Part shown: piece after piece, positions 1-64,000 of the stretch
How the letters are laid out: the number at the start of each line of letters is the position of its first letter
Position numbering within the stretch: the first letter of the stretch is position 1
Source: Periweissella fabaria
GTDB taxonomy: Bacteria; Bacillota; Bacilli; Lactobacillales; Lactobacillaceae
Length of the DNA stretch: 64,000 bases
Direction: 5' to 3'
Assembly: GCF_918814575.1 (NCBI RefSeq)
Contig: NZ_CAKKNS010000001.1
Location: forward strand, 1-64,000
Translations under genes and position numbers: made by a program
Notes under the pieces: generated by a model
What the model was told of the DNA's origin: nothing
What the model saw: only the letters and a program-made list of their open reading frames with translations
Databases searched by the model: none

Positions 1-400
1 TGCGATTAGCGATGCTAGTGAATACACTGAACGCTATTATACAGCGGGGTCATTTGCCAATTTACAAGCAGCATTACGCCAAGCCCGTAATACGCAAGGC
101 TACTGGCCATCCACACAAGCACAATATCAACAAGCAACGCAACAGTTACAAAACGCGATGAATAATATAGTTCGTTTGCCAAATAATATTGCCCCTAGTG
201 TTCGGAATGGCTTAGCGAATGCGATTAGCGATGCTAGTGAATACACTGAACGCTATTATACAGCGGGGTCATTTGCCAATTTACAAGCAGCATTACGCCA
301 AGCCCGTAATACGCAAGGCTACTGGCCATCTACACAAGCACAATATCAACAAGCAACGCAACAGTTACAAAATGCGATGAATAATATCGTCCGTTTGCCA
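1..400 (+). repeat. Tandem 219-bp coding repeat, nearly identical copies
   Basis: Bases 1-219 and 220-400 are the same sequence with only a few substitutions (for example tccaca/tctaca), most of them near the unit end. The period is 219 bp, or 73 codons, so copy-number change keeps the frame. More copies probably lie upstream of the window. Confidence 0.9.
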
Positions 401-412
401 ATTAAGCGTTAA
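1..412 (+). CDS. C-terminal part of a FIVAR-like repeat surface protein (5' end outside window)
   Basis: The reading frame is open from the first base (first full codon at 2), so the ATG at 158 is internal and this is the 3' end of a larger gene. It encodes 73-residue repeats with the pattern YTxxSFxNLQxALxxA...TQxxxxxATxxLQxA, which resembles FIVAR domains of large wall-associated proteins. The two visible copies are offset by exactly 219 bp and almost identical in DNA. The C-terminus ends in LPIKR with no LPXTG anchor and no membrane segment. How the protein is held at the surface, if it is, cannot be told from this fragment. The FIVAR assignment is by pattern only. Confidence 0.65.
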   Translation, partial: AISDASEYTERYYTAGSFANLQAALRQARNTQGYWPSTQAQYQQATQQLQNAMNNIVRLPNNIAPSVRNGLANAISDASEYTERYYTAGSFANLQAALRQARNTQGYWPSTQAQYQQATQQLQNAMNNIVRLPIKR

Positions 413-492
413 CTCTAATGTCCGGAGTGGGTTGGCAATTGCAATATCAACAAGCAACCCAACAATTGTTGAATGCTTTAAAGGGTATTTAG
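413..492 (+). pseudogene. Decayed, frame-shifted remnant of the FIVAR-like repeat
   Basis: Directly after the stop at 410-412 the DNA still matches the repeat. Bases 411-441 resemble the VRNGLAN segment, but one frame off. Bases 442-492 resemble QYQQATQQLLNA in a third frame and end at TAG 490-492. The middle of the unit is deleted. The gene probably once continued at least to 492 and was cut short by indels. Confidence 0.6.
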
Positions 493-555
493 TAATAAGT
501 AGTTTGTTTTTGTTAAAATGTTTAATACTAACTTAAACATAGAAGGGTAATCTTT

Positions 556-1845
556 ATGGAACATCAAGTAACAGAAAAACATAAATTTGGTTTATTTGCA
601 TTAATTTTATTTGGTATTAACGGCATCATCGGAACAGGGATTTTTCTAATGCCTAGTCAAGTCTACAAAGTTGTCGGTAACAGCGGAATTTTAGTGGCCG
701 TCATTGACGCTATATTAGTGTTAACAATTGCGTTATCATTTGCTGATATGAGTTCGCGTTTTCATGCGAATGGGGGGGCATATTTATACGCAAAGGAAGC
801 ATTTGGGGGTTTTGTAGGTTATATTGTAGGCTTTATGACCTACTTAATTCGGATGATTGCTTGGTCAGCGATGATTGCGGGATTAACATCGGCGTTAGGT
901 AGTACATTTCCAGTTTTAAGTTCTAATTTTGCTAGTCATGCATTTTCATTTGGCTTGGTAGCGAGTTTAACGATTTTGAATTTAATGGGGGTGCACTTTA
1001 TGAAGGCCCTCAATTCAATCGCTACGGTGGCTAAATTAGTACCATTATTTCTGTTTATTGCGATTGGTATTTTTTTCGTGAAGCCAACCAATTTAACACC
1101 ACTCATTAGTAGTCACTTAAATGTGACCACTTTTGGTTCAGCTGCCGTATTATTGTTATATGCTTTTACTGGTTTTGAAACGATGACGATTGCTTCGGAA
1201 AATTACCGTAATCCAAGTAAAAATGTCCCCCGGGCATTAATTATCGCTATTACGGTAGTGGCATTTGTCTACGTTTCTGTAATTGCGGTCTCTAATGGGA
1301 TTCTTGGGACAGCAGTTGCACATTCAGCCACGCCAATTCAAGATGCCTTCCGCGCCGTTAGTGGTGAGTGGGGCTATGCACTGATTGCCGCTGGGACGTT
1401 GGTCTCAATGTTTGGAATTGTGGTCCATGCGTCATTTGAAGCCCCCCGAGCTGGACAGGCGATGGCCCAACAAGGTGCCCTCCCTAAAAAACTTGCATAT
1501 GTTAACAATCAAGGGATTCCAACGTATGCCGTTATTTTAACCGGGATTTTAACATTAGCATTGACGTGGTCAGGCCAGTTTGCGGTTTTAGCACAAATGT
1601 CAGTGGTGGCCCGTTTTGTCCAATATTTACCAACAATTCTTGCGGTGATTTATTTCTACTTCACTAAAAAGGGGCCTAAACCGGATTACAAATTACCATT
1701 AGGTCCAGTAATTCCAATGGTCGCATTTGGTTTAAGTATTTGGTTGCTTAGCCAAGCAGAAAGTAAGTTATTGCTTTTTGGATTATTTGGGATTATTGCA
1801 GCAGTAGTGTCATATTTTGTCACGGGTAAGTACAAAAAGAATTAA
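556..1845 (+). CDS. APC-superfamily amino acid permease
   Basis: A 429-residue integral membrane protein with about 12 hydrophobic segments. Its N-terminal segment carries the APC-family motif GINGIIGTGIF, where the helix is broken around the substrate site, and FTGFETMT appears in the sixth helix region. It should import or exchange amino acids across the cytoplasmic membrane; the substrate cannot be told from sequence. The start is supported by the RBS AGAAGGG at about 541-547. It is a single-gene unit closed by the terminator at 1863-1897. No catabolic partner gene lies next to it. Confidence 0.85.
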   Translation: MEHQVTEKHKFGLFALILFGINGIIGTGIFLMPSQVYKVVGNSGILVAVIDAILVLTIALSFADMSSRFHANGGAYLYAKEAFGGFVGYIVGFMTYLIRMIAWSAMIAGLTSALGSTFPVLSSNFASHAFSFGLVASLTILNLMGVHFMKALNSIATVAKLVPLFLFIAIGIFFVKPTNLTPLISSHLNVTTFGSAAVLLLYAFTGFETMTIASENYRNPSKNVPRALIIAITVVAFVYVSVIAVSNGILGTAVAHSATPIQDAFRAVSGEWGYALIAAGTLVSMFGIVVHASFEAPRAGQAMAQQGALPKKLAYVNNQGIPTYAVILTGILTLALTWSGQFAVLAQMSVVARFVQYLPTILAVIYFYFTKKGPKPDYKLPLGPVIPMVAFGLSIWLLSQAESKLLLFGLFGIIAAVVSYFVTGKYKKN

Positions 1846-1862
1846 TGTATGTGTAATATAGT

Positions 1863-1897
1863 AAAACAGCTTGGAACATGCTCCAAGCTGTTTTTTT
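1863..1897 (+). terminator. Rho-independent terminator after the APC permease
   Basis: The arms AAACAGCTTGGA and TCCAAGCTGTTT enclose a short loop and are followed by a run of T. The symmetric A/T flanks let it serve the convergent gene at 1901-2461 too. Confidence 0.9.
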
Positions 1898-1900
1898 GCC

Positions 1901-2461
1901 CTAATAAGTAGTACGACCATCGTTTTGAAAATTAACAAAAATGGCGGCGAAAATAAAAATATACATCAAAATAACTAATAGAATGCCAATTGTTGCCAAA
2001 ATAAAGGCAAATAGCCCGGCACGATTCCAAGTTTTTTGGACGGCTTGAAATGTAGCAACGTCAGGATAATCACCATTGACCCAAGCCCATTCATTCCCTT
2101 TAATACCACATACAAATATCCAAATGACATTAAAAAATGGAATTAAGCATAGGAGGGGTAAGTAACTTTTATTACCTAGCCCCCAGTAAACGTTAAACAT
2201 AAACGCCCCCCAGTTCCAGCCCTGAACACCTTGAGGAATATAACGATAGGCAGCACTATCATATGCTTCAGTATGTGACGCTTCGGGTTCAGTTTTAAAT
2301 TCTTCAGCGTCAGCATCACTGGCAGTTGGTTTAGATTCGGTCAACGGCTTGTTTGTTGCGGGGGTTGGTTGAACGGCATTGGGATGTGATTGTTGAACTG
2401 GAGCAGTCGGATCGACTTGTTGAATTGAATCCATTGGTTGGATAGGGTCTTCTGGGTGCAT
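1901..2461 (-). CDS. Membrane protein with a proline/threonine-rich N-terminus and a GWNWGAF domain
   Basis: 186 residues. The first 75 or so are hydrophilic, low-complexity and rich in P, T, E and A. The rest has the motifs GWNWGAFMFN and GIKGNEWAW and two or three hydrophobic segments (about residues 95-118 and 148-175). This domain recurs in many Firmicute membrane proteins of unknown function. The N-terminal region is probably a disordered cytoplasmic tail. Its RBS on the minus strand (AGGAG in the complement of 2468-2475) supports the start. It has no functional link to its neighbours, and I do not assign a role. Confidence 0.7.
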   Translation of the reverse strand: MHPEDPIQPMDSIQQVDPTAPVQQSHPNAVQPTPATNKPLTESKPTASDADAEEFKTEPEASHTEAYDSAAYRYIPQGVQGWNWGAFMFNVYWGLGNKSYLPLLCLIPFFNVIWIFVCGIKGNEWAWVNGDYPDVATFQAVQKTWNRAGLFAFILATIGILLVILMYIFIFAAIFVNFQNDGRTTY

Positions 2462-2654
2462 GATGTATTTCTCCTATATGTTAAATAAATTTATTGAAAG
2501 CGTAACATGATTGCCTTCTAATTAGAAATATTACGTTTGTAATTAATTATGTTGCAATTATTTATTAAAACGTAAATAAATCGACGCATTTCTATTAAAT
2601 AACTTTGCTATAGTTACTTTATCGTAAAAAAGTTTAATTGTAGGGGGGATGTAA

Positions 2655-2936
2655 ATGCGTAACATTATTAAATTAATTAGTCTATGTAGTTTAGCAATTG
2701 TAACCTGTTTTACGTTGTTAACAGGTATACCAACCACTGCCGCAGCGGCTAATACTAGTCTAGTAGTCACGAGCCTTAGCCAAGATAGCCATCATGGTGG
2801 GCATCATGATGGTAGTCAATTAGAAAAGTTGAATTATTTTGATCAATATGGGGGATACATTTTAATTGCAAGTATTCTAATAATCTTACTAGTATTTGGA
2901 TATGCTGAGCATCGCCATCGATTGCAAAGTAGATAA
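2655..2936 (+). CDS. Small His-rich secreted/membrane protein
   Basis: 93 residues. An N-terminal signal-like segment (about residues 5-30, ending TTAAAA, a plausible signal peptidase site) precedes a short hydrophilic stretch with the cluster HHGGHHDG near residues 46-53. One transmembrane helix (about 66-84) and a short basic tail EHRHRLQSR follow. The RBS is TAGGGGGG just upstream. The predicted topology is a short extracellular His-rich loop tethered to the membrane, which could bind a metal; that is inference. I do not recognise a family. The ORF on the opposite strand at 2558-2770 is a shadow. Confidence 0.65.
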   Translation: MRNIIKLISLCSLAIVTCFTLLTGIPTTAAAANTSLVVTSLSQDSHHGGHHDGSQLEKLNYFDQYGGYILIASILIILLVFGYAEHRHRLQSR

Positions 2937-3038
2937 AAAAATTTCCTTAAAATAAAAATGATAAAACCATTATAAAAGCATTGCTTTTTAGTGTGTTTTT
3001 TGTTAATTTATTGTTAATTTATTTTTTGGAGGTGCTAT

Positions 3039-4400
3039 ATGGAAAGACGACTAACCAAGAAGGATTATCTTTATTTAGGTTCCATGTTATTTGGCCTTTT
3101 TTTTGGGGCAGGTAACTTGATTTTCCCAGTTAATATGGGACAACAAGCAGGTGCGAATGTTTTACTAGCCGATTTAGGTTTTTTAATTACCGCCATTGGA
3201 TTACCATTTTTAGGAATTATTGCAGTTGGAATTTCAAAGACGAACGGGCTATTTGATATTGCAACCCGTGTTAATCGTAAATATGCTTACATTTTTACAA
3301 TCTTATTATATTTAGTTATTGGGCCATTTTTTGCATTACCTCGGTTAGCTACTACTTCATTTGAAATCGGGGTAGTACCATTTGTAGCTCCACAGCAACA
3401 ATCACTAGTTTTAGCTATTTTTAGTACGGTATTCTTTGTTTGTGCTTGGTTATTAGCACTTAAGCCTAGCCGGTTACTTGAGTATGTTGGTAAGTATTTA
3501 AATCCAATTTTCTTACTGTTGTTAGCTGTTTTATTAGTGATGGCGTTTGTGCATCCTCTTGGTCAAGCAAGTCAAGGAGCCGTACAAAAAGCCTATGCGA
3601 GTCAACCATTTTTCACAGGCTTTTTACAAGGTTATAACACACTTGACGCTTTGGCATCATTAGCCTTTGGAATTATTATTGTGACATCTATCAAAGACCG
3701 CGGCGTAACTAAACCGGGAGTGATTGCCTTGGATACTTTTAAGTCAGGTGCGGTTAGTATTATCTTGATGGGGATAATTTACACGCTTTTATCATACTTA
3801 GGTGCCATGAGTATTGGTCACTTTAAGCTTAGTGCTAATGGGGGAATTGCTTTAGCACAAGTTGCCCGTTATTACTTAGGTACAGGCGGGAGTGTTTTAT
3901 TAGCATTGATCATTATTGTCGCATGTTTGAAGACAGCGGTTGGCTTGATTTCAGCTTTTTCACAAACATTTGTCGAATTATTTCCAAGTCGTTCATATGT
4001 AATGTTTGCAACCGTTGTTAGTATTTTACCGGCCATTTTTGCAAATGTCGGCTTAACAAATATCATTGCATACTCAGTCCCTTTATTGATGTTTTTATAT
4101 CCACTAGCAATTACATTAATTATTTTAACAATCTTTAGCCCGTTATATCACAATGATACACGGGTTTATCAGATGACAACCTATTTCACATTGATTGTAG
4201 CCTTTGTTGATGGGTTGAAAGCTAGTCCCGCATTTATTAGTCACGCGACACCAGTACTAGCATTAACAAATTTTGCCGATCACTACTTACCGTTTGAAGC
4301 GATTGGGATGGGATGGATTGTTCCAGGAATTATTGGTGCAATGATTGGTTTAATCTGGTATATGACTGATAAAAAACCAAAATTTTCATTGAATCAATAA
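3039..4400 (+). CDS. brnQ: Branched-chain amino acid transport system II carrier protein
   Basis: 453 residues and about 12 transmembrane helices, the usual size for the LIVCS family. The N-terminus has [20 protein letters not shown], typical of BrnQ, and [14 protein letters not shown] in the third helix region is also diagnostic. It takes up Leu, Ile and Val with Na+ or H+. The RBS GGAGGTG lies 6-7 bases before the ATG. No clear terminator separates it from the FMN riboswitch promoter at 4429-4457, so read-through into the rib leader is possible. Confidence 0.92.
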
Positions 4401-4428
4401 TGTGCTAACAAAAAATTAGTAAAAATGT

Positions 4429-4457
4429 TTGACAAGTAAATTTTTTATTGGTAGGAT
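4429..4457 (+). promoter_or_regulatory. Promoter of the riboflavin operon
   Basis: TTGACA at 4429-4434, a 17-bp spacer, then TAGGAT at 4452-4457. It starts transcription about 20 bases ahead of the FMN aptamer. Confidence 0.75.
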
Positions 4458-4481
4458 ACTCAAGTAATATTAATTTAAATA

Positions 4482-4608
4482 AGTCTTCGGGGCAGGGTGA
4501 AATTCCCGACCGACGGTGATAACGCAAGTTAAAGTCCGTGACCCGCTATTAAGCGGTTGACACAGTGAGATTCTGTGACCGACAGTAAAGTCTGGATGGG
4601 AGAAGACA
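4482..4608 (+). ncRNA. FMN riboswitch (RFN element)
   Basis: It shows the conserved RFN blocks in order: CTTCGGGGCAGGGTGAAATT, CCGACGGTG, AAGTCCGTGACCCG, GTGACCGACAGTAAAGTCTG and GATGGGAGAAGA. It senses FMN and controls ribD-ribE-ribBA-ribH. The hairpin at 4690-4722 is the expression platform. Transcripts should stop there when FMN is abundant. Confidence 0.96.
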
Positions 4609-4689
4609 ACAACAACCACGCTACCAGTGGGTTCTTTTTGAACAGAATACTGGGTAAGTGTAGTTTGTTTGCATACAAAATCCCATGAA

Positions 4690-4722
4690 TGCCCCCGGTG
4701 TGAAAGCACCAGGGGTATTTTT
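4690..4722 (+). terminator. FMN-riboswitch-controlled terminator
   Basis: CCCCCGGTG and CACCAGGGG pair around the loop TGAAAG, followed by ATTTTT, 28 bases before the ribD start. It is the regulated stop of the riboswitch. Confidence 0.88.
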
Positions 4723-4749
4723 GTGCCTCCAAACTAGAATGGAGAAGCG

Positions 4750-5790
4750 ATGAAAGATAACGAATACATGCAGATGGCGATTGAAGCAGCCAAACAAGCG
4801 CAGTGGCGAACGTGGAAAAATCCACGGGTGGGGGCAGTAATTGTTAAAGCAGATACGGTTTTGGCGGTGGGATACCACCATCAATATGGGGATGTCCATG
4901 CTGAAATTGATGCTTATCAGCAAGTAACTGATAAAAATCAATTAGTTGGGGCGACGATTTATGTCACTTTAGAACCATGTGCGCATACAGGTAAGCAACC
5001 ATCATGTGCTAGCGAAATGTTGGCATGGGTTCTCAAACGTGTCGTGGTTGGTCAAATCGACCCTAACCCACTCGTAACAATGCACGGCATTGAACGATTA
5101 AGGAAAGCTGGGGTTCAAGTCGACATATGGCGTACCCCAGTCAGTGAAGTAATCAATCCGGCATTTCACTACTTTTTTACGCATCAATTACCTTACGTAA
5201 CTCTCAAAGTAGCCCAAAGTTTCAACGGTAAAATTAATGGTGCACCAGATGAAGCAACGAAGATTACTACTGCAGAAGTTGATGTAGATAGTCATCGTCT
5301 ACGGGCTTACCAACAAGCAATTGTCGTCGGAAGTGCGACAGCCCTTATTGACCAACCTAGTCTAGCTGTTCGTAATGTTAGCACCGATCACCAGCCATTG
5401 CGGGTAATTATTGATCGGCGTGGTCGGCTAGCCGGTACAGATCAAGTACACCAACCAAACACGCTAGTGATTACGGAAAACGAGATGTTTGCCGCACAGT
5501 ATGAGCAAGTTCAATACCAAGCAACGGTAACACCACAGTCAGTCCGGCAATTGTTAGGAGGACTTGGCATTCAAGCAATGCTTGTTGAAGGTGGTAGTGA
5601 ACTACATGCTGCATTTGTGGCTGCGCAGGCATATCAAACCGTGGTGGTTTATCAAACAACCACGGTATTACCTAACGACGGTTTAAGCAGCTTTGCTAGG
5701 GATGCAGTGTTTGCATCCCTTGGTAACATTAGTGATGTTACGACGATTGATAATACTTTGAAAATTACGCTGAAACCGGAGGAACAATAA
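4750..5790 (+). CDS. ribD: Bifunctional pyrimidine deaminase / 5-amino-6-(5-phosphoribosylamino)uracil reductase
   Basis: 346 residues. The N-terminal deaminase domain (about 1-145) has the zinc-site motifs HAEIDAY and LEPCAHTGKQPSCA. The C-terminal reductase domain (about 150-346) contains LKVAQSFNGKI and LVEGGSELHAAF. It catalyses the second and third steps of riboflavin synthesis in the cytoplasm. It is the first gene of the operon, downstream of the riboswitch, with RBS GGAGAAG at 4741-4747. Its stop overlaps the ribE start by one base (TAATG), indicating translational coupling. Confidence 0.95.
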   Translation: MKDNEYMQMAIEAAKQAQWRTWKNPRVGAVIVKADTVLAVGYHHQYGDVHAEIDAYQQVTDKNQLVGATIYVTLEPCAHTGKQPSCASEMLAWVLKRVVVGQIDPNPLVTMHGIERLRKAGVQVDIWRTPVSEVINPAFHYFFTHQLPYVTLKVAQSFNGKINGAPDEATKITTAEVDVDSHRLRAYQQAIVVGSATALIDQPSLAVRNVSTDHQPLRVIIDRRGRLAGTDQVHQPNTLVITENEMFAAQYEQVQYQATVTPQSVRQLLGGLGIQAMLVEGGSELHAAFVAAQAYQTVVVYQTTTVLPNDGLSSFARDAVFASLGNISDVTTIDNTLKITLKPEEQ

Positions 5791-6377
5791 TGTTTACTGG
5801 AATTGTGGCTAATGTTGGTCGGATTACGCGCTTGGTTCGAAAACAACATGAAATGCAAATGGAAATTACGACTGATGATGCGTTCTTCGCAGATTTGACG
5901 ATTGGTCAAAGTGTAATGACTAATGGAGTTTGCTTAACAATTACTGCTAATACTGCAACGACCATGCAAGCAGACGTGATGATGCCAACTTTTGATACGA
6001 CTAATTTTAAATATTTAAAAATTAATGATGCGGTTCATTTGGAAAAAGCGATGTTGGCCAATGGGCGCTTTGATGGTCATGTTGTGATGGGACATGTGGA
6101 TGGTATTGGTAAAATTACTCAAAAACAATTAGTTAGCCAGACGTTATGGCTTGAAATATATGCACCAGAACAAATTAACCAAATCGTTAGTAAAGGATCA
6201 ATTGCGATTGATGGCATGAGTTTAACGGTTGTTAAAGTCAATGGACCACGTTTTACAGTGGCTTTAATTCCACATACGCAAGATGTAACGCTTTTAGCAA
6301 CTAAGCCAATTGGTGCGGTTGTCAATTTGGAAACTGATATATTAGCAAAATATTTATTGAGAGGCGTAACAAAATGA
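5790..6377 (+). CDS. ribE: Riboflavin synthase, alpha subunit
   Basis: 195 residues made of two homologous beta-barrel repeats, each opening with a lumazine-synthase-type motif. The N-terminus MFTGIVANVGRI and the internal MGHVDGIGKI and SIAIDGMSLTV are characteristic. It dismutates two 6,7-dimethyl-8-ribityllumazine molecules into riboflavin and the RibD product. It is coupled to ribD by a one-base overlap and to ribBA by a four-base ATGA overlap. Confidence 0.94.
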   Translation: MFTGIVANVGRITRLVRKQHEMQMEITTDDAFFADLTIGQSVMTNGVCLTITANTATTMQADVMMPTFDTTNFKYLKINDAVHLEKAMLANGRFDGHVVMGHVDGIGKITQKQLVSQTLWLEIYAPEQINQIVSKGSIAIDGMSLTVVKVNGPRFTVALIPHTQDVTLLATKPIGAVVNLETDILAKYLLRGVTK

Positions 6378-7576
6378 AGACAGAACAATTAGCAAGTGTT
6401 GCTAGAGTGAAAAATGCATTAGCGGCTATGAAACAAGGTGCGTTAGTGATTGTCGCCGATGATGCTCAACGTGAACATGAAGGGGATTTAATTGGGTTAG
6501 CTGCGTTTGTAAGTGAAGCGACAATTAACCAAATGTTAACTTTAGGACGGGGCCTCTTGTGTGTACCTATGACGGCGCAACGTGCAACAGACTTAGCATT
6601 AACACCGATGGTTAGCGATAATACTGAAAAATTTGGGACCAAGTTTACGTTAAGTGTTGATCATAAGGCGACGGTTACCGGAGTATCAGTGGCTGATCGG
6701 AAAATGACTGTTAAGGCATTAGCGGATGGTCAAAGTGTCGCCACCGACTTTGAACGGCCAGGGCATATCTTTCCGTTGATTGCTGATGATGGGGGTGTAC
6801 TAGTACGACCAGGACACACAGAAGCTGCCGTTGACTTAGCTAAGTTAGCGGGCGTACCACCTGTTAGTTATATCATTGAGATTTTAAATCCGGATGGTAC
6901 GATGGCACGTGAAGCGGAACTGGCTGAAATTGCACGGACCAATAATTTATTACAAATTTCTATTCAAGATATTATTACGTATCGGGAAGTAACGGAAGAT
7001 ATGGTATTACAACCAGGACCCACTGTTAAATTACCATCAGACCATGGAAATTTTAATTTAACCGCCTATCCTAATCCGGCTGGGGAACCTGATTTATTAA
7101 TCGCTAGTCAGAAGGTTAGTGCGGATATACCACTTGTACGATTACATTCGGAATGTTTTACAGGGGATGTTCTCGGCTCACAACGCTGTGAATGTGGGCC
7201 ACAATTACATGCTGCTTTAGCGGCCATTGATGCGCAAGGTGGTTATGTTGTATACCTCCGTCAAGAAGGTCGTGGAATTGGCCTAGCTGCTAAGTTACAA
7301 GCATATACTTTACAAGAAGGCGGCTTTGATACTTATGATGCGAATACGTTTTTAGGCCACGCCCCTGATGCGCGAACGTATGAACATGCAGCTGCAATTT
7401 TAAAAGCACAAGGAATTACACAGGTACGATTACTAACGAATAACCCTGAAAAAATTGCGGACTTAGAAAAGCATGGGATTACAGTTGTTGAACGGGTGCC
7501 CTTACAAGTCGGTGAAAATGCTAACAATGAAGCATATTTAGCAACTAAAAAGGCTAAATTTAAACATATGCTATAA
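6374..7576 (+). CDS. ribBA: 3,4-dihydroxy-2-butanone-4-phosphate synthase / GTP cyclohydrolase II
   Basis: 400 residues. The RibB domain (about 1-205) shows REHEGDL and RPGHIFPL followed by GHTEAAVDL. The RibA domain (about 210-400) has the zinc ligands in SECFTGDVLGSQRCECG and the GTP-binding GRGIGLA. It supplies both precursors of the pathway, the four-carbon unit and the pyrimidine from GTP. Catalytic residues appear intact in both halves. The start overlaps ribE by four bases. Confidence 0.95.
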   Translation: MKTEQLASVARVKNALAAMKQGALVIVADDAQREHEGDLIGLAAFVSEATINQMLTLGRGLLCVPMTAQRATDLALTPMVSDNTEKFGTKFTLSVDHKATVTGVSVADRKMTVKALADGQSVATDFERPGHIFPLIADDGGVLVRPGHTEAAVDLAKLAGVPPVSYIIEILNPDGTMAREAELAEIARTNNLLQISIQDIITYREVTEDMVLQPGPTVKLPSDHGNFNLTAYPNPAGEPDLLIASQKVSADIPLVRLHSECFTGDVLGSQRCECGPQLHAALAAIDAQGGYVVYLRQEGRGIGLAAKLQAYTLQEGGFDTYDANTFLGHAPDARTYEHAAAILKAQGITQVRLLTNNPEKIADLEKHGITVVERVPLQVGENANNEAYLATKKAKFKHML

Positions 7577-7627
7577 AAGCACTGCTTGATAATAAAAAAT
7601 GATAAATTAAACAAATGGAGAAAAATT

Positions 7628-8089
7628 ATGCGCGAAATTACAGGTTTATACACGAAACAAGATGTTAAGGTAGCGATTATTGCTAGTCGATTTAATTCAT
7701 TAATTACTAATGAATTAATTGGTGGTGCTCAAGATGCGTTAGTTCGCCACGGGGTTGCTGATGAAGATATTACGCTCATTTGGGTTCCGGGCGCTTTTGA
7801 AATTCCAGCGGTAGCTAAAAAAATTGCGGCTAGTGGTGAATACGATGGGGTGGTAACTCTCGGGGCGGTTATTCGTGGTGAAACGGCGCACTATGATTTA
7901 GTAATCAATGAAACAGCCAAGGGGATTGGTCAAGTAGCCTTAGATAGTAATATCCCAGTGGTCTTTGGGGTTGTTACTACTGATACCCTAGAACAAGCAC
8001 AACAACGTGCCGGGGCTAAAGCTGGTAATAAGGGTGGTGAAGTTGCAACCGCCTTACTTGAAATGATGAGTTTAGCAGATCAAATCTAA
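7628..8089 (+). CDS. ribH: 6,7-dimethyl-8-ribityllumazine synthase
   Basis: 153 residues from the ATG at 7628, which has the RBS TGGAG at 7616-7620. An upstream in-frame ATG at 7586 would add 14 residues but lacks an RBS. Motifs are SRFNSLIT near the N-terminus, VPGAFEIP, and [12 protein letters not shown] with the catalytic His. It forms the icosahedral or pentameric lumazine synthase that makes the RibE substrate. It is the last gene of the operon; the terminator at 8107-8146 follows. Confidence 0.94.
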
Positions 8090-8106
8090 GAGTTATAATA
8101 GTTGAT

Positions 8107-8146
8107 AAAAGTGGTCGAGAAAATTATTTTTCTCGACCACTTTTTA
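8107..8146 (+). terminator. Terminator of the riboflavin operon
   Basis: AAAGTGGTCGAGAAAA and TTTTCTCGACCACTTT form a long perfect stem followed by T residues. Confidence 0.93.
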
Positions 8147-8458
8147 TGTGTTTATTAAGATATTGATATTATATGAGCAATCTTCCTAATAATTATTATA
8201 AGATGAAAGTTTTGGATGGGGTAGTTTTATAATTATTTTAATTTGAAGTGTTATTGATGATAATCATTGTTATAAAAGGATTTAAAAGGGTTTTTGCATA
8301 TTTTAAAAATTAAAATTATATAAAAATAAAAATAAGTATAGCTTTTAAATTTATTTGGTAGTATTATAAATGCATAGCTTGATTGTTATTACTTTCACAA
8401 AAGTTTTAACAGAAAAAATAAGCTAAACTAATAAATTATTTAAAAGAGGTATTTAATC
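8147..8458 (+). other. AT-rich intergenic region upstream of the butanediol dehydrogenase
   Basis: 312 bases, very AT-rich, without a supported ORF. The RBS AAAGAGG at about 8443-8449 serves the next gene. Several -10-like TATTAT/TATAAA stretches occur near 8360-8370. I see no clear cre, riboswitch or inverted repeat. Confidence 0.6.
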
Positions 8459-9502
8459 ATGAAAGCAGCAGTATGGCACGGTGTTAAAGATGTTCGAGTT
8501 GAAGAAGTAGAATTGAAACCTTTAAAAGATGACGAAGTTGTAGTTCGCGTTGCTTGGGCTGGTATCTGTGGTTCTGACTTACACGAATACTTAGAAGGAC
8601 CAGTATTTATTCCAGTTGAAAAAGCGGAAGAATTAACTGGTGGCCATGCTCCACTTACAATGGGTCACGAATTTTCAGGGGTTATCGATAAAGTTGGTGC
8701 TAATGTAACTGACTGGAAAGTTGGTGATCATGTATCAATCAACCCTACTGTGACACACGAACTTCGCCCTGACGGTGTTGATGTTTATGATGGTTACGCC
8801 TTTATTGGTTTGAGCTGTGATGGGGGCTTTACTTCATTTGCGAACGTTCCTGCTAAAAACTTGCTTCACTTACCAAAAGATTTCCCATTGGACTTAGCTG
8901 CTACTATTGAACCAACAGCCGTTGCCGTTCAAGCAGTTAAAGAAGGTGATTTGAAGTTTGGTGAAACTGTTGCAATCTTTGGGGCTGGTCCTATCGGGGT
9001 ATTAGTTGCGGCAGCGGCCAAAGCAGCTGGTGCAACTAAGATTATTGCGGTTGATTTATCTGAAGTTCGGTTACAAAAAGCGCTTGAAATGGGTGCTACT
9101 GATGTGATCAACCCAGCTGAAGTTAACGCAGTTGAAAAGATTAAAGAACTTGTACCTGGTGGAGTTGATGTTTCATTTGAAGTTGCCGGTGTGCAACCAA
9201 CATTTGAACAAGCCATCGACGCTACTAAGGCTCGTGGTAACATGGTTATCGTTTCAATCTTTGCCCGTCCAATTCAATTTGACCCAATGCAATTGATGAA
9301 TGCCGGTGTAAAACTTACAACTACCATTGCTTACTCTAAGAAGACTTTCCAACAAACAGTTGACTTAGTAACTAGTGGCCAAATCGACGTTAAACCAGTT
9401 ATCACTAAGAAAATTGAACTTGATCAAATCGTTACTGATGGTTTTGATGCACTTGTAGCTGATAAGTCACAAGCTAAGATCTTGGTTGATTTTACTAAAT
9501 AA
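8459..9502 (+). CDS. 2,3-butanediol dehydrogenase, zinc-type medium-chain dehydrogenase
   Basis: 347 residues. The catalytic-zinc motifs CGSDLHEY and GHEFSGVI are present, as is the NAD-binding GAGPIGVL (about residue 176). It should reduce acetoin to 2,3-butanediol with NADH in the cytoplasm, regenerating NAD+. The four-cysteine structural-zinc lobe of classical alcohol dehydrogenases is replaced by a stretch without cysteines (NPTVTHELRPDGVDVYDG), as I recall for related lactic acid bacterial enzymes. Codon use is strongly biased, suggesting high expression. It is a single-gene unit. Confidence 0.85.
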   Translation: MKAAVWHGVKDVRVEEVELKPLKDDEVVVRVAWAGICGSDLHEYLEGPVFIPVEKAEELTGGHAPLTMGHEFSGVIDKVGANVTDWKVGDHVSINPTVTHELRPDGVDVYDGYAFIGLSCDGGFTSFANVPAKNLLHLPKDFPLDLAATIEPTAVAVQAVKEGDLKFGETVAIFGAGPIGVLVAAAAKAAGATKIIAVDLSEVRLQKALEMGATDVINPAEVNAVEKIKELVPGGVDVSFEVAGVQPTFEQAIDATKARGNMVIVSIFARPIQFDPMQLMNAGVKLTTTIAYSKKTFQQTVDLVTSGQIDVKPVITKKIELDQIVTDGFDALVADKSQAKILVDFTK

Positions 9503-9555
9503 TTTAGGCAAATATTGAGCTTTGATAGACGTCGAGCAATATTGAAAAATACACT

Positions 9556-9597
9556 AAAAAGCCTCCTTGAAGAATTTTTCTTCGAGGAGGCTTTTGT
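9556..9597 (+). terminator. Terminator shared by bdh and the convergent SPFH gene
   Basis: AAAAAGCCTCCTTGAAGAA and TTCTTCGAGGAGGCTTTT form a long stem with T/A flanks on both sides. Confidence 0.92.
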
Positions 9598-9640
9598 CGT
9601 ATTTTAGCGCCGCTAGAACGTATTTAGTAGCACTGGGACT

Positions 9641-10462
9641 TTATTTTTCAGTCGTTTGTTTAAACATTTTAGCTAAGGGTGCGATTTGACCGAATTTGGC
9701 GGCATCATCGGTTGGTGCGACAATCAAGTTAGCATCTGATTTCGCTAATTCTTGGAAAGCTTGAATGGATTGGTTTTGGAAGAAGTTGTTATCAACTTGG
9801 GCAATCGCAGCAGAAATTGTTGCAATCCGGGCTGCTTCGGCGGCCGCCTTAATGCGAATTGATTCTGCTTCAGCTTTAGCAGTATTAACCATTGCTTCAT
9901 TTTGCGCCTTATTGGATAACTCAATTGATTTGGCATTCCCTTGAGCTTGCGAAATCGTGGCAACTCGTTTTCGGTCCGCTTCAAGTTGTGTATCCATGGC
10001 AGCTTGAATTGATGGTGAAGGTTTCAATTCATCAATATTTAACCGGTCAACATTAATTCCGTAAATACTAGTTAAATCACCAATGGCTTCACTTAATTCA
10101 CGGTTAATTTGCGCCGTTGATCCTAACGCATCGTTTAAGTCCATGCGACCAATAATATCTCGTAAGTGACCACGAACTAATTGGGCCATTGATTCGACAG
10201 AGTCGGTATTTTCGTATTGAAATTTAACAGCGTCGGTAACGTGGTAATTCAAGGTAACACTGGCTGAAATTTCAGCATTATCTTTGGTAATAACTGAATA
10301 ATCAGGTAAGCGAACAGGCCGCATTGCGAGACTGACAGACCGGATATGTTGAACAAAGGGTACATAAAAATGTAAACCAGGATTAACACTACTGCGGTAT
10401 TTTCCAAGGGTTTCAACTAAACCTTGGCAATTTTGTGAGATGATTTTGATTCCAAATGGCAT
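9641..10462 (-). CDS. SPFH/band 7 domain protein (stomatin/prohibitin family)
   Basis: 273 residues. The SPFH core (about 5-165) includes GKYRSSVNPGLHFYVPF, DNAEISASVTLNYHV and MDLNDALGSTAQINRELSEAI. An Ala/Glu-rich coiled coil follows (about 170-215). Unlike many stomatins it lacks an N-terminal transmembrane helix, so it is probably cytoplasmic or peripherally membrane-bound. Family members organise membrane microdomains or scaffold proteases. It lies 12 bases after the ribbon-helix-helix gene and is probably cotranscribed and controlled by the operator at 10841-10879. Confidence 0.85.
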   Translation of the reverse strand: MPFGIKIISQNCQGLVETLGKYRSSVNPGLHFYVPFVQHIRSVSLAMRPVRLPDYSVITKDNAEISASVTLNYHVTDAVKFQYENTDSVESMAQLVRGHLRDIIGRMDLNDALGSTAQINRELSEAIGDLTSIYGINVDRLNIDELKPSPSIQAAMDTQLEADRKRVATISQAQGNAKSIELSNKAQNEAMVNTAKAEAESIRIKAAAEAARIATISAAIAQVDNNFFQNQSIQAFQELAKSDANLIVAPTDDAAKFGQIAPLAKMFKQTTEK

Positions 10463-10474
10463 AATGATACACTC

Positions 10475-10816
10475 CTATTCGTTTGCTGTAAGTGACAAAT
10501 CAGTGAGAATTAAAACATTATCTTGAACATTGCTAATGAGATATTGGTGCGTTGAATCAGCTTGTGGATTGTTAATAATCACAAAACGATAATAGATGCC
10601 CTTAACTTCGATTAATTTCTGTTCAGGCGTTAATTTACTACCATCAATGGTGAGACCAACAAACCGGCGTTGTTCTAAGGAACCTTCGCGTTCGATTGAT
10701 TGTGAAAGTAACGTGACAATACTACTATTAACGCTTAGATGTTGACGTTCAGCATAGGCTTCAATCTGTGTGTATAAATCTTGATCAAGGCGCAATGGAA
10801 ATTGTTTTTTGGCCAT
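10475..10816 (-). CDS. Ribbon-helix-helix (Arc-like) DNA-binding protein
   Basis: 113 residues. The N-terminal segment KQFPLRLDQDLYTQIEAYAERQHLSVNSSIVTLLSQSI (about 4-41) fits the Arc/MetJ fold: a beta strand with alternating basic residues, then two helices. The C-terminal part (about 50-113) is predicted beta-rich and unassigned. It is first in a two-gene operon with the SPFH gene. The phased repeats and the 24-bp palindrome directly upstream of its start suggest autorepression. Confidence 0.75.
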   Translation of the reverse strand: MAKKQFPLRLDQDLYTQIEAYAERQHLSVNSSIVTLLSQSIEREGSLEQRRFVGLTIDGSKLTPEQKLIEVKGIYYRFVIINNPQADSTHQYLISNVQDNVLILTDLSLTANE

Positions 10817-10840
10817 AGCAGTCGTCCTTTCATATAAAAA

Positions 10841-10879
10841 TGATATTAATTTGATATCAAAGTGATATCACTTTGATAA
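10841..10879 (-). promoter_or_regulatory. Probable ribbon-helix-helix operator: four TGATA repeats at 11-bp phase
   Basis: TGATAT starts at 10841, 10852 and 10863, and TGATAA at 10874, each 11 bp apart, about one helical turn. Within this, 10855-10878 is a perfect 24-bp palindrome. It lies 25-63 bases upstream of the ribbon-helix-helix gene start. Eleven-bp spaced half-sites are what Arc-type dimers bind side by side. Confidence 0.7.
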
Positions 10880-10931
10880 AGGTATCGTACTATTTAATTC
10901 ATTAAAAGTAAAGCCATTAGGTAAAATAAAA

Positions 10932-10962
10932 AAAAACTTGATGAAAGTCATCAAGTTTTTTA
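10932..10962 (-). terminator. Terminator after the aminotransferase
   Basis: AAAACTTGATGA and TCATCAAGTTTT pair around a short loop. On the minus strand it follows the stop at 10969 within a few bases and ends in a T run. Confidence 0.88.
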
Positions 10963-10968
10963 AATAAG

Positions 10969-12180
10969 TTAGTTTTCAGCTAAATATGCTTTGAAATAGG
11001 TCGCTAACTGCTTAATCCCAGGTTCAATTTTTTCTAGTGGAACGTTAGAGTAGTTTAAGCGCGCGCAATTAGTTACCTTGGTAACAGCATATTGTGGTTC
11101 ACTAGGAACAAATACGATATGGGCTTCTGGTAATAAGACATCGTGCATGAATTTATTAAGATCAAGATTAGTTGGGCCAGTCAACCATAGGAAGAAACCA
11201 CCTTCAGGCTCGGTGAAAGTGATTTCAGCTGGCATATATTTACGTAATGCACTAACCATTGCATGACATTTTTCGGTGTAGACGGGTTTCATCTTGTTGA
11301 TGTGTGCATCTAAATCGTGTTCTGTTAGATAATCTGCTAAAGCTTCCATGGTCATATTAGGTGATTGAACATCGTTAGCAGATTTTAAGCCGGCTAATTC
11401 ACTAAGCATTTCCCGGTCAGCGACAAGGTAACCAATGCGCAAACCAGGCGATAAGATTTTTGAGAAACTTGAAACAAATAAAACACGATGATCAGTATCA
11501 AAGCTCTGGATGGTTGGTAATTCCTCACCACGATAACGTAAATCACGATAAGGGGAGTCTTCTAGAATGTAGAAGTCGTATTCAACTGCTAATTGTGCTA
11601 ACCGTTGTCGTTTGGCTGTGCTTAAGGTAATTCCAGTTGGGTTTTGGAAATCAGGAATCGTATATAGTAGCTTAATTCGATTAGCACCACGGTTAGCCTT
11701 TAAGTCGGCTTCTAACTTGTTAATATCAAGGCCATCAGCTTCCATTGGGATTTCATAATAAGTTGGTGCATAACTTTCAAACGCAGAAATAGCACCGACA
11801 TATGTGGGACCTTCCAGTGCCACTCCATCGCCAGGATTAATAAATAAACGGGTAATTAAGTCGATTGCTTGTTGGCCACCTTGTGTAATGAGTAAATCAT
11901 CTGCAACTACTGGAACGCCTGCTCGTTGGCTATGCCGTTGTGCTAAAATAGTACGCAAGGCTAAAGGACCTTTGGCATCAGTATATTGAAAAATACCGGG
12001 GGTGTTGGCGTTGATTGCCCGGGCAAATGCAGCGGTAATATCGGCGCTTGGGAACAATTGTTGATCGGGATAACCACCAGCAAAAGAAGTATTTGCCGGA
12101 TTTGAACTTTCGATAAATAATTCTGCCAATACTGAGCTATCGTAATTAATAACTCGGTCGGCAAAGTTTTGATTTTTCAT
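10969..12180 (-). CDS. PLP-dependent class I/II aminotransferase (2-aminoadipate/MocR-domain type)
   Basis: 403 residues with a fold-type I aminotransferase domain and no GntR domain. Visible features are GGQQAIDLI (PLP phosphate region), PDFQNPTG, EDSPYRDLRY, and SSFSKILSPGLRIGY with the Schiff-base lysine in SFSK (about residue 237). It most resembles broad-specificity aromatic/2-aminoadipate aminotransferases; the actual amino acid is not determined by sequence. It is a single-gene unit, divergent from xerC. Confidence 0.87.
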   Translation of the reverse strand: MKNQNFADRVINYDSSVLAELFIESSNPANTSFAGGYPDQQLFPSADITAAFARAINANTPGIFQYTDAKGPLALRTILAQRHSQRAGVPVVADDLLITQGGQQAIDLITRLFINPGDGVALEGPTYVGAISAFESYAPTYYEIPMEADGLDINKLEADLKANRGANRIKLLYTIPDFQNPTGITLSTAKRQRLAQLAVEYDFYILEDSPYRDLRYRGEELPTIQSFDTDHRVLFVSSFSKILSPGLRIGYLVADREMLSELAGLKSANDVQSPNMTMEALADYLTEHDLDAHINKMKPVYTEKCHAMVSALRKYMPAEITFTEPEGGFFLWLTGPTNLDLNKFMHDVLLPEAHIVFVPSEPQYAVTKVTNCARLNYSNVPLEKIEPGIKQLATYFKAYLAEN

Positions 12181-12318
12181 AAATGGCCTCGCTATTTTAT
12201 AATATTGACTTTAAACATTTTTTGATTTTATTAAGTTAAAAAATGATTAGAATGCAGACTACTTTAATTGTAGCCTATCAACTCAAAAGAATACAACTAA
12301 TTTTTCTGGCACTAATGA

Positions 12319-13239
12319 ATGGGATGGAAGATGTTAAACGAAATTAAATTATTTTTAAAATACTTAGCAGTTGAACGCCGGTTTTCACCGGAAACGTTAA
12401 AAGCATATCAACAAGATTTGAAGCTGTTTGCGCAATTTTGTTACAGCGAACTTGGACCGACAACATGGCTAGATGTCGATGCTAATTTGATTCGTGCTTG
12501 GTTAAGTCAACTGTATGACCAAAAATTGGCACCAACTACAATTAATCGCAAGTTAAGTTCATTACGTTCATTTTATCAATTTTTAATTAATAATCAGTTA
12601 GCAAGTCAAAATCCGTTTGCAGATGTTCAAGTTAAACAACAGCCCCAACATTTACCTCATTATTTTCGTGAGCCGGAACTCGCAACGTTATTTAAGACGG
12701 TAAATGAACAAAAATCACCATTAAAAGAGCGGAATGTTGCATTACTCGAGCTCTTGTATGGGACGGGAATGCGGGTATCGGAAGTTGCTAATTTAACTTT
12801 AAAGCAAGTTGATTTTAGTCGTGAGATGATTCATGTGTATGGGAAAGGGGGCAAAGAACGCTTTGTACCATTAGGGTCGTATGCTAAAAAAGCTTTACTA
12901 ACATATATTAATGGATTGCGGGAAACATTGATGCAGCAACATCAAGAAACGCATGACGTGGTGTTTGTTAATCGTCTAGGGGCGCCAATCTCTAGTGCTG
13001 GAATTGAATATGTTCTCAAGCAAGTTATGAAGGCTACGGGATTAGGTAATGAAATGCATCCCCATATGTTTCGGCATACGTATGCAACGGACTTATTAAA
13101 TAATGGCGCTGATTTACGGAGTGTTCAAGAGCTTCTGGGACATGCGAACTTAAGTACGACTCAGATTTACACCCATATTAGTCGGGAACAACTGCAAGCT
13201 GATTACCGCAAATATTTTCCACGTGCTAGTCATGAATAA
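12319..13239 (+). CDS. xerC: Tyrosine recombinase XerC/XerD
   Basis: 306 residues (302 if the start is the ATG at 12331, which is as likely; neither has a strong RBS). The N-terminal SAM-like core-binding domain spans about 5-95. The catalytic domain has all six family residues: R in GTGMRVSEV, K in GKGGKERFVP, HxxR in HMFRHTYAT, H in LLGHANL and the nucleophile in TQIYTH. It resolves chromosome dimers at dif. It is followed by the LacX-like gene, and no hslV or hslU lies beside it. Confidence 0.92.
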   Translation: MGWKMLNEIKLFLKYLAVERRFSPETLKAYQQDLKLFAQFCYSELGPTTWLDVDANLIRAWLSQLYDQKLAPTTINRKLSSLRSFYQFLINNQLASQNPFADVQVKQQPQHLPHYFREPELATLFKTVNEQKSPLKERNVALLELLYGTGMRVSEVANLTLKQVDFSREMIHVYGKGGKERFVPLGSYAKKALLTYINGLRETLMQQHQETHDVVFVNRLGAPISSAGIEYVLKQVMKATGLGNEMHPHMFRHTYATDLLNNGADLRSVQELLGHANLSTTQIYTHISREQLQADYRKYFPRASHE

Positions 13240-13328
13240 GAGTGTTAATTTTTTTAAATCAAACGGGAAATAAGATGATTTTGTGATAGAATTAGTACTG
13301 AAAATTAAACTAATGAGAGTAGGAACGG

Positions 13329-14213
13329 ATGATGACAGTACGTATTGAAAACGATAATCTAATTGTTGAAATTCATGAACATGGAGCCGAATTGCAAAGT
13401 GTTCGTCGAAAGGATAGTGAATTAGAATATCTTTGGCAGGCGGATCCAAAATATTGGAATCGACATTCTCCGGTCCTATTCCCAATTGTTGGTCGTTTAA
13501 AAAATAATCAATTCGATTATGAAGGGCATACTTACTACTTGAGTCAACATGGTTTTGCCCGCGATTTGAACTTTATTGTGATTGAACAAAGCGCTACCCA
13601 TGCTGTCTTTGAACTACGTGATTCGCCGCTAACGAAGAATTTATATCCATTTAGCTTTCACTTCCAAATTCGTTACACCTTAACGACTAATGATACCGTT
13701 AAAATTGAATACTTCGTTCATAATCCTGGTGAAACGCCTATTTATTTCCAAGTTGGCGGCCACCCTGCGTTTAATGTGCCATTGGAGGTAAATCATAAAT
13801 TTACTGATTATTACGTTAATGTTGATCCAGTAAAAGAATATGATCGTGTAAAATTAATTGGGCCATATTCTGATCCAGAACATATGGGGACTTTTAATCC
13901 TCGAATTCCACTTCGTTTACGTTATGATGACTATAAAGAAGATGCCATTATTTTATCGCTAGAAAAACAACAAACATCATTGATTTTGGCACGCTTGGAT
14001 GCCTCACATGGGGTAACAATGAACTTAAAGGATGCTAATTACGTTGGCATTTGGTCACCATATGGTAAAGATGCCCCATTTGTATGTCTTGAACCATGGT
14101 GGGGTATTGCGGATACAATTGATGCCGATGGGGACATTACGCACAAATTTGCTATCAATAAATTAGCTGGCCAAAAAGATTTTTCGGCAAATTGGAGTTT
14201 GACATTCTTTTAA
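13329..14213 (+). CDS. Aldose 1-epimerase family protein (LacX-like)
   Basis: 294 residues. The galactose-mutarotase-like beta-sandwich is indicated by RHSPVLFPIVGRL, GFARDLNF, GGHPAFNVP (conserved His) and CLEPWWGIAD (catalytic Glu region). It probably interconverts anomers of hexose or a phosphorylated hexose; the substrate is unknown. Two adjacent ATGs at 13329 and 13332 are possible starts after RBS GAGAGTAGG. In many lactobacilli this gene follows hslU; here it follows xerC directly (from memory of the locus). Confidence 0.85.
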   Translation: MMTVRIENDNLIVEIHEHGAELQSVRRKDSELEYLWQADPKYWNRHSPVLFPIVGRLKNNQFDYEGHTYYLSQHGFARDLNFIVIEQSATHAVFELRDSPLTKNLYPFSFHFQIRYTLTTNDTVKIEYFVHNPGETPIYFQVGGHPAFNVPLEVNHKFTDYYVNVDPVKEYDRVKLIGPYSDPEHMGTFNPRIPLRLRYDDYKEDAIILSLEKQQTSLILARLDASHGVTMNLKDANYVGIWSPYGKDAPFVCLEPWWGIADTIDADGDITHKFAINKLAGQKDFSANWSLTFF

Positions 14214-14294
14214 AAAAATTAAAGAATATCGCCTCAAAGAGTTGTTAATATGCTATACTAATCCAGTTAATTTTTTGAAAGTTGGTATATTACT

Positions 14295-14906
14295 TTGGAA
14301 TTAGTAATTTTATGTATCGTTAGTTACTTTATTGGCTCGTTGCCGTTTGGTTTCTGGATTGGGAAGGTTTTTTATGGCCGTGATATTCGGACTGAAGGCT
14401 CTGGTAACATTGGGACAACGAATACATTACGAGTACTCGGGCCAGTTGCTGGGGTAGCGGTATTGTTACTTGATTTATTCAAGGGAACATTAGCTGGGGC
14501 GTTACCAGTGTTAGTTGGTATGCATCACATCAATCCGTTTATTACTGGTTTTTTTGCTATCATTGGCCATACGTTTAGTATCTGGTTAAAGTTCAAAGGT
14601 GGTAAAGCCGTGGCAACTTCAGCTGGAGTATTGATTGCATATAACCCGTTTTTCTTTGCTGTCGCAGTAGTTACATTAATTGTGATGTTGTTGCTATTTA
14701 GTATGATGAGTTTAGGCTCAATTATGGGCTTTATTATGGTCACAACGGCCGCCGCAATTGCGCACGATTGGGTGTTAACGGCAATCGCTGGGGCGTTAAC
14801 GATTTTTGTTATTTATCGCCACCGTGAAAATATTAAGCGTATTTTTCAAGGTAAAGAGAGTTTAATGCACTTTGGGTTATATTATTGGCTCACTAAAAAT
14901 AAATAA
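14295..14906 (+). CDS. plsY: Glycerol-3-phosphate acyltransferase PlsY
   Basis: 203 residues, five hydrophobic segments and the three PlsY loop motifs: EGSGNIGTTNTLR, GHTFSIWLKFKGGKAVAT and HRENIKR near the C-terminus. It acylates glycerol-3-phosphate with acyl-phosphate to form lysophosphatidate at the cytoplasmic membrane, the first step of phospholipid synthesis. The start is a TTG; no ATG lies close upstream in frame. A -10-like TATACT at about 14254-14259 suggests its own promoter. Confidence 0.93.
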   Translation: MELVILCIVSYFIGSLPFGFWIGKVFYGRDIRTEGSGNIGTTNTLRVLGPVAGVAVLLLDLFKGTLAGALPVLVGMHHINPFITGFFAIIGHTFSIWLKFKGGKAVATSAGVLIAYNPFFFAVAVVTLIVMLLLFSMMSLGSIMGFIMVTTAAAIAHDWVLTAIAGALTIFVIYRHRENIKRIFQGKESLMHFGLYYWLTKNK

Positions 14907-14914
14907 TTAGAATT

Positions 14915-14958
14915 AAAAAAGGGTTGGTTTGGAATTAATTTCAAACCAACCCTTTTTG
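14915..14958 (+). terminator. Terminator after plsY
   Basis: AAAAGGGTTGGTTTGGAA and TTTCAAACCAACCCTTTTT form a long stem followed by T residues. Confidence 0.93.
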
Positions 14959-15067
14959 CGCGGAGTCGTTTTAGTTATTCAAAAACTATAATTATATTAT
15001 ACTAAGGTTATCTAGAATATGGAGGTTAACACATCGGTAATAGTGTAACAGGTATCGTTTAGCCAAA

Positions 15068-15098
15068 ATAAAAACCATCCCAAGTGGAATGGTTTATA
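15068..15098 (-). terminator. Terminator after def (minus strand)
   Basis: AAACCATCCCA and TGGAATGGTTT pair with one mismatch. On the minus strand it follows the def stop and ends in T-rich sequence. Confidence 0.75.
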
Positions 15099-15102
15099 AC
15101 GC

Positions 15103-15663
15103 TTATTTGATGTATTTAGTATCTGGGTTTTCATCCCAAGGGTTAGTTTTGTTGATGTGATCGTAGTATAAAACCCCGTGTAAGTGATCGATTTCGTGTT
15201 GGAACACAATCGCTGGATAGTCTTTGAGGCGAATTTTAACTGTTTCACCGGCAAGATTTTGGTAACGGACAGTAATCCGATCATGGCGAGGGACAAAACC
15301 TGGAACGTCTTCATCAACTGAAAGACAGCCTTCTCCCATATCAAGCGCACCGTCTTGAACTGAGTGCGAAATAATAACGGGGTTTGAAATAACACCCTTA
15401 AAAAGGGGTTCATCATCTTCATATTCACCAGGTACTAAAATGGCAGCCATGCGTTTTGAGACACCAACTTGTGGTGCGGCAAGCCCAACTCCGGGACGAA
15501 GTTTGTATTTTTCATTTTCCTTTTCATCTTGACTGATTACTAAGTATTCCATCATATCTGCAGCAAGTTTTTGATCTTCTGCAGATAGGGGGAATGTAAC
15601 ATCAGCGGCCTCTTGACGTAATACAGGATTACCATCGCGAGTGATATCGTTCATTAAATACAT
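15103..15663 (-). CDS. def: Peptide deformylase
   Basis: 186 residues with the three deformylase motifs: [10 protein letters not shown] (about 58-67), EGCLSVDE (about 110-117, metal-binding Cys) and QHEIDHLHG (about 153-161, HExxH metal ligands). It removes the formyl group from nascent proteins at the ribosome exit. The insertion between motifs 1 and 2 and the overall length fit the Gram-positive type 2 enzymes. It stands alone, divergent from pdhA. Confidence 0.95.
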
Positions 15664-15760
15664 GTGAAGCCTCCAGAAATTTTAGATATTACTCAATTCT
15701 ACCCTTAAAAAAGAAGGGATGCAAGAATTGAAAAAGTTATGCAAATATTACTATTAATAC

Positions 15761-15789
15761 TTGCATTATAAAAGCGATTATTCTATTAT
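15761..15789 (+). promoter_or_regulatory. Promoter of the pdh operon
   Basis: TTGCAT at 15761-15766, a 17-bp spacer and TATTAT at 15784-15789. The cre at 15801-15814 begins about 11 bases downstream, near the transcription start. Confidence 0.75.
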
Positions 15790-15800
15790 AGTGGTGTAGA

Positions 15801-15814
15801 TGTAACCGCTTACA
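15801..15814 (+). promoter_or_regulatory. cre site (CcpA operator) of the pdh operon
   Basis: TGTAACCGCTTACA matches the cre consensus TGWAANCGNTNWCA at every defined position. Its place just after the promoter predicts carbon catabolite repression by blocking initiation or early elongation. Confidence 0.85.
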
Positions 15815-15878
15815 TTTAACTTGGTACATTTACTTCAAGTTAATTATTTAGATTTTTACAAAAGAAAGGACTTTAACT

Positions 15879-16991
15879 ATGAGTGAAGTGAAGTTTGTGG
15901 ATTTTGTTGCAAAAAAGAATGATTTACAAGAACAAACAGAGCCATTACAAGTTGTCAATGGTAAAGGGGAAATTGTAAACCAAGAAGTTTTCGACAAATA
16001 TAGTGATGAAGACTTAGTTAAATTTATGAAATTGATGGTTTGGGAACGGACCTTGCATCAACGGTCAAATGCATTGACACGTCAAGGACGCCTTGGCTTC
16101 TATGCACCAACTGAAGGACAAGAAGCCAGTGAAATGGGATCAGAATTGGCCTTTAAGGCAAGTGATTTCATGTTACCTGCTTATCGTGATATTCCTCAAT
16201 TGATTCAACACGGTTTACCAATTTGGAAAGCGTTCCTTTGGTCTCGTGGCCACGTCTTAGGAAATGATTATACTGATGAAAATGTCCAAGCACTTTCACC
16301 ACAAATCATTATCGGGGCTCAATACATTGAAACGGCTGGGGTGGCATTAGGTCTTAAGAAAAACAAGACCGAAGACACAGTTGCCTATACTTATACTGGT
16401 GATGGTGGAACTTCGCAAGGGGACTTCTATGAAGGAATTAACTTTGCTGGAGCCTTCCAAGTGCCAGCCGTCTTCTTTGTCCAAAATAATGGTTACGCAA
16501 TTTCTGTACCACGGCATGTCCAAACAGCGGCGGTTACATTAGCCCAAAAAGGGATGGCGGCCGGAATTCCTTACGTCCAAGTCGATGGGATGGACTTCCT
16601 TGCTGTTTATGAAGCGGCCAAAGCTGCTCGTGAATACGCTGCAGCTGGAAATGGTCCGGTATTAATTGAAATTTTAACTTTCCGTTTTGGTCCACACACA
16701 AATGCTGGGGATGACCCTAAGCGTTACCGGACACCGGAAGAAGAAAAACCATGGTTTGATAACGATCCATTGATTCGTTACCGCAAGATTTTAACTGATA
16801 AGGGTCTTTGGTCTGAAGATATTGAATCAGCATATGTTGATGAAGTTAAAGAAGACATTAAAGATGCTGTTAAGAAAGCAGATGAAGCTCCTAAACAAAA
16901 AATTTCAGAATTTTTGGAAAATGTTTTTGAAGTGCCAACTCCAGAAATTGCGGAACAAATTAAAGCGTTTAAGGCAAAGGAGGCTAAGTAA
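15879..16991 (+). CDS. pdhA: Pyruvate dehydrogenase E1 component, alpha subunit
   Basis: 370 residues. The thiamine-diphosphate-binding motif runs from [13 protein letters not shown] to NNGYAIS (about 168-210). [15 protein letters not shown] corresponds to the loop equivalent to the eukaryotic phosphorylation loop. With PdhB it decarboxylates pyruvate and acetylates the E2 lipoyl group. RBS AGAAAGGA at about 15861-15868. It is the first gene of pdhABCD and two bases separate it from pdhB. Confidence 0.95.
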
Positions 16992-16993
16992 TT

Positions 16994-17974
16994 ATGGCTA
17001 CAATGAGTTATATTCAAGCAATTACAGATGCATTACGAACTCAATTGAAAAATGATGATAAAACATTAGTTTTTGGTGAAGACGTTGGTAAAAACGGTGG
17101 AGTTTTCCGGGCGACTGATGGCTTGCAAGCTGAATTTGGTGAAGACCGGGTCTTTGACACGCCACTTGCTGAATCAGGCATTATTGGTTTGTCAACAGGA
17201 CTTGCTGTTCAAGGCTTCCGCCCTGTTCCAGAAATTCAATTTTTCGGATTTGTCTTTGAAGCCATGGACCAAATTGCTGGTCAACTATCACGGACACGTT
17301 ACCGGACAAACGGTACGGTTAATGTACCCGTAACTATCCGATCACCATTTGGTGGTGGTACCCACACCCCTGAAATGCACGCTGACTCATTGGAAGCAAT
17401 GGTTGCTTCAGTTCCAGGATTACGGGTTGTGACACCATCAAATCCGTATGACGCTAAAGGTTTGTTGATTTCAGCAATCAAGAACAATGACCCGGTTGTT
17501 TTTCTTGAAAACTTGAAGCTATACCGTTCAATGAAAGCTGATGTACCAGAAGGTGAATACGAAGTGCCTTTGGATAAAGCCAATGTTGTTCGTGAAGGAA
17601 CTGATTTGACAATTATTGCTTATTCAGCTGAAGTTAATGAAAGTTTGAAAGTTGCTGATAAGCTAGCAAAAGAAGGTAAGTCAATTGAAGTTGTTGATTT
17701 ACGTTCATTGTCACCAATTGATTTTGAAACACTTGTTAAGTCAGCTGAAAAAACGCACCGCGTACTTGTCGTGCAAGAAGCACAACACCTTGCAGGGGTG
17801 GCTGCAAAGGTTGTTTCTGAAATTTCAGAACGTGCGATTCTTTCTTTGGATGCCCCAATTGGTCGTGTTTCAGCCCCAGATACAATTTACCCATTTGGAT
17901 TAGCTGAAGATGACTGGCTTCCAAATGCTGATGATATCGAAGCAAAAGCACGTGAAATTTTAGAATTTAATTAG
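16994..17974 (+). CDS. pdhB: Pyruvate dehydrogenase E1 component, beta subunit
   Basis: 326 residues of the transketolase-like pyrimidine-binding type. [15 protein letters not shown] near residue 27 contains the glutamate that activates ThDP, and [19 protein letters not shown] and the C-terminal transketolase domain (about 200-320) follow. It forms the alpha2beta2 E1 with PdhA. The RBS AAAGGAGG lies inside the 3' end of pdhA, so the two are translationally linked. Confidence 0.95.
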
Positions 17975-17986
17975 GAGGCTATCAGA

Positions 17987-19309
17987 ATGGCGTTTGAATT
18001 TAAATTGCCAGAACTTGGTGAAGGTTTACATGAAGGTGAAGTCGCATCTTGGCTTGTCCAAGTCGGTGATCATATTGAAGAAGACGATGGTTTAGTCGAA
18101 ATTCAAAATGATAAATCAGTGGAAGAATTACCATCACCAGTTAGTGGTACAATCAAAGAAATTAAGATTCAAGAAGGTGAAACGGCAACGGTTGGGGATG
18201 TTATTGTGATTATTGACGATGGCTCAGGGGATGCTCCAGCAGCGCCTAAAGCAGCCCCTGTTGAAGCCCAACCAGTTCCAACTCCAGTTGCACCGGTTGA
18301 ACCAGTAAAACCAGTAGATTCAATTCCAACACCAGTAACCCCAACGGCGCCAGCACAAACTGCAAATGTCCGGGTGGCTAAACCTGGTGAAATTATCTTA
18401 GCAATGCCATCAGTACGTCAATTTGCTCGCCAACAAGGTGTTGATATCTCATTGGTACCGGCTACTGGTAAGCATGGTCAAATTTTGAAGGCTGATGTTG
18501 AAGCGTTTGCTGCTGGTGGCCAACCAACAGTAACTCCAACGCCAGTAGCGCCAGTACCTGCAGCTAAACCAGCCGCGCCTAAGCCAACTGTAACTGGTGA
18601 AACAGTGCTTGAAACACGTGAAAAGATGTCGATGACGCGAAAAGCAATTGCTAAGGCGATGGTAACGTCTAAACACACTGCGCCACACGTGACCTTATTT
18701 GACGAAGTTGAAGTAACTGCTTTAATGACAAACCGTAAGAAGTATAAGGCTGTGGCTGCTGAAAAGGACATCAAGTTAACGTTCTTGCCATATATTGTTA
18801 AGGCATTGACAGCGGTATTGAAAGCTTATCCAGTCTTTAATTCATCAATTGATGATGTCGCTGAAGAAATTGTTACAAAACACTATTACAATATTGGAAT
18901 TGCGACTGATACTGATCACGGGCTATATGTACCTAATATTAAAGATGCTGAACGCAAGAACCTTTTTGAAATTGCTAGTGAAATTTCAGAAAATACGGCC
19001 AAAGCTCAAGATGGTAAATTAGGGGCCGCTGATATGCGGAATGGTTCAATTACGATTAGTAATATTGGCTCAATTGGTGGTGGTTGGTTTACACCAGTGA
19101 TTAACTACCCTGAAGTTGCAATCGTTGGAGTGGGTAAGATTGTTAAAGAACCAATTGTTGATGAAAATGGCGAAATTGCTGTCGGCCAAATGTTGAAACT
19201 TTCAATTAGTTTTGACCACCGTTTAATCGATGGTGGGACAGCGCAACGTGCAATGAACTTACTTAAACGTTTATTGCATGATCCAGAATTGTTGTTGATG
19301 GAGGGATAG
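17987..19309 (+). CDS. pdhC: Dihydrolipoamide acetyltransferase, E2 of pyruvate dehydrogenase
   Basis: 440 residues. There is a single lipoyl domain (about 3-77) with the lipoylated lysine in QNDKSVEE (residue 44). A Pro/Ala/Val-rich flexible linker, a peripheral subunit-binding domain ([17 protein letters not shown], about 137-172), a second linker and the acetyltransferase core (about 210-440) with [11 protein letters not shown] near the C-terminus follow. It transfers the acetyl group to CoA and forms the core of the complex. One lipoyl domain is usual for Gram-positives. Confidence 0.95.
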
Positions 19310-19313
19310 TAGA

Positions 19314-20726
19314 ATGGTCGTAGGAGATTTTGCAGAAGAACGGCAAACGATTATTGTCGGTGCTGGCCCTGGGGGGTATGTTGCTGCAATTCGGGCAGCT
19401 GAACTCGGTCAGAAGGTAATGATTGTTGAGCGTGAACATATTGGTGGGGTGTGCTTAAATGTTGGTTGTATTCCATCAAAAGCGCTGATTAGTGCAGGTC
19501 ACCGCTATCAACTTGCTCAAAGTGAAATGTTTGGGGTTGCATTGGGGGATGCAACGCTTGACTTTGCTAAGACCCAAGATTGGAAGCAAAATGAAGTTAT
19601 CAATCGTTTGACTGGTGGCGTTGAAATGCTCTTAAAGAAGCATAAGGTTGAAATTGTACGTGGTGAAGTATACATGCACGATGATCACACACTCCGGGTG
19701 CTTAGTGAAACTAGCGAAACAGCCGCCCAAACATATAAGTTTGAAAACTTAATTTTAGCGACTGGCTCACGACCAATTGAAATTCCAAACTTCAAGTTTA
19801 AAGGGCGCGTACTTGACTCTACCGGCGCTTTAGCATTACCTGAAGTCCCTAAGGAATTAGTAGTCATTGGTGGTGGTTACATTGGAGCTGAATTGGCGGG
19901 TGCTTATGCTAACCTTGGCGCTCATGTTACGATTCTAGAAGGTTCACCAGCCATTTTACCTAATTTCGAAAAAGACATGGTTGATGTCGTCAAGAAAGAA
20001 TTGAAAGCAAAAGGGATTGATATTCATACTAAGGCCCTTGCTAAAAATGCTGTTCAAACTGATGACCATGTGGCTGTTACTTATGAAATTGATGGTAAGG
20101 AAGAAACTATCAATGCTGATTATTGTTTAGTAACGGTTGGTCGCCGCCCAAATACTGATAACATGGGTCTTGAATACACGGGTGTCAAAATTGGTGAAAA
20201 GGGCTTGTTAGAAGTTGATAATCAAGGGCGCACAACTGTGCCGAATATCTATGCAATTGGTGATATTGTACCAGGAGCAGCTTTAGCTCATAAAGCATTC
20301 TTTGAAGCCAAAGTAGCCGCATCTGCTATTAGTGGCGACACAGCCGCAGCAGTAGATTATCTCGGAATTCCGGCGGTGTGTTTCACTGATCCAGAATTAG
20401 CAACGGTTGGTTTAACCGTTGCTGAAGCTAAGGATAAAGGTCTCAAGGCGAAAGGGTACAAATTCCCATTTGCTGGCAATGGCCGGGCGATGACTTTAGG
20501 ACAACCGGAAGGATTTGTGCGCATTGTCACTGATGACCAAGGAACGGTACTTGGTGGTCAAATTGTTGGACCAGGAGCTTCTGATTTAATTGCTGAGTTA
20601 ACACTTGCTGTTAATAGTGCAATGAATATTGAAGATGTTGCTTTGACGATTCATGCCCACCCAACATTAGCAGAAGTTATTGGTGAAGCTGCTGATGCGG
20701 CGATTGGGTTCCCAACCCACATGTAA
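19314..20726 (+). CDS. pdhD: Dihydrolipoamide dehydrogenase, E3 of pyruvate dehydrogenase
   Basis: 470 residues. FAD-binding [18 protein letters not shown] lies at the N-terminus and the redox-active disulfide is in [13 protein letters not shown] (about residues 44-56). NAD-binding [12 protein letters not shown] (about 183) and the interface HAHPTLAE motif with the catalytic His (about 446) follow. It reoxidises the E2 dihydrolipoyl group with NAD+. It is the last gene of the operon and is followed by a strong terminator. Confidence 0.95.
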
Positions 20727-20737
20727 TTAATGTTAAT

Positions 20738-20775
20738 AAAAAAGTCGCAAACCCAACTGTTTGCGACTTTTTTTA
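20738..20775 (+). terminator. Terminator of the pdh operon
   Basis: AAAAAGTCGCAAAC and GTTTGCGACTTTTT pair and a T run follows. Confidence 0.93.
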
Positions 20776-20894
20776 TTTGGTATTTTTATCTAAAAACGAA
20801 CAATTTAATATATTAAAAACATTTTAGTTCAGATATTTTGATTTACCGGTTGACATTTCAATAGTGAGGCTCTAATATAATAAACATCAAGTTA

Positions 20895-21105
20895 TACATC
20901 GGGGAAGAAAGAGCGATTGTAATTAATATTAACGACAGAGAGCTTATGGTAGTGGAAAGTAAGTGTTAATGGATTATAATTGGGAGCTTTTGGAGATGAG
21001 GACTTAACACGTAATTAAGTTGCTCAGCATGCTGAGAATTAGGGTGGAACCGCGTTAATTTAACGTCCCTATGTCAAATTTAATTTGGCATGGGGACTTT
21101 TTTTG
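20895..21105 (+). ncRNA. T-box leader, probably glycine-specific, upstream of the CycA-like permease
   Basis: The T-box core AGGGTGGAACCGCG lies at 21041-21054, followed by a terminator (GTCCCTATG/CATGGGGAC plus T run, 21065-21104). The 5' part GAAAGAGCGA and the shape of stem I match the glyQ T-box at 30508-30702. Aligning their specifier loops places GGA (Gly) at 20983-20985, just before CTTTT. The specifier reading is an inference; T-box identity is secure. A promoter probably lies near 20850-20880 (TTGACA, TAATAT). Confidence 0.85.
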
Positions 21106-21129
21106 TCCTCATGCAAGTGAGGTGGAATT

Positions 21130-22506
21130 ATGCAACAAGAAACAAACGAACTAGCACGGGCGTTAACACCACGACATATCCAAATGATTGCGATTGGTGG
21201 TGCTATTGGAACGGGGTTATTCCTCGGATCGGGGACGGCGATTAAAGCCGCTGGGCCATCAATTGTGTTGGCCTACATTGTTACCGGGATTTTTTGTTAT
21301 TTGATGATGCGCGCCATTGGTGAACTTTTATTATCAAATGTCAAAATTCGGTCATTTATTGATTTTGTTCGGATATACTTAGGACCTCGTTGGGAATTTG
21401 TAACTGGATGGACATATTGGTTATGTTGGACCAGTCTAGCAATGGCTGATTTAACGGCGAGTGGTATCTATCTTCGGTATTGGTTTCCGACCTTGCCACA
21501 ATGGATCACCCCATTAATTGTTATTATTGCTTTGTTAGCGATTAATTTGATGAATGTTGGTTGGTTTGGTGAAATGGAATCAGCGTTTGCTGGAATCAAG
21601 GTAATTGCAATTTTAGCCTTAATTATTGTTGGGGCAATTATGATTTTTACTGGTTTTCAATCAGGTGATAATGTGGCATCATTTGCCAACTTATATCAAC
21701 ATGGGGGCTTCTTTGCTACCGGTCTTAGTGGTTTCTTATTAGCATTTCCATTAGTGATTTTTGCCTTTACCGGGATTGAAATGGTCGGATTAACTGCGGG
21801 TGAGACAGAAAATCCAGAGGTTGATTTACCTAAAGCGATTAATGCTGTTCCCATCCGGATTGGCTTATTCTATGTTGGCGCGGTATTAGTTATCATGTCA
21901 ATTTATCCGTGGAACTCATTGAGTGGGGCACAAAGTCCATTTGTTCAAGTGTTTGCGGGTATTGGGATTAAAGCGGCTGCTGGAATCGTTAACTTTGTTG
22001 TCTTAACGTCAGCAATGTCAGCAGCGAATAGTGCCATTTTTAGCACTAGTCGGACAATGTATGTTATGGCTGAAAATAATCATGCCCCTAAATGGTTTGC
22101 TAAGTTAAGCAAGCGCCAAGTACCAGTTAATGCATTAGTTACATCAGCAATCTTTTTATTATCAATTGTATTATTGAATTATTTTGTACCTAGTCAGATT
22201 TTTGTTATTATTTCTGGGGTAGCAACGATTAGCTTTATTTTTGTTTGGTTGATTTTGTTAATTACGCATTTGAAGTATCGTCGCGTGACTAAGAAGTTAG
22301 CAACTTATCAAATGCCAGGATTTCCAATTCTGAATTATTTAACAATTGCGTTTTTTGTCGGTGTATTGGGAATTTTATTATGCCAACCTGATACGCGCAT
22401 TTCAGTTATTGGAACGGTAATTTTTGTTGCTGTGCTATTATTTGTTTATCGTTTAATGAATAAAAAGGCCGTTGTGAAATCGACCAACAATCTCGAAGCA
22501 AAATAA
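21130..22506 (+). CDS. Amino acid permease, CycA-like (glycine/D-alanine/D-serine type)
   Basis: 458 residues, 12 predicted transmembrane helices, AAT family of the APC superfamily. The N-terminus LTPRHIQMIAIGGAIGTGLFLGSG, then AMADLTAS in the third helix region and FAFTGIEMVGLTAGET, are close to CycA of enteric bacteria. It should be a proton-driven symporter of small neutral amino acids. The T-box that appears to read a glycine codon supports glycine as a substrate. RBS GAGGTGG at 21118-21124. Confidence 0.8.
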   Translation: MQQETNELARALTPRHIQMIAIGGAIGTGLFLGSGTAIKAAGPSIVLAYIVTGIFCYLMMRAIGELLLSNVKIRSFIDFVRIYLGPRWEFVTGWTYWLCWTSLAMADLTASGIYLRYWFPTLPQWITPLIVIIALLAINLMNVGWFGEMESAFAGIKVIAILALIIVGAIMIFTGFQSGDNVASFANLYQHGGFFATGLSGFLLAFPLVIFAFTGIEMVGLTAGETENPEVDLPKAINAVPIRIGLFYVGAVLVIMSIYPWNSLSGAQSPFVQVFAGIGIKAAAGIVNFVVLTSAMSAANSAIFSTSRTMYVMAENNHAPKWFAKLSKRQVPVNALVTSAIFLLSIVLLNYFVPSQIFVIISGVATISFIFVWLILLITHLKYRRVTKKLATYQMPGFPILNYLTIAFFVGVLGILLCQPDTRISVIGTVIFVAVLLFVYRLMNKKAVVKSTNNLEAK

Positions 22507-22580
22507 GCACTTAATGGATTATTCTTGTATATTATCAAGTTTAATGCTAATATAAAGGGTGTTCAAATATAACTCTTAAT

Positions 22581-22618
22581 TGAGTGGGCAAATTAAATTT
22601 TGCCCGCTCATTTTTTTA
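22581..22618 (+). terminator. Terminator after the CycA-like permease
   Basis: TGAGTGGGCAAA and TTTGCCCGCTCA pair and seven T residues follow. Confidence 0.9.
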
Positions 22619-22662
22619 AATAAATTTGATAGCAATTCAAAGCATTGAAGGAGGGATAGTTC

Positions 22663-23139
22663 GTGGCTAATGACGTTGTCGAAAAAATCACCGAATTGGT
22701 AACCCCAATTATTACTGCAAAGGGCTTCTCTTTATGGGACGTTGAGTTTGTAAAGGAAGGCCGTGATATGTTTTTACGGATCTTCATTGATAAGCCTGGC
22801 GGAATTACGATGGATGACATTGTACTAGCAACTAATGAGATTAGTGAAATGTTGGATGTGGTTGATCCAGATCCAATTCCCCAAGCATATATGTTAGAAA
22901 TCTCATCACCCGGAGCTGAACGACCATTAAAGACCCCTGAAGATCTCGAATGGGCCCAAGGTCAATATGTGCACGTTTCACTCTATCAAAAACTAGATGG
23001 TGTTAAGGATTATGAAGGGGATTTAGTAGCAGTTACTGATGACGCTTTAACTTTGAACTATCTTGATAAAACGCGTAAGAAGAGTGTCGAGATTCCACGT
23101 GACATGATTGCAAAAGCGCGTTTAGCAATTAAATTTTAA
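22663..23139 (+). CDS. rimP: Ribosome maturation factor RimP
   Basis: 158 residues; GTG start with RBS AAGGAGGG at 22648-22655. The N-terminal domain contains LWDVEFVKEGRDMFLRIFIDKPGGITMDD and YMLEISSPGAERPL, and the C-terminal part is an SH3-like domain. It assists assembly of the 30S subunit. It opens the conserved rimP-nusA-ylxR-ylxQ-infB-rbfA operon. Its promoter is not obvious; transcription may pass the upstream terminator or begin near 22620-22640. Confidence 0.94.
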   Translation: MANDVVEKITELVTPIITAKGFSLWDVEFVKEGRDMFLRIFIDKPGGITMDDIVLATNEISEMLDVVDPDPIPQAYMLEISSPGAERPLKTPEDLEWAQGQYVHVSLYQKLDGVKDYEGDLVAVTDDALTLNYLDKTRKKSVEIPRDMIAKARLAIKF

Positions 23140-23166
23140 TGTAGAAAATACGGAAGGTAAAAAATC

Positions 23167-24339
23167 ATGAGTAAAGAATTACTTGCAGCTCTTGATGCCC
23201 TTGAAGAAGAAAAAGGCGTAAAAAAAGCAATCGTAATCGAATCATTGGAAGCTGCTCTCGAAGCAGCCTACAAGCGTAACTATGACCAAGCCCAAAATGT
23301 TGAAGTGAGCTTTGATCAAAAGAAAGGTGATATCAGTGTTATCGCCGTTAAAGAAGTTGTTGAAGACGAAGAATTTTGGGATGAAAATACGCAAGTTTCT
23401 TTAAAGGAAGCTTTGGAAATGAATCGGGCGTATGAAGTTGGCGACGAAATTCGTTTCAAGGTTACTCCAAAAGACTTTGGTCGTATTGCTGCGCAAACAG
23501 CGAAACAAGTAATCATCCAACGTGTTCGTGAAGCTGAACGTGCAATTGTGTACGATAAGTTTGCACAATACGAAAACGAAATTATTAGTGGTGAAGTTGA
23601 ACGTCAAGATATGCGTTATCTCTTTGTTACCTTACCAGGTAACCAAGAAGCAGTAATGACTAAACAAGACCAAATGCCAAATGAAAGTTACCAAATGCAC
23701 GATCGGATTAAAGTGTTAGTTTCAAAAGTTGAAAATAACGCCAAGGGCCCACAAGTGTTTGTTTCACGGACGCATGCTGATTTAGTTAAGCGTTTATTTG
23801 AACAAGAAGTACCCGAAGTATATGATGGTACTGTTGAAATCAAGAGTATTGCACGTGAAGCTGGTGATCGGAGTAAGATTGCGGTTAAATCAAACAATCC
23901 AGATTTAGATCCAGTTGGTACAATGGTTGGTCAACGTGGTGCCCGGGTCCAAGCAGTTGTTAATGAATTATCTGGTGAAAATATGGATATTGTTGAATGG
24001 TCAGAAGATCCGGCAACATTTATCATCAACGCTTTGAACCCAGCCGAAGTCTTAAATGTAATTGTTGATCCATTAAACGAACGCGCCGTAACGGTGATTG
24101 TGCCTGACAATCAATTGTCATTAGCAATTGGTAAGCGTGGTCAAAATGCCCGTCTAGCAGCCCGTTTGACAAACTTCAAGATTGACATTAAGCCTGAATC
24201 TGAAGCCGAAAACTTCTATGCAGAACACGAAGCAAAGGTTGCCCAAGCGGCCAATGCACCACAAGAAACTGCTGAAGTTGTCGCTGAACCAGAAGGTGTT
24301 GATGCAGATTTTGCTAGTGATTTATTTGATGCTGAATAA
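23167..24339 (+). CDS. nusA: Transcription termination/antitermination factor NusA
   Basis: 390 residues. The N-terminal RNA-polymerase-binding domain (about 1-125) is followed by S1 (about 135-200) and two KH domains (about 205-350), with GTMVGQRGARVQAV and LAIGKRGQNARLAARL as the KH GxxG loops. A short acidic tail follows, without the AR repeats of Proteobacteria. It modulates pausing, termination and hairpin formation. The start has RBS GGAAGG. Confidence 0.95.
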   Translation: MSKELLAALDALEEEKGVKKAIVIESLEAALEAAYKRNYDQAQNVEVSFDQKKGDISVIAVKEVVEDEEFWDENTQVSLKEALEMNRAYEVGDEIRFKVTPKDFGRIAAQTAKQVIIQRVREAERAIVYDKFAQYENEIISGEVERQDMRYLFVTLPGNQEAVMTKQDQMPNESYQMHDRIKVLVSKVENNAKGPQVFVSRTHADLVKRLFEQEVPEVYDGTVEIKSIAREAGDRSKIAVKSNNPDLDPVGTMVGQRGARVQAVVNELSGENMDIVEWSEDPATFIINALNPAEVLNVIVDPLNERAVTVIVPDNQLSLAIGKRGQNARLAARLTNFKIDIKPESEAENFYAEHEAKVAQAANAPQETAEVVAEPEGVDADFASDLFDAE

Positions 24340-24374
24340 ACGTTAAGTTAAAGTGAAAGAGGAGGAAAAGAACA

Positions 24375-24674
24375 GTGAAACCTCGGAAAATTCCAATGCG
24401 TAAAGATGTTGTCACCGGCGAAATGTTCCCTAAAAAGGACTTAGTGCGGGTTGTTAAAGACAATGAAGGTAACATAAGTATTGATGCGACTGGTAAAGCG
24501 AATGGTCGCGGTGCTTACATCGGATTAGATGTAGCAATTGCCCAACAAGCATTCAAAAAACGAATTCTTGATAAGGCTTTAGGGATTGAGATTAATGATG
24601 CTTTTTATGAAGAATTAATTGCGTATGTTGATCATCAACAAGCACGAAAGGAATTGTTTGGCGATGCCAAGTAA
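24375..24674 (+). CDS. ylxR: YlxR/RnpM family RNA-binding protein
   Basis: 99 residues; GTG start with RBS GAGGAGGAAAAG. KPRKIPMRKDVVTGEMFPKKDLVRVV and the motif NGRGAYIGLD are typical of the YlxR fold; the usual CxxC-like signature is replaced by RKD in this N-terminus. In B. subtilis the homologue modulates RNase P. It overlaps ylxQ by 11 bases. Confidence 0.92.
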   Translation: MKPRKIPMRKDVVTGEMFPKKDLVRVVKDNEGNISIDATGKANGRGAYIGLDVAIAQQAFKKRILDKALGIEINDAFYEELIAYVDHQQARKELFGDAK

Positions 24675-24984
24675 TGCAACAAAAGTTTTACAATTATTAG
24701 GTCTTGCACGCCGCGCTGGCGCATTGATTACTGGTGAAGAAATGGTTTTAAAGGCTATTCGTAACCAGAAAGCTCGGTTAGTATTAATCGCAAGTGATAC
24801 TGGTAAAAGTACATTTAAGAAAATTACTGATAAAGCAAGTTATTATCATGTTGCAGTCATTGCCGATTACGATCGTGCGACTTTAAGTGATGCAACTGGA
24901 ATGGCTCGATCAATTTATGCCATCGATAATGCAGGATTCGCAAAGAAGATAAAGGAAGTTAACAATACAGAAAAAGGAGAGTGA
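24664..24984 (+). CDS. ylxQ: L7Ae-family ribosomal protein YlxQ
   Basis: 106 residues from the ATG at 24664, which has RBS AAAGGA in the ylxR end. The longer ORF from 24619 would run inside ylxR and is not supported. [19 protein letters not shown] and [15 protein letters not shown] show the L7Ae/L30e fold. It probably binds K-turn RNA. Its position between ylxR and infB is conserved in Firmicutes. Confidence 0.9.
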
Positions 24985-24991
24985 GCAATAT

Positions 24992-27268
24992 ATGGCAAAA
25001 CGGATCTATGAATTAGCTAAGGAACTTAATGTCTCATCAAAGGACATGGTAAATGCTGCTGAAACTAAAGGTTTTAGCGTTAAAAACCATATGTCAACGA
25101 TGGGTGCCAATGAAGAACGTTACTTACGTGAGTATTTTAGTAACAAAGGAGGCGCTAAACAAAATGCGTCTACTAAGCAAGCACAGCCTGCTAAACAAAA
25201 TACCACTAAGCAAGTAACTTCAAAGCCTACGCAAAAGTCAGCCGACCGACCTGCAAAAGCCGCCCCAAAGCGTAATGTTAATGTAACGGATAATATGGAC
25301 ACAAAATCAACGAATGAAAGCCGCCCAAGTCGCGGTAACAATAATAACAATAGTAATAACAATCGTAGTAACAACCGTGGTGGTCGTAGCGATTGGAACA
25401 AAAATGGTGGTAACAACCGTAACAACCGCCATGGTAAGAAGGGCAAGCGTAACTTTAACAGTAACAATGGCCCTGCCAAAGTATTACCACAACGTAAAGA
25501 TCAACCACTTCCAGATGTATTAGTTTACTCAGTTGGAATGAACGTACAAGATATTGCGAAGTTAATTCACCGTGATACTGCTGAAATCATCAAGAAGTTA
25601 TTCATGCTTGGGGTAATGGTTAACCAAAACCAAAGCTTGGATGCTGAAACTATTGAAATTTTGGCTGCGGACTATGGTATCACTGCTGAAGAAAAAATTG
25701 AAGTTGACGTGGCTGATACTGATAAGTTCTTCAAGGAAGCCCAAAACAATACTGAAAACTCCACTCCACGGCCACCAGTAGTTACTATCATGGGACACGT
25801 TGACCACGGTAAAACAACTTTACTTGACTACCTCCGTAACTCACACGTTACTGACGGTGAAGCTGGTGGAATCACACAACACATCGGTGCATACCAAGTT
25901 AAAGCTGATGACCGGATCATTACGTTCCTTGACACTCCTGGACACGCGGCCTTTACTGCCATGCGTGCACGTGGAGCTGATGTGACTGATATTACAATCT
26001 TAGTTGTGGCAGCTGATGATGGTGTTATGCCACAAACAATCGAAGCTATCAACCACGCCAAAGCAGCCAAGACACCAATTATCGTGGCGGTTAACAAGAT
26101 TGATAAGCCAGGTGCTAACCCTGAAAACGTAATGAATCAATTGATGCAATATGAATTGATTCCAGAAGAATTCGGTGGTGACACAATCTTTGTTAAGATT
26201 TCAGCTAAGTTTGGTCAAAATGTTGACGAATTGCTTGAAATGATCTTGCTTCAATCAGATGTGCTTGAACTTACAGCTAACCCTAAACAAAATGGGGCTG
26301 GTTCAGTTATTGAAGCACGTCTTGATAAGGGTCGTGGACCAGTTGCTACTTTACTTGTACAACAAGGTACATTGCGTGTTGGTGACCCAATCGTTGTGGG
26401 TAACACATACGGACGTGTACGGACGATGACTAATGATCGTGGTCGTCGTATTAAGGAAGCTGGTCCATCAACACCAGTTGAAATTACTGGTTTGAATGAT
26501 GTGCCTGATTCAGGTGACTTATTCATTGTCTTTGATGATGAAAAAACAGCGCGTGCCGCTGGTGAAGAACGTGCTAAGCGTGCTTTATTAGCTAACCGTC
26601 ACCGTAATAATGTGGTTTCTGTGTCAGACTTGTTTAGCAAGATGGCAGATAAAGAAATCAAATCAGTACCTGTTATCATTAAGGCCGATGTACAAGGTTC
26701 TGTTGAAGCCTTAGCCGGATCATTCCGTAAGATTGATGTTGACGGTGTTAAGGTTGATATTGTGCACACTGCCGTTGGTGCGATTAACGAATCAGATATT
26801 ACGTTGGCTGAAGCTTCAGGTGCGATTATTATTGGATTTAACGTTCGCCCAACACCACAAGCTCGTCAACAAGCGGATTCAGAAGAAGTTGATATCCGTC
26901 TCCACAACATTATCTATAACGCAATTGATGAAATTGAAGCAGCAATGAAGGGTCAACTTGAACCTGAATTTGAAGAAAAAATCATTGGTAACGTTGAAAT
27001 CCGTGAATTATTCAAGGTTTCTAAGGTCGGCACAATTGTCGGTGGTATGGTTATGAGTGGTGTGATTAAACGTGATTCAAGTATTCGTTTAATCCGTGAC
27101 AGTGTCGTAATTTACGAAGGTACATTAGGCTCATTGAAGCGCTTTAAGGACGATGTTAAGGAAGTTAAGAAGGGTTACGACCTTGGTTTAACAATCGAAA
27201 ACTACAACGATGAAAAGATCGGTGATATTATCGAAGTCTTTGAAATGGTTGAAGTACCACGTGCCTAA
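24992..27268 (+). CDS. infB: Translation initiation factor IF-2
   Basis: 758 residues. The IF2-N domain (about 1-52) is followed by a low-complexity linker rich in Asn, Arg, Gly and Lys (about 55-160) and a second IF2-N domain. The G domain has [12 protein letters not shown] (about 266), DTPGHAAF and NKIDKPG. Domains II, III and IV follow. It brings initiator tRNA to the 30S subunit. The Asn-rich linker produces a long Leu-rich antisense ORF that is not a gene. Confidence 0.96.
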
Positions 27269-27318
27269 TTACGTTGAGCGTAATCGCTTTTGATTATTAA
27301 TAGTAAAGGAGATTGCAT

Positions 27319-27672
27319 ATGCCACAAGGACATTATCGAGTAGGTCGTTTATCACAAGAAGTACAACGTGAAGTAAACGATATTTTATTAAAACGCGTCC
27401 GTGACCCACGAGTTCAAGACGTGACTGTTACTGGTGTTGAAGTTACTGGTGACTTACAACAAGCCACGGTTTATTACAGTATCTATTCAGATTTAGCATC
27501 TGATGGTAAAAAAGCGCAAGCTGGTCTTGAAGCATCAACTGGTTTAATTCGGCGTGAGTTAGGTGCTCGTTTGAGTACTTACAAAATTCCAGAATTATTC
27601 TTTGAACGTGATAAGTCAGTTCAATATGGTGATCATATTGAAGCGTTATTACGAGGATTAAACAAGGACTAA
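27319..27672 (+). CDS. rbfA: Ribosome-binding factor A
   Basis: 117 residues from the ATG at 27319, with RBS AAAGGAG at 27305-27311; a TTG at 27313 is less likely. The KH-like fold is shown by YRVGRLSQEVQREVNDILL, VTVTGVEVTGDLQQATVYYS and PELFFERDKS. It acts in late 30S maturation and cold adaptation. It is the last gene of the operon. Confidence 0.93.
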   Translation: MPQGHYRVGRLSQEVQREVNDILLKRVRDPRVQDVTVTGVEVTGDLQQATVYYSIYSDLASDGKKAQAGLEASTGLIRRELGARLSTYKIPELFFERDKSVQYGDHIEALLRGLNKD

Positions 27673-27713
27673 GAAACATGTTCTAAACGTCCGGTATGTT
27701 AGTAAAAACCAAT

Positions 27714-27750
27714 AAAGAGCCTTGAAAATTAATTTTTTCAAGGCTCTTTG
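27714..27750 (+). terminator. Terminator of the rimP-rbfA operon
   Basis: AAAGAGCCTTGAAAA and TTTTTCAAGGCTCTTT form a long stem. The T tail is short. Confidence 0.88.
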
Positions 27751-27780
27751 TGTGTGATAGATTACTGCTAAAATAGTGAT

Positions 27781-27848
27781 TTACCAAGTAGAAGGCTACT
27801 AATCGAATTGGTAGGTGGGTACTAAAAAGGAAGTTAACTTCTTTTTTT
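27781..27848 (+). ncRNA. Putative small structured RNA with its own terminator, upstream of truB
   Basis: Between the rbfA terminator and the truB promoter lies a nested hairpin. TACCAA (27782-27787) pairs with TTGGTA (27808-27813) and AGTAG (27787-27791) with CTACT (27796-27800). A terminator-like hairpin, GGAAG/CTTCT with loop TTAA and a T run (27825-27848), follows. A weak promoter (TTTGTG, 16 bp, TAAAAT at 27769-27774) would start at about 27781. No RNA family is recognised. Confidence 0.4.
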
Positions 27849-27908
27849 ATTTTTCTAACAAAGTACGCTATACTTAATAGCGAATGTTTTAAAAAGTGAG
27901 GAAAAATT

Positions 27909-28820
27909 ATGGATGGAATAATTCCAGTTTACAAAGAACGTGGGATGACGAGCCACGATGTCGTCTTTAAATTACGTAAAATTTTACATACTAAAAAAAT
28001 TGGTCACTCGGGGACATTAGATCCAAATGTTGATGGCGTCTTACCAGTGGCCGTTGGTCACGCAACTAAAGCGGTGGAGTATCTCGTTAATTCTGGTAAA
28101 ATCTATCGCGGGGCAATTACATTAGGTTTTGCTACTACAACAGAAGATTTGGATGGGGAAATTATTGCCAGTGCTCCGGTAGTGACGCCTTTTGATGACG
28201 CTACAATTGATGCGACGCTCGCTAAGTTAACTGGTGAAATTACCCAAATTCCACCAATGTTTTCAGCGGTTAAAGTTAATGGTCGTAAACTATATGAATA
28301 CGCGCGTGCTGGTGAAACTGTAGAACGACCAGAACGGCAAGTGACAATAGGTGCGTTTACACAAATTAAAGCGAGTGAATACGATGCTCAAAAGCAACAA
28401 CAAACGATTTACTTTGAAGTTCATGCTTCAAAAGGGACCTACGTACGGACGTTAGCGGTCGATTTTGGTAAATTACTTGACTTACCAGCTACGATGACGG
28501 ATTTGACTCGGATTAAGTCTGGTGGTTTTGATTTAGCCCAAGCGGTTAAATTAAGTGAAATTGCAGACAAGATGGAAGCAGGGACGGTAGCAACAATTAT
28601 GTTTCCAATTGATCGTGCACTAGGTGATATTCCAGCGATTGATATGACCGATGAACACTGGAGTAAGATGAAAAATGGGGCGTGGTTTGGTCGCGGTGAA
28701 CTTGATACGCAAGCTACGGTTGTGCGGATGCGGTATCAAGATGATACGAAAGCATTGTATCACTGGGATACAGAAAAACATTTATACCGGCCCCTTAAAA
28801 TATTTAATAATCAAGATTAA
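27909..28820 (+). CDS. truB: tRNA pseudouridine-55 synthase
   Basis: 303 residues. The catalytic motif GHSGTLDPNVDGVLPVAVG contains the nucleophilic Asp (about residue 38); KVNGRKLYEYARAGE and SKGTYVRTLAVD are further TruB signatures. It makes pseudouridine 55 in the T-loop of tRNAs. A -10 TATACT at 27869-27874 suggests its own promoter. It is probably cotranscribed with ribF, 21 bases downstream. Confidence 0.94.
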   Translation: MDGIIPVYKERGMTSHDVVFKLRKILHTKKIGHSGTLDPNVDGVLPVAVGHATKAVEYLVNSGKIYRGAITLGFATTTEDLDGEIIASAPVVTPFDDATIDATLAKLTGEITQIPPMFSAVKVNGRKLYEYARAGETVERPERQVTIGAFTQIKASEYDAQKQQQTIYFEVHASKGTYVRTLAVDFGKLLDLPATMTDLTRIKSGGFDLAQAVKLSEIADKMEAGTVATIMFPIDRALGDIPAIDMTDEHWSKMKNGAWFGRGELDTQATVVRMRYQDDTKALYHWDTEKHLYRPLKIFNNQD

Positions 28821-28841
28821 GAAAGATGATTAGGTACCTAT

Positions 28842-29786
28842 ATGGAAACTTTTGATTTAAGATATCCATTTACACACCCCGCAAATGCGCCACGACAAGT
28901 TGTTTTGGCGATGGGCTTTTTTGATGGTGTTCATTTAGGCCATCAAGCAGTATTGGCTAAAGCACGAGCACTAGCAACGGCTAAAGGGGTGCCATTAGCT
29001 GTTATGACTTATGATCACCATCCCCATATTGTCTTTCAAAAATTACCAACACAGTATCAATATTTAAGCCCAAATAAGCGGCAAAATGAGCTGTTTGCAA
29101 TGGCGGGCGTTGATGTTGTTTATCGGTTGAGTTTTACTTCGAAATTGGCAAAATTAACGCCACAAGCCTTTGTTGATGAGGTGCTAATGGCATTAGATCC
29201 AGTAGCTGTTGTGGCGGGCTTTGATCACACGTACGGTGCTGATATCAATGTTGCTAACATGGAACATTTACCAACATTTGTAGCAGGACGTTTTGATGTT
29301 ATTAGTGTTCCGAAAGCTGACTTTAATCATGAAAAAATTGGTTCACGGACGATTCATGAAGTGCTTGATGCGGGCCAAGTTGACTTAGCAAATGAGATGT
29401 TGGGTTACACATATCAAACGACCGGATTAATTGTCCATGGGGAGGCTTTAGGACGAACACTCGGATTTCCAACGGCGAATGTATTGACGCCAGCGGATGA
29501 AAAAATTCCAGGCGTTGGGGTCTATGGTGTCCGGGTGAAAATTGCTGATCAATGGTATGAAGGTGATGCATCAGTTGGTTATAATCAAACAATTGGTGAA
29601 GGTCGGCCGAAAACGTTAGAAATTTTTATCTTTGATTTTCATGAAGAAATTTATGGTGAAAACGTTGAAGTTCAATGGTGCCATTATGTTCGTGGAATGG
29701 AAAAATTTGCCGGGCTTGAAGAATTAGTAGCGCAATTGCATCAAGATGAAGCAGATGTGCGGGCGTTTTTTGCTAACGAAAAATAG
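28842..29786 (+). CDS. ribF: Bifunctional riboflavin kinase / FAD synthetase
   Basis: 314 residues. The N-terminal adenylyltransferase domain (about 1-180) has MGFFDGVHLGHQAVL and the motif GSRTIHEVLDAGQV. The C-terminal flavokinase domain (about 183-310) has GRTLGFPTANV and the metal-binding PTAN. It turns riboflavin into FMN and FAD. FMN is the ligand of the riboswitch at 4482-4608, so this gene closes the feedback loop. The truB-ribF pair is conserved in Firmicutes. Confidence 0.95.
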   Translation: METFDLRYPFTHPANAPRQVVLAMGFFDGVHLGHQAVLAKARALATAKGVPLAVMTYDHHPHIVFQKLPTQYQYLSPNKRQNELFAMAGVDVVYRLSFTSKLAKLTPQAFVDEVLMALDPVAVVAGFDHTYGADINVANMEHLPTFVAGRFDVISVPKADFNHEKIGSRTIHEVLDAGQVDLANEMLGYTYQTTGLIVHGEALGRTLGFPTANVLTPADEKIPGVGVYGVRVKIADQWYEGDASVGYNQTIGEGRPKTLEIFIFDFHEEIYGENVEVQWCHYVRGMEKFAGLEELVAQLHQDEADVRAFFANEK

Positions 29787-29807
29787 TTAATTAAAGTGAA
29801 AAAACAA

Positions 29808-29836
29808 TTGACGAAGGATATAATTCTTGATATTAT
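29808..29836 (+). promoter_or_regulatory. Promoter of tRNA-Tyr copy 1
   Basis: TTGACG at 29808-29813, 17-bp spacer, TATTAT at 29831-29836, about 20 bases before the tRNA. Confidence 0.8.
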
Positions 29837-29855
29837 ATTATTTGTTGATTGCTTC

Positions 29856-29936
29856 GGGGGAGTAGCGAAGTGGCTAAACGCGGCGGACTGTAACTCCGCT
29901 CCTTCGGGTTCGGTGGTTCGAATCCACTCTCCCCCA
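29856..29936 (+). tRNA. tRNA-Tyr (GTA), copy 1
   Basis: Acceptor GGGGGAG pairs with CTCCCCC. The anticodon stem-loop GGACTGTAACTCC places GTA as the anticodon. A long variable arm (CCTTCGGG) and T-loop TTCGAAT are present. The CCA end is not encoded. It differs from copies 2 and 3 in the acceptor, anticodon and T stems. Confidence 0.96.
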
Positions 29937-29941
29937 TCCGA

Positions 29942-29975
29942 AAAAAACCTGCAAATTTATTTGCAGGTTTTTTTG
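29942..29975 (+). terminator. Terminator of tRNA-Tyr copy 1
   Basis: AACCTGCAAAT and ATTTGCAGGTT are followed by a T run. Confidence 0.9.
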
Positions 29976-30024
29976 TACTATTAAGAAGAATATTAAAAAA
30001 ATAACATGTTTTTTAAAAAAAGAG

Positions 30025-30053
30025 TTGACGAAAGGAGGTGATTCCTGTAGTAT
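30025..30053 (+). promoter_or_regulatory. Promoter of tRNA-Tyr copy 2
   Basis: TTGACG at 30025-30030, 17-bp spacer, TAGTAT at 30048-30053. Confidence 0.78.
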
Positions 30054-30084
30054 ATTATTTATCGATTGATTATTAAATCTATAG

Positions 30085-30165
30085 GGGGGAATAGCGAAGT
30101 GGCTAAACGCGACGGACTGTAACTCCGTTCCTTCGGGTTCGTAGGTTCGAATCCTACTTCCCCCA
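30085..30165 (+). tRNA. tRNA-Tyr (GTA), copy 2
   Basis: Acceptor GGGGGAA with TTCCCCC, anticodon GTA in GGACTGTAACTCC, long variable arm, T-loop TTCGAAT. Identical in sequence to copy 3. Confidence 0.96.
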
Positions 30166-30171
30166 TCTTGA

Positions 30172-30203
30172 GAAACCTACAAATTTATTTGCAGGTTTTT
30201 TTG
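30172..30203 (+). terminator. Terminator of tRNA-Tyr copy 2
   Basis: AACCTACAAAT and ATTTGCAGGTT pair with one A-C mismatch and are followed by a T run. Confidence 0.85.
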
Positions 30204-30252
30204 TACTTTAAAGTAATGTTAAAAATAAAATTGAAATATTATAATAAAAATG

Positions 30253-30281
30253 TTGACGAAGAATAAATATCCTGGTAATAT
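30253..30281 (+). promoter_or_regulatory. Promoter of tRNA-Tyr copy 3
   Basis: TTGACG at 30253-30258, 17-bp spacer, TAATAT at 30276-30281. Confidence 0.8.
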
Positions 30282-30311
30282 ATTATTTATCGATTGATTG
30301 TTAAATCTATC

Positions 30312-30392
30312 GGGGGAATAGCGAAGTGGCTAAACGCGACGGACTGTAACTCCGTTCCTTCGGGTTCGTAGGTTCGAATCCTACTTCCCCCA
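30312..30392 (+). tRNA. tRNA-Tyr (GTA), copy 3
   Basis: Acceptor GGGGGAA with TTCCCCC, anticodon GTA, long variable arm. Its 5' flank (ATCGATTGATTGTTAAATCT) is nearly the same as that of copy 2, so the whole unit was duplicated. Confidence 0.96.
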
Positions 30393-30396
30393 TCTT

Positions 30397-30430
30397 GAAA
30401 AACCTGCAAATTTATTTGCAGGTTTTTTTG
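30397..30430 (+). terminator. Terminator of tRNA-Tyr copy 3
   Basis: AACCTGCAAAT and ATTTGCAGGTT with a T run, same stem as copy 1. Confidence 0.9.
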
Positions 30431-30449
30431 TATTATAATTGCGAAAATG

Positions 30450-30478
30450 TTGACAAGTTTCAATTGGCGTACGATAAT
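30450..30478 (+). promoter_or_regulatory. Promoter of the glyQS T-box transcript
   Basis: TTGACA at 30450-30455, 17-bp spacer, GATAAT at 30473-30478. Confidence 0.8.
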
Positions 30479-30507
30479 TATTTAATGAACTTAATATTTT
30501 AATAACA

Positions 30508-30702
30508 ATGAGAAAAGAGCGAAATAGCTTCGATCAAAGCAGCGAATCTGGGGGAGTGTGAGCCGGATGTTGATTAACTACTTCGGGCACTTTTTTAGTT
30601 ATTCACAAAAAGCTGTCTAGCATTGGTTAGTGTTAGGAAGTAGGGTGGAACCGCGTTAATTTAACGTCCCTATGTCAATTCTGTTGGCGTAGGGATTTTT
30701 TT
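30508..30702 (+). ncRNA. Glycine T-box riboswitch of glyQS
   Basis: The leader opens with GAGAAAAGAGCGA. The specifier loop ends TTCGGGCA, with GGC (Gly) at 30586-30588 directly before the stem strand CTTTT. The T-box AGGGTGGAACCGCG lies at 30642-30655, and the terminator GTCCCTA/TAGGGA with T run at 30666-30702. Uncharged tRNA-Gly should stabilise the antiterminator and allow glyQS transcription. Confidence 0.94.
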
Positions 30703-30730
30703 ATGGTCAAAAACTTAGGAGGAACGACTG

Positions 30731-31669
30731 ATGGAACAAAAATTGTCAATGCAACAAATTATTTTGAAGTTGCAACAATACTGGGCGGAACAAGGTGCCA
30801 TGTTAATGCAAGCCTATGATACTGAGAAAGGGGCTGGGACGATGAGTCCATACACTTTCTTACGCGCAATTGGTCCAGAACCATGGAATGCCGCTTATGT
30901 GGAACCTTCACGTCGGCCAGCTGATGGCCGTTATGGTGATAACCCAAACCGGTTATATCAACACCACCAATTCCAAGTTGTTATGAAGCCATCACCAGAT
31001 AATATTCAAGAATTATACTTGGGTTCATTACGTGAACTTGGCATCGAACCATTGGAACATGATATTCGCTTCGTTGAAGATAACTGGGAAAATCCTTCAA
31101 TGGGTGCCGCTGGTGTTGGTTGGGAAGTTTGGCTAGACGGAATGGAAGTTACCCAATTTACGTACTTCCAACAAGTTGGTGGTTTGCAAGTTGATTCTGT
31201 GACTTCAGAAGTAACATATGGGCTTGAACGCTTGGCATCATACATCCAAGACGTGCCAACTGTTTACGATCTTGAATGGGCTGATGGCGTCCTTTATGGT
31301 GACATCTTTAAGGAACCTGAATTTGAACACTCAAAATACTCATTTGAAGAATCAAACCAAGAAATGCTCTTGAGCATGTTTGATAACTTTGAAGCTGAAG
31401 CCAAGCGCTTACTTGACTTAGGACTTGTGCACCCAGCTTACGATTACATTTTAAAATCATCACACACCTTTAACTTATTAGATGCACGTGGGAGTGTGTC
31501 AGTTACGGAACGGGCGGGCTACTTAAGTCGCATTCGTAACATGGCACGAGCGGTTGCGAAGGCATTTGTTGCTGAACGTAAAAAGCTTGGTTTCCCATTG
31601 TTAAAAGATGAAGAATTACGTGCCAAATACTTGGCCGATGATGAAGAAACTGACAAGGAGGCTAAGTAA
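30731..31669 (+). CDS. glyQ: Glycyl-tRNA synthetase, alpha subunit
   Basis: 312 residues, the class II catalytic subunit of the alpha2beta2 enzyme. The N-terminus has [56 protein letters not shown], and [11 protein letters not shown] and the motif 3 region [16 protein letters not shown] follow. RBS TAGGAGGA. It is under the glycine T-box and two bases upstream of glyS. Confidence 0.96.
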
Positions 31670-31671
31670 TT

Positions 31672-33756
31672 ATGGCAAACTTTTTATTAGAAATTGGCTT
31701 AGAAGAAATTCCAGCTCACGTGGTAACGCCAAGTATTGAACAATTGGTTAAACGGGTTGGCAAGTTTCTTGATGACAATCGGATTGCCTATGGTGAAATT
31801 AAACCATTCTCAACTCCCCGTCGTTTAGCTGTCCAAGTATTAGATATTGCAGCAAACCAACCAGATATTGATGAAGAAGCAAAAGGGCCAGCTAAAAAAA
31901 TTGCTTTGGATGCAGAAGGTAACTGGTCAAAAGCCGCCCAAGGATTTGTCCGAGGTCAAGGTTTAACGACTGATGATATCACTTTTAAGGAATTAAAAGG
32001 GGTTGAATACGTCTACGTTACTAAGCATATTGCTGGTAAGCCAGTTGAAGAAGTTCTACCTGGTTTAAAAGATGTGATCATGGCCATGACGTTCCCAACA
32101 ACAATGAAGTGGGCAAATAATTCATTTGAATACGTGCGTCCAATCAAGTGGTTAGTAGCGTTGTTAGATAACGAATTAATTCCGTTCTCAATTCTTGAAA
32201 CAAGCGTTGGCCGGACTTCACGTGGTCACCGTTTCTTAGGTCAAGATGTTGAATTTAGCGATGCTTTAAGTTACGAAAAGACATTAAAGGATGTATTTGT
32301 AATTGCCGATGCAAAGGTTCGTAAGGAACTTATTAAAGGCCAAATTGAAGCGATTGCCGCTCGTAAAGCTTGGACGATTGATATTGATGCGGACTTGCTT
32401 GAAGAAGTTAACAACTTGGTTGAATGGCCAACTGCCTTTGCTGGTTCATTCAAAGAAGAATATTTAGCCGTGCCAGATGAAGTTTTAATCACTTCAATGA
32501 AAGAACACCAACGTTTCTTCTACGTAACTGATGCAGCTGGTAAGTTATTGCCATTCTTTATCGGTGTGCGCAATGGTAACAGTGAACACATCGATAACGT
32601 GATTGCTGGTAATGAAAAGGTGTTGACAGCGCGCCTTGAAGATGCCAAATTCTTCTACAACGAAGACCAAAAGCAAACCATTGCGGATTACATGGGTCGC
32701 GTTGAAAAACTTTCATTCCACGATAAAATTGGTTCGGTTGCCCAACACATGCAACGGGTTAAGTTAATTACGCAAATTATCGGTAACCAATTGAACTTGA
32801 GTGCAGCTGAATTAGCTCAATTAGCCCGTGCTAGTGAAATTTATAAATTTGACTTGGTAACCGGTATGGTTGGTGAATTCTCAGAACTTCAAGGGATTAT
32901 GGGTGAGAAATATGCGACAATCTTTGGTGAAGATGCCGCAGTAGCAGCTGCTGTTCGTGAACACTACATGCCAATTTCAGCTGAAGGTGATTTACCAGTT
33001 TCAACTGTTGGGGCTGTGTTGGCTTTAGCGGATAAATACGATGCCATCTTGTCATTCTTTGCAGCGGGGATGATTCCATCAGGAGCAAATGATCCATATG
33101 CACTTCGTCGTCAAGCACTTGGATTTGTGCGGATTTTACGTGATAAGCAATGGAATCTTGATTTAGCAGCCATTAATGCGGGCTTGATTGCTGCGTTGGC
33201 AAGTGACAACACAGGCCTACCAGCTGCTGTCCAAACAGCTTTAAGTGATGTGAATGCGGATGTCGCTTCATTTATGGTTGACCGGGTAAAACAATTACTT
33301 AACGGTCAAAATACACGTCATGATATCATTGAAGCTGTAATTAACGGTGACAGTAACGATATCTTAACGATGTTTGCTCAAGCCCATGTCTTGGAAGCAC
33401 ACAAAGACGATGCTAATTTCCGTGACTTTGTCGAAGCATTTACACGGGCAGTCCGTTTAAACAAGCAAAATCCAGTTGAAGCACCATTCAACGTAGATAC
33501 CAGCTTGTTTGATAATGACTCTGAAGGTGTCTTGCATACAGCTGTTAGTGCACTCGAACCAGTCTTGGCAACTAGTTCATTAGCAGACAGCTTTGTCGAA
33601 GCGCAAACATTAGTACCTGCGATTGCAACTTACTTTGAAGCAACAATGATTATGAGCGATGATGCAACTGTGCGTCAAAATCGTTTAAATCAAGTGGCCC
33701 AAGTGGCCGCGATTGCGAATAAGTTTGGTAATTTAACGGATTTAATTGTTAAATAG
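31672..33756 (+). CDS. glyS: Glycyl-tRNA synthetase, beta subunit
   Basis: 694 residues, usual for the family. The N-terminus [14 protein letters not shown], then [29 protein letters not shown] and the HD-like region with [18 protein letters not shown] are typical. The C-terminal anticodon-binding region spans about 560-694. It binds tRNA-Gly and completes the enzyme with GlyQ. It ends at the terminator 33768-33801. Confidence 0.96.
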
Positions 33757-33767
33757 CAGCATAATTA

Positions 33768-33802
33768 AAAAACAGCTTGGAAATTTTTCCAAGCTGTTTT
33801 TG
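33768..33802 (+). terminator. Terminator of glyQS, shared with the convergent gene
   Basis: AAACAGCTTGGAAA and TTTCCAAGCTGTTT are followed by T residues; symmetric flanks. Confidence 0.9.
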
Positions 33803-33851
33803 TATTTTTATTTTGAAAAACTACTAAGTCTAACCACTGTTAGGCATTAAC

Positions 33852-34886
33852 TTAATAGTTAATATTTGCTTGCAACTGTTGAATTAAGGCGCTAACTAAA
33901 GCACAGGATTCTAAGAAATTCGTTACAATAATTGGTTTAAGGGAAGCAGAAGTTTGTTGTGATTGGGCAACTGCCATGGCAATGCTGGCATCGTTACCCA
34001 TTATTTTAACAGCGGTTACGGCAACCGCATCCGGTGTTGAGCTACTACCGGTGGTTGTTAGTTCGGTAATAATTGTCCGTAAATCAGTCACCATTAAATG
34101 CAATGTGTTATGCACATCGGCAATGCCAAGGTGGGCTGGTTTACTAAAAAACTTATTACCAGCACTGAAAGTAATTTCATAAGCGAGACTAATATTTTGC
34201 GCTAGATTTGCTTCAAAATCATCTGGTGTATCTCGTTGTGTGGGAAGTGGTGCATGGTTAATTGGTAATTCCAGTAATTGCGGATAGGCAGTATTAATAC
34301 TTTGAAGATCGTGCTCGATTGTATTAAGCCAAGTTGTTAATTTAAGCATCCGGTGTTCTGGGGCAATATGTTGCATAAATGGCGCATTTATTACCGTTTT
34401 TTTGAGCGTTTGGAGGCTCGTATTTAACTGTCGAATTTGATAAATTAAGCTTTTAATTGCAGCAGCAGCTACGATATTAGTAACCGTCGGAAAGATTGCC
34501 GTTGGTACTAATGAACAATCAATATCTGTCGAACTAATCGCAATGAGCGGATTAATTTGACTACATTTTGCGATGATTAGCTGATTAACCCGGGTATTTA
34601 CTTGGGTAACTGCATCTTCACGATAAATGTGGATTGGGAATAACTTTGCTGTTGCAAAATCATCTAGTGTTAGAAGCTGTTCACAGGATTGAATAACTAA
34701 AGCGCCAATATTTGGATCAAGAACGCGTGCGTCAATATTGCAACGCGCGGCAGCTCGCTTAGTGTGAAGTAAAGCACGGACAACTTGAATTGGCATCGTT
34801 GGGCCAGTCATTGCTAAAGGATTTAACAGTTGTGGTGCTTCGCTAATCGGGGAGACAGGTTCTTCGGCAGTGTTAGTTAATATCAT
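33852..34886 (-). CDS. Aspartase/fumarase-superfamily protein lacking catalytic motifs (probable pseudoenzyme)
   Basis: 344 residues against about 470 for aspartate ammonia-lyase. Collinear matches are visible: VVRALLHTKRAAARCN near 35-50, FPIHIY at 83-88, then the C-terminal IMGNDASIAMA at 295-305 and LKPIIVTNFLES at 316-326. The active-site segments are gone. The GTSTNMN loop reads AVTQVNTRVN (92-101) and the HPNDHVNxSQSTND segment reads about 112-125 without the motif. The GSSxMPxKxN signature is reduced to GSSSTPDA (280-287), with the stretch after it deleted. The C-terminal domain is absent. There is no stop or frameshift, so it looks maintained. No function is assigned; a binding or regulatory role is speculation. 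Confidence 0.7.
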   Translation of the reverse strand: MILTNTAEEPVSPISEAPQLLNPLAMTGPTMPIQVVRALLHTKRAAARCNIDARVLDPNIGALVIQSCEQLLTLDDFATAKLFPIHIYREDAVTQVNTRVNQLIIAKCSQINPLIAISSTDIDCSLVPTAIFPTVTNIVAAAAIKSLIYQIRQLNTSLQTLKKTVINAPFMQHIAPEHRMLKLTTWLNTIEHDLQSINTAYPQLLELPINHAPLPTQRDTPDDFEANLAQNISLAYEITFSAGNKFFSKPAHLGIADVHNTLHLMVTDLRTIITELTTTGSSSTPDAVAVTAVKIMGNDASIAMAVAQSQQTSASLKPIIVTNFLESCALVSALIQQLQANINY

Positions 34887-35041
34887 GAATAGGTCCTTCT
34901 TTCAAAAGTGAAATTTATGTTAGTTTACTAACCATAATAGAACTTATCCCTGGTAATGTAAAGGGGAGTGCTTGCTAGCAAGATTGAAATGCGATGTAAA
35001 TAAAAGGTTGAAAGTAAAATAAATAATTATTGTAAAGTTTA

Positions 35042-35055
35042 TGAAAACGCTTTCT
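35042..35055 (+). promoter_or_regulatory. cre site upstream of the 6-phospho-beta-glucosidase
   Basis: TGAAAACGCTTTCT fits the CcpA operator consensus. It lies just upstream of the -10 TATAAT at 35074-35079 and overlaps the -35 region, which predicts repression on preferred sugars. Confidence 0.8.
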
Positions 35056-35102
35056 TTTGTAAATGAGATAAATTATAATGAATTTGTTCTTAGTAAAATT
35101 AA

Positions 35103-36566
<1,464 letters not shown>

Positions 36567-36617
36567 AACATGCTAATTGACTTGTGATAGCAGTCGAGTG
36601 GTATCACAAATACTAGT

Positions 36618-36654
36618 AAAAAAGCTAGGGAAATTAATTTTCCCTAGCTTTTTT
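36618..36654 (+). terminator. Terminator after the GH1 gene, shared with the convergent amidase
   Basis: AAAAAAGCTAGGGAAA and TTTCCCTAGCTTTTTT form a long stem. Confidence 0.92.
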
Positions 36655-36726
36655 GTGGATATAGCACACACTTTTTAGCCGTAAATTACTCTTAGTAAGA
36701 CAATTATGTTAGTTTGCTATGGCTAG

Positions 36727-37578
36727 TTAGTGTGTTTTGAAATATTGTTCTAAACCTAAACGGACATCTGTGGCAAGCTCTTCACGATAAGAGGCTTTTT
36801 GAATATATTTGAAATCATGATCACTATTAATGTAACCATTTTCTAATAAGATAGCCGGTAAAGTATTTTTACGAATTACTAAGAAATCACCAAATTCAAC
36901 GCCGCGATTAGTAACGGGTAACGAATTCATTTGGTCGTTAACAGCGGTAGCAAGATCAAGTGAGCCATTGTTTTCGTGATAGTAATAGGCGGTTAAACCA
37001 TTTGCTGAATTGGCGGATGGTGCTGAGTCAAAGTGAAATGAGATTGAAGCATCAGCATGATTGGCTTGGGCAATCTTAGGAATATTATCCAGGTAAACGA
37101 TATGGTCACTTGTGCGAGTCATGACGACATTAACTCCATATTGTTCTAGGGCAGCTCGAACTAATTTAGCAGTTTCAAGCGTATACGTTTTTTCATATTG
37201 CCCGGTATTTGAGAGGGCCCCAGTATCATTACCTCCGTGACCTGCATCAAGCATGACCGTTGTTTCTGCCAATGGTGTGAGTGCTTTGAGTGGCGTCTTG
37301 CGATTAAGTAACCAAAGGGGAATCCACGCAATGTCTTCATTTGGTTGGCGGACAAGGGCCCAGTTATGTGTGGTTTTAATGATTTTTAGCCGTGTACCTT
37401 TAGTGACTTTGCCGACAGTTTTTGAAGTCCTTGATGGACCGGCGTGAATCGGAATTTCTGATAACGCAACAGTTTGTTGGTTTTTATTTAATAAAATAAA
37501 GGCAATTACAAAGGTAGTAATGCTAAATAGCGCCACAATTGTGAGGGGAATAAGGTTTTTTTTGATATATGTTTGCAT
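36727..37578 (-). CDS. N-acetylmuramoyl-L-alanine amidase with SH3 domain
   Basis: 283 residues. An N-terminal membrane anchor/signal (about 8-30) is followed by a bacterial SH3 domain (about 40-92, GPSRTSKTVGKVTKGTRLKI). The Amidase_3 catalytic domain (about 105-280) has the zinc ligands in LDAGHGGNDTG and SFHFDSAPS, and the catalytic Glu in ILLENGYI. It cleaves the amide bond between MurNAc and the stem peptide outside the membrane, for wall turnover or cell separation. Its terminator is at 36618-36654. Confidence 0.92.
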   Translation of the reverse strand: MQTYIKKNLIPLTIVALFSITTFVIAFILLNKNQQTVALSEIPIHAGPSRTSKTVGKVTKGTRLKIIKTTHNWALVRQPNEDIAWIPLWLLNRKTPLKALTPLAETTVMLDAGHGGNDTGALSNTGQYEKTYTLETAKLVRAALEQYGVNVVMTRTSDHIVYLDNIPKIAQANHADASISFHFDSAPSANSANGLTAYYYHENNGSLDLATAVNDQMNSLPVTNRGVEFGDFLVIRKNTLPAILLENGYINSDHDFKYIQKASYREELATDVRLGLEQYFKTH

Positions 37579-37764
37579 CCGTTTTTCTCCAATTATTTAA
37601 CATACTTTAAATGATAAGGTTACCATAAAACGGCCGTACTCGCGATATTTTAAGTGAAATATCAAGATTAATTATTTATTTATGAATGGAGAGTACCGTG
37701 ATGGAAAGGGATATTGTATAATTAGTGAATTGATACTACTATAAATTTCTAAAAGGGATACAGG

Positions 37765-38643
37765 ATGCGCGATATACAGAATTATTTTGATAGACACTTA
37801 TACATTGGACGGATTGGGACGGCATTTATTTATGCAGTAATGGTTTCGGTTGCTTTGAATTACTTTTGGACACCGGGGCATATCTATTCATCTGGGATTA
37901 CCGGGTTAGCTCAATTGTTTGACTCATTATCAAAAGGAATATTTGGCTTTAATATTCCAGTCTACATTTTTTTATTCTTGTTTAACGTACCATTGATTAT
38001 TGCATCTTGGCGCGCAATTGGGCATCGCTTTGCAATTTTTACGACAATTGCCGTTGTTTTGGCCTCAGTTATGATTCGTGTAATTAATGAACCTGTAACG
38101 CTTACCCATGATCCGTTAATTGATGCCATTTTTGGGGGCTTAGTAAATGGATTTGCGACAGGTTTGGCCTTACGTAATGGAATCTCAACAGGTGGCTTGG
38201 ATATTATTGGTATTTTAATTCGTAAGCGAACAGGCATGCGGATGGGGATTGTTAATATGACCTTTAATGCCTTCATTATGTTAGCAGCTGGGTTAGTCTT
38301 TGGTTGGCAGTTTGCATTTTATTCAGCTATCGGGGTGTTTGTTAATGCCAAGGTGATTGATACAGTTTATACCCGTCAGCAACGGATGCAAGTGATGATT
38401 ATTACTGATCGACCAAAAACAGTCGTTGATTCAATTCAAAATCATTTACGGCGTGGAATTACAATTATTCACGGCGCAGAAGGGGCCTACAAGCACGATG
38501 ACAAAAATGTTTTATTCACAGTTATTTCTCAATATGAGCAATATGAAGTGACTGAGGCATTAGGTGAATCAGATCCAAATGCTTTTATGTCAATGTGGCG
38601 GGTTGATAAAATTCAAGGGAATTTCTATGAGCCTAAATTATAA
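37765..38643 (+). CDS. YitT family membrane protein
   Basis: 292 residues with five or six transmembrane helices in the first 200 and a cytoplasmic C-terminal DUF2179 domain (about 205-285; VMIITDRPKTVVDSIQNHLRRGITIIHGAEGAY). Signature motifs are NYFWTPGHIYSSGITGLAQL and ISTGGLDIIG. It may be a transporter; the family function is not established. It is a paralogue of 41934-42839. A TATAAT near 37716 and RBS AAAGGGA precede it. Confidence 0.88.
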   Translation: MRDIQNYFDRHLYIGRIGTAFIYAVMVSVALNYFWTPGHIYSSGITGLAQLFDSLSKGIFGFNIPVYIFLFLFNVPLIIASWRAIGHRFAIFTTIAVVLASVMIRVINEPVTLTHDPLIDAIFGGLVNGFATGLALRNGISTGGLDIIGILIRKRTGMRMGIVNMTFNAFIMLAAGLVFGWQFAFYSAIGVFVNAKVIDTVYTRQQRMQVMIITDRPKTVVDSIQNHLRRGITIIHGAEGAYKHDDKNVLFTVISQYEQYEVTEALGESDPNAFMSMWRVDKIQGNFYEPKL

Positions 38644-38654
38644 TTAATCCAGGA

Positions 38655-38690
38655 AACATCCAAGTTATTAATAACTTGGATGTTTTTTTA
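38655..38690 (+). terminator. Terminator after the first yitT-type gene
   Basis: AACATCCAAGTTATT and AATAACTTGGATGTT are followed by seven T residues. Confidence 0.93.
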
Positions 38691-38751
38691 TTATTTAACT
38701 AATCTTTGGTATAATACACCATAGATATTTAGGAAAGTATAGGTGGAAAAC

Positions 38752-39678
38752 ATGGTCGTACGTTTAGGTTCACACGTTGGAATGAGTGGTAAGGAAATGC
38801 TACTAGGGTCTGCCAAAGAAGCAGCGAGCTACAATGCCAATACATTTATGATTTACACTGGGGCACCACAAAATACGCGCCGTAAAGATGTCAGCGAGAT
38901 GAACATTCCGGCCGGTCACGCTTTTATGGCCGAACATGATTTAGCGGAAATAGTGGTCCATGCACCATATATTATCAATCTAGGGAATACAATTGCACCT
39001 GAAAAGTTTGCTTTTGGTGTAGAGTTTCTTAAAGCGGAAGTACAACGTGCGGAAGCCTTGGGTGCCTTACAAATGACTTTACATCCAGGAGCCCACGTTG
39101 GGGCTGGTGCTGAAGCTGCAATTGCGTCGATTGCCAAGGGGTTAAATGAGGTGATTACACCTGACCAAAAAATTAGTATTGCTATTGAAACAATGGCCGG
39201 TAAAGGGACTGAAGTTGGGCGTACGTTTGAAGAAATTGCGGCGATTTTAGATAAGATTACTTACAATGAAAAAGTTAGCGTCACAATGGATACTTGTCAC
39301 ATTCATGATGCTGGGTACAATGTCCGTGAAGACTTTGATGGCGTGTTAAATGAATTTGATAAAATTGTTGGTTTAGATAAATTAGGCGTAATGCATGTGA
39401 ATGATTCTAAAAACCCACAAGGTGCACATAAGGATCGCCATGAAAACATTGGCTTTGGGTACATTGGTTATCAAGCCTTACATGATGTAGTCTTCCATCC
39501 ACAATTAGAACACATAAGTAAAATTATGGAAACGCCATATGTTGGTGAAGATAAAAAAACGGCCGTAGCACCATACAAAGCAGAAATTGCAATGTTACGG
39601 GCGGGTGAATTTGACCGTCAATTACGGGAAAAGTTAGTGGCAGGTTGGCAAGAAGGCCCACTTGTAACGGAACTTTAA
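38752..39678 (+). CDS. nfo: Endonuclease IV (AP endonuclease)
   Basis: 308 residues from the ATG at 38752, with RBS AGGTGG at 38741-38746; a GTG at 38743 is the alternative. A TIM-barrel with three-zinc-site motifs: [33 protein letters not shown] and [20 protein letters not shown]. It cuts the backbone 5' of abasic sites in base-excision repair. A promoter with TATAAT near 38710-38715 precedes it. Confidence 0.94.
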
Positions 39679-39696
39679 AATAATTGTTTTTTTGAA

Positions 39697-39725
39697 TTGA
39701 CTTGAACTTCGTTATTTGCGATAAT
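39697..39725 (+). promoter_or_regulatory. Promoter of rpsU
   Basis: TTGACT at 39697-39702, 17-bp spacer, GATAAT at 39720-39725. Confidence 0.78.
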
Positions 39726-39744
39726 GGTAATCGAGCATTTGGAA

Positions 39745-39774
39745 CTTAGGTTATGGATGTTACATATAACTGAG
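39745..39774 (+). promoter_or_regulatory. Hairpin in the rpsU 5' leader
   Basis: CTTAG(G)TTAT and ATAACTGAG pair over nine base pairs with one bulged G, loop GGATGTTACAT. It ends directly before the RBS GAGGGGGTG and could affect rpsU translation. This is inference from sequence only. Confidence 0.45.
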
Positions 39775-39788
39775 AGGGGGTGTATTTC

Positions 39789-39977
39789 ATGGCAAAGACA
39801 GTCGTTCGTAAAAACGAATCTCTTGATGATGCACTTCGTCGTTTCAAGCGTGGCGTTTCTAAGGATGGTACTTTACAAGAATACCGTAAGCGTGAATTCT
39901 ACGAAAAGCCATCTGTTAAGAAGAAGCTTAAGTCAGAAGCAGCTCGTAAGCGTAAAAACAAGAAGAGCCGTTTCTAA
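39789..39977 (+). CDS. rpsU: 30S ribosomal protein S21
   Basis: 62 residues from the ATG at 39789, with [36 protein letters not shown] and the strongly basic C-terminus [19 protein letters not shown] are typical S21. It promotes base-pairing of the 16S 3' end with messages. The upstream in-frame ATG at 39780 lies inside the RBS region and is not the start. Confidence 0.95.
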
Positions 39978-40036
39978 TAGAGCTATCTATTAATAGGAAG
40001 TGTACGCTGCGTCGAAAGACAAAGAACACTAAAACA

Positions 40037-40077
40037 GAGAAGGAAGAGTCTAATTTATTAGGGTCTTCCTTTTTTGT
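40037..40077 (+). terminator. Terminator after rpsU
   Basis: AGGAAGA and TCTTCCT enclose a long loop and a T run follows. Confidence 0.82.
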
Positions 40078-40097
40078 ATGCTTAATAATTCAATTGC

Positions 40098-40126
40098 TTG
40101 TAAAAGTGGACTAAATAAGCTATGAT
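40098..40126 (+). promoter_or_regulatory. Promoter of the 106-residue unknown gene
   Basis: TTGTAA at 40098-40103, 17-bp spacer, TATGAT at 40121-40126. A second overlapping -10, TATAAT, lies at 40126-40131. Transcription should start near 40133-40138. Confidence 0.65.
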
Positions 40127-40162
40127 ATAATGATAGATTTTTATGAAAGTGAGTTAAATGCC

Positions 40163-40483
40163 ATGTTAAAACAAACAAAAAACTGGTTGCGGAAACATGA
40201 TTTCGAATATCATCAAGACTTCATTCGTCCCTTAATGGGAACTGAACGCACATTTGTGTTGAAGTTTGGCCGAGACAGCAAGAAAAACTCGCGGGTAATT
40301 GTAAAATACCGATACACATTTTTTGGCAAGTTAAAAATTACTGAATTAGATTTGCACATTCACGGTCAACACAACCCGCGCGTTTTTGCTAGCGAAGCGG
40401 ATTTTATCGAATATCTTGAGCAACATTTAGACAAAATTAAATTAGATGCTTACAAGCACCCAGAACGCTTGGAAGCAGAATAG
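40163..40483 (+). CDS. Hypothetical cytoplasmic protein
   Basis: 106 residues from the ATG at 40163. The longer ORF from 40130 would begin within the -10 element of its own promoter, so that start is unlikely. The sequence is basic in the first half, with FVLKFGRDSKKNSRVIVKYRYTFFGKLKITELDLHIHG suggesting an antiparallel beta sheet, then FIEYLEQHLDKI as a helix. No signal or membrane segment. I do not recognise a family. It stands between rpsU and a transporter, each with its own terminator. Confidence 0.7.
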   Translation: MLKQTKNWLRKHDFEYHQDFIRPLMGTERTFVLKFGRDSKKNSRVIVKYRYTFFGKLKITELDLHIHGQHNPRVFASEADFIEYLEQHLDKIKLDAYKHPERLEAE

Positions 40484-40510
40484 TTAAAGTAAGTTATAAA
40501 CATACGCTTA

Positions 40511-40545
40511 AAGCGTCCGAGAAATATTTCTTGGACGTTTTTTGT
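40511..40545 (+). terminator. Terminator after the 106-residue gene
   Basis: CGTCCGAGAAAT and ATTTCTTGGACG pair with one G-T wobble and a T run follows. Confidence 0.88.
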
Positions 40546-40647
40546 TGCGCAAAGATATTAAAATAATGGAAGTTCTTTTTGCTTTTTTATATAAAAAGAT
40601 TATAGTTGAAGTAGTAAAATTCTATCTTGGGAAAGTAGGCTTGATTG

Positions 40648-41604
40648 ATGATTTTTTTGTTTATGTTATTTGGGGTATTAGCAGGAATTGTTTTGGCCAA
40701 TCAAAATCCTGTTAATGCCTATTTACGGGTTTTTGTAGTTTCACCATATGTTGCATCGTTGATTTCATTTTCAATTGGAACGATTTACATGGGGGTTGTA
40801 ACAGTGGCAACTGGCCGGTCTCTTTTACCAACAGGAGCTGAAATTACTAGTAATCCATGGTGGTTATGGCTAGGTGGAGTCATTGCGGCAATTTATTTAA
40901 CATCAAATATTTTGTTGTTTCCCAAACTTGGAGCGGTGCAAACCGTTATTTTGCCAATTTTAGGCCAAGTTTTAATGGGAACAGTGATTGATTCCTTTGG
41001 TTTATTTGGTGCCAAGCATATTCCCATTACCGGTATGCGTTTATTTGGGGTAGTAATCTTATTACTTGGTATGTTTGTCGCCGTGGTCTTAGCTAATCGG
41101 ACGAAAGCAGAACAAATATATAAAGACGAACTTGAAAAACAAGATTCTACAACGGCCCTTACTATCTGGCGAATTTGGGGTGTTTTAGTGGGGATGTTAT
41201 CAGCTATCCAACAAGCAATTAACGGACGTTTAGGGACGGTCGTGCATAGTCCGGTCCAAGCAACGTTTATTTCATTTCTAATTTCGTGGTTTGTAATTTT
41301 AATTGTTACGTTAGTTGTTCATCATACGGTACATATTCCAATAACCGCCTTTAAGCAAATGCCTAAGTGGGGCTGGATTGGTGGGGTTTTAGGGGCAACA
41401 TTTGTCCTGATGACCGTTATTTTAGTGCCAATTATTGGTGCAGGATTAACGGTTACAACCTCATTAATTGGTCAGATTTTTGGATCAGTCTTAGTAACGC
41501 AACTAGGTTTGTGGCGGTCAATTAAAAGCCCGGTCAAACGGCTACAAGTGATCGGTATTCTTATTATGTTAATGGGTGTATTGATCATTAAAGGTATTGT
41601 GTAA
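40648..41604 (+). CDS. DMT-superfamily transporter, duplicated DUF606/YdcZ type
   Basis: 318 residues and about ten transmembrane helices arranged as two homologous halves (about 1-145 and 170-318), each ending in a conserved GxxLLxxGM(F/L)(V/I) segment. It fits the DMT_YdcZ family, which usually has one such half per protein, so this is a fused duplicate. The substrate is unknown. Start at ATG 40648, preceded by GGGAAAGTAGG. Confidence 0.82.
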   Translation: MIFLFMLFGVLAGIVLANQNPVNAYLRVFVVSPYVASLISFSIGTIYMGVVTVATGRSLLPTGAEITSNPWWLWLGGVIAAIYLTSNILLFPKLGAVQTVILPILGQVLMGTVIDSFGLFGAKHIPITGMRLFGVVILLLGMFVAVVLANRTKAEQIYKDELEKQDSTTALTIWRIWGVLVGMLSAIQQAINGRLGTVVHSPVQATFISFLISWFVILIVTLVVHHTVHIPITAFKQMPKWGWIGGVLGATFVLMTVILVPIIGAGLTVTTSLIGQIFGSVLVTQLGLWRSIKSPVKRLQVIGILIMLMGVLIIKGIV

Positions 41605-41614
41605 TTGATAAAAA

Positions 41615-41653
41615 TAAAAGTCTGGAAGAATTGTCTTCCAGACTTTTATTTTT
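41615..41653 (+). terminator. Terminator between the DMT transporter and the convergent 86-residue gene
   Basis: AAAAGTCTGGAAGA and TCTTCCAGACTTTT with A and T flanks; works in both directions. Confidence 0.93.
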
Positions 41654-41664
41654 ATTAGCCATTA

Positions 41665-41925
41665 TTATTTTAAAAACGGCGCTAAGTTATTACGTAACTC
41701 TGATGACGTGACGGCTGCAAAGGGCGCTTGCGGATGTGTTTTTTTGAAAATTTTAATAAATGGTTTTTCAAATGGCACCCAGTCAAGTTTAGGTAATGCA
41801 GTTAGCGGTGTTAATTCATCAACGGTTAGGCCGTGATGGAGTAAGATTAAAGCTAAACGCGTTTCTAATGATAATTGGCTATCTTGGACCAAGTGTGATA
41901 AGTCAGCTAAATCAAAATTTAACAT
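41665..41925 (-). CDS. Small hypothetical protein cotranscribed with yitT-type gene
   Basis: 86 residues, predicted largely helical. LETRLALILLHHGLTVDELTPLTALP could be a helix-turn-helix-like arrangement, but the match is weak. It starts eight bases after the stop of the upstream YitT gene and ends near the shared terminator, so the two form an operon. A spaced RBS (AAGGAG on the minus strand, near 41930) supports the start. I do not recognise a family. Confidence 0.7.
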   Translation of the reverse strand: MLNFDLADLSHLVQDSQLSLETRLALILLHHGLTVDELTPLTALPKLDWVPFEKPFIKIFKKTHPQAPFAAVTSSELRNNLAPFLK

Positions 41926-41933
41926 GGTACTCC

Positions 41934-42839
41934 TTACCGGTTTGAATTATTGGGTTTAACTTTTGGAATTAAGGGCTTACGTGGGCGATTATATGTGAAA
42001 CCTTCACCGAGGGTTTCTTGGACATTAAGAATCGTTGTAAACGCGCGTTGGTCAATGCGGGCAATTAATTGCCGTAGTTGATGTAATTCACCTGGTGAAA
42101 CAACAACATAGACAGTTAAGCGTGGTTCACGAGTATATGATCCTTCAGTATTGAAATAACTAGCACCACGATTCATTTCGCTGTACACTGCACTGACGAT
42201 TTCTTCAGGTTTGTCAGTCATAATTAGGACCCCACGAGCGGCATAAGCTCCTTCTTGGGTAATTGTGACAATTCGTGAGTAGACATATGATGCCAGAATG
42301 GTATACATCATGTGGAGGATGTCGATGTAAACCAATGAAACAAGCATGACAGTAATATCAAGTAAAAGCAGGCTTTTTCCCATTGGTATCCCGTATTTTT
42401 TTTCAAAGATACGTGCAATCACATCTGTTCCGCCAGTTGTACCACCGAAGCGATATACAATTCCAAGACCTGCTCCGGCAATTACCCCAGCGATAATCCC
42501 TGAGATGAACATATCGTGGTGTAAATTGAGTTGGAAGGGAAATGTTTGCCAGATATAAATCCAAAATGATAACGCAAAAATGCCGTATAAAGTATAAACC
42601 AATGATTTACGACCTAAAATTCGCCACCCAATCAAAACTAAAGGAATATTTAAAACTAATGTTGCAATTGCCGGATCAAATCCGGTGAGGGCCCGCAAGA
42701 TCAAAGTGATCCCTGTGACACCACCTTCAGCTAAGCTATTTGGGATGTTAATGTTAACCAATCCCCAGGCATAAATTGCAGTCCCAATGGTAAACATGAT
42801 TAAGTCAAGTGGCCGAATTTTTTCATTTTCTTGGACCAT
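41934..42839 (-). CDS. YitT family membrane protein
   Basis: 301 residues. Transmembrane helices lie in about 10-190, with the family motifs NINIPNSLAEGGVTGITL and FGGTTGGTDVIARI. A C-terminal DUF2179 domain (about 200-285) is present. It is the second YitT paralogue here, on the opposite strand to 37765-38643, and the two are clearly divergent. RBS AGGAGGC lies upstream on the minus strand. It probably forms a two-gene unit with the 86-residue gene. Confidence 0.88.
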   Translation of the reverse strand: MVQENEKIRPLDLIMFTIGTAIYAWGLVNINIPNSLAEGGVTGITLILRALTGFDPAIATLVLNIPLVLIGWRILGRKSLVYTLYGIFALSFWIYIWQTFPFQLNLHHDMFISGIIAGVIAGAGLGIVYRFGGTTGGTDVIARIFEKKYGIPMGKSLLLLDITVMLVSLVYIDILHMMYTILASYVYSRIVTITQEGAYAARGVLIMTDKPEEIVSAVYSEMNRGASYFNTEGSYTREPRLTVYVVVSPGELHQLRQLIARIDQRAFTTILNVQETLGEGFTYNRPRKPLIPKVKPNNSNR

Positions 42840-43029
42840 TGAATGCCTCCTAAAATTATTGTTTATCTTTCAATTCTAGCATTTTTACTAATTAAAGTCG
42901 TTAAAATCCACAAACAATATTCTGATATTCAATGTTTCAGTAAATCACGATATTTCGGACGTTTATTTTTATGAATAGAATTGGTATGATATTAAGTAAT
43001 AAAAATGTACATAAAGAATGGAGAATGCA

Positions 43030-44250
43030 GTGAAAATTGCTAATTTACCACAAGAATTTACCGCGGCGTTACCGATTTTAGAAACGATTACTACCGCTGG
43101 CTTTGAAGCTTATTTTGTTGGTGGCAGTGTCCGTGATATGTTATTGGGCAAGGCCATTCATGATGTCGATATTGCTACGAGTGCGTATCCATCAGAAATT
43201 AAAGCATTATTTAATAAGACGGTTGATACCGGCATTGAACATGGGACGGTTATGATTTTAGACCATGGGAATGGCTATGAAACAACCACTTTCCGAACAG
43301 AAACAGGGTATACCGATTTTCGTCGACCAGATTCCGTTAATTTTGTGCGAGATTTAGCCGAAGATTTAAAGCGCCGAGATTTTACTATTAATGCCTTAGC
43401 GATGCGTGCCGATGGTGAGATTGTTGATTTATTTAATGGGTTAGAAGATTTGGATAACCATATTATACGCGCGGTTGGCGATCCGGTTGAGCGCTTCCAT
43501 GAAGATGCCTTACGAATGATGCGAGCGTTACGCTTTAGCGCCCAATTAGGCTTTGTTATTGAAGATACAACAAACACAGCAATGCAAGCAGAAGCCCATT
43601 TATTAGTTAATATTGCCGTTGAACGGATCAATGTTGAATTAAGTAAATTAATGCTTGGTAAAGCAGCGGGTGAAGGGTTGCTAGGTTTTGCGCAAAGTGG
43701 TTTGTTTAATTATGTGCCCAATATTGATATGGGCCGAGAGTTAGATATTGTCGCTGCGGGATTGAAACTACAAGGACAAACGCTAAGTGATGATGCCACG
43801 GCGTGGACGTATTTAATTGATCAACTTGGATTAAGTGAAGGGGATGCCGCAGGTTTTCTAAAAGCATGGAAACACAGCAATGACTTTAGTAAACAGGTTA
43901 AAACGGCTTATCACTTTATTCAGTTATACCGCCAACAAACAACCATCACAGCGTGGGAATTGTATCAAGTCGGTACAGCTTTACCGATTGCAATCGCTGT
44001 TTTGAAATTAAACTTCAGTTCATTTGATGGAGATAAATATTTGACGGCTTATCATAGTCTAGCAATTACTAATAAGCGGCAATTAGCCATTGATGGCCAA
44101 CAATTAATTGCAACAGGTGTTGTGAAACCGGGTCCGAAGATGGGGAAAATATTAGCTGATATCGAACATGCGGTTGTGATTGGTAAATTAAAAAATCATT
44201 TATCAGATTTACTCGCATACGCCGAAATGCTGCAAAGTAAGGGAGAATAA
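43030..44250 (+). CDS. cca: CCA-adding enzyme (tRNA nucleotidyltransferase)
   Basis: 406 residues from the GTG at 43030, which has RBS GGAGA at 43020-43024; the ATG at 43018 lacks an RBS and overlaps it. Class II nucleotidyltransferase motifs are FVGGSVRDMLLG, HDVDIATSA (catalytic Asp pair) and EDLKRRDFTINALAMR. It adds CCA to tRNA 3' ends; this is needed for the tRNA-Tyr and tRNA-Ser genes here, which do not encode CCA. One base separates it from the next gene. Confidence 0.94.
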   Translation: MKIANLPQEFTAALPILETITTAGFEAYFVGGSVRDMLLGKAIHDVDIATSAYPSEIKALFNKTVDTGIEHGTVMILDHGNGYETTTFRTETGYTDFRRPDSVNFVRDLAEDLKRRDFTINALAMRADGEIVDLFNGLEDLDNHIIRAVGDPVERFHEDALRMMRALRFSAQLGFVIEDTTNTAMQAEAHLLVNIAVERINVELSKLMLGKAAGEGLLGFAQSGLFNYVPNIDMGRELDIVAAGLKLQGQTLSDDATAWTYLIDQLGLSEGDAAGFLKAWKHSNDFSKQVKTAYHFIQLYRQQTTITAWELYQVGTALPIAIAVLKLNFSSFDGDKYLTAYHSLAITNKRQLAIDGQQLIATGVVKPGPKMGKILADIEHAVVIGKLKNHLSDLLAYAEMLQSKGE

Positions 44251-44251
44251 G

Positions 44252-46144
44252 ATGCAACAATTACGAGTTGAAGGCCTTACCAGTGTGTATGGCGAAAAGA
44301 CTTTATTTAAAGATATTTCGTTTTTAATTAATGAAACCGATCGGATTGGCTTAATTGGGGTTAATGGGTCTGGAAAAACCTCATTACTGAATGTAATTGC
44401 CGATTTGAACTCTGCTGATCAAGGTCAAATTATTAAACCTAACGATTATCGGGTAAGTTACTTGAAGCAACAACCAGAACTTGATGAAAGTTTGACCGTC
44501 ATGGAAGCAGCCTTTGCGGGGAGTCAACCTGTCTTTCAAACGATTCGGAACTACGAAGCGGCTTTGAGTGCTTATAGTGCTAATCCTAATGATGAAAAAT
44601 TATTAGCACGTTACACTAAAGCTGAGGATGCCATGAATCAAGAAGATGCTTGGTTAGCCGAAGCTGAAGTTAAGACGATTTTAACGCAATTACACGTACC
44701 AGATTTAAATCAAGTTGTTGGTAAGCTATCTGGGGGACAAAAGAAACGGGTTGGTTTAGCCCAAGTTTTAATTCAAAAGCCCGACTTACTAATCCTTGAT
44801 GAACCGACCAACCACTTGGATTTTGATTCAATCGCATGGCTGGAAAAATATTTAGCCAGTTATAGAGGGGCTGTCTTGACAGTTACCCACGATCGGTATT
44901 TTCTTGATCAAGTAGCAACCCGAATTTTTGAATTGTCATTTGGTGAAATTTACGAATACCAAGGTAACTATGCTGATTTTGTAGCGCAAAAAGCAGAACG
45001 GGTTGCTGCCGCAGTTGTCGCTGATCATAAACAAGAGCAACTCTATCAAAAAGAATTAGCATGGATGAAGACATCAGCCCGTGCCCGTTCAACTAAGCAA
45101 ACCGCTCGTCAAAATGCCTTTGCGGACATTGAGGCTAAACGAAATACCCTACAACTTGATCAAGATGTTGAAGTTAATTTAGGCCAACAACGGTTAGGTA
45201 AAAAAGTTATTACGGTTGAAAATGCTAACTTAGCATTCGGTGATAAGGTTATTTTGCGTGATTTTAACTACTTAATTCAAGCTAACCAACGGATTGGAAT
45301 AACTGGTGCCAATGGAGCTGGTAAATCAACGTTCTTGAATGCATTGGCGCAACGGGTGCCGCTAGATAGTGGGGTTGTTGAAATTGGTGAAACTGTAAAA
45401 TTAGCCTTTTATACACAACAAATGGAACCAATTCCTGAAGATAAGCGCATGATTGCGTATTTGAGTGAAGTTGCTGAAACAATTAAAGATAACGATGGTA
45501 ATGATGTCAGTGTGACTGAATTGTTAGAACAATTTTTATTCCCACGCTTCATGCACGGAACTTTAATTCGTAAGTTATCAGGTGGTGAAAAGCGGCGGCT
45601 CTTCTTGCTTAAGTTATTAATGTCTCGACCAAATGTATTATTCCTAGATGAACCAACTAATGATTTAGATATTGGGACATTAACGGTGTTAGAAGATTAC
45701 TTAGCCAACTTCCAAGGAACCGTAATTACCGTTTCCCACGACCGTTACTTCTTGGATAAAGTTGCCGATAAATTACTTATTTTTGATGGTAATGGTGCCA
45801 TTGAGCAATATACTGGTTTATTTAGTAGTTATTTAGCGAGTCAACTGGCACAGGCACATCCAGCCCCCAAGCATGTTACTAAAGCAGAAAAACAAACAGC
45901 TAAAGCGGATGTTTCAGCACCAGCTAAGAAAAAGATGACCTACAAAGAAAAACAAGAATGGAGCACGATTGAAGCTGATATTGAAAAGTTGGAAAATCAA
46001 CAAGCTGAGATTGAAGCGCAAATGGAAGCCAACGGGGCCGACTTTGGTAAGTTATCAGAATTACAAAGTCAACTTGAAACAACCAGTGCCACATTAGAAA
46101 CCATGATGGAACGTTGGGAATATTTATCAGAATTAGCAAATTAA
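44252..46144 (+). CDS. ABC-F family ATPase, Uup-like
   Basis: 630 residues with two ABC cassettes and no membrane domain. Walker A is GVNGSGKTS (about 36) and GANGAGKST (about 350). The signatures LSGGQKKR and LSGGEKRR and Walker [13 protein letters not shown] and [12 protein letters not shown] are intact. A linker lies between them, and the C-terminal coiled coil (about 560-625) with repeated Glu/Gln is typical of Uup. Such proteins act on the ribosome or branched DNA. It is cotranscribed with cca and thyA. Confidence 0.88.
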
Positions 46145-46170
46145 ATGGAATAATTGAGGAGAGACTGGGC

Positions 46171-47010
46171 ATGACTAAAGCCGATAAGATTTTTAAACAA
46201 AATATTCGTAATATTTTAGATAATGGGGTGATGTCAGAGCAAGCTCGCCCACATTATAAAGATGGTAAAACGGCTAATAGTAAGTATATTACGGGGGCTT
46301 TTGCTGAATACGATATTAGTAATGGTGAATTACCAATTACAACCCTTCGGCCAATTCCAATTAAAGCAGCAATCAAAGAAATTTTTTGGATTTATCAAGA
46401 TCAAACAAATCGCTTAGATGTCTTGGAAGATAAATACGGTGTTAAATACTGGCGTGATTGGGTAATTGATGATGGCCAAACAATTGGGCAACGTTATGGT
46501 GCCACTGTTCGCAAGCATAATATTATTAATAATTTATTAGATGCTTTGGCTGATAATCCTTGGAATCGCCGTAATATTATTGATTTATGGCAGTACGAAG
46601 ATTTAGCAGCTACCGATGGTTTGAAACCATGTGCTTTTCAAAGTATGTATGATGTGCGGCGAGTAGGGGATGACATTTATCTTGATGCGACTTTGATTCA
46701 ACGGTCAAATGATATGTTAGTGGCGCATCATATTAATGCGATGCAATATGTTGCATTGCAAATGATGATTGCCAAACACTTTGGGTGGAAGGTTGGTAAG
46801 TTCTTTTATTTCATTAACAACTTACACATTTATGACAATCAATTTGAACAGGCTAATGAGCTCTTGCAACGGACACCTAGTGAGGTGGCTCCTAAATTAG
46901 TGTTAAATGTTCCAGATGGGACTAATTTCTTTGATATTAAACCTGAAGACTTTGTACTGGAAGACTATCAACCGGTTAAACCACAATTGAAATTTGAATT
47001 GGCTATTTAA
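46171..47010 (+). CDS. thyA: Thymidylate synthase (short, streptococcal-type)
   Basis: 279 residues from the ATG at 46171, with RBS GAGGAGAG at 46157-46164; the longer ORF from 46114 runs inside the upstream gene. The catalytic Cys is in LKPCAFQS, and [17 protein letters not shown] binds the substrate. It methylates dUMP to dTMP using methylene-tetrahydrofolate. The sequence belongs to the 279-residue type of streptococci rather than the 316-residue Lactobacillus casei type. folA is 15 bases downstream, a functional pairing that regenerates folate. Confidence 0.94.
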
Positions 47011-47025
47011 TTAAGGAGATTATTA

Positions 47026-47520
47026 ATGATAAATATGGTTTGGGCAGAAGCACACGACCACGTAATTGCTAAGGATGGTAATATTCCATGGCGGTTGCCC
47101 GCTGATTTAGCATTTTTTAAGCAAGAAACCATCGGGCATCCAATTGTAATGGGCCGCAATACATTTAAAACATTTAATAATCGGCCCTTACCACAACGAA
47201 CAAATATTGTTTTGACACATGATGAAAATTTTGTTGTACCAGCTGGATTCGTTGTGATGCATTCCGTCGCCGAAGTATTAGCAGCAACTGTGGAGCAAGG
47301 ACTAGATTTATCAGTTATTGGTGGTGTTGCTATTTATGATTCATTTATGCCGTATGCTGATGAGTTAGCAGTAACAGAAGTTGATTTAGCTGTTCCAGGT
47401 GGTGATGCCCAAGTGGCGCCAGTTGATGTAACAACTTGGCAATTAGTTGAAGAACGTGTTGGTATCCTTGATGAACGAAACACAATCCCGCATACTTTTA
47501 AGATTTATCGGCGAAAGTAA
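47026..47520 (+). CDS. folA: Dihydrofolate reductase
   Basis: 164 residues. MVWAEAHDHVIAKDGNIPWRLPADLAFFKQ contains the substrate-binding acidic residue in LPAD, and IVMGRNTFKTF and IGGVAIYDSF bind NADPH. It reduces the dihydrofolate made by ThyA. It is the last gene of the cca-uup-thyA-folA run and ends at the terminator 47547-47583. Confidence 0.94.
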   Translation: MINMVWAEAHDHVIAKDGNIPWRLPADLAFFKQETIGHPIVMGRNTFKTFNNRPLPQRTNIVLTHDENFVVPAGFVVMHSVAEVLAATVEQGLDLSVIGGVAIYDSFMPYADELAVTEVDLAVPGGDAQVAPVDVTTWQLVEERVGILDERNTIPHTFKIYRRK

Positions 47521-47546
47521 AGATTACTAGTTGGTAAATAAAATAG

Positions 47547-47583
47547 CAAAACGCCCTGGAAAATTTATTTTCCAGGGCGTTTT
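47547..47583 (+). terminator. Terminator between folA and the convergent pepQ
   Basis: AAAACGCCCTGGAAAA and TTTTCCAGGGCGTTTT form a perfect stem with symmetric flanks. Confidence 0.94.
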
Positions 47584-47610
47584 GTAGGTTAATAATTATT
47601 TAAAAATTAA

Positions 47611-48714
47611 TTAGTCAATGTAACGAAGTTCTTTAGGTGAGTGCGTAAAGGCATCAGCACCGTTTTCAGTCACTACGACACAATCTTCAATGCGGACACC
47701 AACTTCACCAGGAATGTAAATCCCAGGTTCAATTGAGAAAGTCATCCCAGGTTGTAATTCGAGGTCATTACCTTCCATGATTGATGGATATTCGTGTTCA
47801 CTAGTGCCCATTCCGTGGCCGAGGCGGTGGATGAAGTATTCACCATAACCAGCTTTAGTAATCACATCACGGGCAATTTTATCAAGTTGCGCGGCAGTAA
47901 TTCCGGGTTTAACAGCCGCTTGTGCCGTTAATTGCGCTTCTAAGACAACATTGTGGACTTCAAGGGCTTTAGCGTTAGGTTTGCCAAATGCAAATGTCCG
48001 TGAAGTGTCTGAGATGTAGCCTTGATACAATGTTCCGAGATCAAATAAAACTAATTCATTACGGTGCATTTGAATTTCAGAAGTGGCACCATGAGGGTCA
48101 GCTGCGTGCGCTCCTGCTTGAACTAATGTATCAAAACTCATACCGGAAACGCCGCGAAGTTTAGATTGATATTCTAATTCGGCCGCAACTTGTAATTCTG
48201 TTTTACCTTCAGCAACCGCTTTGAAACCAACTTCCATCGCAAAGTCAGCATCAAGGCCGGCTTTGTGTAACAGTGCAATTTCAGCTGGTGTTTTGATTAA
48301 ACGTATGGCTTGCATGTAAGGGGTCATGTCTAAGTTGAATTGCGCATTTGGGAAGAAAGCATGATTGGCTTCAAACCGTTCAACGGTTAATGTTTGTTTT
48401 TCAATGGCCCAGCTAATGGGATTTGTAATCCGTTCTTTGATGTGTTCGGCAATCATTGCAAAAGGTTGTTCGTGGTCTTGGTACCCGTAAACACCGTATG
48501 GCCAACCAGTTGCTTTGACTACTTCAACTTCTAAAGCAGGGCAGAAAATAAAAGGTTCGGCTTCAGGGAATACGAAGAGCGCTAAAATCCGTTCAATTGG
48601 ATCAGAACCAAAGCCAGTTAAATATTGGATTGATTCAAAGTTAGAAAAGTACGCAACTTCAGCCTTATTTTGACCTAACCAGTCACGAATTTGATTTAAT
48701 TGAGTGTATTCCAT
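47611..48714 (-). CDS. pepQ: Xaa-Pro dipeptidase (prolidase)
   Basis: 367 residues from the ATG at 48712-48714, which has GAGGT just upstream on the minus strand; an ATG at 48726 would place that RBS inside the ORF. The M24 metallopeptidase ligands are in LFDLGTLYQGYISDTSRTF (two Asp), HRLGHGMGTSEH, SIEPGIY and RIEDCVVV. It splits X-Pro dipeptides in the cytoplasm. The divergent pepQ-ccpA pair is classic in lactobacilli and shares the cre at 48795-48808. Confidence 0.94.
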   Translation of the reverse strand: MEYTQLNQIRDWLGQNKAEVAYFSNFESIQYLTGFGSDPIERILALFVFPEAEPFIFCPALEVEVVKATGWPYGVYGYQDHEQPFAMIAEHIKERITNPISWAIEKQTLTVERFEANHAFFPNAQFNLDMTPYMQAIRLIKTPAEIALLHKAGLDADFAMEVGFKAVAEGKTELQVAAELEYQSKLRGVSGMSFDTLVQAGAHAADPHGATSEIQMHRNELVLFDLGTLYQGYISDTSRTFAFGKPNAKALEVHNVVLEAQLTAQAAVKPGITAAQLDKIARDVITKAGYGEYFIHRLGHGMGTSEHEYPSIMEGNDLELQPGMTFSIEPGIYIPGEVGVRIEDCVVVTENGADAFTHSPKELRYID

Positions 48715-48794
48715 GTGAGACCTCATTTCTAGAGTTAATAGTTACTTACAATGATGATAGCACTTCTATGAAAAAATATTAATAAAAATAAAAA

Positions 48795-48808
48795 TGTAAA
48801 CGCTTGCA
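48795..48808 (+). promoter_or_regulatory. cre site between pepQ and ccpA
   Basis: TGTAAACGCTTGCA matches the CcpA operator consensus. It lies 81 bases upstream of pepQ and 106 upstream of ccpA, so it could serve pepQ control and ccpA autoregulation. Confidence 0.82.
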
Positions 48809-48913
48809 AGAGGGTTATTTTATTTGTTACACTATATTTAAAATGAAAATCAAATGAAAACTTGCTATAATAGGCTTTTGGAATAAAAGTGATATGAGGT
48901 TTGGTGCACACGT

Positions 48914-49915
48914 ATGGAAAAAGAAAATGTTACAATTTATGATGTTGCCCGCGAAGCAGGGGTTTCAATGGCGACAGTTTCACGGGTTGTGAACGGCAAC
49001 AGTAATGTGAAACAAGCGACAAAAGACAAAGTTTTGGCAGTGATTGATCGTCTGGATTACCGTCCGAATGCTGTTGCGCGTGGCTTAGCGTCAAAGAAAA
49101 CTACAACCGTTGGCGTCATCATTCCAGATGTAACCGATATGTTCTTTTCTGAACTAGCCCGTGGGGTTGATGATGTAGCGTCAATGTATCATTACAACAT
49201 TATTTTGGCCAATTCTGATGACTCTGGTACAAAAGAATTACAAGTTTTAGAAAATTTATTAGCAAAACAAGTCGATGGTATTGTATATATGGGTAATGGA
49301 TTACGGGAACAATTACGGAACCAATTTAGCCATTCTAATGTACCAATTGTTTTAGCAGGTGGGGTTGATGAAGTTAATCAAATACCAACAGTTAATATCG
49401 ACTACACAGCAGCAACTAAGGATGCAGTAACTAAGTTAATTAAAAACGGTCATACCCAAATTGCTTTCATTCCAGGTAACATGCAACAAGCGATTAATCA
49501 AAAATATCGCTTGCGTGGTTACCAAGAAGCCTTGGAAGAAGCTGGAATTGCATTTGATGAAACAATGGTATTTGATGCCCAATATACTTATAATGCCGGC
49601 TTTGAGTTAGCCAACGAGTTATACGCAACGACTGCTACAGCCGCCTTTGTTGGGGCAGATGAATTAGCAGCTGGGATCCTTAATGGATTAACTGACCGTG
49701 GTGTCAATGTACCGGAGGATTTTGAAATTATTACCGCCATTAACACGAAGTTAACCCAAATTACGCGGCCACAATTATCATCAATTAGCATTCCAATGTA
49801 TGATATGGGAGCGGTTGCGATGCGGATGCTCACAAAATTAATGGATAAAGAAAATATTGAAAACGGACATTTATCTTTACCATATGGAATTATTAGTCGC
49901 CAAACAACACGATAA
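48914..49915 (+). CDS. ccpA: Catabolite control protein A
   Basis: 333 residues, LacI/GalR family. The helix-turn-helix (VTIYDVAREAGVSMATVSRVVNGNSNVK) is followed by the hinge helix PNAVARGLASKKT and the periplasmic-binding-like core. With HPr-Ser-P it represses or activates carbon genes at cre sites; three such sites lie in this window. A TATAAT at 48866-48871 is the likely -10. Confidence 0.95.
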   Translation: MEKENVTIYDVAREAGVSMATVSRVVNGNSNVKQATKDKVLAVIDRLDYRPNAVARGLASKKTTTVGVIIPDVTDMFFSELARGVDDVASMYHYNIILANSDDSGTKELQVLENLLAKQVDGIVYMGNGLREQLRNQFSHSNVPIVLAGGVDEVNQIPTVNIDYTAATKDAVTKLIKNGHTQIAFIPGNMQQAINQKYRLRGYQEALEEAGIAFDETMVFDAQYTYNAGFELANELYATTATAAFVGADELAAGILNGLTDRGVNVPEDFEIITAINTKLTQITRPQLSSISIPMYDMGAVAMRMLTKLMDKENIENGHLSLPYGIISRQTTR

Positions 49916-49940
49916 AAATAAAAAAATATGGTTGAGATAT

Positions 49941-49969
49941 TGATATCACTACATTAGACGAGTATACTA
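49941..49969 (+). promoter_or_regulatory. Promoter of yebC
   Basis: TTGATA at about 49941-49946, 17-bp spacer, TATACT at about 49964-49969. Confidence 0.65.
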
Positions 49970-50027
49970 TCTCTGTTAAGGAAGTTGATTTCTAATAAAC
50001 AAATTAAAATAAAAAGGAGTACTGAAG

Positions 50028-50750
50028 ATGTCAGGACACTCAAAATGGCACAACATTCAAGGTCGTAAAAACGCCCAAGATGCAAAACGTGGTAAGGTCT
50101 TCCAAAAGATCTCACGTGATCTTTATACCGCAGCAAAAATCGGTGGTGCTGATCCAGATGGTAACCCAGCTCTTCGTTTGGTAATGGAAAAAGCCAAAGC
50201 AGCTAACATGCCTAAAGATAATGTGCAACGTGCATTGGATAAGGCCACTGGTGCTGGTGGTGCCAACTATGAAGAAATTACTTATGAAGGATATGGCCCT
50301 GCTGGTACTGCGGTGTTAGTTGAAGCCTTGACTGATAACCGTAACCGTACGGCAGCTTCAGTTCGTTCAGCATTTACACACCACGGTGGTTCACTTGGAA
50401 CGACTGGTTCAGTTTCATTTATGTTTGACCGTAAAGGTTACATCTTCATTGCTAATGATGAAGATTTAAACTTGGATGAAGATACTGTCTTTGAAGCAGC
50501 TATTGAAGCTGGTGCCGAAGACATGAAGGCTACTGAAGATGGTTTCGAAGTAATTACTGAACCTGCTGATTTTGAAGCAGTTCGTGATGCCCTTGTTGAA
50601 CAAGGTTACGAAGTTTCTCAAGATGAAGTTACAATGATCCCACAAAACACTGTTGAAGTTCCAGATGATAAGACTGCGACTTTTGCAGCAATGATCGAAG
50701 AACTTGAAGACAACGATGATGTTTCAGCCGTTTACCACTCAGCTGATTAA
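50028..50750 (+). CDS. YebC/PmpR family protein
   Basis: 240 residues. [30 protein letters not shown] and [32 protein letters not shown] are the family signature. Members act in translation (easing stalls at polyproline, from recent family literature) or as DNA-binding regulators. Strong RBS AAAGGAG. It is a single-gene unit. Confidence 0.93.
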
Positions 50751-50756
50751 TCAAAA

Positions 50757-50789
50757 TAAAAAGACGGACTTTGGTTCGTCTTTTTATTT
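50757..50789 (+). terminator. Terminator after yebC
   Basis: AAAAAGACGGAC and GTTCGTCTTTTT pair with one wobble around loop TTTG. Confidence 0.85.
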
Positions 50790-50855
50790 TGATTAAATTG
50801 TGTAAATATAAGGTGAATCAAAGTATACTAAAAATATCAGAAATAAAGGATGTGA

Positions 50856-51143
50856 ATGCTGGTGAGTAACGAAAATTTTAGTTTGCCATTAGATGCAGCG
50901 TGGAGTACGCAAGATATTATTAAAGTCACTAATTTTTATGCATTGGTGGCTGATGCATATGAAACTGGTGTCGATCGGGAATTATTATTGGCTGCGTATC
51001 GTGATTTTAAAAACGTTGTACCAATGAAATTTGAGGAAAAACAATTAGACCGCGAGTTTGCAGCGGCTTCTGGTTATAGTATCTATCAGACAATAAAAGC
51101 AGCCCGTGAGTCAACCCGTCCTAAGTTAAAATTAAGTTTGTAA
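50856..51143 (+). CDS. UPF0223 family protein
   Basis: 95 residues, small helical protein. FSLPLDAAWSTQDIIKVTNFYALVADAYETGVDRELLLAAYRDFK is the family pattern. Its function is unknown. The ATG at 50856 follows AAAGGATG; a GTG at 50862 is also possible. It is 16-19 bases upstream of the inositol-phosphatase-like gene and is commonly paired with it in Firmicutes. Confidence 0.88.
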   Translation: MLVSNENFSLPLDAAWSTQDIIKVTNFYALVADAYETGVDRELLLAAYRDFKNVVPMKFEEKQLDREFAAASGYSIYQTIKAARESTRPKLKLSL

Positions 51144-51162
51144 GAGTAATTGAGGGAGAATG

Positions 51163-51942
51163 ATGGAAACGGCTACGTTAAAAGAAATTGATGCGACGGT
51201 TAATTCATGGTTACACGAAGCAAGAGGGTTAGTTTATCAATGGTTACAAACCGATTTGCAGGTTGAACAAAAAACTAGTCGCTTGGATTTAGTAACAAAT
51301 GTCGACAAAGGGGTTGAACAATTGTTACGGGCCAAGATTAACAATCTAATGCCGGCGGCTAAAGTGATTGGTGAAGAAAATGATCATGGACAAGTCAAAT
51401 CGATGGAAGGGGCAGTTTGGTTTATTGATCCAATTGATGGCACGATGAACTTTGTCAAGCAACATGATGATTTTGCGATTATGGTAGCTCTTTATATTGA
51501 TAATCAACCAATTTTAGGGTGGATTATGGATGTTACTAAAAATAATATTTATCATGGTGGTCCACAACTCGGAGTTTGGTGTAATGACCAAGAAATGCCG
51601 GCTCCAGACGATATTACGTTAAATGACGGCCTTATTGAGCTCAGTGCGAGTCGTTTGCTAGCAGGTGAGATGCATTTTGAGGAGATTGCTAAAATGTCCT
51701 CAGGAGTGCGTATAATTGGGTCTGCTGGAATTTCCTTTATTAAAGTTTTAGAAGGAAAAGCGGTTGGATATGCGTCAAAAATGAAGCCTTGGGACTTTGC
51801 AGCAGCAAAAATTTTATTAGAAACTAATAAAATACTGTTTACAACAATTGACGGCAACGAAATTGATATGTTATTATCAAGTACAGTTTTATCGGCGACT
51901 GCGAGTGCGCACACACAAATTGTGCAGCTGCAACGGCCGTAG
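51163..51942 (+). CDS. Inositol monophosphatase family protein
   Basis: 259 residues from the second of two adjacent ATGs (51160, 51163), better spaced from GAGGGAG. Metal-site motifs GEEND, DPIDGTMNFV and PWDFAAAKILL are intact, as in FIG-superfamily phosphatases. The substrate may be an inositol phosphate, a nucleotide such as pAp, or a sugar phosphate; sequence does not decide. Cotranscribed with the UPF0223 gene. Confidence 0.9.
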   Translation: METATLKEIDATVNSWLHEARGLVYQWLQTDLQVEQKTSRLDLVTNVDKGVEQLLRAKINNLMPAAKVIGEENDHGQVKSMEGAVWFIDPIDGTMNFVKQHDDFAIMVALYIDNQPILGWIMDVTKNNIYHGGPQLGVWCNDQEMPAPDDITLNDGLIELSASRLLAGEMHFEEIAKMSSGVRIIGSAGISFIKVLEGKAVGYASKMKPWDFAAAKILLETNKILFTTIDGNEIDMLLSSTVLSATASAHTQIVQLQRP

Positions 51943-51946
51943 TTGA

Positions 51947-51973
51947 CGATCGGGCTAATAACCCGATTTTTTA
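51947..51973 (+). terminator. Terminator after the inositol-phosphatase-like gene
   Basis: ATCGGG and CCCGAT around loop CTAATAA, followed by T residues. Confidence 0.85.
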
Positions 51974-52038
51974 ATGATTTAAATTAAAAATATCGTCAAC
52001 AAATCAAATGGAACATCTATTTTAAGGAGAACAGAATT

Positions 52039-53877
52039 TTGGCAAAACGTGAAGACATTCGTAACATTGCTATTATTGCCCACGTTGACCACGGTAAAAC
52101 AACTTTGGTTAACGAGTTATTGAAGCAATCAGATACACTTGATGGTCGGACTGAAATCTCAGACCGTGCCATGGATACAAACGACATTGAAAAGGAACGT
52201 GGTATCACTATCCTTTCAAAGAACACAGCCGTTAAGGTTGGGGATCGTCAAATTAACATCTTAGATACACCTGGACACGCGGACTTCGGTGGTGAAGTTG
52301 AACGTATCATGTCAATGGTTGATGGTGTGCTTTTGGTTGTTGATGCCTTTGAAGGTACAATGCCACAAACTCGTTTTGTTTTGAAGAAGGCCTTCGAACA
52401 AAACTTGACACCAATCGTAGTTGTTAACAAGATTGACCGTCCTGGTTCACGTCCTGAAGAAGTTGTTGACGAAGTGCTTGACTTATTCATTGAATTGGGT
52501 GCCGAAGAAGATCAACTTGATTTCCCAGTTATCTTTGCTTCAGCAATGAACGGAACTTCATCATTGGATCCTGACTTAGATACTCAAGAACACACTATGA
52601 AGCCTGTTTTCGATAAAGTTTTCGAAACTATTCCAGCTCCTGAAGACAACGCAACAGAACCATTACAATTCCAAGTTTCAATGCTTGATTACAACGATTT
52701 CGTTGGTCGTATTGGTATTGGTCGTGTTGTTCGTGGTTCAATCAGCATCGGTGATAACGTTTCTGTTATGAAGCTTGATGGTTCAACACCATCTTTCCGT
52801 GTTACTAAGTTATTTGGTTTCATCGGTTTGGACCGTGTTGAAATCGAATCAGCTAAAGCTGGTGACTTGATTGCCGTTGCTGGTATGGATGAAATTAACG
52901 TTGGGGAAACTGTTGTTGCTCCTACTAACTTAGAAGCATTGCCAATCTTGCGGATTGACGAACCAACTCTTCAAATGACTTTCCGTACTAACAACTCACC
53001 ATTTGCTGGTCGTGAAGGTAAGTTCGTTACTGCCCGTCAATTGGAAGACCGTTTGCGTCGCGAATTGCACACTGACGTTTCATTACGTGTTGAAGACACT
53101 GATGAAGCTGGTACATGGCTTGTTTCAGGTCGTGGTGAATTGCACTTGTCAATCTTGATTGAAACTCTTCGTCGTGAAGGTTTCGAATTGCAAGCATCAC
53201 GTCCACAAGTTATCTTCCGTGAAGTTGACGGTGTAATGTCAGAACCATTTGAAGCAGTTCAAATTGACACTCCTGACGAATACACTGGTTCAGTTATCGA
53301 TTCACTTTCACAACGTAAGGGTGAAATGCAAAACATGGAATCTGTAGGTAACGGCCAAACTCGTTTGACTTTCCTTGCACCTTCACGTGGTTTGATCGGT
53401 TACTCAACTGAATTCCTTTCATTGACTCGTGGGTACGGTATCTTTAACCACACTTACGATTCATACGGTCCAGTTATCAAGAACTGGGCACCTGGTCGTC
53501 ACAACGGTGCTTTGGTTTCAATCACTCAAGGTTCAACTACTAACTACGCTATCATGGGTGTTGAAGACCGTGGTACTATGTTTACTGGTGCCGGTGTTGA
53601 AGTGTACGAAGGTATGATTGTTGGTATGAACTCACGTGATAACGATATCTCAGTTAACGTTACTAAGGCTAAGCCACAATCAAACGTTCGTTCATCAAAC
53701 AAGGACCAAACTGCATCAATCAAGACTCCTCGTGTGATGACTCTTGAAGATTCTCTTGAATTCTTGAACGATGATGAATACGTAGAAGTAACACCAGAAA
53801 ACGTTCGTTTGCGTAAGCAAATCTTGAACACTAACGAACGTGAACGCGCTGCTAAGCGTAAAAAGACTCAAGGTTAA
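52039..53877 (+). CDS. typA: Ribosome-associated GTPase TypA/BipA
   Basis: 612 residues; TTG start with RBS AAGGAGA at 52023-52029. The G domain has [10 protein letters not shown], the switch I region with [18 protein letters not shown] and NKIDRP; domains II, III and V and the C-terminal BipA domain follow. It acts on ribosomes in assembly and stress at low temperature. Codon use is strongly biased, indicating high expression. Confidence 0.95.
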
Positions 53878-53913
53878 TTTTAACCTTAGTTAGTTTAGCT
53901 TGAAATTTACAAT

Positions 53914-53958
53914 TAAAAAGCCCGTCGAAAATGAATTTCATTTTCGACGGGCTTTTTT
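53914..53958 (+). terminator. Terminator after typA
   Basis: AAAAAGCCCGTCGAAAATGA and TCATTTTCGACGGGCTTTTT form a very long stem with a T tail. Confidence 0.95.
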
Positions 53959-54056
53959 GTATATTTTAAATATCTTTAAAAACTAAAAAGGCTTATAATA
54001 AAGCTGATTTTGATGGGAATAAGTAATAGTTTGATCGTAAAAAGGGGGGATTTTTT

Positions 54057-54782
54057 ATGCAAACAATAAATAAGCATGGTTGGTGGTATAATCAACTATT
54101 TACGAATTGGAAAAGATTTGAAGTGATATATATTAGCGCATTGATTTTACTACAAATTATTGCTTATGTAATTGTTCCTGATTCCTTAATTGGGATGATT
54201 TCGGGAGTAGCTGGTGTTATTTGCTTGGTTTATGGGATGAAGGGGCGGAAAATATCGTTTATCTTTGGTTTTGTTCAATGTGTAGCGATGACATATGTGG
54301 CGTGGATTTCGCATGCTTATGGTTCGTTTGCGATTGATATTTTCTATGTGATTTCACAACCGATTGGCTGGTATCTATGGGGGAATGATGCGGCAACCCA
54401 TGCATTTAGTAAGGCAAAAAGGCAGTTCGTTTTTGGGGGTGCTTTTATTGCTTGGGGCGTTGGCTGGTTCATTTTGGCGATGCTTCATGGACAACTCCCA
54501 TATTTGGATTCAATTAATTTCGTGGTTAGTTTCATTGCGCAAATTCTGTATATTTTAAAATTTCAAGAAAATTGGTCATTATGGATTGTCGTTAATATAG
54601 CCAATTTCATCTACTGGGTTATTTTGACGGTCCAAACAGTCACTGGACACAATGATATTGGTTCATTAGGAGCGAATATTTCGCAAGTAACGTTACAGTT
54701 TGCGTTATTATTTAATGCAGTATATGCGAGTCGTGTTTGGGCGACAGGAGCGGCTGACAATGAAGGCGGTGCTGGAAAATAA
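54057..54782 (+). CDS. pnuC: Nicotinamide riboside transporter PnuC
   Basis: 241 residues with seven or eight hydrophobic segments. QPIGWYLWGNDA is the PnuC substrate-site motif (WxxW), and NWSLWIVVNIANFIYW is the second conserved segment. It takes up nicotinamide riboside by facilitated diffusion for NAD synthesis. RBS AAGGGGGGA at about 54041-54049. It is a single-gene unit; no NadR gene lies nearby. Confidence 0.9.
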   Translation: MQTINKHGWWYNQLFTNWKRFEVIYISALILLQIIAYVIVPDSLIGMISGVAGVICLVYGMKGRKISFIFGFVQCVAMTYVAWISHAYGSFAIDIFYVISQPIGWYLWGNDAATHAFSKAKRQFVFGGAFIAWGVGWFILAMLHGQLPYLDSINFVVSFIAQILYILKFQENWSLWIVVNIANFIYWVILTVQTVTGHNDIGSLGANISQVTLQFALLFNAVYASRVWATGAADNEGGAGK

Positions 54783-54788
54783 ATAATC

Positions 54789-54822
54789 AAAAAGCCGCCC
54801 GCATAAGCAGGCGGCTTTTTGA
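54789..54822 (+). terminator. Terminator shared by pnuC and the small convergent ORF
   Basis: AAAAAGCCGCC and GGCGGCTTTTT with symmetric flanks. Confidence 0.93.
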
Positions 54823-54830
54823 TTATTTAA

Positions 54831-54995
54831 TTATTTTGAAAAAAACTTGAAGAAACTGCTACGACGAGCTGGTTTAACAATTGAGTTGTGGTAAAGGAAG
54901 TTTTTTTCGGCACTAACGCGGGCAAATTGTGATGGATCGACGATTGAACCAACTGACATTTTTGGACCGTATACTTGTAATTTGTTGTTGAACAT
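54831..54995 (-). CDS. Small basic hypothetical protein, 54 residues
   Basis: ATG at 54993-54995 to TAA at 54831-54833. The protein begins MFNNKLQVYGPKMSVGSIVDP and ends RSSFFKFFSK. It is basic at the C-terminus, with no signal or membrane helix. Support comes from an RBS (AGAAAGGA on the minus strand, complement of about 55009-55016), codon use like its neighbours, and a bidirectional terminator right after the stop. The family is unknown to me. The 254 bases from 54996 to 55249 hold its promoter and that of the nitroreductase. Confidence 0.65.
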   Translation of the reverse strand: MFNNKLQVYGPKMSVGSIVDPSQFARVSAEKNFLYHNSIVKPARRSSFFKFFSK

Positions 54996-55173
54996 GATTA
55001 TTTTTATTCCTTTCTTAAGACCGATATTTGAATTTATTAACTATAATAAGTATAACGGTAAGCATAATTTTTTGCCTGTGAGTAGGATAGGAATATAATT
55101 AGAATTACGTAAGTTTTTAATTTGCAAATGATGTCAATTAAAAAAAGAAATTCAATTAATTTACATAAAATGC

Positions 55174-55211
55174 TTTACTTACTTTTTGATAGCGTGTATA
55201 CTTACTTTTTG
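55174..55211 (+). promoter_or_regulatory. Nitroreductase promoter overlapped by a 12-bp direct repeat
   Basis: TTTACT at 55174-55179, 17-bp spacer, TATACT at 55197-55202. The 12-mer ACTTACTTTTTG occurs at 55177-55188 and 55200-55211, covering both elements. It looks like a regulator-binding arrangement; the regulator is unknown. Confidence 0.5.
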
Positions 55212-55249
55212 TTAAGAGAAATAAATTAAAAATTATTGGAGAAAAAACT

Positions 55250-55855
55250 ATGACAGAATCATTTTTAGAATTAGCTGCCCAACGTCGTACTATTTACGCT
55301 CTTGGAAAAAACGTTAACCTTTCAAACGACCAATTAGAAGCACTTATTAAGGAAGCTGTTAAGCAAGCTCCAACTGCTTTTAATAACCAAACTACACGTG
55401 CCGTTATCTTGTTTAACGATAAGCACGATGCTTTCTGGAACATCGTATTCGACAAGTTGAGCACAATTGTTGAAGGCGAAGAAGCCCTTGCAGCAACTAA
55501 GGCTAAAATCGATAGCTTTAAAGCTGGTTACGCTACTGTCTTGTTCTTCACTGAAACTGCTGTTGTTAAGCAATTTGAAGAACTGGCACCACTTTACGCT
55601 GACAACTTCTACGACTGGTCAGAACAAGGAATGGGAATTGCGAACTACGCTACTTGGTTAGCATTAACTGAAGCTGGTCTTGGTGCTTCATTACAACACT
55701 ACAACCCAATCGTTGATGCTGAAGTTTCAGCTGAATTTGATATTCCAGCTGAATGGCGTTTACGCTCACAATTGGTTCTTGGATCAATTGAAGCTCCTGC
55801 TGGCGAAAAAGAATTTGTTGCTGAAGACGAACGTTTCCGTGTTCTTGGTAAGTAA
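55250..55855 (+). CDS. Nitroreductase family protein, Frm2/Hbn1-like
   Basis: 201 residues. The FMN-binding nitroreductase fold is shown by the N-terminal RRTIYALGKN, then APTAFNNQTTRAVIL and GMGIANYATWLALTEAGLGASLQHYNP. The short Frm2/Hbn1 type reduces nitro compounds or responds to oxidative and fatty-acid stress in yeast; the bacterial substrate is unknown. Biased codon use suggests high expression. It is a single-gene unit ending at 55869-55906. Confidence 0.86.
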   Translation: MTESFLELAAQRRTIYALGKNVNLSNDQLEALIKEAVKQAPTAFNNQTTRAVILFNDKHDAFWNIVFDKLSTIVEGEEALAATKAKIDSFKAGYATVLFFTETAVVKQFEELAPLYADNFYDWSEQGMGIANYATWLALTEAGLGASLQHYNPIVDAEVSAEFDIPAEWRLRSQLVLGSIEAPAGEKEFVAEDERFRVLGK

Positions 55856-55868
55856 TTGAATAAGTTAA

Positions 55869-55906
55869 TTAAAAAATCGTTACTATTGCTTAGTAACGAT
55901 TTTTTT
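55869..55906 (+). terminator. Terminator after the nitroreductase
   Basis: AAAAAATCGTTACTA and TAGTAACGATTTTTT with loop TTGCT. Confidence 0.92.
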
Positions 55907-55979
55907 ATTGCTTAAAAGCACCGCAGACTTTGGTATAATTAATGTTAATGGTTAAAATCATTTGAAAGGGAGAAATGGG

Positions 55980-57059
55980 ATGACTTCACAAGTACGAATT
56001 GCTATTATTGGCGGGGGAATCGTAGGGTTGACAACCGCTTATTATTTAAAGCAAAGTGGCTTTGATAATATCACCCTTTTTGATGATGGAACCGGTCAAG
56101 CAACGAAAGCAGCAGCTGGAATTATTTCACCGTGGCTATCTAAGCGGCGTAATAAGCGATGGTATACATTGGCAAAGTTAGGGGCCCAATTATATTCTGA
56201 GATTGTCGCAACCGCTCATTTAAGTAGTGGGGCATATCGCCAAAATGGCACAATTGTGACCCGGCATGATTCTGAAAAATTAGCCGCTTTATATGAATTA
56301 GCGCTGCAGCGATTAGCTGATACACCAACTATGCAAGCGGTTGAGCAGTTAAAGCCTTCAGAGATAGAAACTTACATTCCAGGGGTTAAAACACCGGCTG
56401 CTGGGATACTAGTCACTGGTGGGGCTCAAATTGATGGGACTATTTTTTTACAAGAACTGACGGCATTTCTGGGTTTAAAAATAATACATGAAAAAGTTAA
56501 TTTAACCGCTACCGGTCAAATTGATGGTTACCCAGTATTTGACAAAATTGTCCTAGCAACGGGGGCTTGGTTAGCTGAAGCAATTGCACCATTAGGACTG
56601 ACAACGAGCGTACGGCCCCAAAAAGGGCAATTAATAAGCTATCAAACACCGGCCTTATCAATCAACACCCCAGTTTTAATGCCAGAAGGGGAATATGATT
56701 ATCTGCCAATTGTAAATGGCGTTATTGTCGGTGCTAGCCACGAAGACGATCAAGGATTTGATTTAACAGTTGATAACACTATCATTAATAATCTAAGAGC
56801 CAGTGCTGGCAAAATTAATCCTCAACTAGCTAATGTAGCCCCGACTAGTGTTCGAGTTGGTACCCGTGCTTATACCCCTGATTTTGCTCCGTTTTTTGGC
56901 CAATTACCGGACTTTAAGCATATTTATGCTGCCAGTGGCTTAGGCTCCTCTGGTTTAACAACAGGGCCGGCGATTGCCAAACTCTTAGCAGCATTAATTA
57001 TCGATTCAAAGATTGAGCTTAGCGCATATACTAAGCCCATTACTGAGTATATAAATTAA
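55980..57059 (+). CDS. FAD-dependent oxidoreductase (DadA/glycine oxidase type)
   Basis: 359 residues from the ATG at 55980, with RBS AAAGGGAGA at 55965-55973; a TTG at 55962 lies upstream of that RBS. The N-terminal FAD motif IIGGGIVGLTTAYYL, then TKAAAGIISPWLSKRRN, and the C-terminal ASGLGSSGLTTGPAIAK are typical of the DAO family. It may oxidise a D-amino acid, glycine or another amine. Its stop overlaps the convergent RNase HI gene by four bases. Confidence 0.87.
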   Translation: MTSQVRIAIIGGGIVGLTTAYYLKQSGFDNITLFDDGTGQATKAAAGIISPWLSKRRNKRWYTLAKLGAQLYSEIVATAHLSSGAYRQNGTIVTRHDSEKLAALYELALQRLADTPTMQAVEQLKPSEIETYIPGVKTPAAGILVTGGAQIDGTIFLQELTAFLGLKIIHEKVNLTATGQIDGYPVFDKIVLATGAWLAEAIAPLGLTTSVRPQKGQLISYQTPALSINTPVLMPEGEYDYLPIVNGVIVGASHEDDQGFDLTVDNTIINNLRASAGKINPQLANVAPTSVRVGTRAYTPDFAPFFGQLPDFKHIYAASGLGSSGLTTGPAIAKLLAALIIDSKIELSAYTKPITEYIN

Positions 57060-57445
57060 ATTTGCGCATGTAACGCTTGGAGGGCTAAGTTGTGAGCTCC
57101 TTGATTCATCCGTTCTGGGATCCATTGACTAACAACTAAAGGAAATTGGTCTTGGATGGTATTGATTTGATCAACATAATTTTGAAAATGCTTAGCATAA
57201 TTAGTTGCTAGGCTTTGATCAACGATTTTACTATCGGTGAAGAAAAAAATTGTTTCATTGGGGCGGGCATACTTTGGTAATTGTTGAAAGGCAAACAAAG
57301 TCGCTGCAAATTCAGCCTCATGGTTGGAAAGAGTCCCTAAAAAATGCTTTAATTGTCGTTGTTCACCGTCGACTACTAGTAATACCCCGGCAGCACTGGG
57401 ACCGGGATTGCCTTTAGTAGCGGCGTCTGTATATATTTTAATCAT
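57056..57445 (-). CDS. Ribonuclease HI family protein
   Basis: 129 residues, RNase H fold. Catalytic acids are visible in YTDAATKGNPGPSAAG (Asp), NHEAEFAA (Glu) and FTDSKIV (Asp). The fourth position, usually Asp in xxADxLA, is His here (GAHNLALQAL). In Escherichia coli RNase HI this Asp can be replaced by His with activity kept, so the enzyme is probably active. It degrades RNA in RNA-DNA hybrids. Divergent from ebsA. Confidence 0.88.
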   Translation of the reverse strand: MIKIYTDAATKGNPGPSAAGVLLVVDGEQRQLKHFLGTLSNHEAEFAATLFAFQQLPKYARPNETIFFFTDSKIVDQSLATNYAKHFQNYVDQINTIQDQFPLVVSQWIPERMNQGAHNLALQALHAQI

Positions 57446-57472
57446 AAAAAATTTAACCTCGAGGTGATTTAA

Positions 57473-57868
57473 TTGAAACCTGTAAAATCATTTTACCAAC
57501 CTAGTGGCTTAATGTGGATAATTTCTTGGAGTTGGGTCGCAGCAGTCGGCTTAATTTCATTAATTATTCAACTTGAAATTACCCACTTTAATTTTTGGAC
57601 TGGTGTAACATTAATTATTTTTATTGTTGCTTTAATCTTAAGTATTTTACGCCGGCGTGTCTATTTAATTGATGATCGATTATATATCGGTCGCATTTTC
57701 TATCATTACGATAGTATTGATTTAGCGAACTTAGAAGCTGTTTCATTTGGTAAGAAACACCGTTTTACATTTACTAAAAATGGCCAAGAACATAGCTATT
57801 TACTCCAAACTAAATTTTTCGACCAAGTCAAGGCCATTGTTGCTGGTCACGACCTTGAAAGGAACTAA
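57473..57868 (+). CDS. ebsA: EbsA family membrane protein
   Basis: 131 residues; TTG start with RBS GAGGTGAT at 57461-57468. Two transmembrane helices (about 12-35 and 43-62) are followed by a cytoplasmic PH-like region with RRRVYLIDDRLYIGRIFYHYDSIDL and FTKNGQEHSYLLQTK. EbsA is named from an enterococcal pheromone-binding locus; its role is poorly known. It is the first gene of ebsA-lspA-rluD-pyrR-carA-carB, seven bases before lspA. Confidence 0.82.
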   Translation: MKPVKSFYQPSGLMWIISWSWVAAVGLISLIIQLEITHFNFWTGVTLIIFIVALILSILRRRVYLIDDRLYIGRIFYHYDSIDLANLEAVSFGKKHRFTFTKNGQEHSYLLQTKFFDQVKAIVAGHDLERN

Positions 57869-57875
57869 CTTAATT

Positions 57876-58349
57876 ATGAAAAAACAATTGACACTCGATG
57901 CAGTGCTCGTTTTAGTGGTTATTATCGCTGATCAAGTATTAAAAGCATACATTCAAGGGACTAATTTAGGAATTCACGGTAATAACCTTGTTGAACGTCC
58001 TTTAATTCCAGGGGTTGTAAATATTACGAAACTTTTTAATAATGGCGCCGCTTGGAGTTTTTTTGCGGGGCAACAATGGTTCTTTTGGATTGTGACGATT
58101 ATTGCGATTTTAGCGATTATGTACACATATATTAAAATGCGGGGCCAACGATTATTACAATCATCATTGGCGTTAATTTTTGCTGGAACGCTTGGTAATT
58201 TTTTTGATCGAGCCCGCCAAGGATACGTTGTTGATATGTTTGATCTTAAATTTATTAACTTCCCGATTTTTAACATCGCCGACATGGCACTTACATTTGG
58301 GGTGATTTTCCTCTTTGTAGCAATTTTACGAGATAAGGATTTAAATTAA
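57876..58349 (+). CDS. lspA: Lipoprotein signal peptidase
   Basis: 157 residues from the ATG at 57876, with RBS GAAAGGA at 57857-57863; the longer ORF from 57747 lies inside ebsA. Four transmembrane helices, and the two catalytic Asp in GNFFDRARQGYVVDMFD and FNIADMALTFG. It cleaves prolipoproteins after lipid attachment. The stop overlaps the rluD start by one base. Confidence 0.94.
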   Translation: MKKQLTLDAVLVLVVIIADQVLKAYIQGTNLGIHGNNLVERPLIPGVVNITKLFNNGAAWSFFAGQQWFFWIVTIIAILAIMYTYIKMRGQRLLQSSLALIFAGTLGNFFDRARQGYVVDMFDLKFINFPIFNIADMALTFGVIFLFVAILRDKDLN

Positions 58350-59278
58350 TGACAGAAACATTTACAGTTACAGATGAAACAGGCCGTTTAGATAAGGTTT
58401 TGGGTGATCATTTTAGTGAATATACTCGTTCACAATTAAATGATTGGATTAAAAAAGACTTGGTGACGGTTAATGGAAAAACGGTTAAAGCTAAATATAG
58501 TGTAAAAACTGGGGATGTTGTTGATATTAATCCACCAGCACCGGTTGAATTAGATTTAGTTGCCGAAGATATTCCGTTGGATATTGTCTATGAAGATGAT
58601 GATGTCATTGTAGTTAATAAGCCCCAAGGAATGGTTGTCCACCCGGCCGCTGGTCATAGCAATGGGACACTAGTGAATGCGTTATTACATCATTCACCAC
58701 TTTCAACAATTAATGGGACCTTTCGGCCTGGAATTGTCCACCGTATTGATAAGGATACTTCTGGTTTATTGATGGTTGCTAAAAATGACCATGCACACCA
58801 AGCATTGCAAGCACAATTAAAAGCTAAGAAGAATTTACGTGAATACTATGCATTAGTGCACGGTACAATTAACGAACATCAAGGGACTATTAATGTTCCT
58901 TTAGGGCGTTCAATGAGTGACCGGAAGAAGCAGGCGGCTGTGAAAGATGGCCGTGATGCAGTGACGCATTTTACTGTTTTGAAGCACTTTGATGGCTTTA
59001 CACTCGTTAAAGCGGTCTTAGAAACTGGTCGGACACACCAAATTCGGGTCCACATGGCGTATATTGGACATCCGGTTGCTGGTGATCCGCTCTATGGTCC
59101 ACGAAAGACGTTGGCAGGTAATGGGCAGTACCTACATGCTAAAACACTAGGATTGACACAACCAACAACGGGGAAAGAACTAGTATTTGAGACGCAACTA
59201 CCAGGGTACTTCAAAGATGCGCTCAATAAGTTGACGCCACTTGAAGATGATTTAGATTTTGATATAAATAATTGCTAG
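58349..59278 (+). CDS. rluD: Ribosomal large subunit pseudouridine synthase RluD-type
   Basis: 309 residues. An N-terminal S4 RNA-binding domain (about 10-75, RLDKVLGDHFSEYTRSQLNDWIKKDLVTVNG) precedes the catalytic domain with HRIDKDTSGLLMVAKND (nucleophilic Asp) and TGRTHQIRVHMAYIGHPVAGD. It forms pseudouridines in 23S rRNA. It lies in an operon with lspA and 50 bases upstream of pyrR. Confidence 0.93.
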   Translation: MTETFTVTDETGRLDKVLGDHFSEYTRSQLNDWIKKDLVTVNGKTVKAKYSVKTGDVVDINPPAPVELDLVAEDIPLDIVYEDDDVIVVNKPQGMVVHPAAGHSNGTLVNALLHHSPLSTINGTFRPGIVHRIDKDTSGLLMVAKNDHAHQALQAQLKAKKNLREYYALVHGTINEHQGTINVPLGRSMSDRKKQAAVKDGRDAVTHFTVLKHFDGFTLVKAVLETGRTHQIRVHMAYIGHPVAGDPLYGPRKTLAGNGQYLHAKTLGLTQPTTGKELVFETQLPGYFKDALNKLTPLEDDLDFDINNC

Positions 59279-59304
59279 TCGGTTGGGTGTAATTAAACGA
59301 CTAG

Positions 59305-59841
<537 letters not shown>

Positions 59842-59875
59842 GGAAGACATCGATTCTTGAAAGGAGCATGGTAAG

Positions 59876-60952
59876 GTGAGCAAACGCTATTTAATTTTAG
59901 CTGATGGCAGTATTTTTGAAGGTGAGGGCTTTGGCTCGCGTGCAACAACTTTTGGCCATATTGTCTTCAATACTGCTATGACTGGCTACCAAGAAATTAT
60001 CACGAATCAAATTTATCATAATCAAATCATCGTTTTTGGTGCCCCAACAATTGGTGCGGGTGGTATTAATCACGATGCATATGAATCAATTATGCCGACC
60101 GCTAAAGGTGTGATTGTCCGAGATGTTGCCGAAGTTTCAACTAATCGGCAAAAAAGAATGAATCTTAATGAATATCTTGACTATCATAATATTCCTGGTA
60201 TTGCTGGGTTGGATACGCGCGCATTAATTCGGCATCTTCGTAAGACTGGTCCCCAAAAGGCTAGTATTGTTGATTTTCCAGATGAACATGCTTTTGATCA
60301 ATTAAATGCAACGGTGTTAACCAATCAACAAGTAGCTGCCGTTGCAACACCTAGAGCATATCCTAATCCCGGTACAGGAAGCACGGTAGTTGTGATTGAC
60401 TTTGGTTTAAAACATGGTATTTTACGCCAATTAAGTCAACGTGATGCTGATGTAACGGTCTTGCCTTACAAAACGGATGCTGAAGCTGTCTTGAGTTTAG
60501 ATCCCGACGGGGTAATTTTTTCAACGGGTCCAGGTGATCCACGTGATTTACCTGCTTCAGTGATTGAACTAATGCGTGAATTACAAACCCGTGTGCCATT
60601 ACTGGGGATTGGTTTAGGGCATGAAATTTTTGCCTTGGCTAATAATGCCCAGTTAATTCAATTACCATTTGAACATCATGGTACGAATCACCCGGTGAAA
60701 GAAGTTATTACCAATGCCGTTTTATACGTACCACAAGGGGCTGGGTATGCAATTGATCCTGCTTCAATTAATCATGATCAGTTAATTGTGACACATTTAG
60801 ATTTGATTGATGATTCAATTCAAGGACTACGCCATCGTGATTATCCGGCCTTTTCAGTTGCCTTTTTCCCTGATTCAGCACCAGGACCATTAGAAGGTAC
60901 AACTGTAATTGATGAATTTTTTGATATGATGGAGACAAAGGATAGGTTTTAA
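59876..60952 (+). CDS. carA: Carbamoyl-phosphate synthetase small subunit homologue without glutaminase triad
   Basis: 358 residues; GTG start with RBS AAGGAG at 59861-59866. The N-terminal CarA domain (FNTAMTGYQEIIT) and the class I amidotransferase fold (STGPGDP) are clear. The nucleophile motif GICLGHQ reads GIGLGHE, with Gly at residue 246, and the SxQxHPEASPGP motif reads SVAFFPDSAPGP, so His is Phe331 and Glu is Asp333. All three triad residues are lost, so glutamine hydrolysis is not expected. The reading frame is intact and other parts are well conserved. It could allow ammonia-only synthesis if CarB were active, but CarB is degenerate too. Two bases separate it from carB. Confidence 0.88.
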   Translation: MSKRYLILADGSIFEGEGFGSRATTFGHIVFNTAMTGYQEIITNQIYHNQIIVFGAPTIGAGGINHDAYESIMPTAKGVIVRDVAEVSTNRQKRMNLNEYLDYHNIPGIAGLDTRALIRHLRKTGPQKASIVDFPDEHAFDQLNATVLTNQQVAAVATPRAYPNPGTGSTVVVIDFGLKHGILRQLSQRDADVTVLPYKTDAEAVLSLDPDGVIFSTGPGDPRDLPASVIELMRELQTRVPLLGIGLGHEIFALANNAQLIQLPFEHHGTNHPVKEVITNAVLYVPQGAGYAIDPASINHDQLIVTHLDLIDDSIQGLRHRDYPAFSVAFFPDSAPGPLEGTTVIDEFFDMMETKDRF

Positions 60953-60954
60953 CT

Positions 60955-63438
60955 ATGGCAAAAAAAGCGCTTAAAAAAGTCCTCTTAATTGGTGGTGGCG
61001 CCAATGATTTTGGCCGTGAGTCAGAACTTGACGTCGCTACGCACCAAGTTATGCATACTTTTGCTGACTTAGGGATTGCAACCATTTTAATTGATGATAA
61101 TCCTTATTCATTAAGTTTAGAAGATTCACATGCAACAACCTATATTCAACCAATTACTGTTGAAAATGTGCGCAATATTATTGAATTTGAACAACCCGAT
61201 GCAGTATACCCAGCGGTTGGTGGGACAACTGCCTTTCAGGTGCTCGGTGATTTATTTGCTCAATTTGATTATCCTAATCTAGAAATTTTGGGGATGAGCT
61301 TAGATACAGTTAATATGGTTAATAATCCGGCCCTCTTAGCGAAGCGCTTACGTCAAATAGGTGAACCAGTTATTTCTTCACAAGTGGTAAATAGTGTTGA
61401 AGCGGCATTTGATATTGCCCGTGAAATTGGTTTTCCGGTTAATATCAAACCAATGGCACCAAAGTTTGAGGCTAGTCGGCATACGGCAGAGGATTCAGAA
61501 ACATTAGATTTAGTTCTAAAAATTGCTTTAAAGCAAAGTCGTATTAAGCAAGTGGTTATTTCACAAGGGATTAATGGTCTTCGTGAAGTTGGCGTCCAAG
61601 TGATGCGCGATCATCACGATGTTAATATGCTAATTGGGGCGGTTGAAGATATGGATCCAGTTGGCATTCACGCCGCTGATTCCATTCTAGTAACCCCTGT
61701 ACAAACACTAAGTGATCGGGAATTTCAGCGCTTACGAATGGCGGCTTTTCGGATTATGCGGGGGCTAGATATTGTTGGGACAGCCCATATTCAATTTGCA
61801 TTAGATCCCCGAACTGATAGATATTATATTATTAAAGTTAGTCCATATTTTGATTCAACCAGTACGCTTGTGTCACGTTCAACGGGTTATCCGTTAGCAA
61901 TCGTAGCGGCGCATGTGTGTGTGAATATTAATTTAACGCGGATTGTGTTACCAAATAATTTTGCAAAGAAAATGGCGATCATTGAACCAGTTATGGATCG
62001 AATTGTCGTTAAGTTTCCGGTATTTGCTTTTGGTGAAATTGAAAACGCTGGTATTAAAGTCAATCGGCGGTTAAATACGATGCAAAAATCAGCGGGTTCG
62101 ACAATTGGGATTGGCCGTTCAATTGAAGAAGCCCTTGAAAAAGCAATTCGAGCAGCTCATTTCAGTAACCGGGTATTTTCACCAGATCTAATGAGTGCCT
62201 TACCCGAAAATGATTTAATCCAGCAATTAATCCACCCCCGTGATAATCGAATTTTATTATTGATTGAAGCGTTGCGGCGTGGATATACAATTGATGAATT
62301 AGCTGAATTAACAAAAATTGACGAATACTATTTCTACAAGTTACAAAATATCATGGAATTAGAGCGGGCGGTTAAGCGTAATCCAGGTGATTTAGCATTA
62401 CTCCAAGACGCTAAGTATTATGGACTCTCAGATGGTTTAATTGCCAAGTTATGGAATCAAGATTTTGATGATGTGCGCCAATTGGCTAAAAATAATGATT
62501 TACAGCCAACATTCAAAGCCATTGAACCATCAGCTGGCGAATTTCCCGAAGATGTGACGGTATATTACAGTACCTTTGAACAAGAAAATGAATCAGAGCG
62601 CCTCGGTGATAAGTCGGTGCTCGTTGTTGGAACCGGCGCTTTCCGATTAGGCGATGGTGCAAGTGGTTCCTATGTAACATCAACTATTTTGGACGAAATT
62701 CGTGCTAATGGCTTTCAATCAATCATTATTAACAATAATCCTAATGATTTAACTTTGATGATTCAATTTGCCGATAAACAATATATTGAACCGCTGGAAA
62801 TTTCAGATATTATGAACGTTGTGGAATTAGAACAGCCGGCGTTTGTATTAGTACCAGGTAATCGGATTAAGTTAATCGCAGCCTTGCGAGAACGTAATGT
62901 GCATGTATGTGTGATTCCAAAGGATAAGTATACAGCTCCTGGTCCGCAACATGATGAACGAGAATTTGCTATTAACTACTATTTCGATGGCACCGATGTT
63001 CATCCAATTACGATTACTGAACATGTAACTGGTAAGCTGATGTTTGATAAAAATGTATATACACAAATTTATCAACAAAAAATTCCTAAATTACAATTGC
63101 GGGATACCTCGCCGGGGCTATATCAATTAATAACGAATCAGTTACCTTTAAGTACTGATTTAGGCGAGTATCAACTCCGACCAGTACCATTTGGACAGAT
63201 TGCCTTTTTAAACAAAGTAACGGGTATTAATTGGATTCGGTTAATGATTCGTAATATTTTAGGCTGTCAAACCGACGCTGACAAAGTATTACTTGCGCGT
63301 TTACCAGATGTTAATTTTAAACATCAAGTAGCGGAAATGGTTAGTAATAATACAGATTTCTTCCAACATTTGCAGCCAGCAGGTGAGCTAGATTCGACCC
63401 AGTTTGAAATGGGTGTCGCAATGCATTTAATCAAATAA
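60955..63438 (+). CDS. carB: Degenerate, truncated carbamoyl-phosphate synthetase large subunit homologue
   Basis: 827 residues against about 1060 in active CarB. In the first unit GSGPIxIGQxxEFDY reads GGGANDFGRESELDV. The Arg-Pro plus glycine-rich ATP-grasp loop reads KPMAPKFEASRH (165-176), and the metal/ATP motif IEVNPR reads IKVSPY (293-298). The oligomerisation domain (about 420-545, EALRRGYTIDELAELTKID) is well conserved. In the second unit GSGPIRIGQGVEFDY reads GTGAFRLGDGASGSY; most of the ATP-grasp domain is deleted, though a remnant AFLNKVTGINW near residue 750 aligns with its end. The C-terminal allosteric domain is absent, and no remnant follows the stop. There is no internal stop or frameshift. 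Catalysis is not expected; a structural or regulatory role is inference. Confidence 0.85.
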   Translation: MAKKALKKVLLIGGGANDFGRESELDVATHQVMHTFADLGIATILIDDNPYSLSLEDSHATTYIQPITVENVRNIIEFEQPDAVYPAVGGTTAFQVLGDLFAQFDYPNLEILGMSLDTVNMVNNPALLAKRLRQIGEPVISSQVVNSVEAAFDIAREIGFPVNIKPMAPKFEASRHTAEDSETLDLVLKIALKQSRIKQVVISQGINGLREVGVQVMRDHHDVNMLIGAVEDMDPVGIHAADSILVTPVQTLSDREFQRLRMAAFRIMRGLDIVGTAHIQFALDPRTDRYYIIKVSPYFDSTSTLVSRSTGYPLAIVAAHVCVNINLTRIVLPNNFAKKMAIIEPVMDRIVVKFPVFAFGEIENAGIKVNRRLNTMQKSAGSTIGIGRSIEEALEKAIRAAHFSNRVFSPDLMSALPENDLIQQLIHPRDNRILLLIEALRRGYTIDELAELTKIDEYYFYKLQNIMELERAVKRNPGDLALLQDAKYYGLSDGLIAKLWNQDFDDVRQLAKNNDLQPTFKAIEPSAGEFPEDVTVYYSTFEQENESERLGDKSVLVVGTGAFRLGDGASGSYVTSTILDEIRANGFQSIIINNNPNDLTLMIQFADKQYIEPLEISDIMNVVELEQPAFVLVPGNRIKLIAALRERNVHVCVIPKDKYTAPGPQHDEREFAINYYFDGTDVHPITITEHVTGKLMFDKNVYTQIYQQKIPKLQLRDTSPGLYQLITNQLPLSTDLGEYQLRPVPFGQIAFLNKVTGINWIRLMIRNILGCQTDADKVLLARLPDVNFKHQVAEMVSNNTDFFQHLQPAGELDSTQFEMGVAMHLIK

Positions 63439-63497
63439 ACTAATTAAAACATTACTTTTAATAGCACGCTATTTTTGGTATAATACTTTTTATTGAT

Positions 63498-63586
63498 GGA
63501 GATATGGCAGAGTGGTAATGCAGCGGACTCGAAATCCGCCGAACCCGTGTTGAACGGGTGCGCAGGTTCAAATCCTGTTATCTCCT
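63498..63586 (+). tRNA. tRNA-Ser (CGA)
   Basis: Acceptor GGAGATA pairs with TATCTCC. The anticodon loop ACTCGAAAT gives CGA, reading UCG. A long variable arm (CCCGTGTTGAACGGG) and T-loop TTCAAAT are present. CCA is not encoded. A TATAAT at 63479-63484 is its -10. Confidence 0.95.
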
Positions 63587-63622
63587 TAAATGAAGGTATT
63601 GAGTAAGTGCCGAAAATAATCT

Positions 63623-63668
63623 AAAAAAGACTACGCCCTTTGTGATGCTAAGGGCGTAGTCTTTTTTA
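63623..63668 (+). terminator. Terminator after tRNA-Ser
   Basis: AAAAAAGACTACGCCCTT and AAGGGCGTAGTCTTTTTT form a very long perfect stem, 36 bases after the tRNA. Confidence 0.94.
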
Positions 63669-63766
63669 GTCATCTAGGATAAATATCTGATTACTTTTAA
63701 TAGCAATTTTGTAGGGTTTGCCATTATGGTATACTTAAAGTAATAATATTAATGAGGTAGATAACC

Positions 63767-63949
63767 GTGGATAACAGTATTGAAGCACAACTTGAATTAT
63801 TGATGAATAAAGCGCGCGTTTCCGCTAAAGTTAGCGATGTAACCATGATTTTAAACAGTATTGAAGACCCTGATTTTGCCGAAACAAAAGCTAAGATTGA
63901 AGCTGCTTTAAAAGAATTTATTAATAAGCAAGCCCACTATGGTGAATAA
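63767..63949 (+). CDS. Small acidic hypothetical protein
   Basis: 60 residues; GTG start with RBS GAGGTAG at 63754-63760. It is largely helical and acidic, without membrane segments: IEAQLELLMNKARVSAKV and TKAKIEAALKEFINKQ are likely helices. A promoter TATACT near 63730-63735 and the terminator at 63957-63986 make it a separate unit. I do not recognise a family. Confidence 0.72.
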   Translation: MDNSIEAQLELLMNKARVSAKVSDVTMILNSIEDPDFAETKAKIEAALKEFINKQAHYGE

Positions 63950-63956
63950 TGTTTTG

Positions 63957-63986
63957 AAAGTCGACGTTTAATGTCGGCTTTTTTGT
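63957..63986 (+). terminator. Terminator after the 60-residue gene
   Basis: AAAGTCGAC and GTCGGCTTT pair with one wobble around loop GTTTAAT and a T run follows. Confidence 0.85.
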
Positions 63987-64000
63987 ATTAAATGGCTATT

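Follow-up and report, generated by a model that had tools for sequence, protein, structure and literature searches.

The window analysed here, a stretch of 64,000 nucleotides from Periweissella fabaria, carries on its minus strand an intact open reading frame that begins with an ATG at 34886, stops at 33852 and encodes a protein of 344 amino acids, as the earlier note had proposed. The gene lies between a gene read as glyS (694 amino acids) and a divergent 6-phospho-beta-glucosidase gene, and the features of the locus are as follows.

33852-34886, minus strand: candidate pseudoenzyme derived from FumC, 344 amino acids (open reading frame, Lyase_1 and fumC_II profiles, orthologues, model)
34934-34962, minus strand: promoter TTTACA-17-TATTAT, whose two boxes are shared by the three species apart from one base of one -10 box (cross-species comparison)
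34894-34903, minus strand: ribosome-binding site GAAAGAAGGA, with the same sequence in all three species (cross-species comparison)
33768-33801, plus strand: palindromic terminator between glyS and the pseudoenzyme gene, which may serve both (sequence scan)

Promoter and ribosome-binding site are conserved within an intergenic region that has partly diverged. Because a promoter scan gave no excess over shuffled sequences (3 versus 5.2 sites), the weight of the promoter rests on this conservation. On the side of the 6-phospho-beta-glucosidase gene, the upstream sequence TGAAAACGCTTTCT at 35042-35055 is also identical in the three species; we take it, by the CcpA consensus, to be a cre-like box, and a ccpA gene lies at 48914-49915. 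The window further holds two genes for YitT-family-like membrane proteins, 3.3 kb apart, one at 41934-42839, confirmed by Pfam, and the other at 37765-38643, read from sequence.

The homology of the 344-residue protein to the lyase superfamily is far above chance. Pfam Lyase_1 (PF00206) matches it with an E value of 4.9e-11 and 43 bits, above the gathering cut-off of 27; a search at E 0.001 misses the P. fabalis copy. Among the NCBIfam models, fumC_II (TIGR00979) comes first with 3.1e-27 and 95.5 bits (equivalog cut-off 664.75), ahead of PRK12425 and PRK12273, while the aspA model scores 42.1 bits (5.2e-11; cut-off 681.2); that all these scores fall far below the model cut-offs is to be expected of a highly diverged copy. 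When the protein was compared with PDB sequences by phmmer, class II fumarases were on top (7miw, 1.2e-17) and aspartases scored far lower. The assignment to the aspartase/fumarase family made in the earlier note is borne out by these matches, whereas its comparison with aspartate ammonia-lyase gives way to better matches with fumarase profiles and structures: the protein is a member of the superfamily derived from class II fumarase (FumC), not from aspartase.

The genome of P. fabaria (1,926,695 bases in 19 contigs, 99.99% complete) contains three Lyase_1 genes, namely an intact fumC on contig C5, one read as purB on contig C6 and the pseudoenzyme gene on contig C1, and the same search of this assembly found no aspA, for which the earlier note had suggested looking. 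The genome's own FumC retains its signature (GSSIMPGKVNP), and it is this intact enzyme, encoded elsewhere in the genome, that supplies catalysis. Its gene is unlinked to that of the pseudoenzyme, and the two proteins share 28% identity. Their alignment, together with the orthologues described below, reveals how the active-site segments have changed.

34590-34619, minus strand, residues 90-99: former substrate-binding motif TGSGTQTNMN, now EDAVTQVNTR (alignment with own FumC)
34497-34529, minus strand, residues 120-130: former NDHVNMGQSSND segment, rewritten (alignment with own FumC)
34356-34388, minus strand, residues 167-177: former GRTHLQDATPL, now NAPFMQHIAPE (alignment with own FumC)
34230-34259, minus strand, residues 210-219: former GGTAVGTGLN loop, now NHAPLPTQRD, largely conserved among orthologues (alignment)
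34032-34058, minus strand, residues 277-285: short linker in place of the excised signature (SS) loop (alignment)

At the catalytic Thr-His positions (GRTHLQ) all three orthologues have P169 followed by F, L or A at 170. The loop with the signature GSSxMPxKxN, which contains the catalytic Ser, Lys and Asn, is likewise missing from all three, a stretch of about 33 residues in FumC that includes the entire loop being reduced to about 8. The remaining linker reads TTGSSSTPDA in P. fabaria, and its GSS had been taken for the start of a shortened signature; since the other two orthologues have AAGYGSTPDA and ATGNGSVPDE at this place, that resemblance is due to chance and no signature has been inherited. 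Further on, the alignment with the own FumC has no counterpart for SLMTVTALSPHIGY onwards, and both alignment and model have the protein end at the point equivalent to about residue 390 of E. coli FumC, so that domain 3 of the three-domain (D1-D3) architecture is lost, while the N-terminal part of fumarase is replaced by a new tail. The earlier note was right in finding the C-terminal domain missing and the catalytic motifs gone. Given a sequence lacking the catalytic residues, the lid residues and domain 3, catalysis by the known fumarase route is excluded, and the protein is supported as a conserved, catalytically dead pseudoenzyme candidate.

The fold was modelled with AlphaFold2 from an alignment in which the three orthologues were joined by segments of twelve proteins, each a fumarase or an aspartase. 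This alignment was chosen after a scan of cut points; in some MAFFT alignments the helix preceding the lost loop, or that helix's tail, was out of place. In the resulting model (pLDDT 82.3, pTM 0.82), residues 22-344 superpose on residues 31-390 of E. coli FumC, that is, on domains 1 and 2, with Z 32.1 and an rmsd of 2.7 over 315 aligned residues. Of the best 50 structure matches the first 40 are fumarases, and aspartases appear among the remaining ones at Z 30. With only the three orthologues in the alignment the model had a poor pLDDT of 39, and the predicted Lyase_1 superfamily fold of domains 1 and 2 therefore leans on the family rows in the alignment and on sequence homology. An unrelated fold, which would have spoken against the family assignment, was not seen.

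Several elements of this predicted core, and one outside it, deserve to be listed separately.

34845-34886, minus strand, residues 1-14: N-terminal tail MxLTNTAEEPVSPI, 13/14 invariant, predicted to be disordered with pLDDT ~30 (model, conservation)
34131-34163, minus strand, residues 242-252: retained equivalents of the human interface residues A308 (A242) and H318 (H252) (alignment)
33966-34034, minus strand, residues 285-307: helix predicted by the model, counterpart of the helix at the fumarase tetramer centre, 20/23 invariant (model, conservation)
33936-33938, minus strand: K317, equivalent of human K409 (alignment)

According to PMC5806193, tetramerisation of fumarase is driven by domain 2, with helix 14 at the centre of the tetramer; in the human enzyme A308 and H318 lie in the interface, their mutation shifts the enzyme from the tetrameric to the dimeric state, and H318 pairs with K409. 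We read the helix that follows the signature loop as this helix 14. The model predicts that the core helices of the fumarase homotetramer are retained, and the interface equivalents A242, H252 and K317 are present in all three orthologues, whereas the pseudoenzyme has L and T in place of the intersubunit pair D319-Q254. Segment 290-308, invariant at 18 of 19 positions, ranks first among the 19-residue windows, on a par with 289-307; this peak is not significant, as 20% of permutations give a window of 18. Conservation also extends to the former active-site loops, where residues 171-222 are invariant at 40 of 52 positions and rewritten stretches such as QHIAP(E/K)HR and INH(A/T)PLPxQRD are shared among the orthologues. 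At the other end of the protein, residues 1-26 are predicted to be disordered, and the invariant tail is followed by residues 15-19, none of which (0/5) is invariant. Since third bases are identical in 8 of the 13 invariant codons of the tail, versus 87 of 222 gene-wide, constraint at the nucleotide level in the first 14 codons is possible.

Orthologues with the same deletions occur, at the same locus, in Periweissella fabalis (74% identity) and P. ghanensis (73%), and across the three species the gene has no stop, frameshift or internal gap. Estimates of dN/dS by NG86 are 0.121, 0.144 and 0.092 for the three species pairs, values that are rough because dS (1.3-2.1) is near saturation; for six flanking genes they range from 0.009 to 0.076. 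Between the copies of P. fabaria and P. fabalis, identities at codon positions 1, 2 and 3 are 0.81, 0.91 and 0.54. In 500 runs of a neutral simulation to the same nucleotide identity, amino acid identity averaged 0.525 (sd 1.7%, maximum 0.570) and every run acquired at least 2 stops, as against an observed identity of 0.749 and zero stops. The dN/dS values and the simulation together indicate that the pseudoenzyme is under selection, weaker than that on its neighbours. Its identity among the carriers is 73-74%, compared with 83-99% for the six flanking proteins and 98-99% for FumC. This selection is purifying and acts at the level of the protein.

To place the protein among its relatives, a tree was built from 34 rows (3 pseudoenzymes, 23 Lactobacillaceae FumC and 8 others including two aspA), omitting the argininosuccinate lyase rows L040 and L041 and entering the duplicates L033 and L039 once. 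The three pseudoenzymes form one clade (support 100/100), and together with the 23 Lactobacillaceae FumC they make up one side of a branch with support 100/99.7. In AU tests, a clade of the pseudoenzymes with the two aspA rows is disfavoured (p-AU 0.026) and one with the FumC of the congener G002 is rejected (p-AU 0.025); a placement as sister to the FumC of their own lineage is not rejected (p-AU 0.252). The pseudoenzyme descends from Lactobacillaceae FumC, on a branch that is very long (8.3 changes per column, with odd composition) and with a bootstrap that has not settled. What the earlier note had put forward as an intact pseudoenzyme from an aspartate/nitrogen-linked family is accordingly supported in its first half, with three orthologues, purifying selection and a genuine fumC in the genome, and not supported in its second, as the protein groups with Lactobacillaceae FumC and aspA is absent. 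A phage origin was rejected, no relative being found in a pattern search of IMG/VR, and so was a plasmid origin, all matches in the 92 of 92 plasmid records lying below 60% identity; the 15 listed of these 92 are 22-27% identical, and those that carry an annotation are fumarases or an aspartase.

The three carriers were found among five genomes of the genus, P. fabaria included. Out of 397 family genomes sampled, four pass E 1e-45: besides the three carriers there is G202, a genome in which a full-length FumC with an open frame of 464 amino acids gives the match. Out of 395 order genomes sampled only P. fabaria passes 1e-50. Both sets were drawn from larger groups, which makes the absence elsewhere a sample-level result, and the best reading is that the pseudoenzyme is specific to Periweissella among the genomes sampled. 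In congener G002, glyS is followed directly by an amidase gene, and in congener G001 by two other small open reading frames and then the amidase gene. Since both the pseudoenzyme and the 6-phospho-beta-glucosidase genes are absent from these two congeners, the pair (33852-36566) was probably gained or lost as one block. Relatives of the 6-phospho-beta-glucosidase are common, being present at E 1e-150 in 214 of the 397 family genomes. Among 12 of its loci searched, a fumarase-like neighbour is present only in the 3 carriers; a donor of the gene pair was sought among the 9 nearest non-carrier loci, none of which has such a neighbour in the stretch examined.

We propose that in the ancestor of the three Periweissella species a copy of FumC would have lost domain 3 and every catalytic residue together with the signature loop, while keeping a folded core of domains 1 and 2. 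Judged by its sequence, the product would no longer convert fumarate. Because the helices of domain 2 that build the tetramer are retained and conserved, it most likely still forms an oligomer, and we infer that it is expressed and that its most likely role is non-catalytic: as an oligomer that binds or scaffolds, it would present its conserved flexible N-terminal tail and the remodelled face of the former active site to a putative partner. This reading is favoured by what is left over, namely the oligomer core, the conserved disordered tail and the remodelled but conserved active-site face, and we hold it with about even confidence. Against it speak the model's reliance on fumarase and aspartase rows, the conservation peak that is not exceptional, the lost D319-Q254 pair and an evolution faster than that of the flanking proteins and of FumC (98%).

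The main rival supposes that the protein is a regulatory pseudo-subunit which joins mixed tetramers with FumC through its domain 2 helices and lowers or tunes fumarase activity. It owes this place to the architecture of the enzyme, each active site of which takes residues from three of the four subunits (PMC5806193), and it is consistent with the retained, conserved domain 2 core and with the presence of fumC in all 3 carriers. In addition, the FumC of the carriers (rows L001, L036 and L037) has in all three cases Met instead of Gly at position 24, in the conserved WGxQT motif, a position at which 26 other FumC rows have Gly in 23 and a gap in 3 (the comparison omits the aspA rows L032 and L038). 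This change is a lead only, as the three carriers share one ancestor, and its link to the pseudoenzyme was made post hoc. The low identity of 28% between the two proteins and the lack of linkage of their genes count against mixed tetramers, as does the fact that the own FumC is itself changed at the interface residues A308, D319 and Q254. We entertain such tuning as a tentative alternative, and still more tentatively its stricter form, in which a pseudofumarase of domains 1 and 2 would be a dedicated regulatory subunit of FumC tetramers and, through allostery or by poisoning them, would control the flux through fumarase in this Periweissella lineage. A small molecule bound, or a new activity housed, in the remodelled pocket, where His, Arg and Asp are conserved in the former active-site loops, would account for the conservation of the rewritten segments and of residues 171-222; it seems unlikely, as two parts that help to shape the pocket in the superfamily, the mobile lid (SS loop) and domain 3, are missing and none of the known catalytic patterns is present. 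A fumC pseudogene in decay that by chance is still open would agree with the large deletions and with evolution faster than that of the neighbours, and is very improbable in view of dN/dS values of 0.09-0.14 at dS >1, identities of 91% at second and 54% at third codon positions, the intact frames in three species and the conserved promoter and ribosome-binding site; neutral decay, in other words, was not seen. Descent from aspartate ammonia-lyase, for which the reach of the aspA match to the C-terminus (34-340) might be cited, is rejected on a fumC_II score twice as high, the 100/99.7 branch and the AU result.

If the non-catalytic binding or scaffold protein is confirmed, P. fabaria would provide a bacterial fumarase pseudoenzyme that is under selection and has lost a domain naturally, and with it a direct test of whether the superfamily's helical core can be reused as a stable scaffold once catalysis and domain 3 are gone. 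It would equally allow a test of whether an active site built from several subunits can be controlled by a dead paralogue. In the open-access literature we found no paper pairing fumarase or fumarate hydratase with pseudoenzyme and, going by titles and the beginnings of abstracts, no description of such a protein.

With class II FumC the protein shares the predicted fold of domains 1 and 2, the long core helices, the GND, NKF, KP and FLES residues and the equivalents of human A308, H318 and K409; unlike FumC, it is without the signature loop, the catalytic Thr-His, Ser, Lys and Asn and domain 3, and it has a new N-terminal tail. Delta-crystallin, a full-length protein of vertebrates whose delta-I form is inactive, is likewise a member of the superfamily kept in a non-catalytic role. 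It derives, however, from argininosuccinate lyase, recruited to the lens (PMC10211241), whereas the P. fabaria protein is a bacterial, domain-deleted copy of fumarase. The same source gives as an example of a pseudo-subunit an inactive homologue of S-adenosylmethionine decarboxylase, which forms activating or inhibiting hetero-oligomers with the active enzyme; here, too, a dead paralogue exists beside an intact enzyme and may enter a mixed oligomer. Finally, the chymotrypsin-treated aspartase 3r6y, going by its title and length, is a solved superfamily core without the C-terminal part, made by a protease, whereas in P. fabaria the gene itself lacks this part, and by analogy it suggests that the core of the superfamily can stand without domain 3.

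Follow-up and report, generated by a model that had tools for sequence, protein, structure and literature searches.

A CarA-CarB homologue pair adjoining pyrR in Lactobacillaceae as a putative regulatory pseudo-CPS

The locus in the Periweissella fabaria window

The window analysed here, a stretch of 64,000 nucleotides from the Periweissella fabaria genome (G000), carries a gene for a homologue of CarA, the small subunit of carbamoyl-phosphate synthase (CPS), that is preceded by pyrR and followed by a gene for a CarB homologue. These two homologues and their orthologues are labelled dead CarA and dead CarB throughout. The features of the locus are as follows.

57876..58349, + strand: lspA, an ORF with its start read from the sequence and named by sequence resemblance; flank marking the locus
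58349..59278, + strand: rluD-type pseudouridine synthase gene, the kept upstream neighbour; function named by sequence resemblance
59329..59841, + strand: pyrR (NCBIfam PyrR, 278 bits against a cut-off of 218)
59876..60952, + strand: dead carA, a CarA homologue whose glutaminase site is dead
60275..60379, + strand: interdomain linker of dead CarA (residues 134-168), from column entropy in dead against intact CarAs
60611..60613, + strand: codon of Gly246, which replaces the nucleophile Cys; Gly in 81 of 81 orthologues
60866..60868, + strand: codon of Phe331, which replaces the catalytic His; Phe in 81 of 81 orthologues
60872..60874, + strand: codon of Asp333, at the position of the triad Glu; Asp is common in intact CarAs of the family too
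60955..63438, + strand: dead carB, a CarB homologue of 827 amino acids, starting two bases after dead carA

As the sequence-only reading had stated, the ORF of dead carA (59876-60952) is intact; it encodes 358 amino acids from a GTG start. The product scores above the cut-offs of the NCBIfam CarA equivalogs (419.7 bits on NF009475, cut-off 221; 351.9 bits on TIGR01368, cut-off 307), matches the family model over its full length and can be aligned with E. coli CarA from one end to the other. The pyrR of the window is the one PyrR found in the genome. No Rfam match to a PyrR attenuator leader was found directly upstream of it (58900-59420); weak matches lie upstream of pyrR in G001 and G069. A second, intact carAB lies inside the pyr operon on contig 7, where two tandem matches to the PyrR-binding site, both below the Rfam gathering score, precede pyrB (G000:C7:97198-97319 and 97347-97444), and on contig 8 one such match precedes a permease gene (71443-71559). 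The window also contains an FMN riboswitch at 4479-4611 (119.6 bits).

Catalytic residues of the two subunits

Alignment with E. coli CarA placed Gly246 of the dead CarA at Cys269, the nucleophile, and Phe331 at His353, the catalytic His, which confirmed both assignments made from the sequence alone; the Cys-His catalytic pair of a class I glutaminase is thus absent. The acidic third residue of the triad is present as Asp333 at the position of Glu355. This Asp had been counted as a third loss, but it occupies the position in nearly all Lactobacillaceae CarAs that have both Cys and His (motif SVQFHPDAAPG), including the second CarA of the window genome, and because Asp is normal in this family, two triad residues have been lost and not three. 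The losses had also been called independent, which fails because the Gly/Phe pair is shared by descent throughout a large clade. Elsewhere in the glutamine site, Ser47 has become Ile and Gln273 has become Glu, and the N311-H312-G313 region is altered (E. coli numbering). The predicted structure of the dead CarA was of middling quality (pLDDT 72) and was set aside.

The same Gly and Phe occur in the orthologues of four other Periweissella genomes (86-99% identical), and Gly246, Phe331 and Asp333 are invariant in 81 orthologues, which were taken as the best profile matches, a choice that favours uniformity, using search patterns without the triad. These identical residues exclude sequencing error and strain-specific decay of dead carA. 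All four codons are used for the invariant Gly (GGT 24, GGC 24, GGG 18, GGA 15). In the wider set of dead CarAs, the catalytic His position holds Ser or Phe, and a family scan with the exact motif undercounts, since AIGLGHE variants are missed.

The dead CarB has 827 residues against about 1060 in a usual CarB, and scores below the cut-off of TIGR01369 (514 bits against 1027). At R129, G175, G176, E299, N301 and R303 of ATP-grasp 1 (E. coli numbering), the window protein has P, F, E, K, S and Y, respectively. In all 78 orthologues of dead CarB, Glu299, a metal ligand of ATP-grasp 1, is Lys or Arg, Arg303 is Tyr or Phe, and Arg129 is lost; most have also lost Asn301 and the glycine loop. His243, Asp246 and Ser247 persist in every one of the 78 and Glu215 in 77. 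Half of ATP-grasp 2 is deleted (about 100 residues), and the allosteric domain is absent, with nothing past E. coli residue 922. The oligomerisation domain (PF02787) is kept within a highly conserved stretch, and the C-terminal third is strongly variable. The predicted structure (pLDDT 86.9, pTM 0.90) matched E. coli CarB (1A9X) over residues 4-922 with a Z of 41.6 and an rmsd of 2.5 over 790 residues. The sequences of both subunits speak against the pair being able to make carbamoyl phosphate. With the one correction of Asp333, the dead CarA of the sequence-only reading stands, whereas the dead CarB, the active CarAB paralogue and the linkage to pyrR had been missed.

Conservation, distribution and retention without the pathway

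When the window genome was compared with those of four other Periweissella, dead carA gave a dN/dS of 0.013-0.056, the intact carA of these genomes one of 0.031-0.196, and dead carB one of 0.038-0.154, although these values are rough because dS was often above 1. Over 36 pairs from nine genera, dead and intact CarAs were about equally conserved (mean identity 61.8% and 61.3%). The linker of dead CarA (residues 134-168) had a mean column entropy of 0.82 against 2.19 in intact CarAs, and the nucleophile region was less conserved in the dead than in the intact proteins; judged by these column comparisons, the linker has gained the constraint that the active site has lost. Decay with random stops in relatives, which the sequence-only reading had raised against itself, was looked for, and zero stops were found in dead carA of the 81 orthologues; dead carB is full-length wherever the contig permits, except for two short reads. 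The dead pair is under purifying selection. The suggestion that selection acts on something other than glutamine hydrolysis gains support from the low dN/dS in close relatives, from the invariant Gly written with four codons and from retention throughout the family.

The named loci come from Periweissella, Weissella, Leuconostoc, Pediococcus, Lactiplantibacillus, Levilactobacillus, Secundilactobacillus, Paucilactobacillus and Furfurilactobacillus. The rluD-type gene is present at 79 of 80 such loci, pyrR adjoins at 75, and the full order of rluD, pyrR, dead carA and dead carB is found at 73. The five loci from which pyrR is missing are all from Paucilactobacillus and still have the dead pair; G009 also has the pair, with pyrR not at the locus. 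In those genomes with pyrR-less loci that were checked, PyrR was found elsewhere. Among 33 Lactobacillaceae genera (genomes G000-G036), a Gly-type CarA, with Gly for Cys, occurs in 26, and 25 of these 26 have a PyrR match; no such match was found in G021 (87% complete), which has a dead CarA. Most genomes contain both an active and a dead pair. The 'carB' of Leuconostoc MLST was considered as a dead gene and ruled out, its locus spanning 3180 bases, which is the size of an intact carB (PMC4063691).

The 31 Gly-type sequences around that of the window form one clade (support 100/100). A single origin of all Gly-type CarAs was considered, but the divergent sequences of G007, G012, G014, G018, G024, G025 and G030 fall outside this clade. 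The tree needs four changes, and the starred branches force two; with the long branches present it may reflect either one catalytic loss or several. In G014, G018, G024, G025 and G030, the divergent carA is at or near the same place, with a uracil permease (assigned by Pfam in two genera and by resemblance in the others) between pyrR, or rluD, and carA; in four of the five, CarB has about 1060 residues and has lost catalytic residues either in ATP-grasp 2 or in both ATP-grasps. As in Bacillus subtilis, with the order lspA-ylyB-pyrR-pyrP-...-pyrAA-pyrAB, many Firmicutes have their pyr operon where the dead pair is found (lspA-rluD-pyrR). The pair is thus probably a remnant of an old pyrAA-pyrAB pair, with carbamoyl phosphate now made by a different carAB in a pyr operon elsewhere.

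Two genomes differ from this pattern. In G036 (C41:58000-67748, - strand; carA 7458-8561, carB 4237-7437), the CarA, the only one found in the genome, keeps Cys and has lost His (SVQFLPNASPG), CarB has lost the metal ligands of both ATP-grasp domains, and PyrB is still present; this CPS is apparently dying by a different route. In G013, the rluD-pyrR-carA-carB locus (C1:1087000-1097000) looks degraded: PyrR is below the cut-off and contains a stop, CarB has 659 amino acids, and no PyrB over the cut-off was found in the genome. Because PyrR, CarA and CarB all appear degraded there, the function can evidently be lost.

An intact dead pair and PyrR are kept in four species (G017, G019, G023 and G027; completeness about 99% each) whose genomes gave neither PyrB nor CarB above the cut-off, nor any PyrC or active CarA. 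Furfurilactobacillus siliginis is among the species with no active CPS. In G023, fragments of a catalytic-type CPS (C75:27000-37000; CarA 244 aa, CarB 241 aa) exist beside the intact dead pair, so this catalytic-type copy has decayed where the dead pair has stayed whole. In three of the four species, permease or nucleoside genes have a PyrR-type RNA site in front of them: a uracil/xanthine permease in G017 and G027, and a cytosine/purine permease in G017. The site in G019 (C52) is before a nucleoside deoxyribosyltransferase gene, which to our knowledge has not been described as a PyrR RNA target. Matches to PyrR RNA sites in G023 were weak only.

Possible roles of the pair and comparison with known systems

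L. plantarum has two PyrR proteins, 63% identical, of which PyrR1 belongs to the pyr operon and the other is encoded directly upstream of dead carA. By elimination, the PyrR next to dead carA would be PyrR2, and the pyrR of the window is its positional orthologue. An L. plantarum strain with pyrR2 deleted reportedly needs high CO2, or pyrimidines plus arginine. PyrR2 mediates the inorganic-carbon response of the pyr genes in this species (Bacteriol. 188:8607; reference in PMC5712122). A search for literature on pyrAa2, lp_1780/1781/1783 or a CPS pseudo-enzyme found nothing relevant.

The linkage to pyrR, the retention with PyrR and its targets in species without the pathway, and the selection on a dead complex lead us to propose, at a probability of about 0.5, that the pair is a putative regulatory pseudo-CPS working with PyrR. 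A CPS complex would have lost its glutaminase, both ATP-grasp activities and its allosteric domain, and selection would have kept it as a regulatory protein. The dead CarA and CarB would form a complex, contact PyrR and bind a small ligand, and most likely would alter the action of PyrR on its RNA targets, namely the leaders of the pyr operon and of the uracil permease gene. The location beside pyrR may, however, be inherited operon order only.

A narrower proposal makes the pair a sensor of inorganic carbon, or of a metabolite linked to it, that would signal to PyrR2 and so account for the CO2 control of the pyr genes. On this view, RNA attenuation by PyrR in Lactobacillaceae would have the dead CPS complex as its sensor arm, and the complex would be the missing link between PyrR2 and the inorganic-carbon response. 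The carbon response ascribed to PyrR2 and the position of its gene directly upstream of dead carA fit this, but all 78 dead CarBs have lost Arg303, presumably the counterpart of the Arg that binds bicarbonate in biotin carboxylase, so that carbon could be sensed only at a new site. For that reason we weight carbon sensing below a general partnership with PyrR and consider it unlikely.

Less likely again is a regulatory or decoy subunit that would enter the oligomers of active CarAB and tune their activity; it would suit the kept oligomerisation domain and the presence of both pairs in most genomes, but in the four pathway-less species, where PyrB and PyrC are absent as well, the intact dead pair has no active CarA or CarB found beside it to tune. 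The reshaped sites might instead have acquired a new enzymatic activity, for example on another carboxylate or a nucleotide, and the directional changes fixed in all 78 dead CarBs (Glu299 to Lys or Arg, Arg303 to Tyr or Phe), together with the kept Glu215, His243, Asp246 and Ser247, are in its favour. With no nucleophile in CarA, no metal ligands in ATP-grasp 1 and ATP-grasp 2 not intact, we hold such an activity to be the more improbable of these two. A neutrally drifting relic kept by chance agrees with the variable C-terminal third of dead CarB and the decayed look of the G013 lineage, but is close to refuted by dN/dS far below 1, by dead carA free of stops in all 81 orthologues and by its being kept in 26 of 33 genera.

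If the pair works with PyrR as proposed, a complete two-subunit enzyme would have been turned into a regulator, which would bear on the long-open question of how PyrR2 responds to inorganic carbon in L. plantarum. In addition, since family models call these genes CPS in many lactic acid bacteria despite their apparent incapacity, automatic annotation and metabolic models may credit an organism with a reaction it lacks, a risk that is clearest in species with the dead pair as sole copy.

The dead pair resembles CarAB/PyrAA-PyrAB (TIGR01368, TIGR01369) in domain order, in the fold of CarB and in the operon order carA-carB, and differs from it in a CarA without Cys and His and in a CarB in which ATP-grasp 1 is without metal ligands, ATP-grasp 2 is partly deleted and the allosteric domain is absent. 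Human CPS1 (PDB 5DOT/5DOU) is an ammonia-dependent CPS with a non-functional glutaminase triad; in that enzyme, however, both ATP-grasp domains are active and free ammonia is used, whereas the dead CarB appears incapable of either. In the PyrR2 system of L. plantarum, the second PyrR of the genome adjoins dead carA in the same way, and the accessible part of the literature on that system credits PyrR2 and makes no mention of the dead CPS genes.
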